Assembly (NCBI RefSeq): GCF_002902965.1
Contig: NZ_CP026107.1
Span: 496,001-560,000 of the forward strand
DNA length: 64,000 nt
Origin: Paraburkholderia hospita
Lineage (GTDB): Bacteria; Pseudomonadota; Gammaproteobacteria; Burkholderiales; Burkholderiaceae
Direction: 5' to 3'
Shown here: positions 1 to 64,000 of the stretch, one piece after another
Numbering within the stretch: position 1 is the first letter of the stretch
How the letters are laid out: each line of letters begins with the position of its first letter
The notes under the pieces: model-generated
Database searches by the model: none
Seen by the model: the letters and a program-made list of their open reading frames with translations, nothing else
Told to the model about the DNA's origin: nothing
Program-made: the position numbers and the translations under genes

Positions 1-2
1 TG

Positions 3-353
3 GTCGGGCGCGAGCGGCTTTACGACTGGTTTCAGCGCTCGCCGTGGCGCTTTGCAATGCACTACTACGTCAGCGAAACACTCGATGTGACAGATGCACT
101 TCATGCCACGGGCAGTTGGCGGCTTTGGCAACTCGCGTTGCGTGACGACGACGCGCATGCCGTACTGCTCGGCGCCGTCACCGAGGAGCAGTACGAGCGC
201 ACGCCCTCCGGCGAGTGGCTGATCAGTGACATGCGTTTCACACAGCTTCACATGATGGAGCCTGACGACCGGATGCTGCCGTTGGCGAGCGATTTCGCTT
301 CGTTGACTGCGCTGCGCAAATCCGGATCGAGCGAAATCACCCAAACCGTTTGA
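3..353 (+). CDS. SnoaL/NTF2-like protein, C-terminal part
   Basis: The gene is cut by the left edge: the frame is open from base 3 and ends in TGA at 351-353. The visible 116 residues read like the C-terminal part of a SnoaL-type NTF2 fold, with GRERLYDWF followed by SPWRFAMHYYVS and the long beta strands usual for the family. Small NTF2-like proteins act as isomerases, dehydratases or subunits in catabolic clusters. An ATG at 57 is in frame, but the upstream residues match the fold, so I treat it as internal. The stop overlaps the next start (TGATG), so it is probably the first visible gene of the PyrK/PyrD/Rieske/asparaginase-like operon. Its exact reaction is unknown. Confidence 0.7.
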   Translation, partial: VGRERLYDWFQRSPWRFAMHYYVSETLDVTDALHATGSWRLWQLALRDDDAHAVLLGAVTEEQYERTPSGEWLISDMRFTQLHMMEPDDRMLPLASDFASLTALRKSGSSEITQTV

Positions 354-1309
354 TGGATGGAATGCTGATGAACACACTTTCGACAGACCCGAATGCGCCG
401 CGAGACAGTGCGATAACCGACCCGTCGCGTGCGCGCGTGATCGCGTTGTGTCCGGACCGCGCGAACGCGGATACGGGCCAGACATGCCGGACTGCGCCGA
501 CGATTGCGGAGAACCAGTGCGAAGTGCGCTCGAACGCATGGGTCAATGCGGAGTACAAGCATCTCGTGCTGACGGCGCCCGGGCTTGCGCTGACGGCGTG
601 CGCTGGACAGTTCTTTCATCTCGCGTGTCCCGCGTCTAACGACGACTCACCGTACCTTCGCCGGCCGATGAGCATCTACTGCGTGAATGCAGAAGACGGC
701 CGCATCGAATTTCTCTACAAGGTGCAAGGCGCGGGAACACGCGGCCTCGCGCAGCTTCAGCCAGGCGATACGCTCGATGCATTGGGGCCGCTCGGGAAAG
801 GGTTCGAGCTTCCCGCATCGTCGGAGCCCGCGCACGTGCTGCTGCTTGGCCGTGGCGTCGGCCTCGCGACGATGGCGCCGCTCGCTCAGCAGGCGATCTC
901 AGCGGGTGCCCGCGTGACGGCAATTCTCAGTGCGCGCAGCCAGGCGTTGATGATGTCGGCAGACTTTCTGCAAGCGACAGGCGCGGATGTCATCACAGTC
1001 ACCGATGACGAGCAGACCAGCGACGTCGTTCAGGTCGAAAGCATCATCCGGCGGGTCTACGAGCGCAGGCGCATCACCTACGCCGCCACATGCGGTTCGA
1101 ACCGGCTGCTCGTCATGCTGCAACGCGTGGCTTCGCAATTGAACATCCCCGGGCAGGTCGCGCTAGAGCAGCGCATGGGTTGCGGCTACGGCGCCTGCTA
1201 CGCATGCGTGCGGCCATTTCGCAAAGAGCCGGGTTCCGAAGAGCTCAGCTACCGCCGCGTGTGCTGGGAAGGCCCCGTCTTCGATCTTCAGGAAACGACA
1301 TCATGGTAG
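353..1309 (+). CDS. PyrK-like FAD/2Fe-2S reductase subunit
   Basis: This is a ferredoxin-reductase-like protein of about 318 residues. It shows a flavin-binding RRPMS motif, a nucleotide-binding LLLGRGVGLATMAPLA segment, and a C-terminal cysteine cluster MGCGYGACYACV with a further Cys near the end (RRVCWEGPVF). That layout is diagnostic of PyrK, the electron-transfer subunit of type 1B dihydroorotate dehydrogenase, which moves electrons between NAD(H) and the PyrD subunit. The N-terminus is about 50 residues longer than a usual PyrK. ATG 353 overlaps the upstream stop; ATG 362 and 368 are alternatives. The 3' end overlaps the PyrD-like gene by 7 bp, so the two are probably translated together. 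Its location in a catabolic cluster suggests it is not the pyrimidine-biosynthesis copy. Confidence 0.85.
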   Translation: MDGMLMNTLSTDPNAPRDSAITDPSRARVIALCPDRANADTGQTCRTAPTIAENQCEVRSNAWVNAEYKHLVLTAPGLALTACAGQFFHLACPASNDDSPYLRRPMSIYCVNAEDGRIEFLYKVQGAGTRGLAQLQPGDTLDALGPLGKGFELPASSEPAHVLLLGRGVGLATMAPLAQQAISAGARVTAILSARSQALMMSADFLQATGADVITVTDDEQTSDVVQVESIIRRVYERRRITYAATCGSNRLLVMLQRVASQLNIPGQVALEQRMGCGYGACYACVRPFRKEPGSEELSYRRVCWEGPVFDLQETTSW

Positions 1310-2241
1310 ACCTCAGCGTCAATATCGGCTCGCTTGCGCTGGCCAATCCCGTCATGCCGGCGTCGGGCACGTTCGCCGAAGGCACGTCGCAGATATTCGA
1401 CCTCAACTGCCTGGGTGCGATCGTTACGAAGACGATCACCCATGACGTGCGCGAAGGCGTTCCGCCGCCGCGCGTTGCGGAGTTTCGCGACGCGACACTC
1501 TTTTCGATCGGCATTCCCAGCAAGGGCAGCGACTACTATATCGAACAGACGGTGCCGTACTACCGGAGGTACAGTCCGCCACTTGTCGCCAGCATCTCGG
1601 CGAACACGATCGAAGAGTTCGGCAGGCTCGCCGCAAAAATCAGTGTGCCGGGCGTCGCTGCGATCGAGGCGAATGTGTCGTGCCCGAACCTGAAGAAGAA
1701 CGGTCAGGCGTTCGGCATGGACCCCGACGCCACCTGGCAGGTCGTCAAGGCGATGAAGTCGGCGACCTCGTTGCCTGTCTGGCCGAAGATGACGCCGAAT
1801 GCGGGCAACGTCGTCGAAGTCGCGCTTGCTGCCGAAGACGCGGGTGCGGATGCCCTGGTCGTCAGCAACGCGATCCTCGCGATGGCCATCGATGTCGAGA
1901 CTTTCCGCCCTCGCGTGGCGAATGTCATGGGTGGGCTGACGGGCGCGGCCACGCGGCCGATCATGCTACGGATCGCTTACCAGTGCGTGCAGACCGTGAA
2001 GATTCCCGTCATCGGATGCGGAGGCATTGCGACCGCTGCGGACGCGCTCGAGTTTCTGCTGGCGGGCTGCAGCGCGGTGCAGGTCGGCACCGCCAATTTC
2101 GTTTCCCCAACGGCGATGCCGCGTTTGATCGACGATCTGACCGAGTGGTGCAAGCGGCATGGCGTGGCCAAGCTCACCGACATTATCGGTGCAGTGAAGA
2201 TGCATGAGCCTGTCGATCTTCAGCAACGGGTGGCGCTATGA
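1303..2241 (+). CDS. PyrD-like (type 1B DHOD family) flavoenzyme
   Basis: This 312-residue FMN TIM barrel belongs to the class 1 dihydroorotate dehydrogenase family. It keeps the catalytic loop NVSCPNLK (Cys127 as the expected base), the Lys in KMTPN (about residue 162), and the phosphate-binding GGIATAADALE and VGTAN segments. Start ATG 1303 lies inside the end of the PyrK-like gene; a longer open frame upstream is only the shadow of that gene. Two orotate-binding positions look altered. The usual NxxGL segment reads FSIGIPSKG (Phe67 in place of Asn), and the usual NT/NS pair reads NA (189-190). I therefore infer oxidation or reduction of a different, perhaps larger, substrate. The alignment is from memory, so the substrate argument is weaker than the family call. 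Confidence 0.85.
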   Translation: MVDLSVNIGSLALANPVMPASGTFAEGTSQIFDLNCLGAIVTKTITHDVREGVPPPRVAEFRDATLFSIGIPSKGSDYYIEQTVPYYRRYSPPLVASISANTIEEFGRLAAKISVPGVAAIEANVSCPNLKKNGQAFGMDPDATWQVVKAMKSATSLPVWPKMTPNAGNVVEVALAAEDAGADALVVSNAILAMAIDVETFRPRVANVMGGLTGAATRPIMLRIAYQCVQTVKIPVIGCGGIATAADALEFLLAGCSAVQVGTANFVSPTAMPRLIDDLTEWCKRHGVAKLTDIIGAVKMHEPVDLQQRVAL

Positions 2242-2609
2242 ATGCGGTGATCCAGATTATGTCCGCCGATGCGCGGCAGTATGTGTGCGGCGACAATGGT
2301 TGGTTTGCGATCGGCCCGCTCGACGAAGTCTTCGGCGCGCGCGCGTGTCGTGGCATCGACCTTGAAGGCGTCAAGATCGGACTGTTTCGTGTCGACGACG
2401 AGATTCACGCGCTGGACGACATCTGCACGCATGGCGCGGCGTTGCTCAGCGATGGAGAATTCGAAGGGCACGAAATCGAATGTCCGCTGCATGCCGGGCT
2501 GGTGGATGTGCGAACGGGCCGCGCGCTTTCCGCGCCCATCTCCCGCGACACACGGCGTCACGAGACGAAGATCGAAGGAGATGTGCTCTTCGTGAGGATG
2601 CAGGCATGA
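2238..2609 (+). CDS. Rieske-type 2Fe-2S ferredoxin
   Basis: This 123-residue protein has the two Rieske cluster ligand boxes, CTHG and CPLHAG, spaced as in Rieske ferredoxins of aromatic-ring dioxygenases and related systems. It has no signal peptide or membrane anchor, so it should be a soluble cytoplasmic electron carrier. Its ATG overlaps the stop of the PyrD-like gene by 4 bp, and its own stop overlaps the next start (ATGA). This coupling implies it works with the PyrK/PyrD-like pair, perhaps carrying electrons to or from it. No Rieske oxygenase alpha subunit is visible in the window, which makes its partner unclear. Confidence 0.88.
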   Translation: MNAVIQIMSADARQYVCGDNGWFAIGPLDEVFGARACRGIDLEGVKIGLFRVDDEIHALDDICTHGAALLSDGEFEGHEIECPLHAGLVDVRTGRALSAPISRDTRRHETKIEGDVLFVRMQA

Positions 2610-3703
2610 GCGACGATCAGGTGCAGGAGCGAATGGCGTCGAAGACGGTCGAGCGCGGAAACGCGCCTCGCAGCCGTCCGCGCATTGCGGTGATAGGCAC
2701 GGGCGGCACGTTTGCGATGCATGGCAGGCATCGGTTCGACTGGATCGAGTACGCGGACAGCGGCGTCATTCATCCGATCGACGATCTGCTGCAACGTCTG
2801 GGTGAACTTGCGCCGCATGCGGAGATCGTGCCTGTCCCGTTTCGGAGTCTGGGCAGCGTGTCGCTGCGTCCGCAGGATTGGCTCGAACTGGCCAGGTTGA
2901 TCCGCGATACGGCGCAAAACGATCCTGCGGTGACGGGTTTCGTGATCACCCACGGTACGGCGACGCTCGAAGAGACGGCGTGGTTTCTCGACCTCGTGCT
3001 CGATCTCGATCAGCCCGTCGTGTTGACGGGCGCACAGCGTCCCGCGAACACGGACGGCAGTGATGCCGCGGCCAATCTGCGCGGCGCCGTTGCCGTTGCC
3101 GCCGCGCCAGAATCGCGGGGTGCGGGTGTGCTCGTCGCGATGAGTGGCCTGTTCTTTGCAGCGCGCGACGTCACCAAGGCGGCGAGTTTCGAACTCGCGG
3201 CATTCGAGGCTCCGCCGTATGGCCCGCTAGGCCGGATCGACGCGGATGCCACGGTGGTCTGGCGCAGGCGCATCGTGTGCGACGAGCGGTCGCTTCGGCA
3301 CGTCGCGCGTTTTGCGTGCGTTCTCGATGCTTCGCCGCCGATTGAATTGCCGCGGGTCGATATCGCCATGTCATATGCGGGTGCGGACGGCGCGGCAATC
3401 GAGGCGTTCGTCGCGGCGGGTGCACGCGGCATCGTTTCCGCGGGCCTTGCACCGGGACGTCCCGCCGCCGGAGAGCGCGGGGCGCTGCGCGACGCGGTGG
3501 AGGCGGGCGTGGTAGTCGTGCAGGCAACGCGCTCTCCGCGTGGCGTGGTGCCGAAGCAGCGTTTTCTCGCAGCCGATGGAATACTCGCGGGTGGCGATCT
3601 CTCGCCGCAGAAATTGCGTATCGCGTTGATGCTGATACTCGCTTCCTGCCTTGGCGCGAAAGTGGAGAGTGATTCTGTGCAGGAAGCGTTGCTCGAGCTT
3701 TGA
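2606..3703 (+). CDS. Asparaginase-family amidohydrolase with altered substrate motif
   Basis: This 365-residue protein has the type II asparaginase fold. It shows the first catalytic Thr in IGTGGTF (Thr35), the second in HGTATLEET (Thr118), the TGAQRPANTDG loop, and the Lys in RDVTKAASF. In L-asparaginases the second box reads HGTDT; here the Asp is Ala119. That Asp binds the alpha-amino group of Asn, so its loss argues against a simple asparaginase and for hydrolysis of an amide lacking an alpha-amine. The start is ATG 2606, overlapping the Rieske stop; a longer in-frame extension back to 2480 only reads through that gene. It probably hydrolyses an amide product of the PyrD-like step, but this is inference. 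Confidence 0.82.
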   Translation: MSDDQVQERMASKTVERGNAPRSRPRIAVIGTGGTFAMHGRHRFDWIEYADSGVIHPIDDLLQRLGELAPHAEIVPVPFRSLGSVSLRPQDWLELARLIRDTAQNDPAVTGFVITHGTATLEETAWFLDLVLDLDQPVVLTGAQRPANTDGSDAAANLRGAVAVAAAPESRGAGVLVAMSGLFFAARDVTKAASFELAAFEAPPYGPLGRIDADATVVWRRRIVCDERSLRHVARFACVLDASPPIELPRVDIAMSYAGADGAAIEAFVAAGARGIVSAGLAPGRPAAGERGALRDAVEAGVVVVQATRSPRGVVPKQRFLAADGILAGGDLSPQKLRIALMLILASCLGAKVESDSVQEALLEL

Positions 3704-3757
3704 AATGAACTGGCCGCTTGCGTCATCAACCCAATCGATCGAATCATCGAGCCGAAC

Positions 3758-4477
3758 ATGCAATTCTCCTATCTCGTCACGTTCCACCATCCTGACCCGA
3801 GTGCGCGCATCAGCGACGAGGACTGGCAACGTGTCCGCGCGTGCGTCGACAAGACGCCAGCATTGAGTCGCGCGCGGCTATATACACCATCCGCGGCGAA
3901 GGACTATTACACCGACGACGGCCCGTCGCCGCTCTTCGCCATGCAACTCGATTTCGAAAGACTGGCGGATCTGGAGTCGGCGATCTGTCCCGGCGGACAC
4001 CTGCAACGACTCGCGAGCGACGCGTACCCAAGCCTCGATGCATGTACGGTCGAGCAGCAGGTCATGGCGAGGCGGCCTTTCCCCGTGCTCGATCCGCACG
4101 CACAGGTGCCGGTGGGCGCGCTGCCTTGTCAGTTTCTCGTTCACTATCCGGGTCGCGCTGAGAACTTCGACGAATGGCTTGACTACTATCTGTCGCATCA
4201 TCCGCAGATCATGAAGCACTTCGAAGGCGTGCGCGAAATCGAGATCTTCACGCGCGTGGATTGGGTCGACGCGATGCCGTGGAAGCGTGTGCATTACATG
4301 CAGCGCAACAAGCTGATGTTCGATAGTGCCGAAGCGATCACGCGCGCAATGAATTCGCCCGTCAGACATCAAATGCGCGCGGACTTCGAGAAGTTTCCGC
4401 CATTCGAGGGCAGCAATATCCATCATCCGATGTGGGCAGAAACGCTTTATCCACCAAAGCGCCCGGTCGAACCGTAA
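3758..4477 (+). CDS. Long EthD-like protein (probable tandem ferredoxin-like domains)
   Basis: This 239-residue protein has an EthD/DABB-like C-terminal half with LVHYPGRAENFDEWL followed by a YYLSHHPQIM segment. EthD proteins are normally about 100 residues. Here an N-terminal half of similar size precedes it, beginning FSYLVTFHHPDP, so two ferredoxin-like domains in one chain are likely. A paralogue of the same architecture lies at 9191-9883. EthD is known as a small protein required for ethyl tert-butyl ether degradation, and relatives are isomerases or monooxygenase-like proteins. The gene starts 54 bp after the asparaginase-like gene and is probably last in that operon. No catalytic residues could be assigned. 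Confidence 0.7.
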   Translation: MQFSYLVTFHHPDPSARISDEDWQRVRACVDKTPALSRARLYTPSAAKDYYTDDGPSPLFAMQLDFERLADLESAICPGGHLQRLASDAYPSLDACTVEQQVMARRPFPVLDPHAQVPVGALPCQFLVHYPGRAENFDEWLDYYLSHHPQIMKHFEGVREIEIFTRVDWVDAMPWKRVHYMQRNKLMFDSAEAITRAMNSPVRHQMRADFEKFPPFEGSNIHHPMWAETLYPPKRPVEP

Positions 4478-4935
4478 ACCTGCACGCGGCGAGCGGCGTC
4501 GAGCCGCTGGCCCCGCTGCGGATCGGCGTCCCGCACGTCTTTTGATGTCGCGCGTGAGCGTTAGCGCTTGCGGAGCGCCGCTCACCCGATATCTTCACAT
4601 CCTCGCGAAAGCGCCAGCCTGCACCATGCCCGCTTACCGGCTTCCGGCGTAGCGGGCACATCACCATGTTCTCGGGCCGGACTGCGCTCGAGTCTTTCGA
4701 TCGTCTTGTCATGCGGCGCATCCCGCGAGATGCGCTTTCCGCTTTATTGACGCGCCCGTCTGAATTACCGTCACAATGTTGCCATTTGAGTTGATCGGCG
4801 GCGCAGTGCCGTTCATCGGCAAATAGCGAACTGTACCGTTTGCAGGTGCATCACGCCCGACGGTCTGCGACGGGGATCAATGGAAGTATCCCCGTTAACT
4901 TTTGGTTGCGAAGCGGATGTGGAGAAACCGACCTG
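4478..4935. other. Intergenic region before the LysR gene
   Basis: These 458 bases lie between the EthD-like gene and the LysR gene. No convincing coding frame is seen on either strand. The first third holds a strong hairpin (listed separately), and the last part should carry the LysR gene promoter. The stretch around 4740-4830 is less GC-rich than its surroundings, as expected of promoter DNA. Confidence 0.5.
4554..4585 (+). terminator. Strong hairpin after the first operon
   Basis: GTGAGCG pairs with CGCTCAC, and inside it GCGCT pairs with AGCGC around a 5-base loop, with TTA bulged on one side. It lies 77 bases after the EthD-like stop. No T-tract follows, so it could be a Rho-linked or mRNA-stabilising hairpin rather than a true intrinsic terminator. 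Confidence 0.4.
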
Positions 4936-5892
4936 ATGAAGATTCACCAACTGCGTACACTCGTCGCGATTTCCGATACCGGAAGCATCCGCAACGCAGC
5001 GAAGGCGCTCGAACTTTCCCCGGCGGCTGTCACGAAGGCGATGCGCGAACTCGAAGCGCAAGCGGGCGTGCCGCTGATCGTTCGTGAAGCGTCCGGAATC
5101 ATTCTGACTGACGCGGGTCAGGCTCTGCTCACGCACGCCCGTCTGATGATCGAGCAGTTGCGGCGGGCGCAAGACGAGATGGATCGCTTCTCCGGAGCGG
5201 GCAGAGAGCGGCTGACGGTTGCCCTTCCGACCTGGGTTGCCATCGGGCTGCTCGGCGGCATCATGAAGCGCTTCGAGCAGGAAATGCCCGACACAAGGCT
5301 CGTTTTCTACGAGAGCCTGTTGAGCGTCGCGGTGCCGAAGCTGCGTGACGGCACACTTGATCTATCGGTGAATCGCGCCTGCCCGCCTTCAGGCCGCGAC
5401 GAGTTTCAGCAAGTGCCGCTTTTTCTTGCGAGCTACGCGGTCGTCGGCCGTGCAGGGCATCCGCTGGCCAAATGCCGCACGTTATCGCAACTCAAGGGCG
5501 CAAGCTGGGTACTGAATCGCGATTTCACGGAAAACGACGCTGAAGGCGATGGTCCGTTTGGAGAGTTCTTTCGACGCTACAAGCCGCGCGTACACGTCGC
5601 CCATTCTTCGACAATGATGATCGGCCTCATCACGAACACCGATGTGCTTTCGATCATGCCGTGGCCGCTCGCAGAGCTGCTGGTGGCCAAGGAAGGGCTG
5701 TGCGTGTTGCCAGTGACGGAGACTATCCCCGAGGTGGAAGTAAACCTGATGTACCGGCGTGGCACCCCGTTGAGCGCGGCGGCCAAGGTATTCATTCGAA
5801 GCCTGAAAGACACCATTATCGAACAGGCGAATGCATCGGACCCGATGAGCAAACGCATCTTCCATGCGGTCGAGTGCGTGCTGAGCCAATGA
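4936..5892 (+). CDS. LysR-family transcriptional regulator
   Basis: The product has 318 residues with an N-terminal winged HTH (MKIHQLRTLVAISDTGS, then LSPAAVTKAMRELE) and a LysR substrate-binding C-terminal domain. ATG 4936 is preceded by GGAG at 4921-4924. An upstream ATG at 4840 would add 32 residues with no family match. The HTH wording and position next to AbgB-like M20 genes resemble AbgR-type regulators of aminobenzoyl-glutamate utilisation, but specificity cannot be proved. It probably controls the flanking amidohydrolase genes in response to an aromatic or amide ligand. A strong intrinsic terminator closes the gene. Confidence 0.9.
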   Translation: MKIHQLRTLVAISDTGSIRNAAKALELSPAAVTKAMRELEAQAGVPLIVREASGIILTDAGQALLTHARLMIEQLRRAQDEMDRFSGAGRERLTVALPTWVAIGLLGGIMKRFEQEMPDTRLVFYESLLSVAVPKLRDGTLDLSVNRACPPSGRDEFQQVPLFLASYAVVGRAGHPLAKCRTLSQLKGASWVLNRDFTENDAEGDGPFGEFFRRYKPRVHVAHSSTMMIGLITNTDVLSIMPWPLAELLVAKEGLCVLPVTETIPEVEVNLMYRRGTPLSAAAKVFIRSLKDTIIEQANASDPMSKRIFHAVECVLSQ

Positions 5893-5942
5893 GCGTCGCG
5901 TACCGGTGGCGACGCGAAGCAAAAGCCAGACCATGAGAATTT

Positions 5943-5971
5943 GACGCGCGTTTTTCGCGCGTCTTTTTTTT
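5943..5971 (+). terminator. Rho-independent terminator of the LysR gene
   Basis: GACGCGCG and CGCGCGTC form a perfect 8-bp stem around a TTTTT loop, followed by eight T residues at 5964-5971. It lies 50 bases after the LysR stop and is the clearest intrinsic terminator in the window. Confidence 0.95.
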
Positions 5972-6232
5972 GCGGTTTGACCCGTCGAAGAATAAACATA
6001 ACCATTTCTCAGGCGGATGACAGTTCACTGGCTCCCACTCGACTGAGCCCGCAGCGTGCATCTATTCACGGACTGCACTCTGTCGTGCGGCGCGACATAC
6101 GCGTTCAACCGAGCAGCGCGGTAGCCGCTTCGTCCGCGAATCAGGATGGCCACACTGCGCCGGCCATTGATCTTCGAAATCGCAGCGCGTCATCGTGCGC
6201 TGCACGGGAATACCCTTCAATCACGCAGATTT

Positions 6233-7726
6233 ATGTCGAACCTGAACGAAGCAGAACGGGACGTGATCGCTCGCATCGAGCCTCACCGCGCGTTGTGTAC
6301 ACATCTTAGCGACAGGCTTTGGGACCTTGCGGAAACGGCCTACGCTGAACACGTTTCCGCTGACCTTCAGATCAGGGAGCTGACGCGCCACGGGTTTCGG
6401 GTGACCCGTGGCATTGCGGGCATTCCAACGGCCTTCGTCGCCGAATGGGGCGAAGGCGGGCCGGTCGTCGGTCTGCTAGGCGAATACGATGCGTTGCCTC
6501 AGCTGAGTCAAGCCGCGGGCGTGCCGAACCGGATGCCCGCCGCGAGTGGAGGCAACGGTCACGGTTGTGGTCACAATCTGCTGGGCGGAGCCGCGCTTCT
6601 TGCCGCGCTGGCGGTGCGCGATCATCTGCGCGACGCAGGCATCGCGGGACGCATCCGCTATTACGGTTGTCCCGCTGAAGAGGGCGGCGCGGGCAAGACT
6701 TTCATGACACGTGCCGGTGTGTTCGACGATGTCGACGCTGCATTGACGTGGCACCCGGCCAGCATCTATGCGATCGACGCGATGTCGACGCTGGCTACAC
6801 TGCATGTGCGCTTCACGTTTTCCGGGCGTGCAGCTCATGCGGCCGCCGCGCCGCATCTCGGACGCAGTGCGCTCGACGCAGTGGCGCTGATGAACGTGGC
6901 AGCCAACTATCTGCGCGAGCATGTGCCGTCCGATGCTCGACTGCATTACGCGATTCACGATACGGGCGGCCGGGCGCCCAACGTCGTGCAGGCTCGCGCC
7001 GAGGTGGTCTACCAGATACGCGCGCCCGAACTCGACGTCGTGCGGTCCATTCACGCGCGTTTGCTGCAGATCGCAGAGGGCGCTGCGATGATGACCGAGA
7101 CGACGATCAGCGCGCGTGTGGAGAAGGCGATGTCGAATATGCGTCCGAACCCGGTGCTCTCGGATCTGATGCATGCACGCATGCAGGCACTGGGACCCGT
7201 GCCTTTCGACGATGACGACCGTGCTTTTGCGCGTCAGATGCAGAAGGCGATCTCGCGGGAAGAAGCGCGTGCAAGCCTCGTCATCTTCGGCGCTGAGCAG
7301 TTGAAAGGCGAACTCCACGATGCAGTGTTGCCGGCGGAGCGGATGCCGCCCGTGCTGGCCGCATCCACCGATGTAGGCGACATCAGTTGGGTCGTGCCGA
7401 CGGCCCGTTGTCTTGTTCCATGCTTCGCGCTCGGCACGCCGTTCCATTCATGGCAACTGGTCGCGCAGGGCAAGTCGTCGCTTGCCCACAAGGGGATGAC
7501 GCACACCGCGAAGGTGCTTGCCGTCACCGCGACGGCGCTCTATCACGATCCCGCCACGCTCGCGGCGGCGAAGCACGCGCTGCAGGAGCAGACGGCGGAT
7601 GCCGCGTATCGCTGCCCGATACCGCCCGACGTCGAGCCGCCAATCGTCAGCCTCGTCGCTGATCAAGCGCCGCGTGGGACCTTGCGCGGTGCGTTTCCCT
7701 CGCAGTATGCAGGAGTTCAATCGTGA
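6233..7726 (+). CDS. M20-family amidohydrolase, AbgB-like (paralogue 1)
   Basis: This 497-residue metallo-amidohydrolase of the M20D group has the metal-binding and catalytic motifs LLGEYDAL, GHGCGHNLLG, CPAEEGGAGK, TWHPAS and STDVGDISWVVPT. AbgB-type enzymes cleave p-aminobenzoyl-glutamate; relatives cleave indole-acetyl and other N-acyl amino acids. The start was set at ATG 6233 because residues before it have no family match; the ribosome site is weak. The stop overlaps the GTG start of the next M20 gene. No signal peptide is visible, so it should be cytoplasmic. In AbgAB two different subunits pair, so adjacent paralogues 1 and 2 may form a heteromer. Confidence 0.88.
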   Translation: MSNLNEAERDVIARIEPHRALCTHLSDRLWDLAETAYAEHVSADLQIRELTRHGFRVTRGIAGIPTAFVAEWGEGGPVVGLLGEYDALPQLSQAAGVPNRMPAASGGNGHGCGHNLLGGAALLAALAVRDHLRDAGIAGRIRYYGCPAEEGGAGKTFMTRAGVFDDVDAALTWHPASIYAIDAMSTLATLHVRFTFSGRAAHAAAAPHLGRSALDAVALMNVAANYLREHVPSDARLHYAIHDTGGRAPNVVQARAEVVYQIRAPELDVVRSIHARLLQIAEGAAMMTETTISARVEKAMSNMRPNPVLSDLMHARMQALGPVPFDDDDRAFARQMQKAISREEARASLVIFGAEQLKGELHDAVLPAERMPPVLAASTDVGDISWVVPTARCLVPCFALGTPFHSWQLVAQGKSSLAHKGMTHTAKVLAVTATALYHDPATLAAAKHALQEQTADAAYRCPIPPDVEPPIVSLVADQAPRGTLRGAFPSQYAGVQS

Positions 7727-9183
7727 GTCAGTTGTCGGATAAACGGGTCGCCGAAGTAGCGCGTCTCGTCGATGCGAAGAAGGATGCGTCGATCAGGTTG
7801 TCGGACGAGATCTGGGCGTTCGCCGAAACGCGGTGGCAGGAGTTCCAGTCGGTCGACGCACAGATCGCCGTACTGGAACGCGAAGGATTTCGCGTGACGC
7901 GCAACGTAGGCGGCATCCCGACCGCCTTCAGCGCGCAGTGGGGCGCTGGCGGACCCGTCATCGGATTTCTGGGGGAATACGATGCCCTCGCGGAGATGAG
8001 CCAGGTGGCAGGCGCCGTCGAGCCCGTGGCCGCATGCGACGGCGGGAACGGCCACGGATGCGGTCATCATCTGCTCGGCGCTGGCGCGATGCTGGCGGCG
8101 ATCGCCGCACGCGACTATCTCGCGCGCCACGATATTGCGGGCACGGTGCGCTATTACGGTTGCCCTGCTGAAGAAGGCGGCGCGGGCAAGACCTATATGG
8201 CGCGCGAGAAAGCGTTCGACGATCTCGACGCCGCGTTGACCTGGCATCCAGGTCCTTATTCGGGCGTGTTCAAGTACAAGTCCCTCGCCGTGATCCAGAT
8301 GGCGTTCCGGTTCTCGGGCATTGCGTCACATGCGGCCGCGTCGCCACATCTTGGGCGCAGCGCACTCGATGCAGTCGAACTGATGAACGTCGGCGTGAAC
8401 TTCATGCGCGAGCACATGCCATCTGATGCGCGCGTGCACTACGCGATCACCGATGCAGGCGGATACGCACCGAACGTGGTGCAGGCCAACGCCGAAGTGC
8501 TGTACGTCGTCCGGTCGCCGGAACTCGCGGATGCGCGGCAACTGGCGGCACGGGTCGAGCAGATCGGACGCGCCGCCGCATTGATGACTGACACACAGGT
8601 GAGCATCGAATTCGATCGCGCGTGCTCGAATGTTTTGCGTAACGGCGTGATCGAGCGGTTGATGATGGACACATTGGAGATGCTGGGGCCACCCCCGTTT
8701 GACGCAGTCGACCAGGCGTTCGCAAGCGAACTGACGCAGCGGATGACCGAGGCGGATCTGCGCGAATGCATCGAGTCGTATCGCGGCGATCCGGGCGAAC
8801 TTGGCCTGAGCCTGCGCGCGCTGTCGCTCGACGACGAGCCGGGCACGCTGACGGGCTCGAGCGATGTCGGCGACGTGAGCTGGATCGTGCCGACTACGCA
8901 GTACCTCGGCGCCTGCTACGCGATCGGCACCAACATGCACACGTGGCAGCTGGTCGCGCAGGGCAAGTTGCCGGCGGCGCACAAGGGTTTGGTGCACGCA
9001 GCCAAAGTCATGGCCGACGCGGCCGTCCAGTTGTGCGTCGACCCGGCGCATATCGAGGCCGCGAAGGCCGAATTCGCAGTTCAAAAGGGCGGGCGTCCAT
9101 ACGTCAGCCCGATTCCTCCCGATGTGCAGGCGCCGCCCGCGAGAGCGGCGAGCCTTTCCTCATTCGAAAAAGAGAAGGTCTGA
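7723..9183 (+). CDS. M20-family amidohydrolase, AbgB-like (paralogue 2)
   Basis: This 486-residue paralogue of the preceding gene shows LGEYDALAEMSQ, GHGCGHHLLG, CPAEEGGAGK, TWHPGP and SSDVGDVSWIVPT, so all expected metal and catalytic motifs are intact. The GTG start at 7723 overlaps the upstream TGA and has AGGAG at 7711-7715. Translational coupling implies similar amounts of both enzymes. It is clearly diverged from paralogue 1, so the pair probably reflects different acyl or amino-acid specificity, or two subunits of one enzyme. The true substrate is unknown. Confidence 0.88.
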   Translation: MSQLSDKRVAEVARLVDAKKDASIRLSDEIWAFAETRWQEFQSVDAQIAVLEREGFRVTRNVGGIPTAFSAQWGAGGPVIGFLGEYDALAEMSQVAGAVEPVAACDGGNGHGCGHHLLGAGAMLAAIAARDYLARHDIAGTVRYYGCPAEEGGAGKTYMAREKAFDDLDAALTWHPGPYSGVFKYKSLAVIQMAFRFSGIASHAAASPHLGRSALDAVELMNVGVNFMREHMPSDARVHYAITDAGGYAPNVVQANAEVLYVVRSPELADARQLAARVEQIGRAAALMTDTQVSIEFDRACSNVLRNGVIERLMMDTLEMLGPPPFDAVDQAFASELTQRMTEADLRECIESYRGDPGELGLSLRALSLDDEPGTLTGSSDVGDVSWIVPTTQYLGACYAIGTNMHTWQLVAQGKLPAAHKGLVHAAKVMADAAVQLCVDPAHIEAAKAEFAVQKGGRPYVSPIPPDVQAPPARAASLSSFEKEKV

Positions 9184-9190
9184 CGTCACC

Positions 9191-9883
9191 ATGATTTCCT
9201 ACTTCCTGACCGCTTGCGACCACACATCGCCGGCGGGGGCGGACGCCTTTGCCGAGTTGCGCACGGAGCTTGCGCTCATACCGTCTCTGCGTTTTGCCGA
9301 ATTGCACCGACCGGCCGCCGTCGAAACCTACCATCGCGATGGCGCGGCGCCGCGGGCCGCGATGAGATTCGTATTCGAATCGATCGAGGCGCTCGAGTCT
9401 CAGCTCATGCCACGTGGCCGACTGCACACGCTCGTGCGCTCCTCGCTATGGCGACATATCGCGGGTGAGCAAATGACCCAGCAGGCAATGCTCACGCGGA
9501 CCTTCCTGCCGCTGCGAAATATTCCGCGAGACGTGGACGGCGAACACGCATGCAGCTACCTCGTGCATTACCCGGGGCAAGCGGAGGACTTCAATGCGTG
9601 GCTCGGCTACTACGTCCGTCACCATCCGCAGATCATGCTCGATTATCCCGGCGTGATGCAGGTCCAGGTCTTCACACGGCTCGACTGGTGCGATGCGATG
9701 CCTTTCGAACGGGCCGCATACATGCAGCGCAACCAGCTCACCTTCCCGTCGATCGACGCGCTGATGCGTGCGCTCGATTCGCCTGTGCGTGCGCGCATGC
9801 GGGCCGACAACGAGAACTTTCCCACATTCTCTGGCGGCGCGAAGCACTTTGCAATGCATACGTCTTTCGTAAGCGGGCTCTGA
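9191..9883 (+). CDS. Long EthD-like protein (paralogue 2)
   Basis: This 230-residue paralogue of the protein at 3758-4477 shares the segment LVHYPGQAEDFNAWLGYY, then HHPQIM, a VFTRLDWCDAMPFERA stretch and a C-terminal RARMRADNENFP. It starts at ATG 9191, 7 bp after the M20 stop, so it belongs to the same transcript. A longer open frame upstream is the M20 shadow. The repeated linkage of this long EthD-like type to amidohydrolase genes suggests it is an enzyme or accessory subunit of the route. It does not resemble a monooxygenase large subunit. Confidence 0.7.
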   Translation: MISYFLTACDHTSPAGADAFAELRTELALIPSLRFAELHRPAAVETYHRDGAAPRAAMRFVFESIEALESQLMPRGRLHTLVRSSLWRHIAGEQMTQQAMLTRTFLPLRNIPRDVDGEHACSYLVHYPGQAEDFNAWLGYYVRHHPQIMLDYPGVMQVQVFTRLDWCDAMPFERAAYMQRNQLTFPSIDALMRALDSPVRARMRADNENFPTFSGGAKHFAMHTSFVSGL

Positions 9884-9948
9884 TCGTCTGCAAGTAACCT
9901 GCTTTGAATAAACACTAATCTTTCAAATGGTTTGGAGTGCATAAAAAA

Positions 9949-11065
9949 ATGACAACGTGCGGGAAGACCGTCATCGCCATCGCCATCGCGGAACTGATCT
10001 ATGCATCGAACGCATGGGCGGGTGACTCGTTTCAGATTCTCGTGCCCGACGGATTCGTCGGGACAAGCGGAAGTGTCCTGTATGGCGTGGCCGATGCGGG
10101 CCTGCAATACAGCCACGCGGGCAGCAACAATGTACTCGGAATGGAAAGCGGCGCGGGCGCGACATCGCGATTCGGTTTTTTCGGTGTCGAGCAGCTTGGC
10201 GGCGGCCTGTCATTGCGTTTCAATCTGGAGTCGGCGATCAAGCTGACGAATGGCACGGCAGGCGGTACCACAGCGCAGAACGAAAGCACGTTCTTCAGCC
10301 GGGAGGCGAATGTCGCGCTTGTATCGAACGACTGGGGCCGTCTCAAGTTGGGCCGCCAATATCCGACCGAACTTTCTCTGGCGCTCGACCCGTTCTATGG
10401 CGTCGGTGCGTTTTCCCCGTATGGGTCGCTCGCGGCGCTCAGTTCCGACCTCGGCGCAGCAGACGACAATCGGCGACTACCGGATCAGCAATGCAGTCGC
10501 GTACATGACGCCGATTATCGGCGGGTTCCAGTTTGAAGTGATGGGCGCACCGCGAGGCGTCACGACGCCCGGCTATCCTGAAGCGTACTTCGAGGGCGCG
10601 CAACTCGAATATCTGAACGGACCGCTATATCTCGGCGTGTTCTATGACGTCATCCATACGGACCCGACAGCAAGTTTGCCTTCGGTGAAGAACAAATGGC
10701 TCGGTGCCGGCGCGATGTACAACTTTAGCGGTGTGCGATTGTCGTATGAGTTCAACATGACGGTGCCGGATTACCCAGGCTACTTCATAGCCACGACACA
10801 TATGATTGGCGTGAACGCGCCCCAGGGGACCAACGACGTCAAGTTCTCTGTGGTCTATAGAAACGTCGCGGGCAAGGCCGCGGCCAATTCGTGGGCGCTA
10901 GGGCTCGGCTACGACTACAACCTGTCGAAAGTGACGGCGCTCTATGCCCGCCTCGGCTATGTCATCAACCAGAAGCATGCGATCGCTACGCTGGCGAACG
11001 GATCGTTGAGCCAGCCGGGTGACGATCAAAGCGTGATTGCGATCGGTATCCGCAAACGCTTCTGA
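9949..11065 (+). pseudogene. Gram-negative porin with an internal frameshift
   Basis: This is a Burkholderia-type outer-membrane general porin. A signal-like N-terminus leads to SVLYGVADAGLQYSH, an RFGFFGVEQLGGGLSLRF strand pair, KLGRQYPTE, and the C-terminal Phe-ended strand IGIRKRF. The first part is read in one frame and stops at 10536. The match continues one base later from about 10455-10470 (TIGDYRISNAVAYMTP) to 11065. One extra base in that interval explains the break. It may be a true mutation, phase variation or a sequencing error. ATG 9949 has GGAG at 9934-9937; GTG 9937 is an alternative. When intact, it would supply outer-membrane uptake for the cluster. Confidence 0.85.
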
Positions 11066-11078
11066 CGCGACGGACAGA

Positions 11079-11108
11079 CCTCGCCGTACGCACATGCGTG
11101 AGGCGAGG
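11079..11108. terminator. Symmetric hairpin between convergent genes
   Basis: CCTCGCC pairs with GGCGAGG, and inside it ACGC pairs with GCGT around an ACAT loop. It lies between the porin and the oppositely oriented M20 gene, where a bidirectional terminator would be expected. There is no T-tract on either side. Confidence 0.45.
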
Positions 11109-11176
11109 CCGCTTGCCCGTCAGCACCCGATGGAAAGCGCCCGCACCGCACTGTCAATGCAAATGCGAGCGCAACC

Positions 11177-12640
11177 TCATGCGGGCACGTGTTGCGGCGA
11201 ACGCGCCGATGGGCCCGCAGCGCGTGCAGGCGGCGGCGTTACGTCAGCGGGTATTGGGCATTGATACGGCTTCATGCCGCGCTTGCGATGGAGTTCGTCA
11301 CGGGCGGCGCGCAACGTTTCGGGTTGTCCTGCGAGATCGATCGCAGTCGCCGCGAGCGTTTTGGCGGCAAGCAGCATGCCTTTGTGCGCCAGCGAAACCT
11401 TGCCTTGCGACACCATTTGCCATGAATGAAAGCCCGTGCCCCACGCATAGCAAGCCGTCAGGCACTGCGTTGTCGGAGCTGCCCAGCTCACGTCGCCGAC
11501 GTCTGTGGATCCCGTAACGGGCCGCTCAACATCGGCGCGATACGCCAGAATCTCGGGGATGATAGGGCGCGGATCGCGCAGCGCCGCCGCGAAATGCCGG
11601 GACGCGTTCGCAAGGTCGTCGGGGTTGATGGTCTTCTGTATGTCGGCAGCGAAGGCGACCTCGTCCGCTGTCACCTGCATGCTGCCGATAGCCTGCATGT
11701 TCCGGTCGAGCACGGCGTCGAGGGTGTCGTTGTGCAGTACGTTCGAGCAGGCTTTATCGAACAGCATCTCGACGCGCGTACCCGTCATCAGCGCGGCACC
11801 TTCGGCGATCTGCTTGACGCGCTCGAACAGGTCGATCGCTTCGGGGCTCGTTCTCGCGCGGATCGTATAGAGCGTCTCCGCGAGTGCCGGGACGACATTC
11901 GTCGATATACCGCCGGAATTCACGTATGCAAAATGAACACGTGCTTGGTCGGGCATGTGCTCGCGCAGGTAGTTGACGCCGATGTTCATCAGCTCGGCCG
12001 CATCGAGTGCGCTGCGCCCGAGGTGCGGCGCGAGCGCCGCATGCGATGCTTTGCCGTGAAAGCGGAAATACGCCTGGACGTTGGCCAGCGTCGCGTTCAT
12101 GAAAACGGAGTTGGCTACCGACGGGTGCCAGCACAGCGCAACATCCAGATCGTCGAACAGGCCGGCGCGGGCCATGAAGGTCTTCCCGGCTGCGGCTTCT
12201 TCCGCGGGGCAACCATAGAAGCGTACGGTGGCTTCGATGCCGTTCGCTGCGAAGTAATCGCGCGCCACGACGGCGGCCAGATGCGATGCCGTGCCAAGCA
12301 GATGGTGCCCGCACCCATGCCCATTGCTGTTCGGGGCGCCTGCGGCCGGTCTGCATACTGTGGCACCTGCCTCCTGGTTCAGGCCTGCAAGCGCGTCATA
12401 TTCGCCCAGAAATCCGATGACAGGGCCGCCGGTGCCCGCCTCTGCGACGAAGGCAGTCGGCATGCCGGCGACGCCACGCGTGACCTTGAAGCCCGCCGCC
12501 TCGATCGCCGATGCGTGCCGCTCTGCCGATTCAAATTCGGCGTAACGCATTTCGGCGAGGGACCAGATGTCGTCGGCCAGCGCGATGTAGTCGTTCTTCT
12601 TCGACTCGACCTGTTCGGCCACGTTTGCAATATGTTTCAC
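11177..12640 (-). CDS. M20-family amidohydrolase, AbgB-like (paralogue 3)
   Basis: The product has 487 residues with FLGEYDALAGLNQ, GHGCGHHLLGT, CPAEEAAAGK, CWHPSV and STDVGDVSWAAPT. All M20D landmarks are present; the EEGG box of the other copies reads EEAA here. The chosen start is the GTG at 12640, which has GAGGAG six bases upstream; a TTG at 12670 is less likely. It is transcribed away from the MHS transporter at 13112, with 471 bp between them. As the third copy within 6.5 kb, it supports a pathway that hydrolyses several related N-acyl or amide substrates. Confidence 0.88.
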   Translation of the reverse strand: MKHIANVAEQVESKKNDYIALADDIWSLAEMRYAEFESAERHASAIEAAGFKVTRGVAGMPTAFVAEAGTGGPVIGFLGEYDALAGLNQEAGATVCRPAAGAPNSNGHGCGHHLLGTASHLAAVVARDYFAANGIEATVRFYGCPAEEAAAGKTFMARAGLFDDLDVALCWHPSVANSVFMNATLANVQAYFRFHGKASHAALAPHLGRSALDAAELMNIGVNYLREHMPDQARVHFAYVNSGGISTNVVPALAETLYTIRARTSPEAIDLFERVKQIAEGAALMTGTRVEMLFDKACSNVLHNDTLDAVLDRNMQAIGSMQVTADEVAFAADIQKTINPDDLANASRHFAAALRDPRPIIPEILAYRADVERPVTGSTDVGDVSWAAPTTQCLTACYAWGTGFHSWQMVSQGKVSLAHKGMLLAAKTLAATAIDLAGQPETLRAARDELHRKRGMKPYQCPIPADVTPPPARAAGPSARSPQHVPA

Positions 12641-13111
12641 TACGGCTCCTCGCGTGTTGCATGTGCTCAAGGCACGTGCGATATGAGAAAAGGGCAGGGC
12701 GTCGACTTCCCTTTATTTAGCGTATTGCGTTGCGATGACGAGTGGAAGCTCTGTTCCGGTAGCGCTGTTCACTTTCGGTTGCGCAGCGCGCGTGACGCGG
12801 GAGCCTCGTTATCGGGCGTGTCTCTCGCCTTCATCCATTTCCTTGCGCATCGCAGGCAGCCGGTGGCGGCGAGCGCCGATTGAATCGACGGCATGAAGCG
12901 CAAGTGAAGAAGCACGCGTTCTCTCAGTCTGCCGAAGCGGATGAGATGGGATGGTTGTCGCAGTTGCGTGCCGGTATGCAAGAGTTACGCCACTGCCTGA
13001 TCTGTGCGGGGAATTTTGACATCGCGTTGACACTATCAACGCCCAACAGCACTATTTTTCCAAGCGGACGGCAGGGGTCGTCGGCAATTCGATATCAACA
13101 GGAGACAGTTT
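12641..13111. promoter_or_regulatory. Divergent promoter region between M20 gene and transporter
   Basis: These 471 bases separate two divergent starts and must hold both promoters. No coding frame with family resemblance was found. The stretch at 12700-12745 is less GC-rich and may contain the M20 promoter. I could not assign -10/-35 boxes or an operator with confidence. Confidence 0.5.
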
Positions 13112-14440
13112 GTGTCGCAACTTTCCGCTGCTACCGAGGGGGCGCCCGTGGGGCGATCCGAGGCTGGCGCTTCGCCATCCATGCGTGACGTCGTGGCCGT
13201 TGTCGCCGGCAATGCGCTCGAGTTTTATGATTTCACTGTCTACGCTTTTTTCTCGGTATTCATCGGCCGCGCGTTCTTTCCATCTTTCTCGCCTGCGACG
13301 CAGATCATCGCTTCTGTTGCCGTGTTCGGCGTCGGCTTCGTTGCGCGGCCGGTCGGCGGTGTGATCATCGGCGCCTATGCGGACCGGCGCGGCCGCAAGG
13401 CGGCGCTCACGTTGACCTTCGGCATGATGGCGCTTGGCACCGCGATCATCGCGTTCACGCCGACTTACGCGCACATCGGTATCTTCGCACCGTTGCTGGT
13501 GGTCGTCGGACGGTTGCTGCAAGGACTCTCGGCGGGAGGCGAGGCGGGCCCCGCGACTTCCTATCTGCTGGAAACCGCGGCTGCGGGCCGGCGCGGCCTC
13601 TATACAAGTTGGCAACTGGCGACGCAAGGCATTGCGGCGCTGATGGGCGGCCTGGTCGGCTATACGGTGTCGTCGCTGCTGTCGGCCGATGCGCTGGCAG
13701 CGTGGGGCTGGCGCATTCCGTTCATGCTCGGGCTGCTGATCGCGCCGCTGGGCATTTACATCCGCAGACGTCTGCATGAGACGCTGGATGTCACGCATGC
13801 GGTGACGAGCAACCGGGAACTGCTGCGCGGCATCGTCGACACGCACATGACCGAGCTGGTGCTCGCCTGCTGCGTGCTGATCGGCCCGACGATCACCGTG
13901 TACGTGGTTGGCCACTACATGACGACGTATGGCATCCGGGTACTGCATCTGCCGACTTCGACGTCGATGCTGGTCGGCTTCGTGACGGGCGGCGTAGGCA
14001 TCGTGGCATCGCTCGCAGCTGGGGTGTATTTCGACCGGTTTCCGCGAAGCCGATTGCTGATCGTGCCGCAATTCCTGTCGATTCTCGCGGTGGTGCCGAT
14101 GTTCACCTGGGTGTTGCACGCGGGCACGGGTGGCGTATTTCTCGGCATGGTCGGCTTTCTGACCTTGTTGCGCGTACTGATGTCGCCGTTCCACTTGTGC
14201 GTGATTCCTGAAATCTTTCCTCAGGCGATCCGCAGTACCTGTGTGTCGATCTGCTACAGCGTACCAACGACGCTTTTCGGCGGCACGGCGCAACTGGTTG
14301 TGGCCTGGCTCGCGACGATCACGCCCAACCCGATGGCGCCCGCGTGGTATCTGCTGGTGGCAAATGCAATCTCATTCGGTGCGGTCTTCGCGCTCGACCG
14401 GCGTCGTCGCGCGCGGCTTGCCGCCGGCGCGTCGGCGTGA
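13112..14440 (+). CDS. MFS transporter, metabolite:H+ symporter type
   Basis: This 442-residue, 12-helix major-facilitator protein is of the MHS subgroup (KgtP/ShiA/ProP-like). N-terminal AGNALEFYDFTVYAFF is the subgroup signature, and the first cytoplasmic loop carries GAYADRRGRK. GTG 13112 has AGGAGA about 7 bases upstream. MHS transporters import carboxylates and zwitterions with protons, so this is the likely inner-membrane importer of the amidohydrolase substrate. Its C-terminus is short and ends in an Arg/Ala-rich tail. The specific ligand cannot be read from sequence. Confidence 0.9.
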   Translation: MSQLSAATEGAPVGRSEAGASPSMRDVVAVVAGNALEFYDFTVYAFFSVFIGRAFFPSFSPATQIIASVAVFGVGFVARPVGGVIIGAYADRRGRKAALTLTFGMMALGTAIIAFTPTYAHIGIFAPLLVVVGRLLQGLSAGGEAGPATSYLLETAAAGRRGLYTSWQLATQGIAALMGGLVGYTVSSLLSADALAAWGWRIPFMLGLLIAPLGIYIRRRLHETLDVTHAVTSNRELLRGIVDTHMTELVLACCVLIGPTITVYVVGHYMTTYGIRVLHLPTSTSMLVGFVTGGVGIVASLAAGVYFDRFPRSRLLIVPQFLSILAVVPMFTWVLHAGTGGVFLGMVGFLTLLRVLMSPFHLCVIPEIFPQAIRSTCVSICYSVPTTLFGGTAQLVVAWLATITPNPMAPAWYLLVANAISFGAVFALDRRRRARLAAGASA

Positions 14441-14656
14441 ACGCGCTGGATGCACGCGGGGTCATTTATTGAAGCGCCATGCGTCGGCGCAACGGGACGT
14501 TTCGGGCTGGCGACCGAATCCGACTGCTGCGGTATGCATCCCGTCACGCCTTCGCCGAAGGAAGCGGATAGCAAACGTAAAGTGGTCGGATAGAGGTCGC
14601 ATTCCGGCGGGTATTCAATGATCCGCAATCAAACAACACGCCACTGAGGATCTGAA

Positions 14657-14836
14657 ATGCCTGCATCGGAAAGCATCGTAAGCACGCGTCGCGATGCGGC
14701 TCAACGGAAGGCGTTCGTCGGCGGCTGCATCGACTATTGTTCCGCCGAGTGCGTCTACAGGATCGCCCGCGAGATGTTTGCGGAGCCGAAGCTGTTCGAG
14801 CGCGAAATGGAATTGATCTTCGAGAAACTATGCCTG
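14657..14836 (+). pseudogene. antA: Remnant of antA (anthranilate 1,2-dioxygenase large subunit, N-terminus)
   Basis: About 60 residues match the start of the AntA/BenA-type dioxygenase alpha subunit, notably the YRIAREMFAEPKLF motif and the EMELIFEK that follows. Just before the NWIY segment expected of the family the match stops, and the frame runs into antC-like sequence. The Rieske and mononuclear iron sites are therefore gone. The remnant begins at an ATG with GGATCTGAA upstream. This is an eroded gene, not a functional enzyme. Confidence 0.65.
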
Positions 14837-14849
14837 TCACGAGAGCGAG

Positions 14850-15235
14850 ATCGCAAATCCGGATGGCAAGCAGTTGCAGTTCCTCATCCGCCTGTTGCCA
14901 GACGCCACGCTGAGCAACTCTATGCGCGAGCGTTGCGTGCAAGGACTACGGTGCGTTTTATCGGCGGCAGGTGGAGCGCCCGCTCGTCGTGCTCGCCGGC
15001 GGCACAGACCTTTCTGCCTTTCGGGGCATGCTGGAGGAGCTTGCCGAGGGGAGGGGGCGGGCAGCCCGCGCAGCTCTACTACGGCGTCACGAACGCACGC
15101 GATCTGTGCGAAGCCGAGCGGCTCGAAGCCTGCGCGGCGCGCATCGAACACTATTCGCATGAAGTCGTCGTAATGAATCCGGCGCCGGAATGGCAGGGCA
15201 AGACTGGCCTGATTCCGGAACATCTGTCTATCTGC
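14850..15235 (+). pseudogene. antC: Remnant of antC/benC-type dioxygenase reductase
   Basis: Three reading frames must be joined to recover the reductase. One gives LIRLLPDATLSNSMRERC, the next gives YRRQVERPLVVLAGGT then SAFRGMLEELAE, and the third gives LYYGVTNARDLCEAERLEA then WQGKTGLIPEHL. These match the FAD- and NAD-binding half of AntC/BenC, which passes electrons to the anthranilate or benzoate dioxygenase. The N-terminal 2Fe-2S domain and all of antB are missing. Several frameshifts and a deletion joining it to antA show that it is dead. Confidence 0.8.
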
Positions 15236-15317
15236 TGCGAGCGCGCGAGTTCAGTCACGAGCATGCGCGGGATGACATTCCGTTTGAAGACGAGGAGCGG
15301 GCAGCGCGCGTTGCCCG

Positions 15318-15428
15318 CCAGAATTGTTTGCCGGGTTCAGGCAGCATGTCGGGCAGGCGCCCATCGCCTATCTGAAACGATACCGGCTCGAAGCCGTCCG
15401 GCGCGAAATGCTCGCCGATCGCCCCGGA
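15318..15428 (+). pseudogene. Remnant of an AraC-family regulator (C-terminal HTH)
   Basis: The frame reads FAGFRQHVGQAPIAYLKRY then RLEAVRREMLADRPG, the second helix-turn-helix of an AraC/XylS regulator. It is cut at its end just before the convergent porin stop. AraC/XylS regulators commonly control antABC, so this is probably the local regulator of the lost operon. Only about 35 residues remain. Confidence 0.65.
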
Positions 15429-15429
15429 C

Positions 15430-16551
15430 TCAGAACCTCTCGCGCATGCCGATCCGCAACGCCACCTGGTTCGGCGAACTGGATGCGGCGAGCACCGGCG
15501 CCAGATTCGCCACTGCGCCGCCGCTGGCGTGCATATAAGTCGCGCTGGCATAAACGTCGGTGCGTTTCGAGAGGAAGTAGTCCACGCTCGCATCAGCCTC
15601 CTGATAGCGCGGCGCTTGCCCCGTCTGCGAGACGCTGCCGGCCGTATAGCTGTACGCGATACCCAGCTGCAACGCCGGCGTGATCATATAACTGCCGACA
15701 ATTTCGCCGATGTTGAACGTCACGTGACCGCCGATCTTCGCGCCGAGCGTCGGATCGAGGTCACCGAACTGCGTATGCGTCCAGTCGGCGCTGATGCGCG
15801 CCGCTCCGAACGTGTAGCCGGCACCCACGCCGAGCACCTTATAGCTGCCGGCCGCAAGGCCGTAGTTGCCGTCGACGGTGTTAGATGCGGTCCATAGACC
15901 TTCAGGAACGGCCTGGGCCGGGTGATCAATCGATGTATAGGCGCCGACGAGCTGGAGTCCGCCGTACGCGTACTGCAACGCGAACGACTTCGCGCTCGTG
16001 CGGGCAAAGTCACCCGCCACGCCGCCGAAGCTGTAGATCGCCACGCCCGTGAGTCCGGCAATGGTCGGCGACGCATACTTGACCGCGTTGTTCAGGTGAA
16101 AATCGATACCGTTGTTGTCGAGATCGCCCGGATGCGGGAACAGGATGCCGCCAGGCAGCGTGCCGTTCGCGGAAAGTTGCCCGATGTAGTCTCCGATCGC
16201 TTCACCCTGGCGACCGAGCGTTACCGTGCCGTAACGCGTGTTGGACAGACCGACGTAAGCGAGCCGGCCGAAGAGCCGGCCGCCTTGACTCAGCGCTCCT
16301 GTATTGACGTTGAAGCCGTTCTCCAGTCTGAAAAGCGCGGACCAGTCGCCACCCAGGTCCTCGAGTCCCCGCATACCCCAGCGGTTGCCTTGTGAAATGC
16401 TGCCCTGCATCTGCCATGCGCTATGGCCGCCCTGATTGCTCGACCAGGTCAGGCCGTCGTCGATGATGCCATACAGTGTGACGCTACTCTGTGCACGTGC
16501 AACGCTGCATACGCATAGCATTCCTAATGTTAATGCAAAGAATCTTTTCAC
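15430..16551 (-). CDS. Gram-negative outer-membrane porin
   Basis: This 373-residue trimeric porin has a cleavable signal ending VARAQ, the first strand SSVTLYGIIDDGLTW, GNRWGMRGLEDLGGDW, a TLGRQGEAIGDYIG stretch, and a C-terminal IGMRERF with terminal Phe. All are typical of Burkholderia porins. The start is GTG 16551; the ribosome site is weak (GGTGACC). It is the last gene of the minus-strand operon beginning with the CoA ligase and would serve substrate entry. Its 3' end abuts the decayed ant locus. Confidence 0.92.
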   Translation of the reverse strand: MKRFFALTLGMLCVCSVARAQSSVTLYGIIDDGLTWSSNQGGHSAWQMQGSISQGNRWGMRGLEDLGGDWSALFRLENGFNVNTGALSQGGRLFGRLAYVGLSNTRYGTVTLGRQGEAIGDYIGQLSANGTLPGGILFPHPGDLDNNGIDFHLNNAVKYASPTIAGLTGVAIYSFGGVAGDFARTSAKSFALQYAYGGLQLVGAYTSIDHPAQAVPEGLWTASNTVDGNYGLAAGSYKVLGVGAGYTFGAARISADWTHTQFGDLDPTLGAKIGGHVTFNIGEIVGSYMITPALQLGIAYSYTAGSVSQTGQAPRYQEADASVDYFLSKRTDVYASATYMHASGGAVANLAPVLAASSSPNQVALRIGMRERF

Positions 16552-16610
16552 GAGGTCACCATGAAGTTGGAGGAATCGTTCTTTTTATTGCGTCATCATT
16601 GCGGACCGCT

Positions 16611-17885
16611 TCAGATAGTCTTGCCTTCGCTCGAAGCCCATTTGGACATCAATTCGTTGCTGGGCAGACGTTCATCGAGCATCTTCCTTGCCGTCGCGAT
16701 GCCCGCCACGGGCAGCCCGGCCGGATCGAGCACGCCGATCTGCACGAGCACGGATGCCTGGTCCCAGTAGATATGCTCGTTATAAAGTTTGTCGCCGCGA
16801 AAGCACACTACTGCGAGCATCGGTATTTCGAAGTACTTGCCCGTGGGTGCAAGCCCTGGAAGCAACCAGTCGATCTCGCGATCATGCGTCGCGCAGAAGA
16901 CAAACTCGTCGACGATGCGGTCGGTGCCGATCGTTCTCGACAGCGGAATCAGACGCGTGTCGTCCGGGTTCGCATTGACGAAGTGATACTTGTAGAAACG
17001 CTTGAGCTGGTCGTGGCCGACGCCGCCCGTCATCGTGGGGACATGGTTCACGTAGGGCTGGGCGACCATGGTCGGCATGATCGCATCGACGTCGCGCGTG
17101 GCGAACTCGTAATAGCAGTGCCGGTCCCACAAATCGTTCAGGTTGTGGACGGGGCCGAGCACCTTGCGAAGCAGCGCGAGGGTCCGCGAATACGCCATGG
17201 TGGCGGCAGGTTTATCATACGACGCGCGCTCGGGTGTGGCGAAAGCGTGTTCACAATCGGGGTACACGTATTGATCGATTGCAGGATTGCCCGACATGGC
17301 CGACTGAATGGCCTCGCGGGTGGCAGGCGGGCACAGGCTATCGTCGGCGGCGAAGTGGAATGCCATCGGGCATTTGATCGACGGAATTTCGTCGATGAAA
17401 GCATCGAGACCCACGCCGTAGTAGCTGACGGCGCAATCGATATCGGTTCGCGCTGCGGCGAGCATCGCCAGCTTGCCACCCAGACAATAACCGATGGCAC
17501 CCGTTTTCCCGATCTGCTGCGGCAGGGCGCGTAGCGCTTTCATCGTCGCTGCAATGTCCTGTACGGCAAGGTCGAGATCCAGCCTTTCGTTGTAGTTCAG
17601 CGCCTCATCCAGGTCTTTTCCGTCGTAGGCAAGATTGACGCCCGGCTTCATGCGCCAGAACAGGTCGGGCACCAGCACGACATAGCCTTCCTCGGCGAAC
17701 CGGTCCGCCATGGTCTTCATGTAGGCGTTGATGCCGAAGATCTCCTGCAGGAGGATCAATCCTGGGCCCGAGCCTTTTTGAGGCATGGCAAGGTAGGCCG
17801 AAAACTGTTTGCCATCTTCGGACGTGACATCGATAAACTGACCGCTCACATTTCTCTCCGTTGATTCAGGGTTGTCTATATGCAT
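16611..17885 (-). CDS. Dienelactone hydrolase-NTF2-like fusion protein
   Basis: The product has 424 residues and two domains. Residues 1 to about 230 are a dienelactone hydrolase (alpha/beta hydrolase) with QEIFG (Glu48), nucleophile Cys134 in GYCLGG, Asp181/182 and His213 in CEHAF. Residues about 240-424 form an NTF2/SnoaL-like domain (YYEFATRDVDAIM, then EHIYWDQASVL). ATG 17885 starts 7 bp after the SDR gene; an upstream extension reads the SDR gene's end. Dienelactone hydrolases open lactone intermediates of aromatic catabolism, and the fused NTF2 domain may bind or isomerise the product. It is cytoplasmic, with no signal peptide. Confidence 0.88.
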   Translation of the reverse strand: MHIDNPESTERNVSGQFIDVTSEDGKQFSAYLAMPQKGSGPGLILLQEIFGINAYMKTMADRFAEEGYVVLVPDLFWRMKPGVNLAYDGKDLDEALNYNERLDLDLAVQDIAATMKALRALPQQIGKTGAIGYCLGGKLAMLAAARTDIDCAVSYYGVGLDAFIDEIPSIKCPMAFHFAADDSLCPPATREAIQSAMSGNPAIDQYVYPDCEHAFATPERASYDKPAATMAYSRTLALLRKVLGPVHNLNDLWDRHCYYEFATRDVDAIMPTMVAQPYVNHVPTMTGGVGHDQLKRFYKYHFVNANPDDTRLIPLSRTIGTDRIVDEFVFCATHDREIDWLLPGLAPTGKYFEIPMLAVVCFRGDKLYNEHIYWDQASVLVQIGVLDPAGLPVAGIATARKMLDERLPSNELMSKWASSEGKTI

Positions 17886-17892
17886 GTGTCGC

Positions 17893-18606
17893 TCAGATAG
17901 TGCCGGCGAGACTCGACTGGATCGCGTGCCGGTCGCGCGCGAGACCTGCTGCGATTTCCTGTGCCATCGCACCGACGTAGACTTCGTTCGTGTCGTCATC
18001 GAGCGCTGACAGGGCGGCCTTGACGACTTCGATCGCCGGGAGTTTGGGCGGCGGAAAATCGCGGCTCATATCCGTGTCGATCGCCCCCGGCAGCACCGAT
18101 ATGACTCTGATGCCTCGCGGCTTCAGTTCAGCGCGAACGCCTTCCGTCATACGCAGCGATGCCGCCTTGGATGCGCACAGCGAAGCCATGGAGGGAAGCG
18201 TGACCCGTGCGAGAATCGAATGCAGATTGACGATGGCGCTGCCGGCAGGGAACGCAGGCGCGAACGCGCGAATCATGTTCAGCGTGCCGAAGTAGTTCAC
18301 TTCCATTTCGGTGCGCGCCGCGTTCATATCGCTGGCGGCGAGAGCGGGCTCGACGCAATTGAGTCCCGCATTGTTGATGAGCAAGGTCGTATCGCTCGCG
18401 AGCGCCGCGGCCTGCTTGACCTGCGACTCGTCCGTGATGTCGAGTTCAACGGGCACGATCCGGTCGTCCGCAAAGCGCAGCGCATCGATATTGCGCGCAC
18501 CGGCATAGACTTTCTTCGCACCGCTGTTCAGGAGCATGTGGACGAAGCACTCGCCCACGCCGCGGTTCGCACCCGTCACGAACGCTACGCAGTTATCAAG
18601 AGGCAT
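17893..18606 (-). CDS. SDR-fold protein lacking the catalytic tyrosine
   Basis: This 237-residue short-chain dehydrogenase/reductase fold has the dinucleotide motif TGANRGVG (11-18), NNAG (79-82) and catalytic-position Ser130 (HSIL). The usual YxxxK reads LCASK, so the Tyr is Leu143 while Lys147 stays. The DNA there reads clearly, so it is not a frame problem. Without the Tyr, normal hydride-transfer chemistry is doubtful; it could act differently, bind only, or belong to a subgroup with another acid. ATG 18606 has GGAG upstream. It sits between the OB-fold protein and the dienelactone hydrolase fusion. Confidence 0.88.
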   Translation of the reverse strand: MPLDNCVAFVTGANRGVGECFVHMLLNSGAKKVYAGARNIDALRFADDRIVPVELDITDESQVKQAAALASDTTLLINNAGLNCVEPALAASDMNAARTEMEVNYFGTLNMIRAFAPAFPAGSAIVNLHSILARVTLPSMASLCASKAASLRMTEGVRAELKPRGIRVISVLPGAIDTDMSRDFPPPKLPAIEVVKAALSALDDDTNEVYVGAMAQEIAAGLARDRHAIQSSLAGTI

Positions 18607-18633
18607 GCTGATCTCCGGGAAAAGATGGCGTGA

Positions 18634-18936
18634 TTACAAGGCGCGAGCGATGATGCGATGCATGTCGTCGATTTCCAACCGCACGGATGTTCCGTCGGGG
18701 ACGGGCCCGTCCAGACGCGCAATGACCACGGGGCCTTCGCTCGTCCGTACAGTCGCAAGATGCACGGCGTGCGCTTCCTGCTCGCCCGCACGATGCCGGA
18801 CCACGGTCGATTCCATGACCGTGCCGGACCCGGCGACGCATCGCGTCCACGCGTTGCAGCCACACGCAGGACAGAAGTACCGCGCCGGGAAAAGCTTCAA
18901 TCCGCATTGCGCGCATTGCGTGATGTCGAGATTCAT
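18634..18936 (-). CDS. OB-fold/Zn-ribbon protein (DUF35 family)
   Basis: This 100-residue protein has an N-terminal rubredoxin-like zinc ribbon (CAQCG, then CPACG) followed by an OB fold. ATG 18936 was chosen because the longer frame (to 18981) adds residues overlapping the thiolase gene end. DUF35 proteins pair with thiolase-like partners: ChsH2 with Ltp2 aldolase in steroid side-chain loss, PhlB with PhlC in diacetylphloroglucinol synthesis. Adjacent placement 11 bp after the thiolase-like gene strongly suggests such a complex. Confidence 0.88.
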   Translation of the reverse strand: MNLDITQCAQCGLKLFPARYFCPACGCNAWTRCVAGSGTVMESTVVRHRAGEQEAHAVHLATVRTSEGPVVIARLDGPVPDGTSVRLEIDDMHRIIARAL

Positions 18937-18947
18937 CGATGGCTTCC

Positions 18948-20099
18948 TCAGGTTCTTTCGAGAACCACAGCATTCGCACACATGCCGAAGCGATACTCGA
19001 CCATGCCGTATCCACTCACGACGGCGAGCTTCGCGTTGTCGACCTGCCGTTCGCCCGCCTTGCCCTGTAGTTGCGTGATGGCTTCCACCAGACCGTGCAT
19101 GCCGCCTGCGGCTCCCGCCTGGCCGACCGACAGTTGACCGCCGGACGTGTTGACGGGCAAAGCGTGTGAGGCAATGCGCCTGATAAGCGCACGGATGTCG
19201 CCGTCGGGGGCAAAGCCGAGATCGCAGAGTTGCGCGATGGTCATGACGGGGTAGTCGTCATAGACGGATGCAAGGTCGATGTCTTCGGGGCCAATGCCCG
19301 CCTGCCGCCAAAGATCAGCCGCGACATGTTTGAGCGATGTCTCCAGTCCATCGCCCGCCTGATGGTCGGCGTTGTACAGGCACTTCAGCGCGCGCACGCG
19401 CACGTTCGTCGCATTGTGTGCGAGGTCGTCGCGAGTGAGCAGGATGGCGTTCGCGCCATTCACCACGGGCACGCAGTCGAACCGCCCAAGCGGATCGGCA
19501 ACCAGCGGCGCTGCGAGGTAGTCGTCGATGGACATCGGCGCGCGATAGACGGCATTCGGGTTCATGGCCGCCCACTCGCGCTGCGCGACGCACATCGCAC
19601 CATAGTCGGCGCGCGTCAAACCGTGACGCTTTGCATGACGCTGTGTGAGCATCGCGAACACGCTATTCGGTCCGCCATTTTGCAAGGGGCGCAGCCACGT
19701 GCGGGTCGTGAGGTTGTAGTTCTCGACGAGATGCGTGAAATCGCTTGCCTGAAACTGATCGCCGGACACAAGTGCGATGACGTTCGCGTCGCCATGCTGG
19801 ATTGCGCGGACCGCATGCTGCAACAGATTGATGCCGCTCGCGCCGCCGTGGCAGTCGTCCATGCACCAGCGCGGACTCAGCCCGAGCCGCCACGCGAGAT
19901 CGATCGCGTGATCGGGACCGAGTGTGAACGAAGCGACGCCGAGACCATCAATATCCTTTGCCGAAAACCCGGACTGAGCCAGCAGCAAACCGAACGCCTG
20001 CGCCAACAGCTCGCCCGTCGAGCCGTGTGTCGGCTGACGACGGTAAGGCACTTCGACGCCGGCCGCGATGAGGACCCGATCGAAACCGTTCGATGACAT
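18948..20099 (-). CDS. Thiolase-like protein (SCP2/Ltp2-type)
   Basis: This 383-residue thiolase-fold protein has WCMDDCHGGASG (candidate nucleophile Cys followed by HGG) and C-terminal GGQLSVGQAGAAGG. In standard thiolases that last block reads GHPxGA; here the His is Gln, as in some members paired with DUF35 proteins. Such members catalyse retro-aldol or CoA-independent acyl transfer rather than classical thiolysis. ATG 20099 starts 11 bp after the MHS transporter. With the downstream OB-fold protein it probably forms a two-subunit carbon-carbon bond cleaving or forming enzyme acting on the CoA ester made by the ligase at 23200. Confidence 0.85.
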   Translation of the reverse strand: MSSNGFDRVLIAAGVEVPYRRQPTHGSTGELLAQAFGLLLAQSGFSAKDIDGLGVASFTLGPDHAIDLAWRLGLSPRWCMDDCHGGASGINLLQHAVRAIQHGDANVIALVSGDQFQASDFTHLVENYNLTTRTWLRPLQNGGPNSVFAMLTQRHAKRHGLTRADYGAMCVAQREWAAMNPNAVYRAPMSIDDYLAAPLVADPLGRFDCVPVVNGANAILLTRDDLAHNATNVRVRALKCLYNADHQAGDGLETSLKHVAADLWRQAGIGPEDIDLASVYDDYPVMTIAQLCDLGFAPDGDIRALIRRIASHALPVNTSGGQLSVGQAGAAGGMHGLVEAITQLQGKAGERQVDNAKLAVVSGYGMVEYRFGMCANAVVLERT

Positions 20100-20110
20100 G
20101 TCGATGTTCC

Positions 20111-21451
20111 TCACGCCCGGCTGGCGACGGTTTCGCGCGTGTAGACGAGTGCAATGACCGTGATCAGCCCCATCGTCATCATCATCAGGGCGACGGGCCA
20201 TGCAGCGTGATAATGCGCGAGCAGCGCGGTCGCAAGCATCGGCGCCAGACCGCCTGCGAACACCGACGCCACTTCATGTCCCAGCGCCATACCTGAGTAG
20301 CGCACTTCGGTGCTGAACAGTTCGCCCATCAGGCTCGGTTGCGTGCCGATCATCGCGCCGTGGCAGACCGCATTGCCGAGCAGGAACGCAAGCCAGATGA
20401 GCGCGGGCACCTTGCTGTCGAGCAGCCAGAAGAAGGGGAAGGCAATGGCGACCAATCCTAATGCGCCGATCAGATACACGGGCTTGCGGCCGATCCGGTC
20501 CGACAGGCGACCCCACAGAAGCATCGTGAAGAGTTCGACGCTCATCGAGACGATCACGGCAGCCAGCATCACCTGACTCGATACGCCGATGAATTTGCCA
20601 TAGGCGAGTGCGAAGGCGAGCATGATGTACGAGCCACCGTTCTCCGCGACACGCAGGCCCATCGCCACCAGGATTTCGCGAGGATGCTTGCGGATCACGT
20701 CGAGCACAGGCATGTGCGCTTTCTTTCCAGCAGCCTGTGCATTGGCGAACTCGGCGCTTTCCGGCAACTTGGAGCGGATATAGACGCCAACACTGAAGAT
20801 CAGGATCGACAGGAGGAACGGGACGCGCCAGCCCCAACTCATGAAGGCGTCTTTCGGCAGCATCTGCACGATGAAGAATATCGCCGCGGACAATACGAAG
20901 CCGCCGCCCACGCCGATCTGGCTCAGCGACGCGTAGAAACCGCGCTTTTCCGGCGGTGCGGACTCGCTGATCATCAGCACGCCGCCGCCCCATTCGCCGC
21001 CGGCAGCGATGCCCTGCAGAATGCGCAGCGCCAATAGCAACCCAGGCGCCCACACGCCGACTTGCGCGTAGGTCGGCAGCGCGCCGATCAGGAAGGTCGC
21101 GCCGCCCATGATGGACAGTGTCCATACCAGCGCGCCCTTGCGGCCAAAGCGGTCGCCGATATGCCCAAATACAATGCCTCCGAGCGGTCGCGCTGCAAAG
21201 CCGACGGCAAACCCGGCGAAGGCGCCGAGCGTGCCGACGAGCGGATCGGTTCCCTTGGGAAAGAACAACTCGCCGAACACGAGCGCAGCCGCCGTGCTAT
21301 AGAGAAAGAAGTCGTACCATTCGAGCGCGTTGCCCGCGACCGAGGCAAGCACGATTCTCCGAAGCGACTTCTGGTCGACGTTGCCCGTCATTCCGGCGGG
21401 TGTGCCGTCGGGAGGACTGGCCGTCGCAGAAAGGGTTTGCATACTTGCCAT
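20111..21451 (-). CDS. MFS transporter, metabolite:H+ symporter type
   Basis: This 446-residue, 12-helix MHS-family symporter has the signature AGNALEWYDFFLY, GHIGDRFGRK in the first loop and GRLSDRIGRK in the middle. It probably imports a carboxylate or zwitterion with protons across the inner membrane. It lies second in the minus-strand operon, between the CoA ligase and the thiolase-like gene, which suggests that its substrate is the acid activated by the ligase. ATG 21451 begins a short cytoplasmic N-terminal tail. Confidence 0.92.
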   Translation of the reverse strand: MASMQTLSATASPPDGTPAGMTGNVDQKSLRRIVLASVAGNALEWYDFFLYSTAAALVFGELFFPKGTDPLVGTLGAFAGFAVGFAARPLGGIVFGHIGDRFGRKGALVWTLSIMGGATFLIGALPTYAQVGVWAPGLLLALRILQGIAAGGEWGGGVLMISESAPPEKRGFYASLSQIGVGGGFVLSAAIFFIVQMLPKDAFMSWGWRVPFLLSILIFSVGVYIRSKLPESAEFANAQAAGKKAHMPVLDVIRKHPREILVAMGLRVAENGGSYIMLAFALAYGKFIGVSSQVMLAAVIVSMSVELFTMLLWGRLSDRIGRKPVYLIGALGLVAIAFPFFWLLDSKVPALIWLAFLLGNAVCHGAMIGTQPSLMGELFSTEVRYSGMALGHEVASVFAGGLAPMLATALLAHYHAAWPVALMMMTMGLITVIALVYTRETVASRA

Positions 21452-21583
21452 CTGTTACTCCGTGATGTGCACCGGGTGCACTGAAAGGTGACGATGGAAT
21501 TGCATTTGCCCGCCTTCAGGGAGAGTCGGGGAGAGTCGTCCGATAGCCGGATGGGCAAGATATTCGAGCGACGCAATGCGTCG

Positions 21584-23200
21584 TTATGAACGCTTCAGTC
21601 TGTATCCCGATTCTTCGAGGTCCCACGTTGTCGACGTCATGCCTGTTTCGCGCAACTTGTACTTCATGATCTTGCCGTTCTCGGTCCTGGGCAGATCGGA
21701 CCTGAAGTCCAGATAGCGCGGCACCGCGAAATAGGGCAGGCGCGGCTCGCAATACTGGATGAGTTCCAGCGGACCCAGCGTGCAACCCTCGCGCAGAACG
21801 ATGGCGGCCATCACTTCATCTTCGGCAAGCGAAGACTGCACGGCAAAGACAGCGGCCAGTTCGACGGCAGGATGGCTGAGCAATACCTGTTCGACTTCGA
21901 ATGACGAAATGTTCTCGCCGCGTCGGCGGATCGCATCTTTCAGGCGGTCGACAAAGCGGAAGTACCCGTCCTTGCTGCGCACGACACGATCGCCTGTGTG
22001 GAACCAGAGATTTCGCCATGCTTCAACCGTTTTTTCCGGCATGCCGAAATAGCCGCTTGCAAAGGCATAGGGTTGATCGGCGCGCAGGATAAGCTCGCCT
22101 GCTTCGCCGTCCGCTACAGGCTGATCGTTTGCATCGACGACACGTGCATCGAAGCCCGCCGCGAGTTTGCCCATGTATCCCTGACGTCGCGTGTCCAGCT
22201 TGCCGCCGATGACCGAGTTGGTTTCAGTGGAGCCATACCCGTCGATGAGACCCATGCCGCAACGTTGTGTGAATGTTTCCTGAAACTGCGGAGGGACGCC
22301 GGGCGCGAGCGCGACGCGAACGCAATGTTCGCGTTCCTTCGACGAAGGCGCACGCGACAGCAGAATCGGGACCATTGCACCGAGCACATACGTGACAGTC
22401 GCGCGCGTCGCGATTAGCGAATCGAAGAAGCCGCTCGCGGAGAAGCGTCGCTCGACGATGAGTTCTGCATCGTGCATCAACGCCTGGAAGAAGCTGTTCA
22501 GCGCATTTGTGTGAAAGAGGGGCAGACAGGTGTAGAGCACATCGCCGGGCCGCACTTCCAGATCGCCGCCTGTATGCGTGCCCCACCAGTAGAACTGCGC
22601 ATGCGGACACACCACGCCTTTCGATAGACCTGACGTGCCGGACGTGTACAGGATGACGAATGGATCGCCGTCAGCCAGCGTCGCCGCTTCGACCGGTTCG
22701 CCGCGCGCAGGCAACGCGACCTGGGCAAAAGGCGAGTCCGCAGAAGTGTGTTCCTGTTCGCCAATGACCCAGATCGTTTCGAGCGCCAGGTCGCCTGAGT
22801 GCAGCGCCACGACGTTGTCGACCAGACCCGATTCCGCAACCAGCAGACGGGCACCGGAGTTCTTCAGGATGTGCCGCAGCTGTATGCCTCGCGACGCCGT
22901 GTTGATTGGAACCGCAACGGCGCCGAGCCACGCGCAGCCCAGCACGATTTCCATGAACTCGATTCGATTACCGCAGAGGATCGCAACGCGATCGCCTTTC
23001 TGAATTCCATACGCGGCTAGCGCGTCGGCGCGACTCGCCGCGACGTCGATCGCGTCGCGTGCGGTCCAGGTCGTCGAGCGGTCTGAGAAAAGCGGCGAGT
23101 CGCCATTTCGTGCAGCGCGATTCTTCAACAAGGCAGGCAGCGTGCGATACGATTCTGCGTGCAGTTCTGCGATCGACAGCGGTTCGACCAGCGTATTCAT
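21584..23200 (-). CDS. ANL-superfamily acyl-CoA ligase
   Basis: This 538-residue adenylate-forming enzyme has the ATP loop YTSGTSGLSKG, the YGSTET motif, the hinge region WFHTGD, RRRGENISS and the C-terminal catalytic Lys in NGKIMKYKLR. It converts a carboxylic acid, ATP and CoA into an acyl-CoA. Its closest feel is the crotonobetaine/carnitine-CoA ligase (CaiC) group, but that is a weak specificity guide. ATG 23200 is the first gene of the minus-strand operon and is divergent from a LysR gene 95 bp away. It would start the pathway by activating the imported acid. Confidence 0.9.
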   Translation of the reverse strand: MNTLVEPLSIAELHAESYRTLPALLKNRAARNGDSPLFSDRSTTWTARDAIDVAASRADALAAYGIQKGDRVAILCGNRIEFMEIVLGCAWLGAVAVPINTASRGIQLRHILKNSGARLLVAESGLVDNVVALHSGDLALETIWVIGEQEHTSADSPFAQVALPARGEPVEAATLADGDPFVILYTSGTSGLSKGVVCPHAQFYWWGTHTGGDLEVRPGDVLYTCLPLFHTNALNSFFQALMHDAELIVERRFSASGFFDSLIATRATVTYVLGAMVPILLSRAPSSKEREHCVRVALAPGVPPQFQETFTQRCGMGLIDGYGSTETNSVIGGKLDTRRQGYMGKLAAGFDARVVDANDQPVADGEAGELILRADQPYAFASGYFGMPEKTVEAWRNLWFHTGDRVVRSKDGYFRFVDRLKDAIRRRGENISSFEVEQVLLSHPAVELAAVFAVQSSLAEDEVMAAIVLREGCTLGPLELIQYCEPRLPYFAVPRYLDFRSDLPRTENGKIMKYKLRETGMTSTTWDLEESGYRLKRS

Positions 23201-23295
23201 ACGATCCGAGACCTCGTGATTCTTTGTGGGTGCGATCGAGTCTAGGTTTGCCTATACTATCCGTCAAATTCATAAATAATATGGGCTGCATAAAT
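23201..23295. promoter_or_regulatory. Divergent promoter/operator, LysR gene and CoA-ligase operon
   Basis: The 95 bases between divergent starts are AT-rich compared with the flanks, especially 23255-23295 (ATTCATAAATAATATGG). LysR regulators usually bind T-N11-A boxes in such short divergent gaps, so autoregulation and control of the seven-gene operon are likely. No exact box is claimed. Confidence 0.5.
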
Positions 23296-24201
23296 ATGGC
23301 GGATTTCAATAAGGTCGATCTGAACCTGCTTCGCGTGTTTCAGGCGGTGCTCGAAGAGCGCAGCCTGACGCAGGCAGGCAAGCGTCTTGGTCTTTCGCAG
23401 CCGGCGACCAGCTACGCGTTGGGACGTCTGCGCGCGATCTTCGACGACCCGCTATTTGTGCGCACGCCGGAGGGCATGTTGCCGACTTCCGTTGCGCAGC
23501 GGCTCAAGGATCCCGTCGGGCGGGCGCTCGCCGCCGCGCGGGAGGCGTTGCGTCACGGCGAGCCTTTCGACGCATCGACGAGCACGCGCGAATTTCGCGT
23601 GTCGATGTCGGATGTGGGTGAGCAGGTCTTTCTGCCGTCCATTTGCGAAAGACTGCAGCAGGTGGCGCCGGGCGTGCGGATTGCGGCGGAAGCCGTGCTT
23701 CTGACCGAGGTGGAGGAGCAGATGCGACTCGGGCGGCTCGATTTCGCAATCGGCAATCTTCCCTCGCTGAAGGCGGCGACGGAGCATGCGCTATTGTTCA
23801 ACGAGGAGTACGCGTGCATGACGCGCAAGCGTCCCGGATTACCTGCGAAGCGGATATCGGCTGAGCAGTTTCAGAAGATGTCGCATGTCGCGGTGGCATC
23901 GCTGGACCGAAGCCACCTGTTGATCGAGGAGTCGTTACGGCTGGGCGGACTGTATCGCCGCATCGCGCTGCGCGTGTCCCACTTCAACGTCACGCCGGAG
24001 ATTTTGCGGCGCACGGACTGGATGGTGACGCTGCCACGCGGCGTGGCCGAGTTCTTCAACGACTCGGGCCAGTTCGCGATTTATCCGCTACCCATCGAGT
24101 TGCCGCATTTCGAATCGACCATTCACTGGCACGAGCTATACGACGGAGACGAGGGGAATCAGTGGTTTCGCCAGCTGTTGGTGGATATTCTGAAGCGATG
24201 A
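23296..24201 (+). CDS. LysR-family regulator, NahR/DntR-like
   Basis: This 301-residue LysR protein has an N-terminus FNKVDLNLLRVFQAV and LSQPATSYALGRLRAIF, the wording of the NahR/DntR/NodD subgroup that senses salicylate-like aromatics or flavonoids. ATG 23296 is used; ATG 23281 would add MGCIN and is possible. It is divergent from the CoA ligase operon, which it most likely activates. The subgroup hints that the pathway's inducer is a small aromatic or related acid, but ligand identity cannot be inferred reliably. Confidence 0.9.
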   Translation: MADFNKVDLNLLRVFQAVLEERSLTQAGKRLGLSQPATSYALGRLRAIFDDPLFVRTPEGMLPTSVAQRLKDPVGRALAAAREALRHGEPFDASTSTREFRVSMSDVGEQVFLPSICERLQQVAPGVRIAAEAVLLTEVEEQMRLGRLDFAIGNLPSLKAATEHALLFNEEYACMTRKRPGLPAKRISAEQFQKMSHVAVASLDRSHLLIEESLRLGGLYRRIALRVSHFNVTPEILRRTDWMVTLPRGVAEFFNDSGQFAIYPLPIELPHFESTIHWHELYDGDEGNQWFRQLLVDILKR

Positions 24202-24272
24202 GCAGTGCAGGCCGCCGACGAGCAATATCCCGGCGACGGCCGAAGTGACTGACCCGTCAGCGTCCGACGGCT

Positions 24273-25364
24273 TCAACACAGCGGGTAACGCCAGGCGTCG
24301 GCAGGGTCGTGCAAGTGCGGGTAATCCGTGTATCCCCGCGCGTCCCCACCGAAGAACGTCGTCCGGTTCGCTTCATTCATCGTTGAATTAGCCGTCAACC
24401 GTGCGACGAAATCGGGATTCGCTAACACCATCTGACCGTATGACTCCAAATCGGCCAGCCCTGAAGCCAGATCGCTTCCGACCCGTTCAAGCGGACGGCC
24501 GGGCCGGTTCAGGATGAGAGCCCGTGTCCATAACTTGCGGATGTCGGAGAGCAGCACCTCGTTGCCCTGATGCATGATGTGGACGTAAGCCAACCCCAGC
24601 TTGTCGAGTTCGGCGACCAGGAAGCGGTACAGATCCGGGCCCTCGGCGCCTTCGTCGATGCCCCACATCGTCGTTCCGGGCGACAGTCGGATGGCGGTAC
24701 GCTCCGCGCCGATTTCACTGGCGATCGCCGTGGCCACTTCGATGGCGAAGCGGGCGCGATTTTCGATCGAGCCGCCGTAGTCGTCGGTGCGCATATTTGC
24801 GCTCGGCGCGAAGAACTGCTGAACCAGATAAGCGTTCGCGCCGTGGATTTCGACGCCATCGGCGCCGGCCTCGATCGCACGGCGCGCGGCGTGACGGAAA
24901 TCCTGGACGGTCTGACGGATTTCGTTCGTGCTCAGCGCGCGTGGTACGGGTATCTCCTGCGTGCCCGTGGGCGTGAACATACCCGTGCCCGGCGAGATCG
25001 CGGAGGGCGCGACGCCCTGACGATGATGCGGCGTATTGTCGGGATGCGACATGCGCCCGGCATGCATGAGCTGGATGAAGAGATGTCCGCCTTTTTCACG
25101 GACGGCCGACGTCACCTCTTTCCAGCCAGCGACATGGGCATCCGTATAAATGCCGGGCGTAGTCAGGTACCCCTGTCCATCGTCCGAAGGCTGGGTGCCC
25201 TCGGTGACGATCAGCCCGATGTCTGCGCGCTGCGCGTAATACTCGGCGGCCAGTTCTCCTGGCGTTCCGTCGAACTGCGCGCGCGAACGTGTCATCGGCG
25301 CCATGACCAGGCGGTTGCGCAGCACGTGTCGACCGACGCGGACGGAATCGAACAATGAGTTCAT
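24273..25364 (-). CDS. nemA: Old Yellow Enzyme family alkene reductase (NemA-like)
   Basis: This 363-residue FMN enzyme reduces activated C=C bonds or nitro groups with NAD(P)H. It shows RNRLVMAPMTRSRA at the start, the substrate His/Asn pair in VEIHGANAYL, NMRTDDYGGSIENRARF, and a C-terminal GGDARGYTDYP. All match N-ethylmaleimide reductase and related OYEs. ATG 25364 is divergent from a LysR gene with a 206-bp gap, the common arrangement for electrophile-responsive OYE genes. It lies convergent with the NahR-like gene and probably is a separate unit from the CoA-ligase operon. Confidence 0.92.
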   Translation of the reverse strand: MNSLFDSVRVGRHVLRNRLVMAPMTRSRAQFDGTPGELAAEYYAQRADIGLIVTEGTQPSDDGQGYLTTPGIYTDAHVAGWKEVTSAVREKGGHLFIQLMHAGRMSHPDNTPHHRQGVAPSAISPGTGMFTPTGTQEIPVPRALSTNEIRQTVQDFRHAARRAIEAGADGVEIHGANAYLVQQFFAPSANMRTDDYGGSIENRARFAIEVATAIASEIGAERTAIRLSPGTTMWGIDEGAEGPDLYRFLVAELDKLGLAYVHIMHQGNEVLLSDIRKLWTRALILNRPGRPLERVGSDLASGLADLESYGQMVLANPDFVARLTANSTMNEANRTTFFGGDARGYTDYPHLHDPADAWRYPLC

Positions 25365-25570
25365 GACGTAATCCTTGATTGGCTTGAATGAAAGACGGCT
25401 GACTGCAGGTCACTCACGCGCGACTTGCATGTCCGTTCGAGCGACGAGCGCTGCCGGCACAGCCATGAACCGGGTAGTGCACTCGTCAGGCATAGAGATC
25501 ATCGCCTGCTTCACCCTCGGGATAAATATGGTAATTTGCAGAACATTGATCCATTGATGGAGCAGTAGAC
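25365..25570. promoter_or_regulatory. Divergent promoter region, OYE and LysR genes
   Basis: This 206-bp gap separates the divergent starts and is AT-rich toward 25520-25560 (AAATATGGTAATTTGC). It should hold both promoters and a LysR operator. No specific box is assigned. Confidence 0.5.
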
Positions 25571-26443
25571 GTGGAGCTACTCAATGACATGGCGCTGTTC
25601 GTCGAGGTCGTCAAAGCCAAAGGCTTTCGTCACGCTGCGCAGGTGCTGGATATGCCGAACTCGACGTTGTCCCGGCGCATCGCGACGTTGGAGAAGGCGA
25701 TCGGATTGCGTCTTCTGCACCGGACCACACGCAGGATCGAGCTGACGGAAGCCGGGCAGCTCTATTTCGAGCGCTGCAAACGCATCGTCGACGAAGCACG
25801 CCTCGCGCACGAGCAGCTCGGCGACATGCTTGCGAACCCCAGCGGCGTGCTTCGCGCGTCGTTGCCAGTCGACTTCGCCGTGACGTACCTCGCGCCATTG
25901 ATCGCCGAATTCGCCGGCCTCTACCCCGGCATCACCTTCGACTTCGACTTGACGCCACGGCAAGTCGATCTGGTCAGCGAACCCTTCGACGTAGCGATTC
26001 GCATCGGCGAGCCCGCGGATTCGCAGCTCATCGCGCGGCCATTGGCGTCGCTTCGGCCCAGGCTATACGCATCGACGGGTTATCTCGAACAGGCTGGCGA
26101 GCCGCGCAAGCCCGTCGATCTGGAACGACACGAGTGCCTGGGCATCCTGAGAGCGGGCGCGTGGACATTGAACAACGGAAGACGGAGCGTCACGGTGCCT
26201 GTGGGAGGACGGTTCACGCTCAACAGCGTCGGCATGATCCGGCGGCTGGCGACGCTCGATATGGGCATCGTGCTGCTGCCCGAAGAAATCGTCGCAGATG
26301 AACTGGCCGGCGGGAAGCTGCGCCACATCATGCCCGAATGGGACGGCATCGCCACGCCAGTCTACGCAATCACGGAAACCCGCCTGCTGCCCGCGAAAAC
26401 ACAGCACTTCATCGGATTTCTTCGGGAGCGGTTGGGTCGGTAA
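25571..26443 (+). CDS. LysR-family regulator, CrgA-like
   Basis: This 290-residue LysR protein has DMALFVEVVKAKGF, MPNSTLSRRIATLE and LLHRTTRRIELTEAG, the form common in the CrgA subgroup. These regulators often control adjacent oxidoreductase genes and respond to electrophiles such as quinones. GTG 25571 is preceded by GGAGCAG. Being divergent from the OYE gene, it is probably its regulator. Confidence 0.9.
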   Translation: MELLNDMALFVEVVKAKGFRHAAQVLDMPNSTLSRRIATLEKAIGLRLLHRTTRRIELTEAGQLYFERCKRIVDEARLAHEQLGDMLANPSGVLRASLPVDFAVTYLAPLIAEFAGLYPGITFDFDLTPRQVDLVSEPFDVAIRIGEPADSQLIARPLASLRPRLYASTGYLEQAGEPRKPVDLERHECLGILRAGAWTLNNGRRSVTVPVGGRFTLNSVGMIRRLATLDMGIVLLPEEIVADELAGGKLRHIMPEWDGIATPVYAITETRLLPAKTQHFIGFLRERLGR

Positions 26444-26492
26444 GCCGGGTGATCGAAGACTCGTTCGAAAGGTGCCAGTTTTAAAGCGAACT

Positions 26493-27434
26493 TCAGCCGC
26501 GACGCGCCAGGTGAATCCCGGCGAGCATGCAACGCACTGAGCCACCCGCCAGTTCGATAGTCGGTACGTCGAGCGGCAACAGCTGCGCGGACCGCTCGAT
26601 CAGCCTGCGCTGCCGCTGCGTGAGACAGCCGAGTGCACGCCGGGAGAGCGCGAGCACGCGGCCGTCGCGGCCTGTCAGTTCCAGCGCGTTGCCAGCGAAA
26701 TGACCAAGCTGCTCATTGTCGAGCGCGATCACCGTGCGTCCCGTTTCCGCGAGACACCGATGAATGTGCTCGCGCCGGGCCGCATCGCTAATCACGTCGA
26801 AGCCAACGAGCGCGAAGTCCGTCGCGACGCTCATCATCACGTTCGTGTGATAGACCGGTTGCCCATTCGAATCAGCCGTATCGAAACACATCGGCTCGAA
26901 GTTGAAATGCATGCAGAAGCGTTCGAGCGCGACGGGGTCCGCGCGCCGCGACCGCGCCGTGTACGCGATGCGTGTAACGTGATCGAGCACCATCGCGCCC
27001 GTGCCTTCCAGAAAAATATCGTCGTGTTCGAGGCCCGAATAGTCGACGACGTCCTGCACCCGATACTCCGCCTTGAGCATCTCGATCACATCCGTGCGTC
27101 GCTCGCGTCGGCGGTTGCGGCTGTACATCGGATATAGCGCGACATGGCCGCCCGGATGCGTCGAGAACCAGTTGTTGGGGAAGACGGAGTCGGGCGTGCC
27201 GTTGTCCCCGGGGTCATCGAATACATGCACGCGGACGCCCGCGTCGGACAGGCGTTGCGCGGCGGCCGTCACTTCGTCGCGCGCGGCGTCGGCCAGAGCG
27301 CGCGCATCGGTATGGTCATGCCAGACGGGCGCGCGCTGAAAGGCGTTGTCGCCGGCGGTTTCGGGATTGGGTGTGAAGCGATGCGGTCGTACCATTACGA
27401 CGGCCGACGGGGCCTGTATCGACAAGCGGTTCAT
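26493..27434 (-). CDS. ctlX: Citrulline hydrolase-like protein (CtlX family)
   Basis: This 313-residue member of the amidinotransferase/arginine-deiminase superfamily shows SAVVMVRPHRF, SVFPNNWFSTHP, DDIFLEGTGAMVLDH and VYHTNVMMSV, with the C-terminal catalytic Cys in GGSVRCMLAGIHL. CtlX enzymes convert citrulline to ornithine, carbon dioxide and ammonia. ATG 27434 is favoured; ATG 27461 would add nine residues. The gene follows ornithine cyclodeaminase by 42 bp on the same strand, so citrulline would go to ornithine and then proline. It has no signal peptide. Confidence 0.85.
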   Translation of the reverse strand: MNRLSIQAPSAVVMVRPHRFTPNPETAGDNAFQRAPVWHDHTDARALADAARDEVTAAAQRLSDAGVRVHVFDDPGDNGTPDSVFPNNWFSTHPGGHVALYPMYSRNRRRERRTDVIEMLKAEYRVQDVVDYSGLEHDDIFLEGTGAMVLDHVTRIAYTARSRRADPVALERFCMHFNFEPMCFDTADSNGQPVYHTNVMMSVATDFALVGFDVISDAARREHIHRCLAETGRTVIALDNEQLGHFAGNALELTGRDGRVLALSRRALGCLTQRQRRLIERSAQLLPLDVPTIELAGGSVRCMLAGIHLARRG

Positions 27435-27476
27435 GTGTGCACGCAGAAGACGGTTGAGCAATGAAACGATGGTGAT

Positions 27477-28538
27477 TCAATGCACCAGTTCGATCTCGGG
27501 TTGTTGCGGCGCAGGCGCGCTCTGGGTGCCGATCAACGCAAAGAGGTTCTTCGGATCTGTGGCGGGGGGAATCAGAGAAATCTCTGTGCCAGCGGCGTAC
27601 TGCATCGCGAGCGCGTACAGATAGCGCAGCGCGGAATAGTCTTCGAGCGCGAAGCCGACGGAATCGAAAATCGTGACCTGCGATGCGCTTTCACGCCCTG
27701 CGGCCTCGCCCTTCAGCACGCGCCAGAGTTCGACGACGGGAAAGTCGGCGGGCATCTGCTGGATATCGCCTTCGATACGCGTTTGCGGTTCGTACTCGAC
27801 GACCACACGGCCCATGCGCAGCACGTCGGCATGCAGTTCGGTCTTGCCGGGGCAATCGCCGCCCACTGCGTTCAGATGCATGCCGGGCTCGATCATGTCC
27901 GGCATGAGAATCGTCGCGTAGGCCTTGTCGGCGGTCACGGTCGTGACGATATCGGCGCCGCGCACGGCTTCGGCAGTCGATGTTGCGCGCACGACCCGCA
28001 GCGCAGGCCAGGCGGACAGATTGCGAACGAGCTTGTCGGTTGCGTGCGAATCGACATCGAACACACGGATTTCGTCGATGCCGAGTTGCGTGTGAAAGGC
28101 GATCGCCTGGAATTCGCTTTGCGCGCCGTTGCCGATCAGCGCCATCGTTTTCGAGTCGGGACGCGCGAGCACTTTGGCCGCGAGCACCGAGGTCGCCGCG
28201 GTACGCAGCGCGGTGGTCAGCGTGAGTTCGGCAAGCAACAAAGGGTAACCAGTATCTACATCGGCGAGCGCACCGAATGCCATCACCGTGTGAATGCCGC
28301 GTTGCGCGTTGACGGGATGGCCGTTGACGTACTTGAAGGCGAACAGCTTCGCATCGGCGACGGGCATCAGTTCGATCACACCATCGCGCGAATGGCACGC
28401 GACGCGCGGCGATTTGTCGAATTCCGCCCATCGAAGAAAGTCGGCACGCAAGGTGCTGACGAGTTCGTCGATAAAGCGCGGCACGCCGACGCTCGCAACG
28501 AGGCGGCTGGTGGCGGGAACGTCGAGGAAGCGGGTCAT
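27477..28538 (-). CDS. ocd: Ornithine cyclodeaminase
   Basis: This 353-residue ornithine cyclodeaminase/mu-crystallin family enzyme has ELMPVADAKLFAFKYVNGHP, the NAD-binding IGNGAQSEFQ, LNAVGGDCPGKTEL and FDSVGFALEDYSALRYL. The enzyme converts L-ornithine to L-proline and ammonia with bound NAD. Pairing with the CtlX-like gene and a divergent Lrp gene matches known citrulline/ornithine catabolic modules. Start ATG 28538 has GGAGACAAAACC upstream. Confidence 0.93.
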   Translation of the reverse strand: MTRFLDVPATSRLVASVGVPRFIDELVSTLRADFLRWAEFDKSPRVACHSRDGVIELMPVADAKLFAFKYVNGHPVNAQRGIHTVMAFGALADVDTGYPLLLAELTLTTALRTAATSVLAAKVLARPDSKTMALIGNGAQSEFQAIAFHTQLGIDEIRVFDVDSHATDKLVRNLSAWPALRVVRATSTAEAVRGADIVTTVTADKAYATILMPDMIEPGMHLNAVGGDCPGKTELHADVLRMGRVVVEYEPQTRIEGDIQQMPADFPVVELWRVLKGEAAGRESASQVTIFDSVGFALEDYSALRYLYALAMQYAAGTEISLIPPATDPKNLFALIGTQSAPAPQQPEIELVH

Positions 28539-28756
28539 GGTTTTGTCTCCGGTGATGATCTTGCGGCCTGGATGCGCCGCCCGATAGAGACATTATTTCC
28601 GCCCGTGAAGCCAACAGAAAGATGGCAAACTTGTCAAAATTGCTAATGTTTCCGGCATTCTGATAGCTCATGCTGGCATTCTGTTCGATTGCGGATGTTG
28701 CACATGGCGCAGCAGCCGTATGCTCGAAGCCTGCTCATCGCACCAAAGGTACTGAC
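28539..28756. promoter_or_regulatory. Divergent promoter region, ocd-ctlX and lrp-type gene
   Basis: The 218-bp gap holds an AT-rich core near 28605-28665. Lrp/AsnC proteins usually bind here and control the neighbouring amino-acid gene in response to the amino acid. No exact site is assigned. Confidence 0.45.
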
Positions 28757-29188
28757 ATGATCAATCTCGACGACGTCGATCGCCAACTCATCGCCCTGTT
28801 GCGCGACGACGCTCGTGCCTCTGTCGTCACGCTCGCGAAGGAACTAAGAGTCGCGCGCGCAACGGTACAAAACCGGCTGGCCCGGCTGGAAAAGAATGGT
28901 GTGATCGTGGGCTATACGGTGCGTCTCAAGCAGGCGGCGGAGAAGCATCGGATCCGCGCGCTGATGTCGATTGCCGTGCACGGCAATCGCGCCGCTGAAG
29001 TGATCAAGGTGCTGCGCGGGCATCCGAACGTAGCGACGATTCACAGCACTAACGGGCGCTGGGATCTGATCGCCGAACTGCATGCGGACTCGCTGGAGAA
29101 TTTCGATCGCGTGCTGGGGGCGATTCGCATGATTGACGGGATTGCGAATAGCGAGACCAGCATTTTGCTGTCGACTCACAAGGCCTGA
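28757..29188 (+). CDS. Lrp/AsnC-family regulator
   Basis: This 143-residue regulator has an N-terminal HTH (DVDRQLIALLRDDARAS, then VARATVQNRLARLEKNG) and a RAM ligand-binding domain at residues 65-140. ATG 28757 is used, with AAAGGTACTGAC upstream. It is divergent from ocd-ctlX and most likely activates those genes in response to ornithine, citrulline or arginine. A longer frame back to 28670 adds unrelated residues. Confidence 0.92.
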   Translation: MINLDDVDRQLIALLRDDARASVVTLAKELRVARATVQNRLARLEKNGVIVGYTVRLKQAAEKHRIRALMSIAVHGNRAAEVIKVLRGHPNVATIHSTNGRWDLIAELHADSLENFDRVLGAIRMIDGIANSETSILLSTHKA

Positions 29189-29349
29189 CGTGGAGCAAAG
29201 AGACTTCGTGTGTTTTCCGTAGCGATTCGTCTCATCGGTGGATTGGGCTTCTTTTGTTCGATAACAATAAAATAAAAAACTAGGTAAACCTGACGCAAGA
29301 TTTCGTCCGACACCGGCTCGTTCGATGGATCAACTCACACCATGACGAC

Positions 29350-29709
29350 ATGAAGGTAAAGGATCTGGTCGAACTCTGCTCGATTTACTACGAAATCCGT
29401 CCTATGCCCCACGCTACCGAAGAGGACAGAATGGCGATTCTATTTGGCACCGAATAAGTGAAACTGGACTCATGGCGCCACAAAGTCCGCCCGCCCGATA
29501 TCGGACGGGTGGATGCCCCGGGACTTCGCGATACAAGGAATCCTGTTGACTGGGTGACTGTCTTCGAGGAGGGTGAGGGCTGGGCGGTTCTGGTAAGGAG
29601 GGGGGCTCCGTACGAGGGCAGCTCTGCCGTTCTTTCGTGGCAGGACGGCATCATCCTCGCGCTTCCAGCAGTCCGGGCGCGCGACGTCGGGGTTCCGCAA
29701 CAGACGTAA
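29350..29709 (+). pseudogene. Small ORF pair separated by one in-frame TAA
   Basis: ATG 29350 opens a 35-codon frame ending in TAA at 29455-29457. The very next codon, GTG 29458, continues in the same frame for 83 residues to 29709. Either one gene of about 119 codons has been split by a nonsense mutation, or a short leader precedes a GTG-started protein. No family was recognised in VKLDSWRHKVRPPDIGR or VFEEGEGWAVLVRRGAP. It ends 12 bp before the next gene and could be its leader gene. Confidence 0.35.
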
Positions 29710-29721
29710 GGGTCACCTCTT

Positions 29722-30834
29722 ATGAGAAAAGAGATCAACACGGGCAACAGCCAGGCATATTCGCGGCCGGCACGTCTTCTGAAAATCGCTTCCTGGATCA
29801 TCGCGATCGCCTTCGCGATCTTCCTGAACATGTTGGGCTCGCTCGTGATCCGCGATCTAATTTATGCGCCGCGTGGCGGGCCACCGAATGCCGCGCAGTT
29901 CAGCGAAGCAGCGACCTCACAGCTCGATGTGCAGATGCGTGATTTGCAGCTTCAGCGGGACGCACTGAATGACAAGATGGAGAACGCTCGCATTGCTCAC
30001 GACCGCGCAGGCAAGCTGTACGTGGAGGCGCGTGAGAGTTTCAGGAACTGGATTGCGACCAGACAGGCCACGGGGGATAGCCGCAATGATCCGGAATTGC
30101 TTGCACGGACACAGAAGCTCGACGAACTTCAGGCGAGTGTCGCGGGCTGGCAAAGCCAGCAGAATGCGCTCGCCGATCAGGCCCGCCAGATCGACGCGCA
30201 CCTGAACCAGTTGCGCATCGAGATCGCGGCCGCAAGGCAGGCCGCCGACAAGCGCTACGAGGCGGCAAGCCGTCGTTACGAGCTCATCGTGTTCGGGTGG
30301 CGCCTTGCGTTGACGCTCCCGCTTCTCGTCGTTGCCGTATGGCTTTTCATCCGCTTTCGCAAAAGGCGATACTGGCCGTTCGTGTACGGCTTTGGCCTCT
30401 TCGCGCTGACGGCGTTCTTCGTCGAGCTTGTCCCGTACCTGCCCAGTTTCGGGGGATATGTACGCGTGCTGGTGGGTATCGCGCTCGTCGTGTTCGCTGG
30501 TATCTACATGCTCCGTGCGTTCCAGAAATATGTCGAGCGAAAGCGCGCCGATCTGGAACAGAGTCGAACCGAACGCGCACGTGGCGTCGACTACGAAAAG
30601 GCGCTCAGTACATTCCAGAAGAAGCTGTGCCCGTCGTGCGACAAGCCGTGGCATCTTGGCGGCGAGCAGGCCTCGTACTGCATCCATTGCGGGCTGAATC
30701 TTTTCAAAGTCTGCGCCTGCGGCGGCCGTAACTTCGCCTTTTTCCCTTTCTGCAACCAGTGCGGCGAGCCTGTGACGGAGACGGCGGAGCTCCGCTCTGC
30801 AGAACCCGGTGAGCGTCCGCCAGCAAGTAACTGA
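29722..30834 (+). CDS. Membrane protein with coiled coil and C-terminal zinc ribbons
   Basis: This 370-residue protein has one N-terminal membrane helix (about 22-45), a long predicted coiled coil (about 65-190) rich in Gln, Arg and Ala, then three hydrophobic helices (about 195-265), and a cytoplasmic tail. The tail has paired Cys motifs, CPSC...CIHC and CACG...CNQC, forming two zinc ribbons. Its name and role are unknown to me. The layout suggests a membrane-anchored scaffold or a protein-quality factor, but that is speculation. ATG 29722 has a modest GGTCACC upstream. Confidence 0.7.
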   Translation: MRKEINTGNSQAYSRPARLLKIASWIIAIAFAIFLNMLGSLVIRDLIYAPRGGPPNAAQFSEAATSQLDVQMRDLQLQRDALNDKMENARIAHDRAGKLYVEARESFRNWIATRQATGDSRNDPELLARTQKLDELQASVAGWQSQQNALADQARQIDAHLNQLRIEIAAARQAADKRYEAASRRYELIVFGWRLALTLPLLVVAVWLFIRFRKRRYWPFVYGFGLFALTAFFVELVPYLPSFGGYVRVLVGIALVVFAGIYMLRAFQKYVERKRADLEQSRTERARGVDYEKALSTFQKKLCPSCDKPWHLGGEQASYCIHCGLNLFKVCACGGRNFAFFPFCNQCGEPVTETAELRSAEPGERPPASN

Positions 30835-31010
30835 CAGAACCAATTTTTCTGGATTCGCTTCCCAACGGAAAGCGCCTTGCTCACACCAGCTGGTTAGCAG
30901 ATGGACAGTTGGGTCGGAACGGATAGGTGAGATTCTAAGGGAGCCAAACGTAGCGAACGTGAAGGGCCGCCACCGTGCATAGCGAGGCATGCGAGGGCTG
31001 AAATGAACAC

Positions 31011-31029
31011 GGGCGCCGAATCGGCGCCC
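31011..31029 (-). terminator. Probable terminator of the HU-like gene
   Basis: GGGCGCCGA and TCGGCGCCC form a perfect inverted repeat about 45 bases after the HU-like stop. Read on the minus strand it is followed by a modest T-rich stretch (GTGTTCATTT). Confidence 0.6.
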
Positions 31030-31073
31030 GCACAGGTTGCTGCTTGTGAGGCAGCAGATCAAAGCCATTGCAT

Positions 31074-31529
31074 TTATGCTGCCGCGTCCTTGAGCTTCTT
31101 CAAAGCGCGCGCCTTGATGCGAACCGTCGCCGGTTTCGCGTCGAACCAGCGTTCTTCGCCCGTGAACGGATCCTTGCCGAAGCGCTTCTTCTTCGCGGGC
31201 ACTTGCTGAACCGTGATCTTCAGAAGACCCGACAGCGTGAATTCGCCGGCACCCTTCTTGTGAACCGAGCCGAGGATGGTGTCTTCCAGCGCGGCGAGAA
31301 TCGCTTTCGCAGCCTTCGGCTCAACGTTAGCCGCCTGTGCAACGTGATTGGCGAGCGACGCCTTCGTGAACGTCTCTTTCACGGGTGCGCCAGCGACCAG
31401 CTTTTTCGCCGTCCCGTTTGCAGCCTTTGCCGGTGCAGCCTTGGTAGCCGGTTTGGCAGCTTTCGGAGCAGCCTTGGGAGCAGCCTTCGTTGCGGTCTTG
31501 GTTGCCGTCTTCGTTGCAGTCTTTGCCAT
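31074..31529 (-). CDS. HU-family DNA-binding protein with histone-H1-like tail
   Basis: The product has 151 residues. The first 45 are an Ala/Lys/Thr/Pro-rich tail with repeats (TATKTATKTATK, KAAPKAAPKAAK) like eukaryotic H1 and bacterial AlgP/H1-like tails. The rest is an HU/IHF domain: FTKASLANHVAQAA, GAGEFTLSGLLKI, and an arm region KKKRFGKDPFTGEE. It should bind and condense DNA as a nucleoid protein. The tail repeat could slip in copy number. ATG 31529 is close to an AGGAGG-type site at about 31556. Confidence 0.93.
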   Translation of the reverse strand: MAKTATKTATKTATKAAPKAAPKAAKPATKAAPAKAANGTAKKLVAGAPVKETFTKASLANHVAQAANVEPKAAKAILAALEDTILGSVHKKGAGEFTLSGLLKITVQQVPAKKKRFGKDPFTGEERWFDAKPATVRIKARALKKLKDAAA

Positions 31530-32105
31530 AGTCGTGGATGACTCACTTTCGAATTAGGAGGTGCTCGCCGCAGTTCATGCGGCAAGCACAGGCATTCTAT
31601 GACGTCCTGTGTGCTATGTGTCAAGAAAAAGCCTTAAAACAGGCACTGAAATGATCTTCCCGCAACACAATTCCGCTCGACGGACTCAAAAGTTGGGGGA
31701 TGTCCCCCCTTATAGACGACGGATGGCTACTGACTACAGGTGAGTGTTTTCGGGATGCCTAGGATTGCTTCGGATTCTGGACTCGGTCTATGGCTGCCGT
31801 CAGAGAAGAGAGGGCGGCACGATGCGCTCCAACTCAGCGCAATCCGGTGCCCCCGTCGCCACCTCCGGGCACGGCTAGAGGTACCGCCCTTGCCAGATGA
31901 AGCCTTAGTCGGTAGCCGGCCGGAGCCACCTTGCTGCACATGCCGCGAGGACAATGCATCATCCCTTGGGCTCGTCGCCTCGAACTGCAAGTGCCGCTCG
32001 GGGCGACCGACCGGTCACCGGCGCCACCGCCGAAAATCACCGCCCAGCCATCGCCAATCTCATCCGCGTAAGCCTGCGCGAGAACGGCGAATAGCGAAAG
32101 TTGTG
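31530..32105. other. Gap between HU-like and FadR-type genes
   Basis: In these 576 bases no recognisable gene was found. The first 100 bases are the HU-like gene's promoter and leader. A short frame ending near 32096 (AENHRPAIANLIRVSL) could be the tail of a lost gene, but it is too short to name. Frames on either strand here look like shadows. Confidence 0.4.
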
Positions 32106-32831
32106 CTAACGCCAGGCCTGCGTGAACTCGCCGATCACGCGCGCGAGATGCGCGTGCATCTCCATGCGCGCAGCGGCCGCGTCGCGCGCCATGATGGCCG
32201 AAAAGATACGTTGATGGTCTTCCTGCGAAGCTTCCCGCAACGCGGGCGTATGGAAGTGCTCCTCAATCTTTTTCCACAACGGGTCGGCGCGGGAGTTGTC
32301 CCACATCGCGGCCACCACGAGCCGGAGCACTTCGTTTCCTGTTGCCCGTGCAATCGCCAGATGGAACTCGCGGTCAGCGGCCTCATTCGCAGCCTTGTCG
32401 TCCATGTTCTCGCGCATCGCGCGCAACGCGGCGAAGATCTGGTCGAGGTCCGAATCCTTGCGTTCGGTCGCGGCGAGCGCCGCGATCCCGCTTTCGATCA
32501 CCGCCCGTGCGCGCAGCGTCTCAATCGGGCCTAGCCCGCGCGGCAGTTCGAACGTGACGGACCGCGCCTCCGGTGCTTTGGCCACATAGATGCCCGACCC
32601 TACACGCACCTCGACTACGCCCTGGACTTCCAGCGCGATGATCGCCTCCCTCACCTGCGTGCGGCTCACGCCGAAACGCTCGGCTAGCGTTCGCTCGGAA
32701 GGCAGGCGGGCGCGAGGTCCGACATCGTCAGCCGCGATCAGGTCGTAGATCTGCTTCGCCAGCCCGACATAGGAACGGTCGCCAGCGTCCGCGTCGGCGC
32801 GGCCGGTTAGCGTGTGCGAAAGATCGGACAT
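32106..32831 (-). CDS. GntR-family regulator, FadR/FCD subgroup
   Basis: This 241-residue regulator has an N-terminal winged HTH (RLPSERTLAERFGVSRTQV then REAIIALEVQGVVE) and an all-helical FCD effector domain with the metal-binding His positions of that fold (DREFHLAIA, HFHTPALRE, DHQRIF). FCD regulators sense sugar acids, carboxylates or amino acids. It is divergent from the ABC importer genes, whose promoter it probably represses. A palindromic element at 32886-32895 lies in the gap. Confidence 0.9.
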   Translation of the reverse strand: MSDLSHTLTGRADADAGDRSYVGLAKQIYDLIAADDVGPRARLPSERTLAERFGVSRTQVREAIIALEVQGVVEVRVGSGIYVAKAPEARSVTFELPRGLGPIETLRARAVIESGIAALAATERKDSDLDQIFAALRAMRENMDDKAANEAADREFHLAIARATGNEVLRLVVAAMWDNSRADPLWKKIEEHFHTPALREASQEDHQRIFSAIMARDAAAARMEMHAHLARVIGEFTQAWR

Positions 32832-33254
32832 CCAGAATTCTCGAAATCGTCGAAGCCGCCGGGCGGTGGCTGAAGGTCAGAAAAATGGTACACCAATTCC
32901 CGTGTCACGCCGTCTGTCTACGGCAGCTCCGGTCTTTGTCGATCAAGCATAGAAACGGCGTGGGTTTCAGCCCGTTCGAGCCGGGCACCGGGCTCGCTGG
33001 TAAACCACTATCGCGCGCAGATTGGTATGCCAGTAACAATCCATTCTGTCAGATGGGGCGGTGTTCGCGCATGCCGCTCGTTTCGCTTCGAGAGGCGCCT
33101 TTGAATAGGCCATTCCGCTGATTCGACGAGTCCGATCCAGTTCCGCTCTAGCATATTCGCAAGATTCCCTACATCACGCACACCGTTTCGGCAATCCACT
33201 ACGAGCCTTGTGCGCCGGCAGTCGGTAAGTTAAATCCAACGAAACGGAGGCAAC
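32832..33254. promoter_or_regulatory. Divergent regulatory region, FadR-type gene and ABC importer
   Basis: The 423-bp gap has no credible gene. It includes a near-palindrome matching GntR operators (listed separately) and should hold both promoters. The importer's ribosome site GGAGG is at 33246. Confidence 0.55.
32886..32895. promoter_or_regulatory. Candidate GntR/FadR operator TGGTACACCA
   Basis: TGGT and ACCA half-sites are separated by two bases, in a wider imperfect dyad AATGGT-AC-ACCAATT. FadR-subfamily proteins typically bind TGGT...ACCA-type dyads. It lies 54 bases upstream of the regulator start and about 360 bases upstream of the importer. Confidence 0.45.
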
Positions 33255-34382
33255 ATGCTTTCAGGAATCCAGGTGATTCGCGCGGCGGCGGCCGCGTCAT
33301 TGGCGCTGTGCGCAAGCGCGGCTTTCGCGCAGGCGTCGATCGTTTCCGGGCCGTCAAGCGATCCCACGTGCATGGTTCCGTGGAAGAGCGATACGAAGTT
33401 CGTTAAGTATCCGAAGAAGAACGGGCCCTATCGGGTCGCGCTCGTGAACGGCTATATCGCAAACACCTGGCGCATCCAGATGATCAAGACCGCCAAAGCC
33501 TATGCGGCGTTACCGGACGTCGCCTCCAAGCTCAAGGAATTCAAGGTCGTCTCGACCGGCGAAGACGTACCGGCGCAGATCTCGGCCGTCAACAACTTCA
33601 TCGATGCCGGCTATGACGCGATCATCGTTAACGCGCAGAACCCCTCTTCATTCGGACCCGCGATCCGCCGCGCCAAGAAAGCCGGCGTCGTGCTGGTCGC
33701 GTTCGACAATACGCTCGACAGCGAGGATGCGATCAACGTCGACGTCGATCAGTACGGACTTGGCGTGCTGTGGGCCAAGTGGCTCGCGAGCCATCTGTCG
33801 AACGGAGGCAAGGTGCTCGAGGTCCGCGGGGTGGCAGGCACATCGGTCGACACTGACCGGCACAAGGGTTTCCAGAGCACATTGAAGGCGACCGGCAAGA
33901 AGTGGAACATCGTCGAGGTCTATGGCAAGTGGGACGACGGCGTCGCGCAGAAGGCCGCCGCCGACGCGATTGCCGTGCAGGGCCACTTCGATGGAATTTC
34001 GGCGCAGGGTGGCGACACGGGTGTCGTGCGCGCAATGATCGATGCGAAACATCCGTTCGTGCCGTTTGGCGGCGAAACGGAGAACGGCTTTCGCAAGTTC
34101 TGCGCGCAGTATGGGAGCCAAGGCCTGAAGTGCACGTCAGCGGGCACCGGTCCCGCGCAGGTGGCGGTGGCGATAAAAACGGCACTCGCTGCGCTCGGCG
34201 GCCAGACGGTCCCGGTCTCGATCAAGCTGCCGCTCGACGTCACCGACGATTCGGCGCTGAAGGCGGGCGTCAACTACTTCCCCGATGAGTCCGACAACTT
34301 CTTCGTCGGCAATTCGTTTCCGACTTGCGGCATCAACTTTTCCGCGCAGGAAATCATGAAGCAGAACCAGGGCAACCAGTGA
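33255..34382 (+). CDS. Sugar ABC importer, periplasmic binding protein
   Basis: This 375-residue protein has a cleavable signal ending SAAFAQA and a type 1 periplasmic binding fold of the ribose/galactose group: GPYRVALVNGYIANTW, FIDAGYDAIIVNAQNP, KKAGVVLVAFDN and KVLEVRGVAGTSVD. It delivers a sugar or polyol to the permeases. The GGAGG at 33246 fixes ATG 33255. Cys residues near positions 39, 278 and 284 are unusual and might form a disulfide. The real ligand is not known. Confidence 0.92.
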   Translation: MLSGIQVIRAAAAASLALCASAAFAQASIVSGPSSDPTCMVPWKSDTKFVKYPKKNGPYRVALVNGYIANTWRIQMIKTAKAYAALPDVASKLKEFKVVSTGEDVPAQISAVNNFIDAGYDAIIVNAQNPSSFGPAIRRAKKAGVVLVAFDNTLDSEDAINVDVDQYGLGVLWAKWLASHLSNGGKVLEVRGVAGTSVDTDRHKGFQSTLKATGKKWNIVEVYGKWDDGVAQKAAADAIAVQGHFDGISAQGGDTGVVRAMIDAKHPFVPFGGETENGFRKFCAQYGSQGLKCTSAGTGPAQVAVAIKTALAALGGQTVPVSIKLPLDVTDDSALKAGVNYFPDESDNFFVGNSFPTCGINFSAQEIMKQNQGNQ

Positions 34383-34418
34383 TTGGCTGATGGTTAGCGA
34401 CGTGACGGGAGACGAAGC

Positions 34419-35993
34419 ATGCGGCAGGACGAGGAGCAGCCGTTCTTTGAGGCGTCTGGCGTGTCGAAAAGCTACGGAGGCGCCGTCGCGCTGGAACGCG
34501 CGGACCTCGCTGTGCGCAGGGGACGCATCCATGCAATCCTCGGCGAGAACGGCGCGGGCAAGTCCACGCTGCTGAAGGTGATGTCCGGCGTCGTGCAGCC
34601 GGACGAGGGAACGATGCACCTCGATGGTCGTCAAGTCTCGTTCGCGTCGCCCGCCGAGGCGAACGCGGCCGGCATCGTCTGCGTGTATCAGGAGCTGTCG
34701 CTGATCCCTGACCTGAGCGTCGCGGACAACATCTTCGCTTCGAACCCGCCGCGACGCTTCGGCATGATCGACCGCCGGGCGCAGCGCCGCCAGGCCGAGG
34801 CCGCGCTCGCCCGCGCGGGCGCGGCCGACATCAATCCGCTCGCGAAAGTCCGGGACCTGCCGCTGTCGCGTCAGCAGATGGTCGAGCTTGCAAAGGGGCT
34901 TGCGCGTGAGCCGCGCATCCTGATCCTCGACGAGGCTACGTCGGCACTGACCGCGGCCGACGTGGCGCGCGTCTTTGAGGTGCTCAAGCGCCTGCGCGAC
35001 GAGGGACTCGCGCTGCTGTTCATCTCGCACCGGATGCACGAGATAAAGGCGCTCGCGGACGAATGCACGGTCTACCGGAACGGTCGTCATGTGATGAGCT
35101 TCGAGGCGGGCACGCGCTCCGACAATGAGGTGGTCGAAATGATGATCGGCCGGAAGTACGAGCATGCGTTCCCAGGCAAACCCGCAGACAAACCCGCGGA
35201 CAAGGCCGAGCGCCGTCCCGCCGCCGAAACGGTTCTCGCCTGTCGTGATCTCGCGTGGAACGACACGCTGCAGGGCGTCAGCTTTTCGTTGAAGCCCGGT
35301 GAAATTCTCGGGCTGGGCGGCCTCGACGGGCAAGGGCAGCGCGAACTGCTGCTCGCGTTGTTCGGCGTGTTGCGCGGTTGCACGGGCAAGATCGAGATCG
35401 ACGGCAAGGCCGTGTCGATCGCGAGCCCCGTGGTCGCGCGCGCCAACGGAATCGGCATGGCGTTGATTCCGGAGGACCGCAAGACGGAAGGCCTGATGCT
35501 GCCGATGTCGGTGCGCGAGAATCTGTCGTTTGCCGCACTCGATCGGATGTCCACGGCAGGCGTGATCGATCGCGACCGCCAGCAGTCGTTCGTCGACGGG
35601 GTGATGGAGCTCCTCGCGATCAAGTCGTTCAGCGTCGACGCGGCCGTGGGCTCGCTGTCGGGCGGCAACCAGCAGAAGGTGGTGATCGCGAAGTGGCTGA
35701 TCCGGCAGCCGAGAATCTTGCTCCTCAGCGACCCGACGCGCGGCATCGACGTCGGCACCAAGCAGGAGATCTATCAGCTGCTGAGGCGTCTCGCCGACGA
35801 AGGCGCCGCGATCGTTTTCTATTCGACCGACTATGACGAGCTGATCGGCTGCTGCGACCGCGTGCTCGTGCTATACGAAGGCAGGATCAAGAAGGAACTT
35901 GTCGGGTCGGAGATCACCGAGCAAAACCTGATAGCAAGTGCACTGGACCTGCCCGTCGGACAGATTTCGCCTTCCACGGGAATTGCGCTATGA
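34419..35993 (+). CDS. Sugar ABC importer, duplicated ATP-binding protein
   Basis: The product has 524 residues and two ABC domains, as in RbsA/MglA/XylG. The first has the Walker A GENGAGKSTLL, the signature LSRQQMVELAKGL, and Walker B ILILDEATSAL. The second has a degenerate P-loop (GGLDGQGQREL), LSGGNQQKV and Walker B ILLLSDPTRGID, typical of these proteins. It powers the importer with the adjacent permeases. ATG 34419 has GGGAG upstream. Its end overlaps the first permease by 4 bp. Confidence 0.93.
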   Translation: MRQDEEQPFFEASGVSKSYGGAVALERADLAVRRGRIHAILGENGAGKSTLLKVMSGVVQPDEGTMHLDGRQVSFASPAEANAAGIVCVYQELSLIPDLSVADNIFASNPPRRFGMIDRRAQRRQAEAALARAGAADINPLAKVRDLPLSRQQMVELAKGLAREPRILILDEATSALTAADVARVFEVLKRLRDEGLALLFISHRMHEIKALADECTVYRNGRHVMSFEAGTRSDNEVVEMMIGRKYEHAFPGKPADKPADKAERRPAAETVLACRDLAWNDTLQGVSFSLKPGEILGLGGLDGQGQRELLLALFGVLRGCTGKIEIDGKAVSIASPVVARANGIGMALIPEDRKTEGLMLPMSVRENLSFAALDRMSTAGVIDRDRQQSFVDGVMELLAIKSFSVDAAVGSLSGGNQQKVVIAKWLIRQPRILLLSDPTRGIDVGTKQEIYQLLRRLADEGAAIVFYSTDYDELIGCCDRVLVLYEGRIKKELVGSEITEQNLIASALDLPVGQISPSTGIAL

Positions 35994-36970
35994 GCGGGCT
36001 GCGTTACTGGTATGCGGAAAATCGCGGGACGACGTTCGCGTTCGGCCTGTTCGTACTGATGTTCGCGATCTACCTTTTCAACTATCCGTCGACGTTGTCG
36101 GCGAACGTGTTTCAGACGGCAGCGAACAAGGCGGTACTGCTCGCGCTGGTGTCGATGGGTCAGGCGCTCGTCGTGCTGACGGCCGGCATCGACCTGTCGA
36201 TCGGCATGACGCTCGTGCTGACGAATTGCGTTGGATCGTGGATCATCACAGGTGACGCGCTGCACAGCACGCTCGGCATCGCCGGTGTGCTCGCGGCCGG
36301 CGCGTTGTGCGGCGCGCTCAACGGCGTAATCATCATTTACGGCCGTCTGCAGCCGATCGTGACGACGATCGCGACGGGCGCCGTATATTACGGACTGGCG
36401 CTGCTGCTGCGCCCGGTTCCAGGCGGATCGATCAACGAGGACCTCGCCGACGCACTGACCGGCAAGGTCGCCGGCGTCGTGCCCGCGAGTCTGCTGATTC
36501 TGCTAGCAGCTGTGGTGATCATCTGGATTCCTTTCAAACGTTCGGTGGTCGGGCGCGCTGCGTACGCGACCGGCTCGTCCGAATCCGCGGCCTTCCTGTC
36601 CGGCATGCCGATCCTGCGCGCGAAGTTCGCGAGCTATACGCTGGCCGGCCTGCTCGCCGCGATCGGCGGCCTCTTTCTGACGTTCTTCACCGACACGGGA
36701 GACGCGAGCCTCGGAAGCGCCAACTCATATACGCTGTTTTCGATCGCCGCCGTGGTCATCGGCGGCGTGTCACTGCTCGGCGGCAAGGGCAGCGCGATCG
36801 GCGCGATCTTCGGCGCATTCGCATTCCGCTCTATCGGCGACCTGCTGTTCGTGTTCAACGTCGATGCGCTGTGGCAGCCGCTGTTCCAGGGTGTGATTCT
36901 GCTGCTCGCTGTCGCGATCGGCGCGTGCGGGCTGTTCAGGGTGCGCAACCGTCTGGAGTGGTTCCAATGA
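35990..36970 (+). CDS. Sugar ABC importer, permease 1 (RbsC-type)
   Basis: The product has 326 residues, with about eight to ten hydrophobic helices and the family motif LTAGIDLSIG. It overlaps the ATPase stop (ATGA) and the next permease start by 4 bp, so the subunits are made together. Together with permease 2 it should form the transmembrane channel; having two different permease genes suggests a heterodimer instead of the usual homodimer. Confidence 0.92.
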   Translation: MSGLRYWYAENRGTTFAFGLFVLMFAIYLFNYPSTLSANVFQTAANKAVLLALVSMGQALVVLTAGIDLSIGMTLVLTNCVGSWIITGDALHSTLGIAGVLAAGALCGALNGVIIIYGRLQPIVTTIATGAVYYGLALLLRPVPGGSINEDLADALTGKVAGVVPASLLILLAAVVIIWIPFKRSVVGRAAYATGSSESAAFLSGMPILRAKFASYTLAGLLAAIGGLFLTFFTDTGDASLGSANSYTLFSIAAVVIGGVSLLGGKGSAIGAIFGAFAFRSIGDLLFVFNVDALWQPLFQGVILLLAVAIGACGLFRVRNRLEWFQ

Positions 36971-37953
36971 GCGAGGTTTCCGCCACCGGCTGGACCGCGT
37001 TCATGTCGAGGCTCACGCGCAAAATCGACCGGCCGATCGTTATCGCATTCGCGTGCATCATCGCGCTGCTGCTGGTCGGCGGGATGTTTTCGCGGAACTT
37101 CTTGTCACCGGAATACATCCTGCTGCAGCTGAAGGTCGGCGCGTTCCTTGGCATCATCGCGACCGGCCTGATGATGGTGATACTGCTCGGCCACATCGAC
37201 CTGTCGCTGCCGTGGACGATCACGGTCGGCGCAATGATGGCGTGCGCCGTCGCGGGGCACGGCGAACTTGGAGGCATCCTCGCCATTCCAGTCGGGATCG
37301 GTTGCGGCGTGCTGATCGGCATCGTCAACGGCATCCTTGTCGCGTTGCTGCGCATCCCGTCGATGATCGCGACGCTCGCAACCAATGCGGTCGCGCAGGG
37401 CATCATGATCGTCTACACGGGGGGATCGTCGCCACAGGATTCCGCGCCACATGTGATGCGATGGCTCGCGGCGGGCTGGCTCGTACCGGGCGTACCGAAT
37501 GCCGTCGCGCTCTGGGTGCTGATCGGCGGCGCCACGATGTTCCTGCTGTCGCGCACGACCTTCGGCCGCACGCTGTACGCGATCGGCAACGCTGAGCGCG
37601 CGGCATATCTTTCCGGCATCGATACGCGGCTCGTCACGGTGGCCGCGTTCGCCGTGTGCAGCGCGTTCGCGGCGTTCGGCGGCGTGCTGCTCGCGGGTTA
37701 TGCGTCGAAGGCGGCGCAGTCGATGGGCGATGCTTACCTGTTGCCGGCGATCGCGGCGGTCGTGCTCGGCGGCACGTCGATTCTGGGTGGCCGGGGTTCG
37801 TATCTCGGCACCGTGGCTGGCGCGATCCTCATCACGCTGCTGCAGTCGATCCTCTCGGTCGCACAGATGCCGGAGGCCGGACGTCAGATCATCTACGGCG
37901 TGGTGATCGCGGCGATGCTGCTGCTGTATGGGCGCAGCAGGCGGGAGGTGTAG
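36967..37953 (+). CDS. Sugar ABC importer, permease 2 (RbsC-type)
   Basis: This 328-residue permease has LLGHIDLSLPWTITVG in place of the GIDLS motif of permease 1, plus LRIPSMIATLATNA and VVLGGTSILGGRGSYLGT. It is the last gene of the importer operon. No sugar kinase, dehydrogenase or isomerase follows, so the imported compound must be processed elsewhere. A long open frame over 36307-37953 in its N-terminal extension is a shadow of permease 1. Confidence 0.92.
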   Translation: MSEVSATGWTAFMSRLTRKIDRPIVIAFACIIALLLVGGMFSRNFLSPEYILLQLKVGAFLGIIATGLMMVILLGHIDLSLPWTITVGAMMACAVAGHGELGGILAIPVGIGCGVLIGIVNGILVALLRIPSMIATLATNAVAQGIMIVYTGGSSPQDSAPHVMRWLAAGWLVPGVPNAVALWVLIGGATMFLLSRTTFGRTLYAIGNAERAAYLSGIDTRLVTVAAFAVCSAFAAFGGVLLAGYASKAAQSMGDAYLLPAIAAVVLGGTSILGGRGSYLGTVAGAILITLLQSILSVAQMPEAGRQIIYGVVIAAMLLLYGRSRREV

Positions 37954-39068
37954 GTTTCGAGCTTGAGCGGCCGACTGAAAACGATTGGAGCGGCGGCGTT
38001 GGCTGACCGCAACTGGCCCAGTTACGGTCACATGCCCACGACTCGTCAGAATCGCGTCATCGGTTTCTCCTCTGCTGTGCACCCGCGGCATGACAACCGC
38101 CCTGTTTGCCACCGGGCGCCCCTTTGCTGATGCTGAAGGCTCTGGTGCAAATGAGAGTGCGGACAGTTCAAGCTCGCGGTTCAACGTCCAGGATCAACGC
38201 GATGCTGGGCCTCAAATGCTTCAGGAGCGGCGCAGTTACGATTTCCGGCATCGAACTGATGCATCGCATTCGCAAAGGTCAGTTCGACCTCACCAAACTG
38301 CCTCTCAAAGATACCGCTGCTCCCGTTGTCTGGAATGCCGTACTTTCTGCATCTTGAAGCAACCCATCAACGAGCCGCGATTCCTCTCTAACTTTTATTT
38401 GCACCACAGCCCCAGCTGCTTGGCGAGATCTCGTTTGCCGCTCGGCCGACAGCGATCAGAAAAGTGCGTTCAACTCCAGGTACGGGAGTGTCGAGAACGG
38501 GCCGTGACGCCTGTGGCAGCCTGGCCGCCCCCGTTCGTTGGGGGCTGGCGCGGAAATGTCGCCGGTACCTGGCCGATCGTAAGCGTGCCGGCTATGACTC
38601 GTACCGCCATGTCTCCAGCCGGGATGCGCAAACGTCGTATATGCCGAGCACGATCGGGAGTCTTAATCAACCCGGCAGTTGTCGGTAAAGAGCCCTGAGA
38701 GTTTGTCTACGTCATGCAGCAGTTCGATTGCCCATATCGAAGTTGCAAGCTGCACCGACACGGCGCGAGTCGCGCACTTTCAAGCCAGTCAGGAGAAACG
38801 CCACTCACCTGCGCCCGCAACCTTTTCGATTCGACGAAATGATCGGTCCGGAGCCAGTCGCCCGTTCTCGCGCGTGCAATCAGCTGGCCAATGACCAGGT
38901 GGCAGAGCAGGTTGACCCGTAATTGATCTTCGAGTTTGTGCGCCATGGCTACCTCACCACGGAAAGTCTGATATCTCACTTTGAGGATATGACGCGGAAG
39001 GGCCATTTCATATGCTTGGGTCATCGCGCCGCAGCTCCTGCGGCCCGAACATCGACCTGGAGACATCA
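37954..39068. other. Decayed intergenic region with IS6 remnant
   Basis: In these 1115 bases no intact gene was recognised. A transposase tail is at about 38154-38357, and the flanks hold only unrelated open frames. A 237-residue frame (37985-38698) and a minus-strand frame (38707-39069) do not match any family I know. The region looks like a scar left by mobile DNA between the importer and the TRAP operon. Confidence 0.5.
38154..38357 (+). mobile_element. Decayed IS6-family transposase C-terminus
   Basis: The frame contains INAMLGLKCFRSGAVTISG, then IELMHRIRKGQFDLTKL and a final APVVWNAVLSA, the typical tail of IS6-type transposases. The DDE catalytic core is absent, so only about 55 residues match. 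No terminal inverted repeats were found. This is a dead fragment. Confidence 0.7.
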
Positions 39069-39383
39069 ATGCCCCTGTTTCTCAACGAAGTCTGGCTTGG
39101 CGATATCAAACCCGAGGTGATCGAAGAGGCGGTGACATTCTTCGGCAACCTGAGCATCGGCGCGAAGCCCGACAATCTGCCGCCCGACCTGCGTATGGTC
39201 GCCGGCCCGTGGCTGTCCGCCGAGGAAGCGAAAGTGATGTTCATCTTCGAGATCGACGATCCCTCGACCATGTTCGACGCCTACGCCGAGCGCGTGGTCA
39301 GCGGACTGTTCGCCAGCCGCAAGCTCACGCTGCTGTCGGACTGGAACCAGATGAAGGCCTACACCGACCGCGTGTCGGTCTGA
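39069..39383 (+). CDS. Small DUF3303-like protein (tandem copy 1)
   Basis: This 104-residue soluble protein reads MPLFLNEVWLGDIKPEVI, PDLRMVAGPWLSAEEAKV and a FEIDDPSTMFDAYAERV segment. The shape resembles ferredoxin-fold DUF3303-type proteins that sit beside catabolic genes. Copy 2 at 39404 shares the same landmarks at roughly half identity. ATG 39069 has GGAG at 39059-39062. Its function is unknown; it could be an isomerase or a small binding protein. Confidence 0.65.
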   Translation: MPLFLNEVWLGDIKPEVIEEAVTFFGNLSIGAKPDNLPPDLRMVAGPWLSAEEAKVMFIFEIDDPSTMFDAYAERVVSGLFASRKLTLLSDWNQMKAYTDRVSV

Positions 39384-39403
39384 AGCTACCGGAGGGAAGA
39401 AAG

Positions 39404-39745
39404 ATGCCTAAGTTTTTCAATGAAGTCTGGCTGCGCGACATGTCCCCGAAGACCATGCAGGGCGTCGTCGATTTTCTCGGCAACCTGCGCAACGGCGTGC
39501 GCCCGCACAACCTGCCGGGTGACCTGAAGCTGCTGGCCGGGCCGTGGTTGTCCAACGAGGAAGCCAAGGTCTATTTCGTTTTCGAGATCGACGATCCGAC
39601 CGAAACCTTCGAGGCGTTCGCCGAACGCGTGGCCGACGGGCTGTTCCTGAAGCGCCGGCTGACGCTGATTCAGGACTGGGACGGCGCGCGGAGCTTCTCG
39701 AAGTACCTGAGCAGCCGGGAAGCCCGGGCGGCCCAAACCGCATAA
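39404..39745 (+). CDS. Small DUF3303-like protein (tandem copy 2)
   Basis: This 113-residue paralogue of the preceding gene matches in FFNEVWLRDMSP, PGDLKLLAGPWLSNEEAKV and FEIDDPTETFEAFAERV. GGAGGG lies 10 bases before ATG 39404. The tandem pair suggests two subunits of one complex or stepwise divergence. A hairpin follows about 27 bases after its stop, then the TRAP genes. Confidence 0.65.
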   Translation: MPKFFNEVWLRDMSPKTMQGVVDFLGNLRNGVRPHNLPGDLKLLAGPWLSNEEAKVYFVFEIDDPTETFEAFAERVADGLFLKRRLTLIQDWDGARSFSKYLSSREARAAQTA

Positions 39746-39771
39746 GCCTCATAAGCCGCATAAAAGGCCAG

Positions 39772-39790
39772 GGTGGCCGGTGAGGCCACC
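39772..39790 (+). terminator. Hairpin between the DUF3303-like pair and DctP gene
   Basis: GGTGGCC pairs with GGCCACC around the loop GGTGA. There is no T-tract, so it may slow but not stop transcription, allowing lower TRAP expression than of the small proteins. Confidence 0.35.
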
Positions 39791-39893
39791 GCCGCCCTGC
39801 CGCAGCACACTATAAATCAGACCCCAGCAACCCATGTTGCATGGGACCGGAGTAAAGCGCGCAAGCGCCGACTCGGGTTGAAGGAGACAAGTG

Positions 39894-40931
39894 ATGAGCG
39901 GGTTCAACAGCGGGCGCCGGCTGGCGCTCAAGCAGGGTTTTGCGATGGCGGCGGCGTCCGCCGCTTCCGGCCTGTTGACGGGTACGCCGGCGCGCGCGGC
40001 AGGGCAGGTCTACAACTACAAGCTCGGCATTGCGCTCGACGCAACGCATCCGACCACCGTCAATCTCACCGCCGCGGCGGCGGAGATTGCCCGCGCCTCG
40101 AACGGGCGCCTGAATATCCGTGTGTTCCCAAACAGCCAGTTGGGCAACGACACTGACATGATCTCGCAGGTCCGCGCCGGCGCGATCGACTTCGTCAGCA
40201 CGGCAGGCCTGATCTGGGGCACGCTGGTACCGGTGGCCTCCATCAGCGGAATCGGCTTCGCTTTTCCGGGCTACGACCAGGTGTGGAAGGCCATGGACGG
40301 CGAGCTGGGCGCGCATATCCGTGGCGAATTCGCGAAGGTCAATCTAATGCCGCTGCCGAAAATCTGGGACCACGGCTTCCGCCAGGTCACCAGTAGCAGC
40401 CGACAGATCAACACGCCACAAGACCTCAACGGCTTCAAGATCCGCGTGCCGCTCAGTCCGGCGCTCACCACGATGTTCAAGGCCTTCGGCGCCGCGCCTG
40501 CCGGCATCAACATGGCGGAAACGTACACGGCGCTGCAGACGAGAGTCGTTGACGGGCAAGAGAACCCGCTGACCATCCTGCAGACGCAGAAGCTGTACGA
40601 GGTCCAGAAGTACTGCTCGCTCACTTCGCACGTTTGGGACGGCTTCTGGCTCGTCGCCAACCTGCGCACGTGGAACGCGCTGCCCGAGGACCTGCGGCAA
40701 CTCGCTGCCACCACGTTCGACGCGTACGCCGTGAAGCAACGTCAGGCGGTGGCGGCGCTGAACAGTCGCCTGCGAGACGAGCTGAAGGGCCGCGGAATGG
40801 TCTTCAACCAGCCTGACGTGCAGGTCTTCCGCGATTACCTGAGCAAGGCCGGCTTCTACGCGGGCTGGCAGCAGAAGTTCCCGGCCGGGAGCTGGGCGCT
40901 GCTGGAGAAATACGCGGGCCGGCTCGCGTAG
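39894..40931 (+). CDS. TRAP transporter substrate-binding protein (DctP family)
   Basis: The product has 345 residues. A twin-arginine-like signal (GRRLALKQGFAMAAA) precedes a DctP-type binding domain, with SNGRLNIRVFPNSQLGND and the conserved Arg in LNGFKIRVPLSP. TRAP systems use the sodium gradient to import organic acids. AAGGAG at 39881-39886 supports ATG 39894; a GTG three bases earlier is possible. It supplies the fused DctQM permease at 41557. Confidence 0.9.
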   Translation: MSGFNSGRRLALKQGFAMAAASAASGLLTGTPARAAGQVYNYKLGIALDATHPTTVNLTAAAAEIARASNGRLNIRVFPNSQLGNDTDMISQVRAGAIDFVSTAGLIWGTLVPVASISGIGFAFPGYDQVWKAMDGELGAHIRGEFAKVNLMPLPKIWDHGFRQVTSSSRQINTPQDLNGFKIRVPLSPALTTMFKAFGAAPAGINMAETYTALQTRVVDGQENPLTILQTQKLYEVQKYCSLTSHVWDGFWLVANLRTWNALPEDLRQLAATTFDAYAVKQRQAVAALNSRLRDELKGRGMVFNQPDVQVFRDYLSKAGFYAGWQQKFPAGSWALLEKYAGRLA

Positions 40932-41022
40932 TCACGACCCAATTCCCCATACGGCGTACCGATGGCCGGTGGCATTGCGCCACTGCCACGGCTGCGCTCG
41001 CACTCGAATTCCAGGAGACATC

Positions 41023-41547
41023 ATGAATTTTGTGAAGCGCGCGGTATCGGTCCTGACACTTGGCCTCACCCTTTCCTGCATCGCGACGTACGGCGGGGCG
41101 CAGACGCCCGAGCTCAAAGGAAAGTTCATGAAGACCCCGACCGGCTACCTGATGGTGCTGCGGCACGGCGACAACGTGCTGCAAAACCTCGAGCAACTGG
41201 CGCGGGACGAGAAGATTCCAGGCGCGAGTTTCGTCGGCATCGGCTTCATGTCGGAGGCGACGTTCGGCTTCTACGACTTCAACCGCAAGCAGTTCGACCC
41301 GAAGACGTATCACAACGTCGAGATGGCCAACATGACCGGTTCCATCGCGTGGAAGGAAGGCAAGCCGTCCATCCACGCGCACGGCACGGTGACGGACGGC
41401 AGCTTCGGAGCGGCCGGCGGCCACCTGCTTGGATTGACGGTCGGGACGGGCTCGTGCGAGATCACCGTCACGGTGTACCCGGAGCGCCTCGCGCGCTTCA
41501 CCGATCCCGAGATCGAGGCCAACGTCCTCGGATTGCCGCAAAAGTAA
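41023..41547 (+). CDS. Secreted PPC/DUF296-domain protein
   Basis: The product has 174 residues, with a signal ending TYGGAQ and then a PPC (DUF296) fold: RHGDNVLQNLEQLARDEKI, FVGIGFMSEATFGFYD and the metal-site pattern IHAHGTVTDGSFGAAGGHL. Prokaryotic PPC proteins are small trimers with a His site; plant versions bind DNA. An exported copy is odd, since it would act in the periplasm, close to DctP. It may bind or modify the substrate before uptake. ATG 41023 has CCAGGAG upstream. Confidence 0.82.
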   Translation: MNFVKRAVSVLTLGLTLSCIATYGGAQTPELKGKFMKTPTGYLMVLRHGDNVLQNLEQLARDEKIPGASFVGIGFMSEATFGFYDFNRKQFDPKTYHNVEMANMTGSIAWKEGKPSIHAHGTVTDGSFGAAGGHLLGLTVGTGSCEITVTVYPERLARFTDPEIEANVLGLPQK

Positions 41548-41556
41548 GGGGGCGTC

Positions 41557-43461
41557 ATGTCTAACCCTATCGTCGAAGTGGCTCCGAGGGGCATCGACTG
41601 CCCCGTGGATGAGGTTCGAGGCGGCACGCCGGCCCGGGCGCTGCAGCTTGCGGACAAGGTGCTGGGCGCGTTGGCGGAGGTGCCGTCCGCGTTGCTGGTG
41701 GTTGCCGAGGTCGGGGTGCTGTTCGGCGGCGTCCTGAGCCGATACGTACTGCACACGCCGCTGGTGTGGGTCGACGAACTGGCGTCGCTGCTGTTCATCT
41801 GGCTCATCATGCTCGGTTCGGCGGTAGCCTTCCGGCGCGGCAGCCATATGCGCATGACCGCGTTGGTCGACAAGGCGGGGCCGCAATGGCGCAGCGTGTT
41901 CGAACTCGTGGCGACGGTTGCCGCGCTGGCATGGCTCGCACTCGTGGCCGCGCCAGCGTACGAGTTTGCCAGCGAGGAGGCGCTGGTCACGCTGCCGGCC
42001 CTGGACATCTCCAACGCCTGGCGTGCCGCCGCGCTACCCGTCGGGATCGTGCTGATCCTGCTAATGAGCGTGGTGCGGCTGCTGACCACGGCCAGACCGC
42101 GCACGGTGCTGGTCGCGCTTGCCGCGAGCGGCGCCGTCGTGGGCACGCTGGTCTGCCTGCAGCCAATGTTGCAAGGCCTGGGCAATGGCAATCTGCTGTT
42201 GTTCTTCGTGGGCATCGTCGGCCTGTTGGTGTTTGCCGGCGTGCCCATCGCATTTTCGTTCGGACTCGCAACGTTCGGTTACCTGTCGCTCACTACATCG
42301 ACGCCGACTATCGTTGTCGTCGGCCGGATGGACGAAGGCATGTCGCACCTGATCCTGCTAGCGGTGCCGCTGTTCGTCTTCCTCGGGATGCTGATCGAGA
42401 TGACCTCGATGGCGCGGGCCATGGTGCAGTTCCTGGCCAACCTGCTCGGACATATTCGGGGTGGACTGTCCTACGTGCTGATCGGCGCGATGTACCTCGT
42501 GTCGGGCATCTCCGGCGCGAAGGCGGCGGACATGGCGGCGATCGCCCCAGCGCTGTTCCCGGAGATGAAGAAGCGCGGCGCGGACGAGGGCGACATGCTC
42601 GCGCTGTTAGCGGCCACCGGCGCGCAGACCGAGACCGTTCCGCCGAGCCTCGTGTTGATCACCATCGGCTCGGTCACCGGCATCTCGATTGCCGACCTGT
42701 TCACGGCCGGCCTGTTGCCGGGCGTCGTGCTGGCGCTGATGCTCGGCGCAGTGGTGTGGTGGCGGGCGCGCAAGGCGGGCGCCGCATGCAGTCCGCGCGC
42801 AAGCTGGAGCGCGGTCGGCAAGAGCCTGCTGGTAGCGCTGCCCGCACTGGCGCTGCCATTCGTCATTCGCACCGCGGTGATGGAGGGCATCGCGACGGCG
42901 ACGGAGGTGTCCACCATCGGCATCGTCTACGCAATCGCTGTCGGGCTGCTGGTGTACCGGAAGTTCGACGTGCGGCGGATCTGGCCGGCGCTGGTGGACA
43001 CCGCGGCGCTGTCCGGCGCGATCCTGCTGATCATCGGGACCGCTACGGGCATGGCCTGGTCGCTGACGCAGTCCGGCTTCGCCAGCGATCTGGCGGCTGC
43101 GATGGCGAAGCTGCCGGGCGGGGCCGCCGCGTTCATCGCGGTCTCGATCGTGGCCTTCGTCCTGCTTGGAAGCGTGCTGGAAGGGATTCCCGCCATCGTG
43201 CTGTTCGGTCCGCTGCTGTTCCCGATCGCCCGGCAACTCGGCATCCACGACGTGCACTACTCGATGATCGTCGTCCTCGCGATGGGCATCGGCCTGTTCG
43301 CGCCGCCGTTCGGGGTCGGCTACTACGCCGCCTGCGCCATCAGCCGCACGAAGCCAAGCGAGGGCGCGCGCCACATCTGGCGCTACCTGATCTCCCTGAT
43401 CGTCGGGACGCTGGTGATTGCCGCCGTGCCGTGGATCTCCATCGGATTCCTTCCTCACTGA
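41557..43461 (+). CDS. TRAP transporter fused permease (DctQ-DctM)
   Basis: This 634-residue protein has both membrane components fused. Residues about 1-190 are DctQ-like (VGVLFGGVLSRYVLHTPLVW), and the remaining part is the larger DctM-like channel (FAGVPIAFSFGLATFGYL, then SGISGAKAADMAAIAPALFP). About 16 hydrophobic helices are visible. It imports an organic acid together with sodium. ATG 41557 starts 9 bp after the PPC gene, and the later genes follow closely, so uptake and degradation are co-expressed. Confidence 0.92.
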   Translation: MSNPIVEVAPRGIDCPVDEVRGGTPARALQLADKVLGALAEVPSALLVVAEVGVLFGGVLSRYVLHTPLVWVDELASLLFIWLIMLGSAVAFRRGSHMRMTALVDKAGPQWRSVFELVATVAALAWLALVAAPAYEFASEEALVTLPALDISNAWRAAALPVGIVLILLMSVVRLLTTARPRTVLVALAASGAVVGTLVCLQPMLQGLGNGNLLLFFVGIVGLLVFAGVPIAFSFGLATFGYLSLTTSTPTIVVVGRMDEGMSHLILLAVPLFVFLGMLIEMTSMARAMVQFLANLLGHIRGGLSYVLIGAMYLVSGISGAKAADMAAIAPALFPEMKKRGADEGDMLALLAATGAQTETVPPSLVLITIGSVTGISIADLFTAGLLPGVVLALMLGAVVWWRARKAGAACSPRASWSAVGKSLLVALPALALPFVIRTAVMEGIATATEVSTIGIVYAIAVGLLVYRKFDVRRIWPALVDTAALSGAILLIIGTATGMAWSLTQSGFASDLAAAMAKLPGGAAAFIAVSIVAFVLLGSVLEGIPAIVLFGPLLFPIARQLGIHDVHYSMIVVLAMGIGLFAPPFGVGYYAACAISRTKPSEGARHIWRYLISLIVGTLVIAAVPWISIGFLPH

Positions 43462-43477
43462 GTCATTGAGCACTGAC

Positions 43478-43771
43478 ATGAAATTTGCAGCCTTTATCGA
43501 GTACGCCAACGAGCCCGAGCGGCTCGCCCAATTCCGGCCCGCCCATCGGGCCTACCTGCAGGACCTGTTGCAACAGGGGCGGCTGGTCGTCGCCGGCCCG
43601 TTCGCCGATGGCAGCGGCGCGCTGTTCGTCTACGAGGTCGCCAATGAGAGCGAGGCCACGAAGCTCGCCGCCGACGACCCGTTCGCCAAGGCGTCGCTGT
43701 TCACGGGGATCGTCATGAAGCCCTGGACGCTCGTCTTCGCGAGCGCCGACAACCTGAACCCGCCGCTTTGA
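43478..43771 (+). CDS. YciI-like protein
   Basis: This 97-residue ferredoxin-like YciI-family protein has the conserved His in FRPAHRAYL (His23) and Asp in AADDPFAK (Asp67), the proposed acid/base pair. Some members are dehalogenases or lactone isomerases in aromatic catabolism (TftG). ATG 43478 lies 16 bp after the permease. Within this operon it may process the imported acid before the hydratase step. Confidence 0.85.
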
Positions 43772-43781
43772 GGAGCCACCC

Positions 43782-44576
43782 ATGACCATGAATACTGCCG
43801 TCCTGCAGCGACTGGCGACATCGCTTCGCGATGCCGTCCGGGAGCGGCAGCCCATCCCACCCGTACGGGACGCGCTGGCCGCAATGGGCGTCGCAGGCGC
43901 CTATGCCGTCCAGGACATCAACACGCAGCACGCGCTCGAGAGCGGACGGCGCCTGACGGGCCGCAAGATCGGCCTGACCTCGAAGTCCGTGCAGCAACAA
44001 CTCGGCGTCGATGCGCCGGACTTCGGCATGCTGTTCGCCGACGTGGAACTTGCCCCCGACGAGGAGGTGGCGCCCGGGCGCGTGCTGCAGCCGAAGGTCG
44101 AGGCCGAACTGGCCGTGGTGCTGGAGCGCGACCTGGACAGCGAACCGGTGACGCTGTCGCGACTGGTGTCGGCCATCGCTTACGTGTTGCCTGCCGTCGA
44201 GATCGTCGGCAGCCGGATCAGGGACTGGGACATCGGTTTGCTGGATACAGTCGCCGACAATGCTTCGTCAGGTCTATATACGCTCGGCACCCAGCCGCGC
44301 AAGTTGTCGGAGGTGGACTTGCGCACCTGCGGGATGCTGATGGAGCGTCGCGGCGAGGTCGTCTCGCTCGGCGTCGGCGCGGCCTGCCTCGGCCATCCGC
44401 TGAACGCCGCGCTGTGGCTGGCCCGCAAGATGGCCGAGGTCGGCCGGCCGCTGCGCGCGGGCGACGTCATCATGACGGGCGCCCTCGGCCCAATGGTCAG
44501 CGTCGCGCCGGGCGACCTCATCGAAACCACCATCGCGGGCCTGGGCGTTGTCCGGACGGCCTTCGCCGCTCATTGA
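43782..44576 (+). CDS. mhpD: 2-keto-4-pentenoate hydratase
   Basis: This 264-residue member of the MhpD/DmpE family shows [46 protein letters not shown] and [12 protein letters not shown]. It adds water to 2-hydroxypenta-2,4-dienoate, giving 4-hydroxy-2-oxovalerate. GAGGAGC precedes ATG 43782; ATG 43788 is an alternative. It is the first enzyme of the lower meta-cleavage trio. Confidence 0.93.
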
Positions 44577-44589
44577 ACGGGAGCATTGA

Positions 44590-45561
44590 ATGTCAACGAG
44601 AAAGATCAAGGCTGCCATCATCGGCAGCGGCAATATCGGCACCGACCTGATGATCAAGATCCTGCGGCATGGCCGCCACGTGGAACTGGCGGCCATGGTC
44701 GGCATCGACCCGCAATCGGAAGGGCTGGCACGCGCTGCTCGGCTGGGCGTGGCGACGACCCATGAGGGTGTCGAAGGACTGGCGCGGCTGCCGGCATTCA
44801 GCGACATCGAGCTCGTCTTCGACGCCACCAGCGCCGCCGCTCACATCGCCAACGAGCGCTTTCTGCGCGAGCGCAAGCCCGCGGTTCGGATGGTGGACCT
44901 GACGCCGGCGGCCATCGGCCCGTATTGCGTGCCGGTGGTCAACGGCGACAGTTGCCTCGACGCACCGAACGTCAACATGGTCACTTGCGGCGGGCAGGCC
45001 ACCATTCCCATCGTGGCGGCCGTGTCACGCGTGGCGAAAGTCCGTTACGCGGAGATCGTCGCCAGTATCTCCAGCCGCTCGGCGGGGCCGGGCACGCGCG
45101 CGAACATCGACGAGTTCACCGAGACCACTTCCCGCGCAATCCAGACGGTAGGCGGTGCCGAACGCGGCAAGGCGATCATCGTGCTCAACCCGGCCGAACC
45201 GCCGCTGATGATGCGAGACACTGTCTACTGCCTGAGCGAAGACACGGACGAAGCGCGGGTGGCCGCGTCCGTGGCGGACATGGTGGCGGCCGTGCAGCGT
45301 TATGTGCCGGGCTACCGGCTCAAACAGGAGGTCCAGTTCGACCGTGTGCACGACCTGAACGTGCCGGGAATCGGACGCGTGAGCGGTCTGAAGACGACCG
45401 TGCTGCTGGAAGTCGAAGGGGCGGCGCATTACCTGCCGGCTTACGCCGGGAACCTGGACATCATGACCAGCGCGGCCCTGTCGACGGCCGAGCAGATCGC
45501 CGGGCGGATTGCCGGGGGGATCGCCGCAAGCATGGTCGAAAGCGCCGCGACTGCCATTTGA
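44590..45561 (+). CDS. mhpF: Acetaldehyde dehydrogenase (acylating)
   Basis: This 323-residue enzyme of the DmpF/MhpF family has the NAD motif GSGNIGTDL, the active-site Cys in [10 protein letters not shown] and [12 protein letters not shown]. It oxidises acetaldehyde with NAD and CoA to acetyl-CoA, and forms a channelling complex with the aldolase next to it. It starts 13 bp after the hydratase stop. Order and spacing match classic meta-pathway operons. Confidence 0.94.
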
Positions 45562-45572
45562 AGGAGCCGAAC

Positions 45573-46607
45573 ATGAGCAAGAAGATCTACGTATCCGATG
45601 TCACGCTGCGCGACGGCAGCCATGCGATCCGTCATCAATACAGCGTGGAGCATGTCAGGACCATCGCCCGCGCGCTGGACGAGGCTGGCGTCGACTCGAT
45701 CGAAGTCGCGCACGGCGACGGCCTGCAAGGGTCGAGCTTCAACTACGGTTTCGGCGCGCACACTGACCTCGAATGGATCGAGGCCGTTGCCGACGTCGTG
45801 AAGGAGGCCAGGATCGCCACCTTGCTGCTGCCCGGCATCGGCACGGTCCACGATCTGAAGGAAGCCTACGCCGCAGGTGCCCGTGTGGTCCGGGTCGCCA
45901 CGCACTGCACGGAGGCGGACGTCGCGAAACAGCACATCGAGACCGCGCGCGGGCTAGGCATGGATGCCGCGGGCTTCCTGATGATGAGCCACATGACCAC
46001 GCCGGCGAAGCTGGCCGAGCAGGCCAGGCTGATGGAGCGCTACGGGGCGACCTGCGTCTATGTGGTCGACTCCGGCGGGGCGCTGGGCATGGAGGACGTC
46101 CGTGATCGGATCCGCGCATTCAGGGACGTGCTGGACGCGAAGACGGAGGTCGGCATCCACGCGCACCACAATCTATCGCTCGGCGTGGCGAACTCGATCG
46201 TCGCGGTGGAGGAGGGCTGCGACCGGGTCGATGCAAGCCTGGCCGGGATGGGCGCGGGGGCGGGCAACGCCCCGCTGGAAGTCTTCATTGCCGCCGCCGA
46301 CCGCCTGGGCTGGCACCACGGCTGCGACCTGTTCAGGCTGATGGATGCGGCCGACGACCTCGTCCGGCCGCTGCAGGACCGGCCCGTGCGGGTCGATAGG
46401 GAAACGCTGGCGCTGGGCTATGCCGGCGTCTATTCGAGTTTCCTCCGGCATTCCGAGGCCGCCGCGGCGAAGTATGGAATCAAAGCCGTCGACATCCTGG
46501 TCGAACTCGGCAAGCGTCGTATGGTGGGCGGCCAGGAGGACATGATCGTCGACGTGGCGCTCGACCTGTTGGGGAAGCGCGGGAGCGCGCAGGCCTGCGC
46601 CTCATGA
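45573..46607 (+). CDS. mhpE: 4-hydroxy-2-oxovalerate aldolase
   Basis: This 344-residue DmpG/MhpE-type pyruvate aldolase has [27 protein letters not shown] and the metal site HAHHNLSLG. It cleaves 4-hydroxy-2-oxovalerate to pyruvate and acetaldehyde. AAGGAGC lies before ATG 45573. The last 6 bp overlap the convergent LysR gene, so antisense interference is possible. A long frame beginning at 44925 is the dehydrogenase shadow. Confidence 0.94.
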
Positions 46608-47591
46608 CCGGGTGGCGCGCCGGCGGGTACCCGCGGAAGCAGTGCCTGCCGTCGTTGCCTTCGCTGGCTTGGTTGCCGTCGCTGTCTGCTGTGCGGCGGG
46701 CGCGCTGGCCTGTGTCAGCTTCCGGATCAGGTTGATGACTGTCCGGCTAGCGTGGGTCAGGGGCCGCTGGGTGCTGGTGGCGAGCACCAGCGTGCGCGTC
46801 AGTACTGGATCGACGATGCGGCTGACTCCGATCCGCCCGAGCTGCATCTCGACTTCCACGGCTTGCCGGGTCAGGATCGTGTAGGCGGCGCCATTGGCGA
46901 CGACCTCGCGCATTGCCGTGAGCGAGTCGACCTCGATCTGGGTATTCAGGGGCACGCCTGCTTTCTTCGCTTCGTCGAGCAACATCATGTGAAAGCCGTC
47001 CGGCGCGCCGGGCAGCACGAGCGGCAGGGCAGCGGCATGGGCGAACCGGCAGCTCGGCTTCGCGACGTTCGGATCGCCGGCGGGGGCGATCAGGTACAGT
47101 TCGTCGGTGGCGAGCGGCTCGTCCGTCTTGTGGAGACGGTCACCATACCGCGAGAACACGCCTATATCGGTGCGGCCGCTCGCCAGCGCCTCTTCGATAT
47201 TGCCGGCGAATCCCTCCATCAATCGTAATTCGATCTTCGGAAAGTCGGCCCGCACTTGCCGGAACAGCGGGCCGACGATGTGCTGCGTGATCGATGCCTG
47301 CAGAGCCAGCCTGACCGGCCCGCTGGGCACGTCTGCGCGGTCGCTGATCTCGCTCCTCAGTTGCTCGAACTCGCCAAGCAGCGATTTCACCCGCGGCATG
47401 ATGGACTGCCCGAATTCCGTCAAAACCACGCCTCGCCCGGTGCGATAGAAGAGCCTCGCGCCAAATTCGCTTTCCAGCGAGGCGATCAGCTTGCTGAGGG
47501 CGGACTGCGCCATGCCCCGGGACGCGCAGACCTTGCTGAGACTGCCCGCCTCGACGATGTCGGATAATAATTGCAGGTGCTTGATGTCCAT
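46602..47591 (-). CDS. LysR-family regulator with Ala/Thr/Lys-rich tail
   Basis: This 329-residue regulator has the HTH ([30 protein letters not shown]) and a substrate-binding domain that ends near residue 298. The remaining 30 residues are low-complexity Ala/Thr/Lys/Arg ([16 protein letters not shown]). It is convergent with the aldolase and may control the TRAP/meta operon, although the usual divergent position is absent. The start is ATG 47591. Confidence 0.9.
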
Positions 47592-48242
47592 CGCGCGTCT
47601 GTGTCAGGAAGAGGGCGTTCAGCAATGTCGACGCGACCTGTCGTCGCTCATTCGAGTCATGTGGCTGCGGGCTGGCCAGATTGTAGCGAAATTCTCCTTC
47701 CAGGACGGGCGTCGTTTCTCGGCCAATCCGCGCTCGATTGGTCAGGATGCGCTTGCTCTTCTCGTGACCGTGGCCGCTGCTTACGGAGCAGCCTCCTGGG
47801 TCTCCGACGAGATAGTAGGACTGTCCGTGAGTGGCGCCGCCGAGCGTGAGCTCGCATCGGGTGTCGGGTCTCTGAAGAAGCGGTTCCGGGAGATTTGTAT
47901 GGCTATCCGAACTAATTTAGGAACCCTATCGTCAATGCGGAAGATAATAATTGAATAGCATTTCTAGAGGATTGAGTTTGCAAATTGCGCACGACGAGTT
48001 TTTCTGCAAAATCGTGTTGTTGATATAGAAAAACTTATCTAAATAGCGCGATTCGATTTCCCCTTTCTTCTGGAAATCTGGCCGTCGCTCATGCAGCGGG
48101 GCTGCGATATCTCACGGAGTTTGGTACTCGGATGGCGCCGGCAATCCAATCGAAGGCGCACGCTCCCGTCGCATTGTTTGGCCCGCCCAGTGGGATGCGC
48201 CCCTGCTAAACTTGTCCCGATTAGTCTTTGAGTAAGCCAATC
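47592..48242. promoter_or_regulatory. Gap with AT-rich island before the YciH gene
   Basis: This 651-bp gap has no credible gene. Bases 47900-48060 are much richer in A and T than the surrounding DNA and carry an inverted repeat (listed separately). The sequence just upstream of 48243 has a weak GAGTAAG site. Confidence 0.45.
47997..48035. repeat. Inverted repeat AGTTTTTCT-N21-AGAAAAACT
   Basis: Both 9-bp arms are perfect and lie within the AT-rich island, with a 21-base spacer. It could be a regulator site or a hairpin in an untranslated RNA. No gene overlaps it. Confidence 0.55.
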
Positions 48243-48605
48243 ATGAAGAGTGGTTCAAAAGGCGGCCTTGTCTATTCCACCGATGGCGGGCGGATGTGTC
48301 CCGAATGCAGACAGGTGCTCGCGGAATGTGTCTGCAAGGCGGTTGCCAGGACACAGCCGGTAGGTGATGGCGTGGTACGAGTGACTCGCGTGACCAAGGG
48401 CCGTGGCGGGAAAAGCGTGACAATCGTTAAAGGACTGGCGCTCGATCCTCTTGCCTTGGCGTTGCTAGGCAAGCAGTTGCGCGCGGCCTGCGGTTCTGGT
48501 GGAACGGTCAAGGATGGCGTGATTGAAGTACAGGGTGACCATTGCGAGCGGATCATCGAAGCGCTCAGAAAGGACGGTCACAGCGCGAAGCGGGCCGGGG
48601 GCTAG
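48243..48605 (+). CDS. yciH: SUI1/YciH translation initiation factor-like protein
   Basis: This 120-residue protein has an N-terminal Cys-motif segment MCPECRQVLAEC and the SUI1 core (VTRVTKGRGGKSVTIVKGL, CGSGGTVKDGVIEVQGDH). Bacterial YciH is a homologue of eukaryotic eIF1 that influences start-codon choice. ATG 48243 is used; a TTG five codons earlier is less likely. It is a short single gene. Confidence 0.93.
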   Translation: MKSGSKGGLVYSTDGGRMCPECRQVLAECVCKAVARTQPVGDGVVRVTRVTKGRGGKSVTIVKGLALDPLALALLGKQLRAACGSGGTVKDGVIEVQGDHCERIIEALRKDGHSAKRAGG

Positions 48606-48812
48606 TTGCTTTAATGAGCGGCGACACGAAGAGTTTGATGGACCGCGTGCGACCACAACCGGCCACTCGCTGGCGGAGCGCGGATGCTTGATCGTGCGGT
48701 TCGCCCGATAGAATAGAGGCCAGATAAAGAGCGACGACCAACCGATGCTGAACCGGCCGCATTGCGCTCCGGCGCTTGCGACTTCCTTGCCATTCTCCGA
48801 TTCAATCTACGT

Positions 48813-50144
48813 GTGAAGACTGTTACCCCTGAAGACTTGCGTGACGGGCAACTCGCCGGTGCGCGACAGATCAAGCTCGCCTGCGGGTTGACCGAAATGC
48901 CACGCGAGATCTTCGACCTCGCCGACACCCTGGAGGTGCTCGACCTGTCGGGCAATGCGCTCACATCGCTGCCGGATGATTTGCCGAAGCTGCGCCAACT
49001 GCGCGTCCTGTTCGCCTCGAATAACCCGTTCACCGAGTTGCCGGCCGTGCTCGGTGATTGCGAATCGCTGAGCATGGTCGGCTTCAAGGCGAATCGCATC
49101 CAGCACGTTTCGGGGCGCGCGCTGCCGCCCCGGTTGCGCTGGCTTATCCTGACCGATAACGATATCGAAACGCTGCCCGCGGAAATCGGCGAGCGTCCGA
49201 ATTTGCAGAAGCTGATGCTTGCCGGCAACCGGTTGCGGTCGCTGCCCGAGACGATGGCCGCTTGCAGCCGCCTCGAACTGCTGCGCGTTTCGGCGAACCG
49301 GCTCGACGCCTTGCCCGACTGGCTCTTGCGCCTGCCGCGGCTCGCGTGGCTCGCCTACGCAGGCAATCCGCTGAACGCAGCGCGCGAGCAGGTGGCGCTG
49401 GCCGATGCGCCGGTGCCGGAAATCGACTGGCATACGCTCGCGCTTGGACAAACGCTCGGGGAGGGTGCATCCGGCGTGACGCATCGCGCGACGCGTCTCC
49501 TGAGCGACGGGCATCCGGTCGAGGCGGTCGCCGTCAAGCTGTTCAAGGGCGCGATAACGAGCGACGGTTTGCCGGAGCTCGAAATGGCCGCATGTCTGCA
49601 AGCCGGTCAGCACCCGAATCTCATCCCGGTGCTCGGCAAGATCTCGGGGCATCCGCTCGACGAGCACGGCCTCGTGATGAAGTTGATCCATCCGTCGTTC
49701 GGCAATCTCGCCGGGCCTCCGAGCCTCGACTCCTGTACACGAGACGTCTACGTGGACGACGTACGGTTCGACAAGCCGGTTGCGTTGCATATCGCGGGCG
49801 GGATCGCATCGGCGGCGCAGCATCTGCATCGGCGCGGGATCATGCATGGCGATCTCTACGCGCACAACATCCTGCATGACGGCGCAGGGCACGTATTGCT
49901 CGGCGACTTCGGCGCGGCATCGTGCCACGATATCGATGATCGCGCACGGGCGCTGGCGCTCGAGCGGATTGAGGTGCGCGCGTTCGGCTGCCTGCTCGAA
50001 GAACTCGCGCAACGTTTGGCCGGAGAGGCCGATGACCTCGCCGCTGGGTTCGATGGGCTGATCGAAGACTGTTTCGGCGAGCGCGTCGAGATGCGGCCTT
50101 CGTTCGATGAGATTATCGAGCGGCTGTCTGCGTTGAGCGTTTGA
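48813..50144 (+). CDS. Leucine-rich-repeat protein kinase
   Basis: The product has about 443 residues. The N-terminal half has about eight leucine-rich repeats (LEVLDLSGNALTSLPDD, LRWLILTDNDIETLP, LQKLMLAGNRLRSLP). The C-terminal half is a protein kinase: LGEGASGVTHRA glycine loop, VAVKLF (Lys), HGDLYAHNIL (catalytic Asp; HGD instead of HRD) and DFGAAS. It should be a cytoplasmic Ser/Thr-type kinase with a protein-binding domain. GTG 48813 is preferred to TTG 48762. A short upstream frame (48745-48816) ends over it, so translational coupling is possible. Confidence 0.88.
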   Translation: MKTVTPEDLRDGQLAGARQIKLACGLTEMPREIFDLADTLEVLDLSGNALTSLPDDLPKLRQLRVLFASNNPFTELPAVLGDCESLSMVGFKANRIQHVSGRALPPRLRWLILTDNDIETLPAEIGERPNLQKLMLAGNRLRSLPETMAACSRLELLRVSANRLDALPDWLLRLPRLAWLAYAGNPLNAAREQVALADAPVPEIDWHTLALGQTLGEGASGVTHRATRLLSDGHPVEAVAVKLFKGAITSDGLPELEMAACLQAGQHPNLIPVLGKISGHPLDEHGLVMKLIHPSFGNLAGPPSLDSCTRDVYVDDVRFDKPVALHIAGGIASAAQHLHRRGIMHGDLYAHNILHDGAGHVLLGDFGAASCHDIDDRARALALERIEVRAFGCLLEELAQRLAGEADDLAAGFDGLIEDCFGERVEMRPSFDEIIERLSALSV

Positions 50145-50555
50145 GCGGAGCAGGCGGCACTGCGATCGTCGGATAACGGGTCCATCCGCCCGTAAAGGAA
50201 TTCAGCGTGCGAGTTCGTCGCGACCTTCAGTAATCGTCGTTCGACGACGCAAACAAACGGGAAGCCGCTCGATGAACGGGGGCCATGCAGGCCACAGCCA
50301 TTCTGAATCGGCATTTGCTTGTTGCCGGCGAGACGCATCGTTCTGATGCTTTGCATGTCGTCTCTTCGTCATTGACGTGATCGCGTTGGGCGTGCGTTGC
50401 ACGCCTGGAGGTATCGTGTCCGCGGCCCGGCGTGGGACCGTGTCCGGGCCACTTACGGCCACTCGACAGGCTGCCGAAAATCGCGTGCCGCGAGCGCGCC
50501 AGTCGCTTGCTTTTGTCAGGCCGGAGACTCATTTTTTTATTCAGAAGGCGGCCAA
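50145..50555. other. Gap between kinase and repeat-protein genes
   Basis: These 411 bases hold no recognisable gene on either strand. The two neighbouring genes are convergent, so it should hold their terminators, but no clear hairpin plus T-tract was found. Confidence 0.4.
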
Positions 50556-51944
50556 TTACCTTGACCCGCCCCCGCCGTGACCGCCCCCGCCGTTCCCGCC
50601 TGCGCCCGAACCGCCTCCGCCGTGACCGCCGGCACCCGAACCGCCCGCGCCTGCACCGCCCGCGCCCGCACCGCCCGCGCCTGCACCACCGGCGCCTGCA
50701 CCACCTGCGCCGTGACCGCCTGCACCCGCGCCGCCCGCGCCCGCACCGCCCGCGCCTGCACCACCGGCGCCTGCACCACCTGCGCCGTGACCGCCTGCAC
50801 CCGCGCCGCCTGCACCCGCGCCACCTGCACCCGCGCCGCCTGCACCCGCGCCGCCTGCGCCCGCGCCGCCTGCACCCGCGCCGCCTGCACCCGCGCCGCC
50901 TGCACCCGCGCCGCCTGCGCCTGCACCGCCTGCGCCCGCACCGCCTGCGCCTGCACCGCCTGCACCCGCACCGCCTGCGCCCGAACCGCCTGCGCCGTGA
51001 CCGCCTGCACCCGAACTGCCTGCGCCCGGCCCGCCCGCACCGTGACCGCCTGCACCCGAACTGCCTACACCCGAACTGCCTACACCCGAACTGCCTGCAC
51101 CCGAACTGCCTGCACCCAAACCGCCTGTACCGGAACCGCCTGCACCCGAACTGCCTGCACCCAAACCGCCTGTACCGGAACCGCCTGCACCCGAACCGCC
51201 CGCACCCGAACCGCCCGCACCCGAACCGACGCCATGACCACCTGCAAGGTGTCCTTCAGCCAGTTGCGATGAAGCAGAATTCGGAGAAGGTGCGCTGCGG
51301 TGATCGAACGAAGCGGAAGGCACGGGCGGGGCGAGCCCAACACTGCCAATTGCAGTTTCCCGGGCACGAGGTGACGATGATGTCGCGGCATGACCGGACG
51401 AAGACGCCTGTAGCGTCGGCGAAGTGGAGCGTGTGATCTCGGGCGCATGCCGCGCGATTGCTCTCACGCGCGGCGCCGAATGGCGGCGATTCTGTGTGGC
51501 GGCATCGCGTGTTTCGGCATGCCCTCGTGTAACCGACTGCGGCGCAGCAGAATCCGGAGTAGATCCAGCACGATGATCGGACGGAGCGGAAGACACAGGC
51601 GGGGCGAGCTCAACACTGGCAACCGCGTTGCCTCGAGCGGGAGGCGATGACGGTAGCGCGACATGACCGGACCAAGACGTGCTTTGCGCTGGCGACGTGG
51701 GTCCGACGATGCCGGGCGCCTGCTCATGGTCGAACCGATCGCCATACGCGACGATACACGTGACCACAACCGCCAATGCGCTTGCCGACGCAACCCAAAG
51801 CGCAAGGCGTCTGCCCCGCGCAGGCCGTGCGGCCTTGATGTCTGCATCCGGGCTAACTGCACCCGAATGCGCAAGCTCGGCATGTCTGAACATTACAACC
51901 CGCTTCGGATCGTTCCGTCTGATCCTTCCATTTACTACGTTCAT
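50556..51944 (-). CDS. Membrane-anchored Gly/Ala pentapeptide-repeat protein
   Basis: The product has 462 residues. ATG 51944 has GAGGGGA upstream; longer readings to 52166 add unmatched residues. A basic N-terminus of about 45 residues is followed by one hydrophobic helix (LALWVASASALAVVVTCIVA), a Ser/Pro/Ala/His-rich region, and then about 45 repeats of the form G-A-G-G-x (x is Ala, Ser or His). It looks like an extracytoplasmic low-complexity or collagen-like filament anchored in the inner membrane. No enzyme domain is seen. Repeat number probably varies between strains. Confidence 0.65.
   Translation of the reverse strand: MNVVNGRIRRNDPKRVVMFRHAELAHSGAVSPDADIKAARPARGRRLALWVASASALAVVVTCIVAYGDRFDHEQAPGIVGPTSPAQSTSWSGHVALPSSPPARGNAVASVELAPPVSSAPSDHRAGSTPDSAAPQSVTRGHAETRDAATQNRRHSAPRVRAIARHAPEITRSTSPTLQASSSGHAATSSSPRARETAIGSVGLAPPVPSASFDHRSAPSPNSASSQLAEGHLAGGHGVGSGAGGSGAGGSGAGGSGTGGLGAGSSGAGGSGTGGLGAGSSGAGSSGVGSSGVGSSGAGGHGAGGPGAGSSGAGGHGAGGSGAGGAGAGGAGAGGAGAGGAGAGGAGAGGAGAGGAGAGGAGAGGAGAGGAGAGGAGAGGAGAGGHGAGGAGAGGAGAGGAGAGGAGAGGHGAGGAGAGGAGAGGAGAGGAGAGGSGAGGHGGGGSGAGGNGGGGHGGGGSR
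50562..51243 (-). repeat. 15-bp tandem repeats coding for GAGGx pentapeptides
   Basis: The minus strand repeats GCAGGCGGTGCGGGC-like 15-mers without a stop codon. In the middle, a 75-bp unit (GAGGH followed by four GAGGA-like pentads) is repeated at least twice. Such arrays expand and contract by slippage. Because the units avoid stops, the plus strand is also open, giving two long false frames. Confidence 0.8.
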
Positions 51945-52661
51945 GTGCCGTCCCCTCGCGGGAGTGCTCATCGAAATGAGCCGCGGGACCGTTCTGCGTG
52001 TTCGACCCCTGGTTCCGCAAGGCAATGGGAGCGGTGTACGTTTTCTATCGTAAGCCTTTGAGCTATGGAGACGCTCGCCAACTTCCTGGCCGATCCGGAC
52101 GGGTGGCCGGAGTCCAGCTTGCTGGATGACTCCGCAGTTGGCGACAACACGATGCAGGTAAAACATTCGCTGTGCCTGTTAAGCCGAACCCCCAATTGAA
52201 TTGTGAGATCGTGGAAATAGCATCGGCATACACAGTCCAGTCGACGCTTGCCGGCGTTTGGCAGGGGTATTCAGCGTGAGTCCGTTTCCGGGTTTGTAAC
52301 CGGATAACAACAGCCTTTGCGTGATGTAGCAAACGCTCGAACGTGCTGCTAAATCGCCAACTTCTTCACATGAATGGTATTCGGTAGGCAGTTTTTCTCC
52401 GGCGCTTAGATTGGCCGATGGCGTGAACGCTGGAAGCTTCCCAGCCGTCGCGGCCGCGCCCCACGAACGACGTAGGGCGCTCCGCAGAGCCAAAGAGGTA
52501 GTTTGGATGATCGCCAGCTGTGTCTGTGACGCGGCGCACTCCACTGGTCTCGACGCATGTCATCGTCCAGCTTCATCACACATCGCCTTCTGGACATAGC
52601 AGAGGAAGGGCGGTTTTCCGCGCGGCATAACGCTTCGCAGCGACGAACTGTCAGCTCCTTT
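51945..52661. other. Gap between repeat-protein and sensor-kinase genes
   Basis: These 717 bases contain the repeat gene's promoter (first part) and no recognisable gene. A 121-residue minus-strand frame at 52179-52544 looks like shadow or debris; no motif is known. No terminator with a T-tract was found for the kinase gene. Confidence 0.4.
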
Positions 52662-53795
52662 TTACGCTTCCGCGCGCCCGCGTGGCAGCGACACAGAAAA
52701 GGTCGTTTCCGTATCGTCGGACCGCGTTTCGATCGCCCCTTGATGGGCCTTGGCGATTTCGGTTGCGATATACAACCCTAATCCAAGGCTACCGATCCGC
52801 TCGTCATCACTCTGACGATCCGGTCCGCGCATCAGGGGATCGAAGATGCGGGCCAGCGTCGCGGTCCCGATCGCGGCTCCGCGGTTACTGACATCGATAC
52901 GGACATGCGTTGCGTCGCCAGTCACCGTCACACGTACAGGCGCGTCCGGTGCGCCATACTTGATAGCATTCAGAACAAGATTGCCGAGCAACTGCTGCAG
53001 ACGCGGACCATCCCAGTCTCCCTGCGAGTCGCCATTGACCTCCAGATCAATCTGCCTGTCGGGATGAATGGCGCGCAACTCATCCACCTCGTCCGCAAGC
53101 ACATCCGCCAGATTGATATTCGCCGGTATGACGTTGATGCCCAGGCCTAGTTGGGTCCGGTTAAATTCGGTGAGGTCGTTAAGTAACGCCTGCATCCGGG
53201 CGCCGCTACGTATCAGGCGGCCAGCGGCCTTCGATACCTGCTCGCCCGCATTGAGTACCGCCAGATAAGATGCTGTGACCTGAATCGCCTGCAGAGGGCT
53301 ACGCATGTCGTGCCCCAGCATGCCAAGCAGCAGGTTGCGGTTCTGCTCGATCTGCGCGTTGAACGAGGTGACCGATTCGGCAAGCGCATGATCGATCGCT
53401 TCATTGAAACGTATGACATCGCCCAGATCGGGCGCTTCAGATTTGCAGTTGTCCATCCACAGACGAAGCACACTGGCGCGCAGGGCGCGATATTCGGCTG
53501 CGAGCTGGTTGACGCTAAAGCCTGCCAGTGCGCGCAGGACGCCATGCTTTTGCGCAGCTGTTTCTTCTTCCGGATCGATCAGACCGGTACCTCGTCCCAT
53601 GGATTTTTCGCGTTGGGCTTCGCGGGTTTGTGAGGTACGCAGGTCCATTGCCACATCCCGCAGCATCTCTTTCACATGCTCGCGCAGTTCCAGTGGTTCC
53701 ATATGTCCCGCCGCCGGTAGAAGGGTGGCCGCGAATGCCTCCCACTGCTTCGCAATCGGCTCCAGGTCTCGCAAGATAAAGTCTGAAAGTCGCAT
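52662..53795 (-). CDS. Soluble sensor histidine kinase with RsbRD-like N-terminus
   Basis: This 377-residue kinase lacks membrane helices. An N-terminal helical domain of about 150 residues (LRDLEPIAKQWEAFAATL) resembles RsbRD_N-type sensor parts. It is followed by HisKA with LGMLGHDMRSPLQAI, the N box LVLNAIKYGAPD and the G box GSLGLGLYIATEIAKAH. The signal is unknown and no response regulator lies next to it, so it is an orphan kinase. The start is ATG 53795. Confidence 0.9.
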   Translation of the reverse strand: MRLSDFILRDLEPIAKQWEAFAATLLPAAGHMEPLELREHVKEMLRDVAMDLRTSQTREAQREKSMGRGTGLIDPEEETAAQKHGVLRALAGFSVNQLAAEYRALRASVLRLWMDNCKSEAPDLGDVIRFNEAIDHALAESVTSFNAQIEQNRNLLLGMLGHDMRSPLQAIQVTASYLAVLNAGEQVSKAAGRLIRSGARMQALLNDLTEFNRTQLGLGINVIPANINLADVLADEVDELRAIHPDRQIDLEVNGDSQGDWDGPRLQQLLGNLVLNAIKYGAPDAPVRVTVTGDATHVRIDVSNRGAAIGTATLARIFDPLMRGPDRQSDDERIGSLGLGLYIATEIAKAHQGAIETRSDDTETTFSVSLPRGRAEA

Positions 53796-54057
53796 GCCGG
53801 CGTCTCCGAACCGTGAACTTGGCGTTACTCCAGGGTAGTCCGCGTGCCTATGTGATGTGCAAACCGGTGACAGGCGTTCACGAGCGGACGAGGAGTCGCG
53901 AATGCAAATGTCTCCTCGCCGGAATCGAAAATTGGCTCAGGTGGGATGGGGCGACACGAGTACATTCACGAGGGCACGCTCATCAAAAGGTTTGTGAACA
54001 TCTGGGTACGCGCGATACGCCCGGTCATGCCGACGATCGGGAAATCACCGGATGACA
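53796..54057. other. Gap upstream of the sensor kinase
   Basis: 262 bases with no recognisable gene. The position where a ParE toxin might be expected beside the ParD-like gene contains nothing like one. Confidence 0.4.
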
Positions 54058-54312
54058 TTACTGTTCCTCCGATCCGGACCGGCGTGCGGAGCGAGTGCTG
54101 CCGGTGATGGGTTGCCGATCGGTCAACCCGGACGGCGCCGCCGGCGCGCGGCGTTGGGTAGTCTGTTCTTCGAGCAGGCGTAGCCCAGCTCGAACTACCT
54201 CGCTGGCGGTGCGATAGCGGCCCGCGGCCAGTTCGGACTTCACGAACGAATCCAGATGCTCAGTCAGGGAAACACTGATCGCATGCTTAATCGGCAAAAG
54301 CTGTTCCTGCAC
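54058..54312 (-). CDS. ParD-like antitoxin, no toxin partner seen
   Basis: This 84-residue ribbon-helix-helix protein shows ISVSLTEHLDSFVKSELAAG, then RYRTASEVVRAGLRLLEE, the ParD/CopG-type DNA-binding domain, and a Pro/Ser/Arg tail. Antitoxins of this type neutralise ParE toxins. No ParE is found on either side, so it is an orphan, perhaps a regulator or a remnant. GTG 54312 is used; no good ribosome site is seen. Confidence 0.75.
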   Translation of the reverse strand: MQEQLLPIKHAISVSLTEHLDSFVKSELAAGRYRTASEVVRAGLRLLEEQTTQRRAPAAPSGLTDRQPITGSTRSARRSGSEEQ

Positions 54313-54519
54313 ACCGTAGGGCCGTACTTTATCCTACCCGGCCCAAACGCGATGCACCACCGGATGTGCCCTGGGTATCGCAAAGGCGCGCGCGGCAAGC
54401 GTCGCGCCTGCGCTTGACGAAGTTCATCGTGCCTGCAACGCCCTGCGGGCACATGCGTTGCGTCTTCGGAGCGTACAGCGGTGAAGGAAGGCCGCTCCGA
54501 AATTGGTAGGGAGGCACAC

Positions 54520-55716
54520 ATGAGACAAACCGTGATAGGCGTGTACGACAGCTATGTCGATGCGTGTTCGGCGCAACGGGCGCTCTGCGAGGCCGGCGTG
54601 GCTCAGGCCGATATTTCCCTCTACTCGACGTCGGTCAGTACGCCAGTCGAGAAAGGGCCGCGTGTTTATACACCGGGCAGTGGCGGATTGCGCCATCAGA
54701 CGCCGGTATTTGATCAACTTGAGCAATTATTCGCACGGCTCTTCGAGAGTGGCGAGTACCCGCCGGAAGCGGAGGACTATAGGGAATTCATTCGCCGCGG
54801 TGGGACGATTGTCAGTGCGGATGTATCCGAAATGCAGGTCGATCTGGCTCGCAATGTCATGCGCCGCATGGGTGCAGCCGACATTGAAGAGCGGGTGAAC
54901 GCTTGGCGGAATGGGTCCGGCAAGGCAGACATCGCAATGGACTCGCTGCATCGCGGTAGCGCGACGGCGGGCGAACCTGCCGCACAACTGCGATCGTCAA
55001 CCAGCGAACCGAGCGGAGCCGCGAGCGCCGAAGCAACACCAATGCTGCGGGAGGGAGGTGATACAACGGAAACAACGGAACGCAGAATGGCATTCGCGAC
55101 GGGAGAGAGTGAAGCACCCGCCTCGCTGCGCGACACCTCGTCAGCTCATGTCGTGCCGCCGGCTACCGGCGATGGCACCTGGAAAGAGGAACCGCGAGAC
55201 ACTGCCTACCCGGCAACAGTCAGCGGGATGCAGCAGGTGACGACGCGTTCGGCGGAGCCGGAGACACTACCTTCAATGCAACAGACGCAGCGACAGGTTT
55301 CGGCGGTACCCGATGTCGGGCTAGCTCGCACATCTTCAGATGTATCCGCACAGCTCAAAGGCAGCGTAACCCACACGTCGGATAGCACCACGAGCGCGGT
55401 ACACGCGGAACGGTCGCGCACGACAGGTCTGGTGGGCGATCCCATCATGGGCACTCCGTTAGAAGACCCCTATGACGATGAGTTTCGAAAAGACTTCGAC
55501 GCTCACTACGCGGATGCAGGTAGCTCCTATGACGAGTATCGGCGCGCCTACACACATGGCGCCACGCTCGGACAGGACGAGCGATATCGCGAGCAGGACT
55601 GGCAACGGGTTGAGTCGAGCGCTCGCGAGGATTGGGAGTCGCGTTACCCTGAAAGCGGGTGGGAACGTTTCAAGGCTGCCGTCCGGCATGGGTGGGAACG
55701 CGTCACGGGCCATTGA
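54520..55716 (+). CDS. General-stress-protein-like, long Ser/Thr-rich protein
   Basis: The product has 398 residues. N-terminal TVIGVYDSYVDACSAQRALCE resembles the YflT/GSP17M-type domain, ending near residue 105. A Thr/Ser/Glu/Ala-rich, probably unstructured middle follows. The C-terminal 90 residues are acidic and Tyr/Arg-rich (FRKDFDAHYADAGSSYDEY, RYPESGWERFKAAVRHGW), as found in stress proteins of related bacteria. AGGGAGG lies before ATG 54520. The protein is probably soluble and linked to stress; function not proved. Confidence 0.65.
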   Translation: MRQTVIGVYDSYVDACSAQRALCEAGVAQADISLYSTSVSTPVEKGPRVYTPGSGGLRHQTPVFDQLEQLFARLFESGEYPPEAEDYREFIRRGGTIVSADVSEMQVDLARNVMRRMGAADIEERVNAWRNGSGKADIAMDSLHRGSATAGEPAAQLRSSTSEPSGAASAEATPMLREGGDTTETTERRMAFATGESEAPASLRDTSSAHVVPPATGDGTWKEEPRDTAYPATVSGMQQVTTRSAEPETLPSMQQTQRQVSAVPDVGLARTSSDVSAQLKGSVTHTSDSTTSAVHAERSRTTGLVGDPIMGTPLEDPYDDEFRKDFDAHYADAGSSYDEYRRAYTHGATLGQDERYREQDWQRVESSAREDWESRYPESGWERFKAAVRHGWERVTGH

Positions 55717-55780
55717 CGCTGCTGCCTTCACATTGCGTTGATCGTTGATTCGGTCCACATCGCGTTCAAGGCGTCTGGCG

Positions 55781-55810
55781 TAGGGGGCGAGCACTTTCGC
55801 CCGCCCCCTA
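55781..55810. terminator. Hairpin between convergent genes
   Basis: TAGGGGGCG pairs with CGCCCCCTA around a 12-base loop, between the stress-like gene and the convergent secreted repeat protein. There is no T-tract. Confidence 0.45.
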
Positions 55811-55828
55811 GAAGGGCTCTATTGCTCT

Positions 55829-56308
55829 TTATTGCTTCTTGGCGGCGTCGACCCGTTGATCGGCGGCTTTCTGGTTCGCGTCGTTCTGCGCCTCGACTTT
55901 ATCCTTGTCAGCCTTTGCCTGAGCAACGTTCGCATCATTGGCTGCGTCGTGCTTTTTACGATCCGCTTTGGCCTGCGCATCGTGCTTCTTTTTGTCGGCC
56001 TTGGCCTGCGCCCGGGTTGCATCTGCGCGCGCATCAGACGCTTCCCTTGGCGTCGTTGCCTTTTCCATCTTCGCCGCCTTCTTGTCGGCGTCTGCCTGAG
56101 CTGAAGCCTTGTCTTCGTTCGCGGACGCCTGAGCCTTGTCGGCGTCGCTCTGAGCTTCGGCCTTCTTCTTGTTCGCAGTAGCCTGCGCTTCGCTTTTTTC
56201 GCTGTTTGCCTTCAATTGCGCTTTGCCGGCTTCCGATGGCGTCGCAGTTTGTGCGAACGCCGTGGAAACGAGCAATACGGATGCGAGAGCCGCGACAATC
56301 TTTTTCAT
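55829..56308 (-). CDS. Secreted Ala/Lys/Asp-rich repetitive protein
   Basis: This 159-residue protein has a signal peptide (MKKIVAALASVLLVSTAFA) and then a helical, charged region with imperfect repeats such as AQAKADKKKHDA and AQAKADKDKVEA. Ala-Lys-Asp composition suggests a long coiled or extended periplasmic rod. No family is known to me. GGGAGGA before ATG 56308 is a strong ribosome site. Gram-negative bacteria often carry such proteins near the envelope. Confidence 0.75.
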   Translation of the reverse strand: MKKIVAALASVLLVSTAFAQTATPSEAGKAQLKANSEKSEAQATANKKKAEAQSDADKAQASANEDKASAQADADKKAAKMEKATTPREASDARADATRAQAKADKKKHDAQAKADRKKHDAANDANVAQAKADKDKVEAQNDANQKAADQRVDAAKKQ

Positions 56309-56456
56309 GATCTTCCTCCCTTGGAATACACGGTTGTGGCGAGTGCTGTTCAGAAACATCCACCGTTCTCGAGGCGTAGTGAGCCACAAGGTTCTTTATC
56401 CGACGGTGCAAGCTGTTTCAAAGCAACCGACATGCCGCAGTTAGAGAGTCAACACA

Positions 56457-56581
56457 TGAATGAACAAAAGATGAGAAATGTGCGTGAGAACAAATCGCAG
56501 AATATTTCGCAAAGAAGCCTAAATAATTTGGTCGACCTGCTCACGCGGCATTTCTATATTTCCGAACGCGTCAAAAGATAG
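56457..56581 (+). CDS. Possible small basic protein
   Basis: A 41-codon frame has a GAGAG site seven bases before ATG. The product is basic and Asn/Arg-rich (QNISQRSLNNLVDLLTRHF). It overlaps the 3' glycosidase remnant on the other strand. No homologue is recognised, so it may be chance. Confidence 0.25.
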
Positions 56582-56739
56582 TCGAGACCGCCGACCCGAT
56601 ACCACCGATAGCCATAAGGTTCGAGCACCACCGCATGGCGACCGTCGGCGCCAGGCCGGCTGTGGTCGTCCGAAAGCAGATTGATCAGGCGGCAGCCCGA
56701 GCGAAACTTCACGGTGCATGCCTCGGCGCCGAAGTTATG
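56554..56739 (-). pseudogene. C-terminal remnant of an alpha-amylase-family enzyme
   Basis: The frame reads CRLINLLSDDHSRPGADG then VVLEPYGYRWYRVGGLDYLL, the last beta-sheet domain of alpha-glucan-active enzymes such as trehalose synthase or amylase. The catalytic barrel is absent upstream. It is the 3' fragment of a lost gene. Confidence 0.6.
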
Positions 56740-57089
56740 TAAATGTCGCCGAACAGCAGAGAAGATGTGCCCGGGATTGCCAGGAGGCACACCAGAAGGG
56801 CGAAGCTGACGCGAGCCGGTCGTGTTATCGATAGTGGAGACCAGTCCCGTGTGCAGTCACGCAGTCGCCATCATGCGAAAGCACGCTATGCGCCGCATAG
56901 CGGCAGGTCTTGCTCCGAAGATGTCCAATATGCGGGACGACCCGAATTGCCGCGTCCCGGATCTTCCTTTTACTATCAACTCCCACCGCATATCGCAGCC
57001 AGACGCGCCACCGGCCATGCGTCGCCAAAAGCGAACGCCTTAACCGGCGCGATCCCTACCGCACCTAGTCGATCTATCAGGAGGCAGGC

Positions 57090-57284
57090 ATGCTTAGCGC
57101 TCACGAATTTGCGACCTTGATGCTAGTCAAGGACTCCGCCGACCAGATTGCTGACCGGACGGAACTCGACGCGTTACTCGACCGTCAGCTGGTCGCAATG
57201 GAGCAGCTGGCAGGAGGGGGCGTGCTGCCTCGCGTGACCCAGGAAGGGGATTCCCTGCTTCGTACTCTTTCACGCATGCACTGA
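57090..57284 (+). CDS. Small conserved-looking protein (64 residues)
   Basis: A short acidic, helical protein (LSAHEFATLMLVKDSADQI, RTELDALLDRQLVAMEQL) with GGAGG at 57080-57084 before ATG 57090. I do not recognise its family. The good ribosome site and codon use support expression. It stands alone. Confidence 0.6.
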   Translation: MLSAHEFATLMLVKDSADQIADRTELDALLDRQLVAMEQLAGGGVLPRVTQEGDSLLRTLSRMH

Positions 57285-57389
57285 CATGTCGATCCATATG
57301 AATGAAGGACCGCCCGGATTCGGAAGTCAGTGCGCCGTCGAATTGATGTGGGGGGACTGGTCTTTCGTTGCCATCCGCCGATCGAACCC

Positions 57390-57551
57390 TCAATGTCGAT
57401 GATGCATCAGGTCGACGTAATGAGTATCAAGCCATCGGCTTGATCGTCCTTCGCGTGCGTTCCCGTGATGGCGGGTGGCAAGCCATAGCACCACGCCGAC
57501 CATCAACATCACGGCCGGACCCATCAGGTACGCCATAAACGTTTCACTCAC
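57390..57551 (-). CDS. Small membrane protein (53 residues)
   Basis: AAGGAGG lies five bases before GTG 57551, a very strong ribosome site that fixes the start. The product has one membrane helix (FMAYLMGPAVMLMVGVVLWL) and a His/Arg-rich cytoplasmic tail (RHHGNAREGRSSRWLDTHY). No family is known. A longer frame upstream to 57680 is unlikely. Confidence 0.6.
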   Translation of the reverse strand: MSETFMAYLMGPAVMLMVGVVLWLATRHHGNAREGRSSRWLDTHYVDLMHHRH

Positions 57552-58029
57552 GACATCCTCCTTCAGGTCGGTTGCCGCACTTACATTCCAGGTGACGGCC
57601 CACGCCACTGCGCACCCGGCCGTTGCCATTAGCGTTGCTTCGCATTGCAACAACCAGCGTGACGTCATGCCGCAAATCAAAGATGATGAAAGTGTTCACC
57701 GCTCAAGCACAGGTTGACAATACTCACTTCACTGCTGAAGGTTCTGGTGAGTGCGTCAGCTTCACCTTTGTTCGACGGTGCTTTGAGTGGCTTGTGCGCT
57801 TGAATGCGGCGGCGAATCGGCGCAGAGGCATATTTCGACTGCAGATGAATTTTTCGGGACCTTGGCTCAATAGAAGGAGGAGGGGGTAGTCATCTGCTTC
57901 TGCGTCCTTGATACATCGCGCTGTCGCCGGTTCGAATGCGACTGACAAATTATCTGGCGGATAGCGACGAGAACTTTGTCTCACGTTTCCAGAGATCATT
58001 TAGTAACATTCATCAACGTTGCATTATTT
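57552..58029. other. Gap with no recognised gene
   Basis: 478 bases with only short shadow frames. The last 60 bases are AT-rich and may carry a promoter for the RNA at 58030. Confidence 0.35.
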
Positions 58030-58173
58030 AAAGTGGCGGCGGCCTGCCGTTCTCATGATAGGGAAAACTCCGAGTGAGACGCGAGAAAGAACGTGACATC
58101 GTTTGCGTCGCCGAAGGCTGTGCCCTCGCAATTCGGCACTTTAAGGCCGATGCTGCGCGTCGGCCTCTTTTTT
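58030..58173 (+). ncRNA. Candidate small RNA ending in an intrinsic terminator
   Basis: About 140 bases with no coding frame end in a clear Rho-independent terminator (58144-58173), and an AT-rich block sits upstream at 57990-58030. A terminator without an upstream gene on the same strand suggests a small RNA. The 5' end is a guess. Confidence 0.4.
58144..58173 (+). terminator. Rho-independent terminator
   Basis: AGGCCGA and TCGGCCT form a 7-bp stem around a nine-base loop, followed after one C by six T residues. No protein gene ends upstream on this strand. Confidence 0.8.
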
Positions 58174-58246
58174 GGAGGGGCGGACGAGGAGATTCACGTG
58201 ATCATCTAGTACTTTGCGTCGAATTAGTAGTTGCTGCTACAACGAA

Positions 58247-58546
58247 ATGATTGAGAGAAGCGCAAACAGGCGAGTGGCGAAAAGCAGTCGGCTCAAATCT
58301 ACTCGCTCTCTGATTGAGACCAGATACACGCTCGAATTAGCCCGTGGATCGTCGGTGATCGCGAGTACCCTTACTCGATCCTCCTTGATGCAGGCAATCG
58401 GAGAAACATTGTCTGCTTTTGTAGCGAATTACGGAACCGGAGATCTCGATGGGTTTGTCCTTGCTCTTAGCGAGCGATTAATTCAGCGCGATAGGGCTGA
58501 TGCGGCAGAAATGATCGGCAGCTGGAGACCGGCCGAGTCCCGATAA
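58247..58546 (+). CDS. Possible small protein (99 residues)
   Basis: ATG 58247 opens a 99-codon frame; TTG 58214 is an earlier option. The C-terminal half (GETLSAFVANYGTGDLDGF, ALSERLIQRDRADAAEMIG) has a helical, acidic look like many small regulatory proteins. There is no recognised family and no strong ribosome site. Confidence 0.4.
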   Translation: MIERSANRRVAKSSRLKSTRSLIETRYTLELARGSSVIASTLTRSSLMQAIGETLSAFVANYGTGDLDGFVLALSERLIQRDRADAAEMIGSWRPAESR

Positions 58547-58762
58547 CCGCGATGAAACTATCGACGCACGCAGCTGTTGGCGAAATACGAGGCAGTTATC
58601 CGACGTCCCTCTTCAGTTCAGCGTCTACCGACTTCAAAGCGGATTGCGCCCGATCCGTGACTACGCGACCAAGTCATTTACAGTTGATTACAACTGCCCG
58701 GAGTCACAGGTGCGCGCCGTTCGTACAATCGAACCATTCGGGCAGAACATGGGAAAGCGAAG

Positions 58763-59161
58763 ATGAAAACAGTGCAATGGATTGCCGCTGGCCTCGTGGT
58801 ACTTGCGTCCATGTCGGCTTTTGCGGGAGCGGGTGGCAATGGCGGTGGAGGCGGTAATGGAGGAGGAAGCAGCGGCGGCGCCGGACACGGCGGGCTGGGC
58901 GGCAACGCGGGTGGCATGTCCGCTGGTCACATGAGCAGCAAGGGGCTAAGTAATACCAACGGCTTTAATTCAGCCGATCGCGATGCCGGCCTTGCCCGCG
59001 CGGCGGATCGATCGGGCACGCAGGCAGATCGATCCGCCGCGCAAACGAGCCGTACCGGTGTACACGCGGATCATGCAGAGCACTCACATTCACGCTCGCA
59101 TGCACGGGTCAGCACGAATCTTCACCACAGCCAGCGCGTTGCCATCAGCCATTCGAGCTGA
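58763..59161 (+). CDS. Secreted Gly-rich, His-rich protein
   Basis: The product has 132 residues, a signal peptide (MKTVQWIAAGLVVLASMSAFA), a Gly-rich stretch (GGNGGGGGNGGGSSGGAG) and a His/Ser/Arg-rich tail (HADHAEHSHSRSHARV). It should be periplasmic or surface exposed and might bind metal ions through the His cluster. No family is recognised. The start is ATG 58763. Confidence 0.7.
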   Translation: MKTVQWIAAGLVVLASMSAFAGAGGNGGGGGNGGGSSGGAGHGGLGGNAGGMSAGHMSSKGLSNTNGFNSADRDAGLARAADRSGTQADRSAAQTSRTGVHADHAEHSHSRSHARVSTNLHHSQRVAISHSS

Positions 59162-59472
59162 TAAAGCGACGAAGGCACTGCAGGCACCTTGTTCGTCCGA
59201 GTTGGCATCGATGAACGCCAATCTCGAAGTAGGCGCGTATGCGCTCGCAATGCCAGCGGCCGCAATGATGACGAGGACACTCCAGGATTCCTTCCGACCA
59301 CGCTGTCGCAGGCAGTCGGTGCTGCTGGGAGCTATACGGTCGAAGCCGACTGCGCGAGTGGCGCGACTCAATCGAGGGATGCCAATGTATCGGCGGATAG
59401 CCAGTCTGGCATCAATTTCAACTTCTGAGCTGGGAGGTCGGGAGGACCGCGACGTCTTCCCCGACGCGTGAA
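59162..59472. other. Gap with no recognised gene
   Basis: 311 bases; overlapping plus-strand frames (58983-59471 and 59189-59428) give no family match. One frame segment, SQAVGAAGSYTVEADCASG, may be debris of a secreted protein. Confidence 0.3.
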
Positions 59473-59640
59473 ATGAAAATAATCATGATCCTGTTGACGG
59501 CATCAGTGGCTGGACTGTCTGGCTGTGCGGTGTATGTGCCGGATGAACCTCATGCAGCCGTCGTACCGCAAGGCAAGCCCCAGGGAGGGCAGGGCAATGG
59601 CTATTGCCCGCCCGGTCAGGCGAAGAAGGGAAATTGCTAA
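59473..59640 (+). CDS. Small lipoprotein (55 residues)
   Basis: ATG 59473 opens a 55-codon frame with a short signal and a lipobox LSGC (Cys19), followed by AVYVPDEPHAAVVPQGKP and a Gly/Pro/Cys tail (GNGYCPPGQAKKGNC). It should be anchored in the outer membrane. Because it is short it would be missed by most ORF length cut-offs. A terminator follows at 59701. Confidence 0.7.
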   Translation: MKIIMILLTASVAGLSGCAVYVPDEPHAAVVPQGKPQGGQGNGYCPPGQAKKGNC

Positions 59641-59700
59641 CGAGCGGCGGCTTGGATGAACTGTGTCTTGCGCATTGAAGTACTCGATGCACGCGCGTAA

Positions 59701-59727
59701 GCGCGCGTTCGATTAGCGCGCGTTTTT
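59701..59727 (+). terminator. Rho-independent terminator after the lipoprotein gene
   Basis: CGCGCG arms pair across a nine-base loop, followed by five T residues at 59723-59727. It lies 61 bases after the lipoprotein stop. An upstream ACGCGCGT could form an alternative pairing. Confidence 0.7.
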
Positions 59728-60341
59728 GCGAGAAGCTCGTTACGCTATACGGTGACGGGTCTTCGATGTACGATGCCGTTGTGAATGACTTGTATTCTCG
59801 GCCCATTGTGTCGCGTAGGGAACGTGGTCATGCATCGCGTCTGTCACCCGAAGCGACACTTCCGTCGTCCCTGCAGCGCCAGATCGACTGAACAGTCTTT
59901 CGTCCGAAGCCACGTTTCTGAAGAATGGATGTGCGTGACCGTGCCCATCTGAGAGTGGTTATCGCCGTGGCTCCTTAAGGATTGCTTAAGCCGTCCGGAT
60001 CCTGTTATCCCCCGCGATTCACCGCGCTGTTTCAAGCCCGATACGGTTTGGGCATCTACCAGCATCTCTGCGTATCGAGCCTTTAAGCATCGAAACGCCG
60101 CACGCGTGCGTCTCTCTCGTCCCTCAGGCGTGTCGGGCGTGAAACATCCTCGGTACTTCTGCGTGCCGGATCTGCAATGACAGTCGATCATCATCAAGAT
60201 TTGCAAGGCCCGCTCGACCATGGCATGTCATTTGCAAAATCACGGGTACTTCGCGCCGGCGAGCTTTGAACAGTACCCGGACGCATGTGACGAAGCCCGC
60301 CCTTGCCGGGCAACAAAATGAAGCGACCACGGGGGAATATC
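59728..60341. other. Gap before the TadE-like gene
   Basis: 614 bases with no recognised gene. A minus-strand frame (59844-60221) is rich in Arg and Cys and looks like chance. The promoter of the TadE/TadG pair should lie in the last part. Confidence 0.4.
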
Positions 60342-60890
60342 ATGAAGCGAGATCCTGCGTTTGATCACGGGGCGTCTATCGCGATCTGGCGTTCGTGCCT
60401 GCGGGGAAACGTCGTCGAAGGGATTCGACATGGTGACGTTTGCGAAGATGTGTCTGGAGCGAGCAGACGGCGCCGGACGAATCTCAAGGCGCAGCGCGGC
60501 GTAGCGGCGGTGGAATTTGCGATCGTGTTGCCGCTTCTGCTGCTGGTCATCTTCAGCATCGTCGAGTTCGGCGTAGCGCTGTACGACAAGGCAATGATCA
60601 CGAATGCAAGTCGTGAAGGCGCACGCGCGGGTGTCGTGCTGCGCACTCCGAAGCCGAGCAAACAGGACGTCACAAACGTGGTCCTCGCCTATTGTCAGAA
60701 CTATCTGATTACGTTCGGCGCGAGCAACACACCAACGGTCAGTGTTCCTTCCGGTGTGGGCGGTACCTTCGGGACTCCGCTCACGGTTACCGTCTCGTAC
60801 CAGTACGCAGGATTGGGCCTGGGCGCCATGCTGTCGGTGTTCACGGGGCCGATCGTGATGACGGCCACCACGATCATGAACAATGAGTGA
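60342..60890 (+). CDS. TadE-like pilus assembly protein
   Basis: This 182-residue protein has the TadE signature RGVAAVEFAIVLPLLLLV, then REGARAGVV, following an unusual N-terminal extension of about 50 residues. TadE proteins are minor pilins in Flp/Tad pilus systems, anchored by one membrane helix. GGGGGA lies six bases before ATG 60342; ATG 60318 is an alternative. No other tad gene (prepilin, peptidase, ATPase) is seen beside it. Confidence 0.85.
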   Translation: MKRDPAFDHGASIAIWRSCLRGNVVEGIRHGDVCEDVSGASRRRRTNLKAQRGVAAVEFAIVLPLLLLVIFSIVEFGVALYDKAMITNASREGARAGVVLRTPKPSKQDVTNVVLAYCQNYLITFGASNTPTVSVPSGVGGTFGTPLTVTVSYQYAGLGLGAMLSVFTGPIVMTATTIMNNE

Positions 60891-60900
60891 GGCGGCCATC

Positions 60901-62019
60901 ATGTACTACGGGATGAGCAGAGCGAAGCAGCGAGGCTCGGTTGCCGTGATTACGGCAGTGAGTCTGGTGTCGCTGCTGGGGTTCGCGGCGCTGGCGATCG
61001 ATATTGGCAATCTGCTGGTCGCGCGAAACGAATTGCAGAATGCAGCGGACGCTGCAGCCCTTGCGGGCGCACCGTGTCTTTATCAGCGTGCGCAGTGCGG
61101 TAACACCACGGCAGTCGAACCTGACTGGAATACTGCGACACAAAAGGCATCCGGCTTTGCCACGGCTGCAACGTCGAACAAGGTTCAGGGAGCAGTGATC
61201 AAGGTCACGCAGGTCGGCTCAGGCTACTGGAACGTGACGGGTAAGCCGGGCACGCTGCAGGGAGTGCCCTTTACGCCTGGCGTGAACGACTTGCCCGCCA
61301 TTCGGGTGACGATGACGAAGAGCACTGCTAATGCGAACGGCAGCATACCTGTCTATCTGGCGAGCATCCTGGGGGTGTCGTCGCTGTCGGCCACTGCGAC
61401 GGCGACAGCTGCCGTGTCGAGGCCCGGTTACGTTGGTCCCGGTGGTCTTTTTCCGGTCGCAGTTTCCAAATGCCTCTACGACAGCTACTGGAATTCGTCG
61501 ACCAACTCGCCGAAGCTGGCCACGAGCACCGCACCCATCAGCGGACAGACGGTGAATCAGACGCCCAATGCGCCGTACGTCTTCCAGATTTCATCGGCGT
61601 ATCAGGCGAATGGCTGCGAAGCGGGGCAGTGGACGACGCTGACTACTCAGCAAAACGATGTCCCGTTCGTGAGAGGACTGATCGCGGGCCAGAATACGGA
61701 TTCGCTTGGCATCGGATCACAGCCTGGAACCTACGTCCAGCCTGGTGAAAAGAACACGCTCTACACGTCCGTCGACAATTGTAGTGCTAACGGGGACCAT
61801 TCCTGCGAATACGAAACGGTGCCAGTCGTCAATAACGTCGCGACGGGCTACCAGCCAGTCGTGGCATTTGCATGTGTGCGTATTCTCAAGGCGGATAACG
61901 GATCGAAGCCTTACATACTCGTGCAGATGAGCAATCAGCCGGATAAATGTCAGGCGGTTAACTCTGGCGGCGTGGGGCCGAACTATGGAGCGATCACACC
62001 GCCGCGTCTGGTTCAGTGA
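60901..62019 (+). CDS. TadG-like protein
   Basis: This protein of about 372 residues has an N-terminal TadG helix region (RGSVAVITAVSLVSLLGFAA, then LQNAADAAALAGAP) followed by an extracytoplasmic part with several Cys residues. It is the usual TadE partner. ATG 60901 has GAGG upstream; ATG 60883 overlaps the TadE stop and is the alternative. The pair may work with pilus genes elsewhere or serve a surface role independent of pili. Confidence 0.82.
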   Translation: MYYGMSRAKQRGSVAVITAVSLVSLLGFAALAIDIGNLLVARNELQNAADAAALAGAPCLYQRAQCGNTTAVEPDWNTATQKASGFATAATSNKVQGAVIKVTQVGSGYWNVTGKPGTLQGVPFTPGVNDLPAIRVTMTKSTANANGSIPVYLASILGVSSLSATATATAAVSRPGYVGPGGLFPVAVSKCLYDSYWNSSTNSPKLATSTAPISGQTVNQTPNAPYVFQISSAYQANGCEAGQWTTLTTQQNDVPFVRGLIAGQNTDSLGIGSQPGTYVQPGEKNTLYTSVDNCSANGDHSCEYETVPVVNNVATGYQPVVAFACVRILKADNGSKPYILVQMSNQPDKCQAVNSGGVGPNYGAITPPRLVQ

Positions 62020-62269
62020 CTCGCCGACGTATGCGGTGCGACGATATGATTAGCATTATTAACAGTTCCGCCAAGCGAAAGCGAATCGAATGAAGCGATG
62101 GAAACGTTTCAGACGTCTCTCCGATGTCACTACCGCGGGCCGGCGCCCTCTACCGGGCGAGCGGTTTCGTACTACGCTGTTTGTCGGGCGGTTCCAGGTC
62201 GCAACCAGGTAATAAGGCGAGCACAAAAAGGTGTGTCGTGGGGTGTCCTGCATCGGGAACGCGGCTCAC

Positions 62270-62296
62270 AGCTGCGGCGCGCAGCGCGCCGCAGCT
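62270..62296 (-). terminator. Strong hairpin after the BNR-protein gene
   Basis: AGCTGCGGCGCGC and its reverse complement form a perfect 13-bp inverted repeat with one central base. It lies just beyond the 3' end of the minus-strand gene. There is no T-tract. Confidence 0.5.
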
Positions 62297-62315
62297 CCCA
62301 CACATACTGTTATGG

Positions 62316-63758
62316 CTAAGGCTGAGCAAACACGTCTGTGCGATTGCCCAAATTGCCTGAGTTTGTTTGCACGAAAAACGGCACGAACGTCGAACCGATC
62401 GCGACCAACCCTTGATAGTCTCCAACGAAGAAGCCCTCGGCGTCCGGCGCGGTCTTGAGGTCGAAGACTCCCGCCAGATGAGTTTCATTGGCGAACGTCG
62501 TTCCGTTGTCCGCCGATGTCGTTTGCCAGATATCCGTCGGTAGTGTCGTGGTGTTGCCATCCGCCAGATTGCGGAAATCGTAGTACGTCACGGCAACGGT
62601 CCCTGACGAATTGACGCTAATGTTCGGGTTGAATGCCGGTCTTCCCGTGGGTGTATTGACCCGGATCGGAGCGCTCCATGTGCTGCCGCCGTCTTTGGAA
62701 GTGGATAGCGCGATCTCATCATAGTGCCCGCCATTGAAGCGGGAATCCTGCCAGACGACATAGAGTTGCCCGGTCTTTGGATCGATTGCGGGCTCGGGAA
62801 TAATGTCTCCTGAACGCACCGGTTCGCCGGTGTTCGGATCAAACACCGATACGGTCTGCAAACCAGAGATGATCTTCGGCTTCGTCCACGTTGCGCCGTC
62901 GTCAGTTGATTTGATGAACGCCACCTTCCCGGCCGCTTTGGAGAACGGCGGAGAAATCAGGTTGAAGAAGTCGTAGAGCGTTCCGCTCTGCGAGTTGACG
63001 ACGATCTGGTTACCGATCGTCTGCTGCCGCGAAGGCACCGCCACGATCACGGATGGCTGACTCCATGTCATGCCGCCGTCGGCTGTCTTCGAGAACATCG
63101 ATGGTCCCCGGAACGCGGCCGTATGCCTGTTGGCGTAGGGATTGCCGTTTGGCAATTCCAGCCGGTCCCATACAGCATAGGCTACGCCTGCCTTGGTTGG
63201 ATTGGCCGTCACCGATTCCTTGTCGTTGAAGAATTGCAAGGTCGGTTCGTTGTTCGCGATGATGATGCTTGGCTTCGCCCACGTCAGGCCACCATCCTTC
63301 GAAACGGAAGCCAGCACGGCATTGCTGTTGTTGGATTGATTGAAGGAGATCGATACAGCGTACGCTGTTCCATCGGGGCCGATCGACACCCACGGATCGG
63401 ACGCGCGTTCGTAGTCAGTTCCGCCTGCGCACGCACTAAAAGGCAGTGCAACCGGCGTGCCCCACGTCAAACCGCCATCGGATGACGGGCGGGCAACCAG
63501 GCCGTGAGCGCCGCCGTTGTTCCATCGGTCCTGTTGCCATACGCCGATCAAGTTCGACGGATTGTTTGGGTTCGTAGCGATCCAGGGTTCGACTTCGGCG
63601 TTCACGTAGTTCGTGCCCGGGCCGCCTATGGTGCAAGCGGCAAAGGGGCTGGGACCGGAGACCAGGACGGGCGCAGCCTGACTAGTCGGAATGATTGTGG
63701 CGAGGACAACAGCGAGCGGAATGCCGCTCAAGAGTACACGGTGCTTGTCGCAACGCAT
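62316..63758 (-). CDS. Secreted sialidase-like BNR-repeat protein
   Basis: The product has 480 residues, a signal peptide (GIPLAVVLATIIPTSQAA) and about six BNR/Asp-box repeats, such as SSDGGLTWG, SKDGGLTWA, TADGGMTWS, STDDGATWT and SKDGGSTWS. The beta-propeller fold is common to sialidases and related glycan-binding or hydrolysing proteins. Catalytic Arg residues could not be assigned, so sialidase activity is uncertain. AAGGAG before ATG 63758 fixes the start; a longer upstream frame is unlikely. Confidence 0.8.
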   Translation of the reverse strand: MRCDKHRVLLSGIPLAVVLATIIPTSQAAPVLVSGPSPFAACTIGGPGTNYVNAEVEPWIATNPNNPSNLIGVWQQDRWNNGGAHGLVARPSSDGGLTWGTPVALPFSACAGGTDYERASDPWVSIGPDGTAYAVSISFNQSNNSNAVLASVSKDGGLTWAKPSIIIANNEPTLQFFNDKESVTANPTKAGVAYAVWDRLELPNGNPYANRHTAAFRGPSMFSKTADGGMTWSQPSVIVAVPSRQQTIGNQIVVNSQSGTLYDFFNLISPPFSKAAGKVAFIKSTDDGATWTKPKIISGLQTVSVFDPNTGEPVRSGDIIPEPAIDPKTGQLYVVWQDSRFNGGHYDEIALSTSKDGGSTWSAPIRVNTPTGRPAFNPNISVNSSGTVAVTYYDFRNLADGNTTTLPTDIWQTTSADNGTTFANETHLAGVFDLKTAPDAEGFFVGDYQGLVAIGSTFVPFFVQTNSGNLGNRTDVFAQP

Positions 63759-64000
63759 GGAAGGCTCCTTTCCATTGCGGCCTGTAACAGCCCACAGTAG
63801 CCTGCTGGCAGTTGCGAAAGAAGTGGAGTGGCATTGCATCTTCGCCGATGGTTTCATCGATGGCATCGTCGGCGCGTATTGTGTCCACCATTGTTCGCTC
63901 GCCAGATTCGCTACCGCTTCAACCGCCACAGACCGCGAGCGCTGATCACCGCCAGCGCGTCGGTCAAGACTGCACTACCAGATATCAAACGGTTTTCTCA
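63759..64000. other. Right-edge region without a recognised gene
   Basis: 242 bases upstream of the BNR-protein gene. It should hold that gene's promoter. Open frames here are short shadows, and nothing else is recognised before the window ends. Confidence 0.4.

Follow-up and report, generated by a model that had tools for sequence, protein, structure and literature searches.

The window, the 64,000-nucleotide stretch of Paraburkholderia hospita DNA analyzed here, is best read as holding the final genes of an operon for the breakdown of an N-heteroaromatic carboxylic acid, one in which relatives of dihydroorotate dehydrogenase (DHOD) and asparaginase would have been turned to new substrates. 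The operon begins approximately 4 kb upstream of the window, which contains its tail only, and runs in the order OxA (a Rieske oxygenase), U138, cupA, cupB, FdR, SnoaL, PyrK, PyrD, ferredoxin, asparaginase, EthD, with an aromatic-acid-type transporter upstream of it. The relevant features of the window are these:

1–353, + strand: SnoaL/NTF2-like gene, 3′ part (Pfam SnoaL_4, 27.6 bits; cut-off 24)
350–1309, + strand: PyrK-like FAD/[2Fe-2S] electron-transfer subunit (Pfam DHODB_Fe-S_bind, 51.3 bits)
1303–2241, + strand: PyrD-like FMN enzyme of the F67/A190 clade (Pfam DHO_dh, 212 bits; NF005574, 325.3 bits)
2238–2609, + strand: Rieske-type [2Fe-2S] ferredoxin (Pfam Rieske, 53.5 bits; C-x-H...C-x2-H motif)
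2606–3703, + strand: asparaginase-fold amidohydrolase with an altered alpha-amine site (Pfam Asparaginase, 174.3 bits)
3758–4477, + strand: EthD-like protein (TIGR02118, 32.8 bits; cut-off 30.5)
4936–5892, + strand: LysR regulator (Pfam HTH_1 and LysR_substrate)
6146–7726, + strand: M20 amidohydrolase, a looser associate (TIGR01891, 269.3 bits; cut-off 153.75)
7723–9183, + strand: second M20 amidohydrolase, a looser associate (TIGR01891, 268.6 bits)
9194–9883, + strand: second EthD-like protein (40–41% identical to the first)

An earlier note on this DNA had described the PyrK-, PyrD-, ferredoxin- and asparaginase-like genes as an overlapping group of four. The genes, their frames and their successive overlaps of 4–7 bases are confirmed, and a search for the gene order in other genomes finds the same set repeatedly across many genera; the set is larger than four, however, comprising approximately 11 genes including the Rieske oxygenase, to which some lineages add molybdenum hydroxylase or catechol-route genes. 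Neither the start of the operon nor the membership of the ferredoxin in a whole oxygenase system is visible from the window alone. The note was aware of no published pathway that combines exactly these genes, and our own search of the open-licence literature turned up none either. Among the flanking members, the SnoaL/NTF2-like gene starts upstream of the window (L002:19769), lies no more than 9 kb from PyrD in 27 of 29 F67/A190 loci, and possibly encodes an oxygenase small subunit or accessory protein. The PyrK-like gene, whose true start falls somewhere in 350–368, carries the four-Cys motif MGCGYGACYAC...VCWEGPVF in a motif scan and is present in 29/29 of these loci. An EthD-like gene is found near PyrD in 18/29 of them and near both C67/A190 PyrD genes (2/2). 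The LysR neighbor recurs downstream of the cluster in two further loci (L010 and L011) by synteny, and the second EthD-like gene adjoins the M20 genes in L010, L011, L014, L015, L023 and L124.

The evidence that the PyrD-like protein has left its ancestral role begins with its residues, K43, F67, N124, C127, N129, N189 and A190. In an alignment with the L. lactis PyrD-B structures, F67 lines up with the Asn of MLNAIGL, A190 lines up with the Thr of INT, and the NVSCPN catalytic loop, including C127, is intact, just as had been proposed from the window. The protein lacks the orotate contacts, Asn at 67 and Thr/Ser at 190, and retains the other features of a class 1B DHOD: catalytic Cys, K43, the second amide contact N189 and an adjacent PyrK with its Cys motif. 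It differs from the L. lactis type, whose two-subunit layout it shares, in the N67-to-F and T-to-A (190) replacements and in the placement of its genes in a Rieske operon. Among the closest 120 of 7855 PyrD matches, A190 and F/W67 are invariant. We sorted 85 loci by PyrD type (52 N67/T190, 29 F67/A190, 4 C/M67), scoring OxA as present when a match reached 45% identity within 9 kb. An orotate-type Zn hydrolase accompanies PyrD in 50/52 N67/T190 loci and OxA in 0/52; in F67/A190 loci OxA is present in 27/29 and the Zn hydrolase in 0/29, absences that weigh less in the 9 of the 85 loci shorter than 15 kb. HyuA/HyuB occur in 4/4 C/M67 loci. In the tree, a single branch (support 100/98) splits N67/T190 PyrD from all others; L004, L005, L006, L095, L126, L128 and L129 were left out, most of them duplicates of another locus, although L128 is presumably not a repeat. 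Residues, context and tree all separate this clade from orotate-type PyrD.

The nearest other relatives, approximately 51–61% identical, are the PyrD proteins of orotate catabolism, which likewise follow a transporter as PyrK-PyrD. Those clusters run transporter-PyrK-PyrD-Zn hydrolase, often with dihydroorotase and/or orotate phosphoribosyltransferase; they pair N67/T190 with Zn-hydrolase or dihydroorotase-type partners, whereas here a Rieske oxygenase takes that place. In T. cruzi DHOD, as described in PMC4427443, Asn67 binds N1-H/C2=O of orotate, Asn194 binds N3-H/C4=O and Lys43 binds the carboxylate. Read against these contacts, with the numbering carried over through the motif and the L. 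lactis alignment, the retention of K43 and N189 and the loss of N67 lead us to predict a carboxylated lactam without the N1-H/C2=O side of orotate as substrate, and we propose that the enzyme is a reductase of such a ring. The opposite pattern would be expected for kynurenate or quinaldate, whose ring would break the N189 contact (no adjacent NH and C=O) yet keep N1-H; both are disfavored for this reason, and a literature search for them gave no relevant lead.

A parallel change is found in the asparaginase-like protein. Alignment with E. coli asparaginase II (AnsB) sets A119 on the Asp of THGTD (D90), which we take to be an alpha-amine site residue, and shows the catalytic T35, T118 and K191 to be kept, along with Y49 and S84, so that the earlier reading of an Ala at the amine Asp beside two intact catalytic Thr residues is borne out. 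The protein shares the fold family and T12/T89/K162/Y25/S58 of type II L-asparaginase; D90 is always Ala here, and Q59, N248 and E283 are replaced (R285 at N248, F320 at E283), though these three also vary in ordinary asparaginases. All 32 cluster members examined (a count that omits L002, L004, L005, L006, L095, L126, L128 and L129, and from which the 29% identical protein of L086 was kept apart) show D90 to A, N248 to R, E283 to F/Y/W and Q59 to V/T with catalytic residues kept. On recheck L126, L128, L005 and L129 carried the same markers, and L126, L128 and L134 conform at D90 and N248. Among the best 120 of 6951 matched homologues, A stands at D90 in 120/120 and R at N248 in 119/120; both control asparaginases have Asp at position 90. 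Since T, S and D stand at Q59, N248 and E283, respectively, in one ordinary control, u158080, D90 is the only clean marker. The P. horikoshii enzyme has Thr and Lys at such variable positions, and the same source names Gln59 as a contact of the substrate amine and Asp90 among the key residues (PMC8470970). The altered site suggests an amide without an alpha-amine as substrate, and because Asp90 is Ala in every cluster member compared and in all of the best 120 homologues, asparagine is improbable, in line with the earlier claim.

Could both proteins be ordinary, a drifted orotate/dihydroorotate enzyme and a normal asparaginase brought by chance into an aromatic operon? Both match their ordinary families strongly, and the PyrD-like protein exceeds two dihydroorotate dehydrogenase cut-offs (NF005574, 325.3 versus 269; TIGR01037, 291.2 versus 270). 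Against this, the substrate-contact residues have been replaced and fixed while the catalytic residues were kept, none of the F67/A190 loci has the Zn hydrolase, and the genome already encodes a separate type-2 PyrD (435.8 bits, above its curated cut-off). We give such a coincidence very little credence, and the conclusion that the PyrD-like enzyme does not serve pyrimidine synthesis is supported.

From the gene set, its conservation, the residue changes, the phylogenetic split and the neighbors that we observe, we infer every reaction that follows, with its order, direction and substrate. PyrKD relatives adjoin three different C-N hydrolases, and a redox step followed by amide hydrolysis, as suggested earlier, is the best reading. 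We tentatively propose, at somewhat less than an even chance, that PyrDK is the reductase of an orotate-like lactam acid, that the asparaginase-fold enzyme opens this acid, and that the Rieske system makes a catechol. The acid would probably enter through the aromatic-acid-type transporter. PyrK-PyrD would then move NADH electrons to a lactam N-C(=O)-C=C-COO- and reduce its C=C beside the carboxylate, a reaction that DHOD can carry out on orotate, in a ring with carbon in place of the N1-H/C2=O side. Hydrolysis of the amide so formed, N-C(=O)-C-C-COO-, would fall to the asparaginase-fold enzyme; this amide resembles asparagine with the alpha-amine replaced. OxA, ferredoxin and FdR would dioxygenate the freed amino-arene to a catechol for ring cleavage, with U138 and SnoaL as likely accessories. 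As the exact substrate, 2-oxo-1,2-dihydroquinoline-4-carboxylate leads, doubtfully, with citrazinate its main rival; it would be made from quinoline-4-carboxylate by a linked molybdenum hydroxylase in some lineages, or taken up as a plant-derived compound, and it is reported from Rubus chingii fruit (PMC3131600). Just as doubtful is a route in which a DHOD-derived ene-reductase dearomatizes a 2-quinolone-4-carboxylate of plant origin, after which a lactamase derived from asparaginase opens the ring for the Rieske dioxygenase. Quinoline-4-carboxylate is reportedly degraded via 2,3-dihydroxyphenylsuccinate (Lingens).

The oxygenase itself is part of a complete Rieske non-heme iron system of alpha subunit, ferredoxin and reductase FdR (motif, Pfam and NCBIfam). 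By motif scan OxA has both the Rieske motif C-x-H...C-x2-H and the D...H...H iron site; it falls far under any curated cut-off (124.9 versus 670 at best) and matches the IadDE structure 9o71 at 75.5 bits. The top NCBIfam match of the ferredoxin is AndAb, at 89.2 bits, under the AndAb cut-off of 150. The system resembles the HcaEFCD and AndAabcd dioxygenases in having an alpha subunit that carries a Rieske center and an Fe site, a ferredoxin and a pyridine-nucleotide reductase, and differs in its U138 partner and in having a SnoaL_4 protein in place of a recognized beta subunit. The quinoline pathway of P. putida 86 begins with a Mo hydroxylase step; in contrast to that pathway, no OxoO-type entry occurs among the 36 PDB matches of OxA, going by what we take to be the OxoO entry codes. 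A flavin ene-reductase, XenA, acts in quinoline catabolism in the 8-hydroxycoumarin pathway of that strain; XenA is an old-yellow enzyme (PMC5519977), unlike the PyrD-like reductase. For the Variovorax iad auxin pathway, the main text of PMC12633357 makes no mention of asparaginase, dihydroorotate or cupin, and we set that pathway aside.

Neighboring genes bear on the proposed pathway in both directions. A Mo hydroxylase is found in 10/29 F67/A190 loci with quinoline 2-oxidoreductase as its best PDB match (456 bits), but among the same PDB matches CO dehydrogenase CoxL scores 447 bits, and the hydroxylase stays under the cut-off of every NCBIfam family, so its link to quinoline is weak; 24 of 28 cluster-bearing genome entries searched, some apparently duplicates, gave no match to the Mo hydroxylase that exceeded 38% identity. 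Genes for catechol dioxygenase or the beta-ketoadipate route adjoin a minority of clusters (Cupriavidus L022, Pandoraea L045, L127, L128, Azospirillum L134 and Pseudooceanicola L032), the dioxygenase itself adjoining 2/29 F67/A190 loci plus L127, L128 and L134. The Pandoraea-type dioxygenase scores 438.4 bits, above the catechol 2,3-dioxygenase cut-off of 320.2, and Azospirillum carries a cat/pca gene set beside its cluster. These neighbors bear indirectly on whether the Rieske product is catechol. Our gene-family clustering contained a great many frames lying opposite real genes, and we relied solely on families whose function is clear. Several observations weigh against the leading pathway: (i) from 2-(2-aminophenyl)succinate one would expect a catechol with a substituent at position 3, whereas the cat/pca set and the Pandoraea-type enzyme suggest plain catechol; (ii) a further carboxylate would suit the invariant Arg at N248 more than an aryl group would; (iii) few clusters have a catechol dioxygenase, and the Mo enzyme is poorly tied to quinoline; (iv) D90 alone is a clean marker in the asparaginase-like protein, and OxA has no OxoO entry among its PDB matches; and (v) the Azospirillum cluster keeps the other genes with a mere remnant of PyrK-PyrD. 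As proof that PyrDK is optional, this last cluster is weakened, its 97-residue "hypothetical" protein being that remnant (48% identical to PyrD over 83 residues, with 14 residues of PyrK).

The Arg at N248 fits a monocyclic ring, 2-hydroxyisonicotinate or citrazinate (2,6-dihydroxyisonicotinate, or 1-deazaorotate), reduced by PyrDK. The Rieske enzyme would hydroxylate the ring; its opening would give 2-(carbamoylmethyl)succinate, from which the asparaginase-like enzyme would free tricarballylate. The loss of N67 with K43 and N189 kept suits a pyridone-4-carboxylate, and the opened product, asparagine with its NH3+ exchanged for CH2COO-, fits A119, the Arg and the acid lost at E283; Mo hydroxylase neighbors agree as well. 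We nonetheless consider this reading unlikely. It leaves the catechol dioxygenase and beta-ketoadipate genes unexplained, and the literature matches listed for an isonicotinate pathway looked chemical. Such a pathway is said to have been described by Kretzer and Andreesen. Homarine yielded no lead among the literature matches listed.

Auxin-derived oxindoles, 2-oxindole-3-acetate or dioxindole-3-acetate and their amino-acid conjugates, would account for the catechol genes and offer the same N-C(=O)-C-C-COO- skeleton: M20 would free the acid, the asparaginase-like enzyme open the lactam and the Rieske system yield catechol, with PyrDK reducing an unsaturated form. Rubus fruit contains the 2-quinolone acid together with dioxindole-3-acetate methyl ester (PMC3131600), and both M20 genes, above the TIGR01891 cut-off, lie within 9 kb of PyrD in 5/29 F67/A190 loci. 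PyrDK has no clear need in this scheme, however, and the M20 gene of sphingomonad loci gave no match to the M20 proteins of the window at E 1e-5; we regard oxindoles as quite unlikely. More improbable again is that the Rieske enzyme acts first, splitting an N-aryl or O-aryl amide to catechol and a free amide or heterocycle that PyrDK and the asparaginase-like enzyme then process. Close catechol genes agree with this order, as does Cupriavidus L022, where PyrK-PyrD-EthD forms a unit separate from OxA...asparaginase, and no dihydrodiol dehydrogenase was recognized on looking over the conserved genes. The Mo hydroxylase link would go unexplained, and we know of no natural N-aryl substrate that fits the predicted carboxylated lactam.

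Many database records name members of these clades "dihydroorotate dehydrogenase" and "L-asparaginase." If the reductive opening of an orotate-like lactam acid is correct, both families contain substrate-switched members under old names, for which F67/A190 in PyrD, and Ala at Asp90 with Arg at Asn248 in asparaginase, would serve as markers for renaming. It would also point to a probable catabolic route that is reductive and needs O2, with an N-heterocyclic acid, possibly a plant compound, as its substrate, and would provide a short list of compounds to try. If, more doubtfully, the 2-quinolone route operates, it would be a new aerobic opening route for N-heteroaromatic acids, the carbon analogue of orotate catabolism, with a reductase that diverged from orotate catabolism by a change in specificity.

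The four genes that the earlier note had described, encoding PyrK-like, PyrD-like, Rieske ferredoxin and asparaginase-like proteins, are present and tightly packed, and an EthD-like gene accompanies them. The first base of the window falls within a SnoaL-like gene, and the start of the operon was found in the 20 kb upstream (locus L002). These upstream features are the following:

L002, operon start: TetR gene, divergent to OxA
L002:15988-17277: OxA, Rieske oxygenase alpha, 429 aa, first after the TetR gene
L002, after OxA: U138, a small protein (no confident Pfam match found; best PF21274, E 0.028, below cut-off)
L002, after U138: cupA, cupin-like
L002, after cupA: cupB, a cupin
L002, after cupB: FdR, a pyridine-nucleotide ferredoxin reductase
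L002, after FdR: SnoaL
Upstream of the operon genes: MFS gene of the aromatic acid/H+ symport type (282 bits, below the cut-off of 418.55)
Upstream of the operon genes: 'racemase' resembling arylmalonate decarboxylase/EutA

In Acinetobacter, Rhodococcus and Sphingomonas, too, a U138-like protein lies 3′ of OxA homologues that are more remote (33-38% identical), which makes U138 a probable partner of this family of oxygenases. The site in Acinetobacter adjoins catechol genes and a styrene/indole monooxygenase.

Alignment with L. lactis PyrD-B sets F67 and A190 of the PyrD-like protein against Asn and Thr, in line with the earlier note, while K43, N189 and the NVSCPN loop are retained. K43, C127, N129, N189 and A190 are invariant in its best 120 homologues, in which position 67 is F in 117 and W in 3. 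For T. cruzi dihydroorotate dehydrogenase, two papers list orotate contacts by Asn67 (N1-H, C2=O), Asn194 (N3-H, C4=O) and Lys43 (carboxylate) (PMC4427443), and additionally by Ser195 (PMC12060061). On this mapping, made by motif and through the L. lactis alignment, the window's enzyme would keep carboxylate and lactam recognition and lose the N1-H/C2=O side; this loss, together with a separate type-2 PyrD in the same genome (435.8 bits, over the curated cut-off), supports the proposal that the PyrD-like protein does not serve pyrimidines. In a PyrD tree of 93 rows one branch (100/98) splits the N67/T190 type from all others, and the F67/A190 type requires one or two changes; these rows, like the loci counted below, are related sequences, not independent events.

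A scan of GTDB genomes, of which the best 80 of 481 relatives were kept, and five plasmid loci gave 85 loci: 52 of type N67/T190, 29 F67/A190, two C67/A190, one M67/A190 and one M67/G190. The N67/T190 genes neighbour a Zn hydrolase in 50 of 52 loci, an orotate phosphoribosyltransferase in 41 and HyuA/HyuB in one; a distant asparaginase (29% identical, L086) lies near one, and OxA, sought within 9 kb, near none of the 52. Beside the 29 F67/A190 genes stand U138 and cupA (28 each), OxA, asparaginase, SnoaL and ferredoxin (27 each), FdR (26), cupB (22), EthD (18) and the racemase (11), and a Zn hydrolase in none of the 29. Locus L022 has OxA 9.8 kb from PyrD, barely beyond the limit, the fetched stretch of L023 is without the OxA gene set, and the ferredoxin and asparaginase genes of L045 fall outside its fetched stretch. 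CupB went undetected in seven loci, namely L023 and six from Paracoccaceae; the annotation of L090 nonetheless gives a second cupin. All four C67 or M67 loci carry a HyuA/HyuB hydantoinase.

These four (L067, L068, L075, L079) represent a third PyrKD type, with EthD and racemase genes also in L068 and L075, a Mo hydroxylase in L067 and L079, and no Rieske oxygenase of the OxA kind near any of them. One Klebsiella plasmid (L143) carries an MFS gene, a gene in the PyrK position, PyrD, a Zn hydrolase and a dihydroorotase, a set that resembles a portable cassette for orotate catabolism; PyrD was matched in 57 Klebsiella plasmid records, the gene set being seen on this one.

In the E. coli asparaginase, whose numbering is used here, Asp90 and Glu283 bind the substrate amine. 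The replacement of this Asp by Ala and the retention of the catalytic Thr residues, both reported in the earlier note, hold: T12, Y25, S58, T89 and K162 are kept, and D90 has become A, N248 R, D281 Q, N246 P and E283 F, Y or W in all 32 cluster members compared, whichever of three alignment settings was used. Among the best 120 homologues, A occupies position 90 in all 120 and R position 248 in 119. Because both ordinary asparaginases aligned as controls keep D at 90, but one of them (u158080) carries T, S and D at positions 59, 248 and 283, Asp90 is the clean marker, the other changes being suggestive. PMC8470970 gives Gln59 as an amine contact in the E. coli enzyme, names Asp90 and Glu283 among key residues, and places Thr and Lys at the Gln59 and Glu283 positions of the P. 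horikoshii enzyme.

Judged by their residues, the two pockets are compatible with a single skeleton. PyrDK would reduce an unsaturated N-C(=O)-C=C-COO- to N-C(=O)-C-C-COO-, which the asparaginase-fold enzyme, no longer wanting an alpha-amine, would hydrolyse; we give this general mechanism somewhat less than an even chance. PyrKD relatives adjoin three different C-N hydrolases in three contexts (Zn hydrolase, HyuA/HyuB and asparaginase-like), a pattern that fits 'reduce, then open'.

Ten of the 29 F67/A190 loci (L024-L028, L032, L034, L036, L038, L090) include a Mo hydroxylase; one also lies in the L053 genome, 6 kb from OxA, and one beside each of the two M67 loci (49-50% identity). The L024 enzyme has quinoline 2-oxidoreductase as its best PDB match (456 bits; CO dehydrogenase CoxL, 447 bits), and an NCBIfam search returned no family at its cut-off. 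Beside five N67/T190 loci (L044, L046, L047, L057, L088) there are weaker matches of 29-35% and a 60% match over a piece of 156 residues. No match above 38% was found in 24 of 28 cluster-bearing genome entries (L011 left out; three entry pairs have identical coordinates). Caballeronia sp. SEWSISQ10-4 has two cluster copies (L024, L017), with a Mo hydroxylase in one fetched stretch and none in the other.

Catechol genes adjoin a minority of clusters. Cupriavidus L022 and L128 each have a catechol 1,2-dioxygenase (365-366 bits, slightly below the cut-off of 392), and L127 has a catechol 2,3-dioxygenase (438.4 bits, over cut-off) that is 99.7% identical to the one in Pandoraea L045. Azospirillum L134 combines an intradiol dioxygenase with catB, catC, pcaD, pcaF and CoA-transferase genes; Pseudooceanicola L032 has PcaI, PcaJ and PcaR, and L038 a pcaF match at its edge. 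Among the 52 N67/T190 loci no catechol dioxygenase was matched; thiolase (pcaF) matches of 35-44% occur in two, and a catB match of 27% in one.

The Mo hydroxylase and the catechol-route neighbours are two hints to the substrate, proposed to be a benzo-fused 2-pyridone-4-carboxylate, that is, 2-oxo-1,2-dihydroquinoline-4-carboxylate, a compound co-reported with dioxindole-3-acetate methyl ester from Rubus chingii fruit (PMC3131600). Given the skeleton fit, these hints and the benzo-fusion that leads to the Rubus compound, we take this class as most likely; the compound itself leads as the exact substrate, with a rather low probability. Weak points of this reading are that catechol genes adjoin a minority of clusters and that 2-(2-aminophenyl)succinate would not lead in any simple way to plain catechol. 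The invariant Arg of the asparaginase pocket would better suit the main rival, a monocyclic citrazinate route, which we consider unlikely. Related literature covers quinoline degradation in Rhodococcus (PMC9029321), a flavin ene-reductase of quinoline catabolism (PMC5519977) and the iad pathway (PMC12633357); judged by title and abstract, other papers in several listings were chemical or off the subject. In the open-licence literature, a scope with subscription journals mostly outside it, we found no paper joining these genes and, in one set of listed papers, no mention of dihydroorotate dehydrogenase; the earlier note's remark that it knew of no described pathway with exactly these genes stands that far.

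Further into the window (6146-9883 and 11177-12670) lie three M20 amidohydrolases and another EthD-like gene; the M20 enzymes may free acids from their conjugates with amino acids. Some Paraburkholderia and Cupriavidus likewise have parts of this unit by the cluster. A porin-like gene at 9937-11065 is spread over two reading frames, either as a pseudogene or through sequencing error, and has relatives close to the cluster in L011 and L023. PyrK of a Pandoraea captiosa contig (L045, L126) is seen as two overlapping frames; L127, with near-identical genes, has one frame.

The cluster occurs in Paraburkholderia, Caballeronia, Chitinasiproducens, Cupriavidus, Pandoraea and Herbaspirillum, and also in Novosphingobium, Sphingobium and Paracoccaceae, on a plasmid in Paroceanicella, and in Azospirillum without intact PyrKD. 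On NZ_CP029830.1, a plasmid of A. ramasamyi, L134:16984-17274 encodes a 'hypothetical protein' of 97 aa that is a fused PyrK and PyrD remnant within a cluster that otherwise looks complete and adjoins the catechol ortho-cleavage set. Probed with OxA, the set is present in 9 of the 299 genomes searched in the family, one of them being that of the window; searches of 369 genomes in the class, of 244 in the order to which the L053 genome belongs and of 147 in that of the L030 genome each gave the centre genome alone. So patchy a gene set looks like an accessory catabolic trait.
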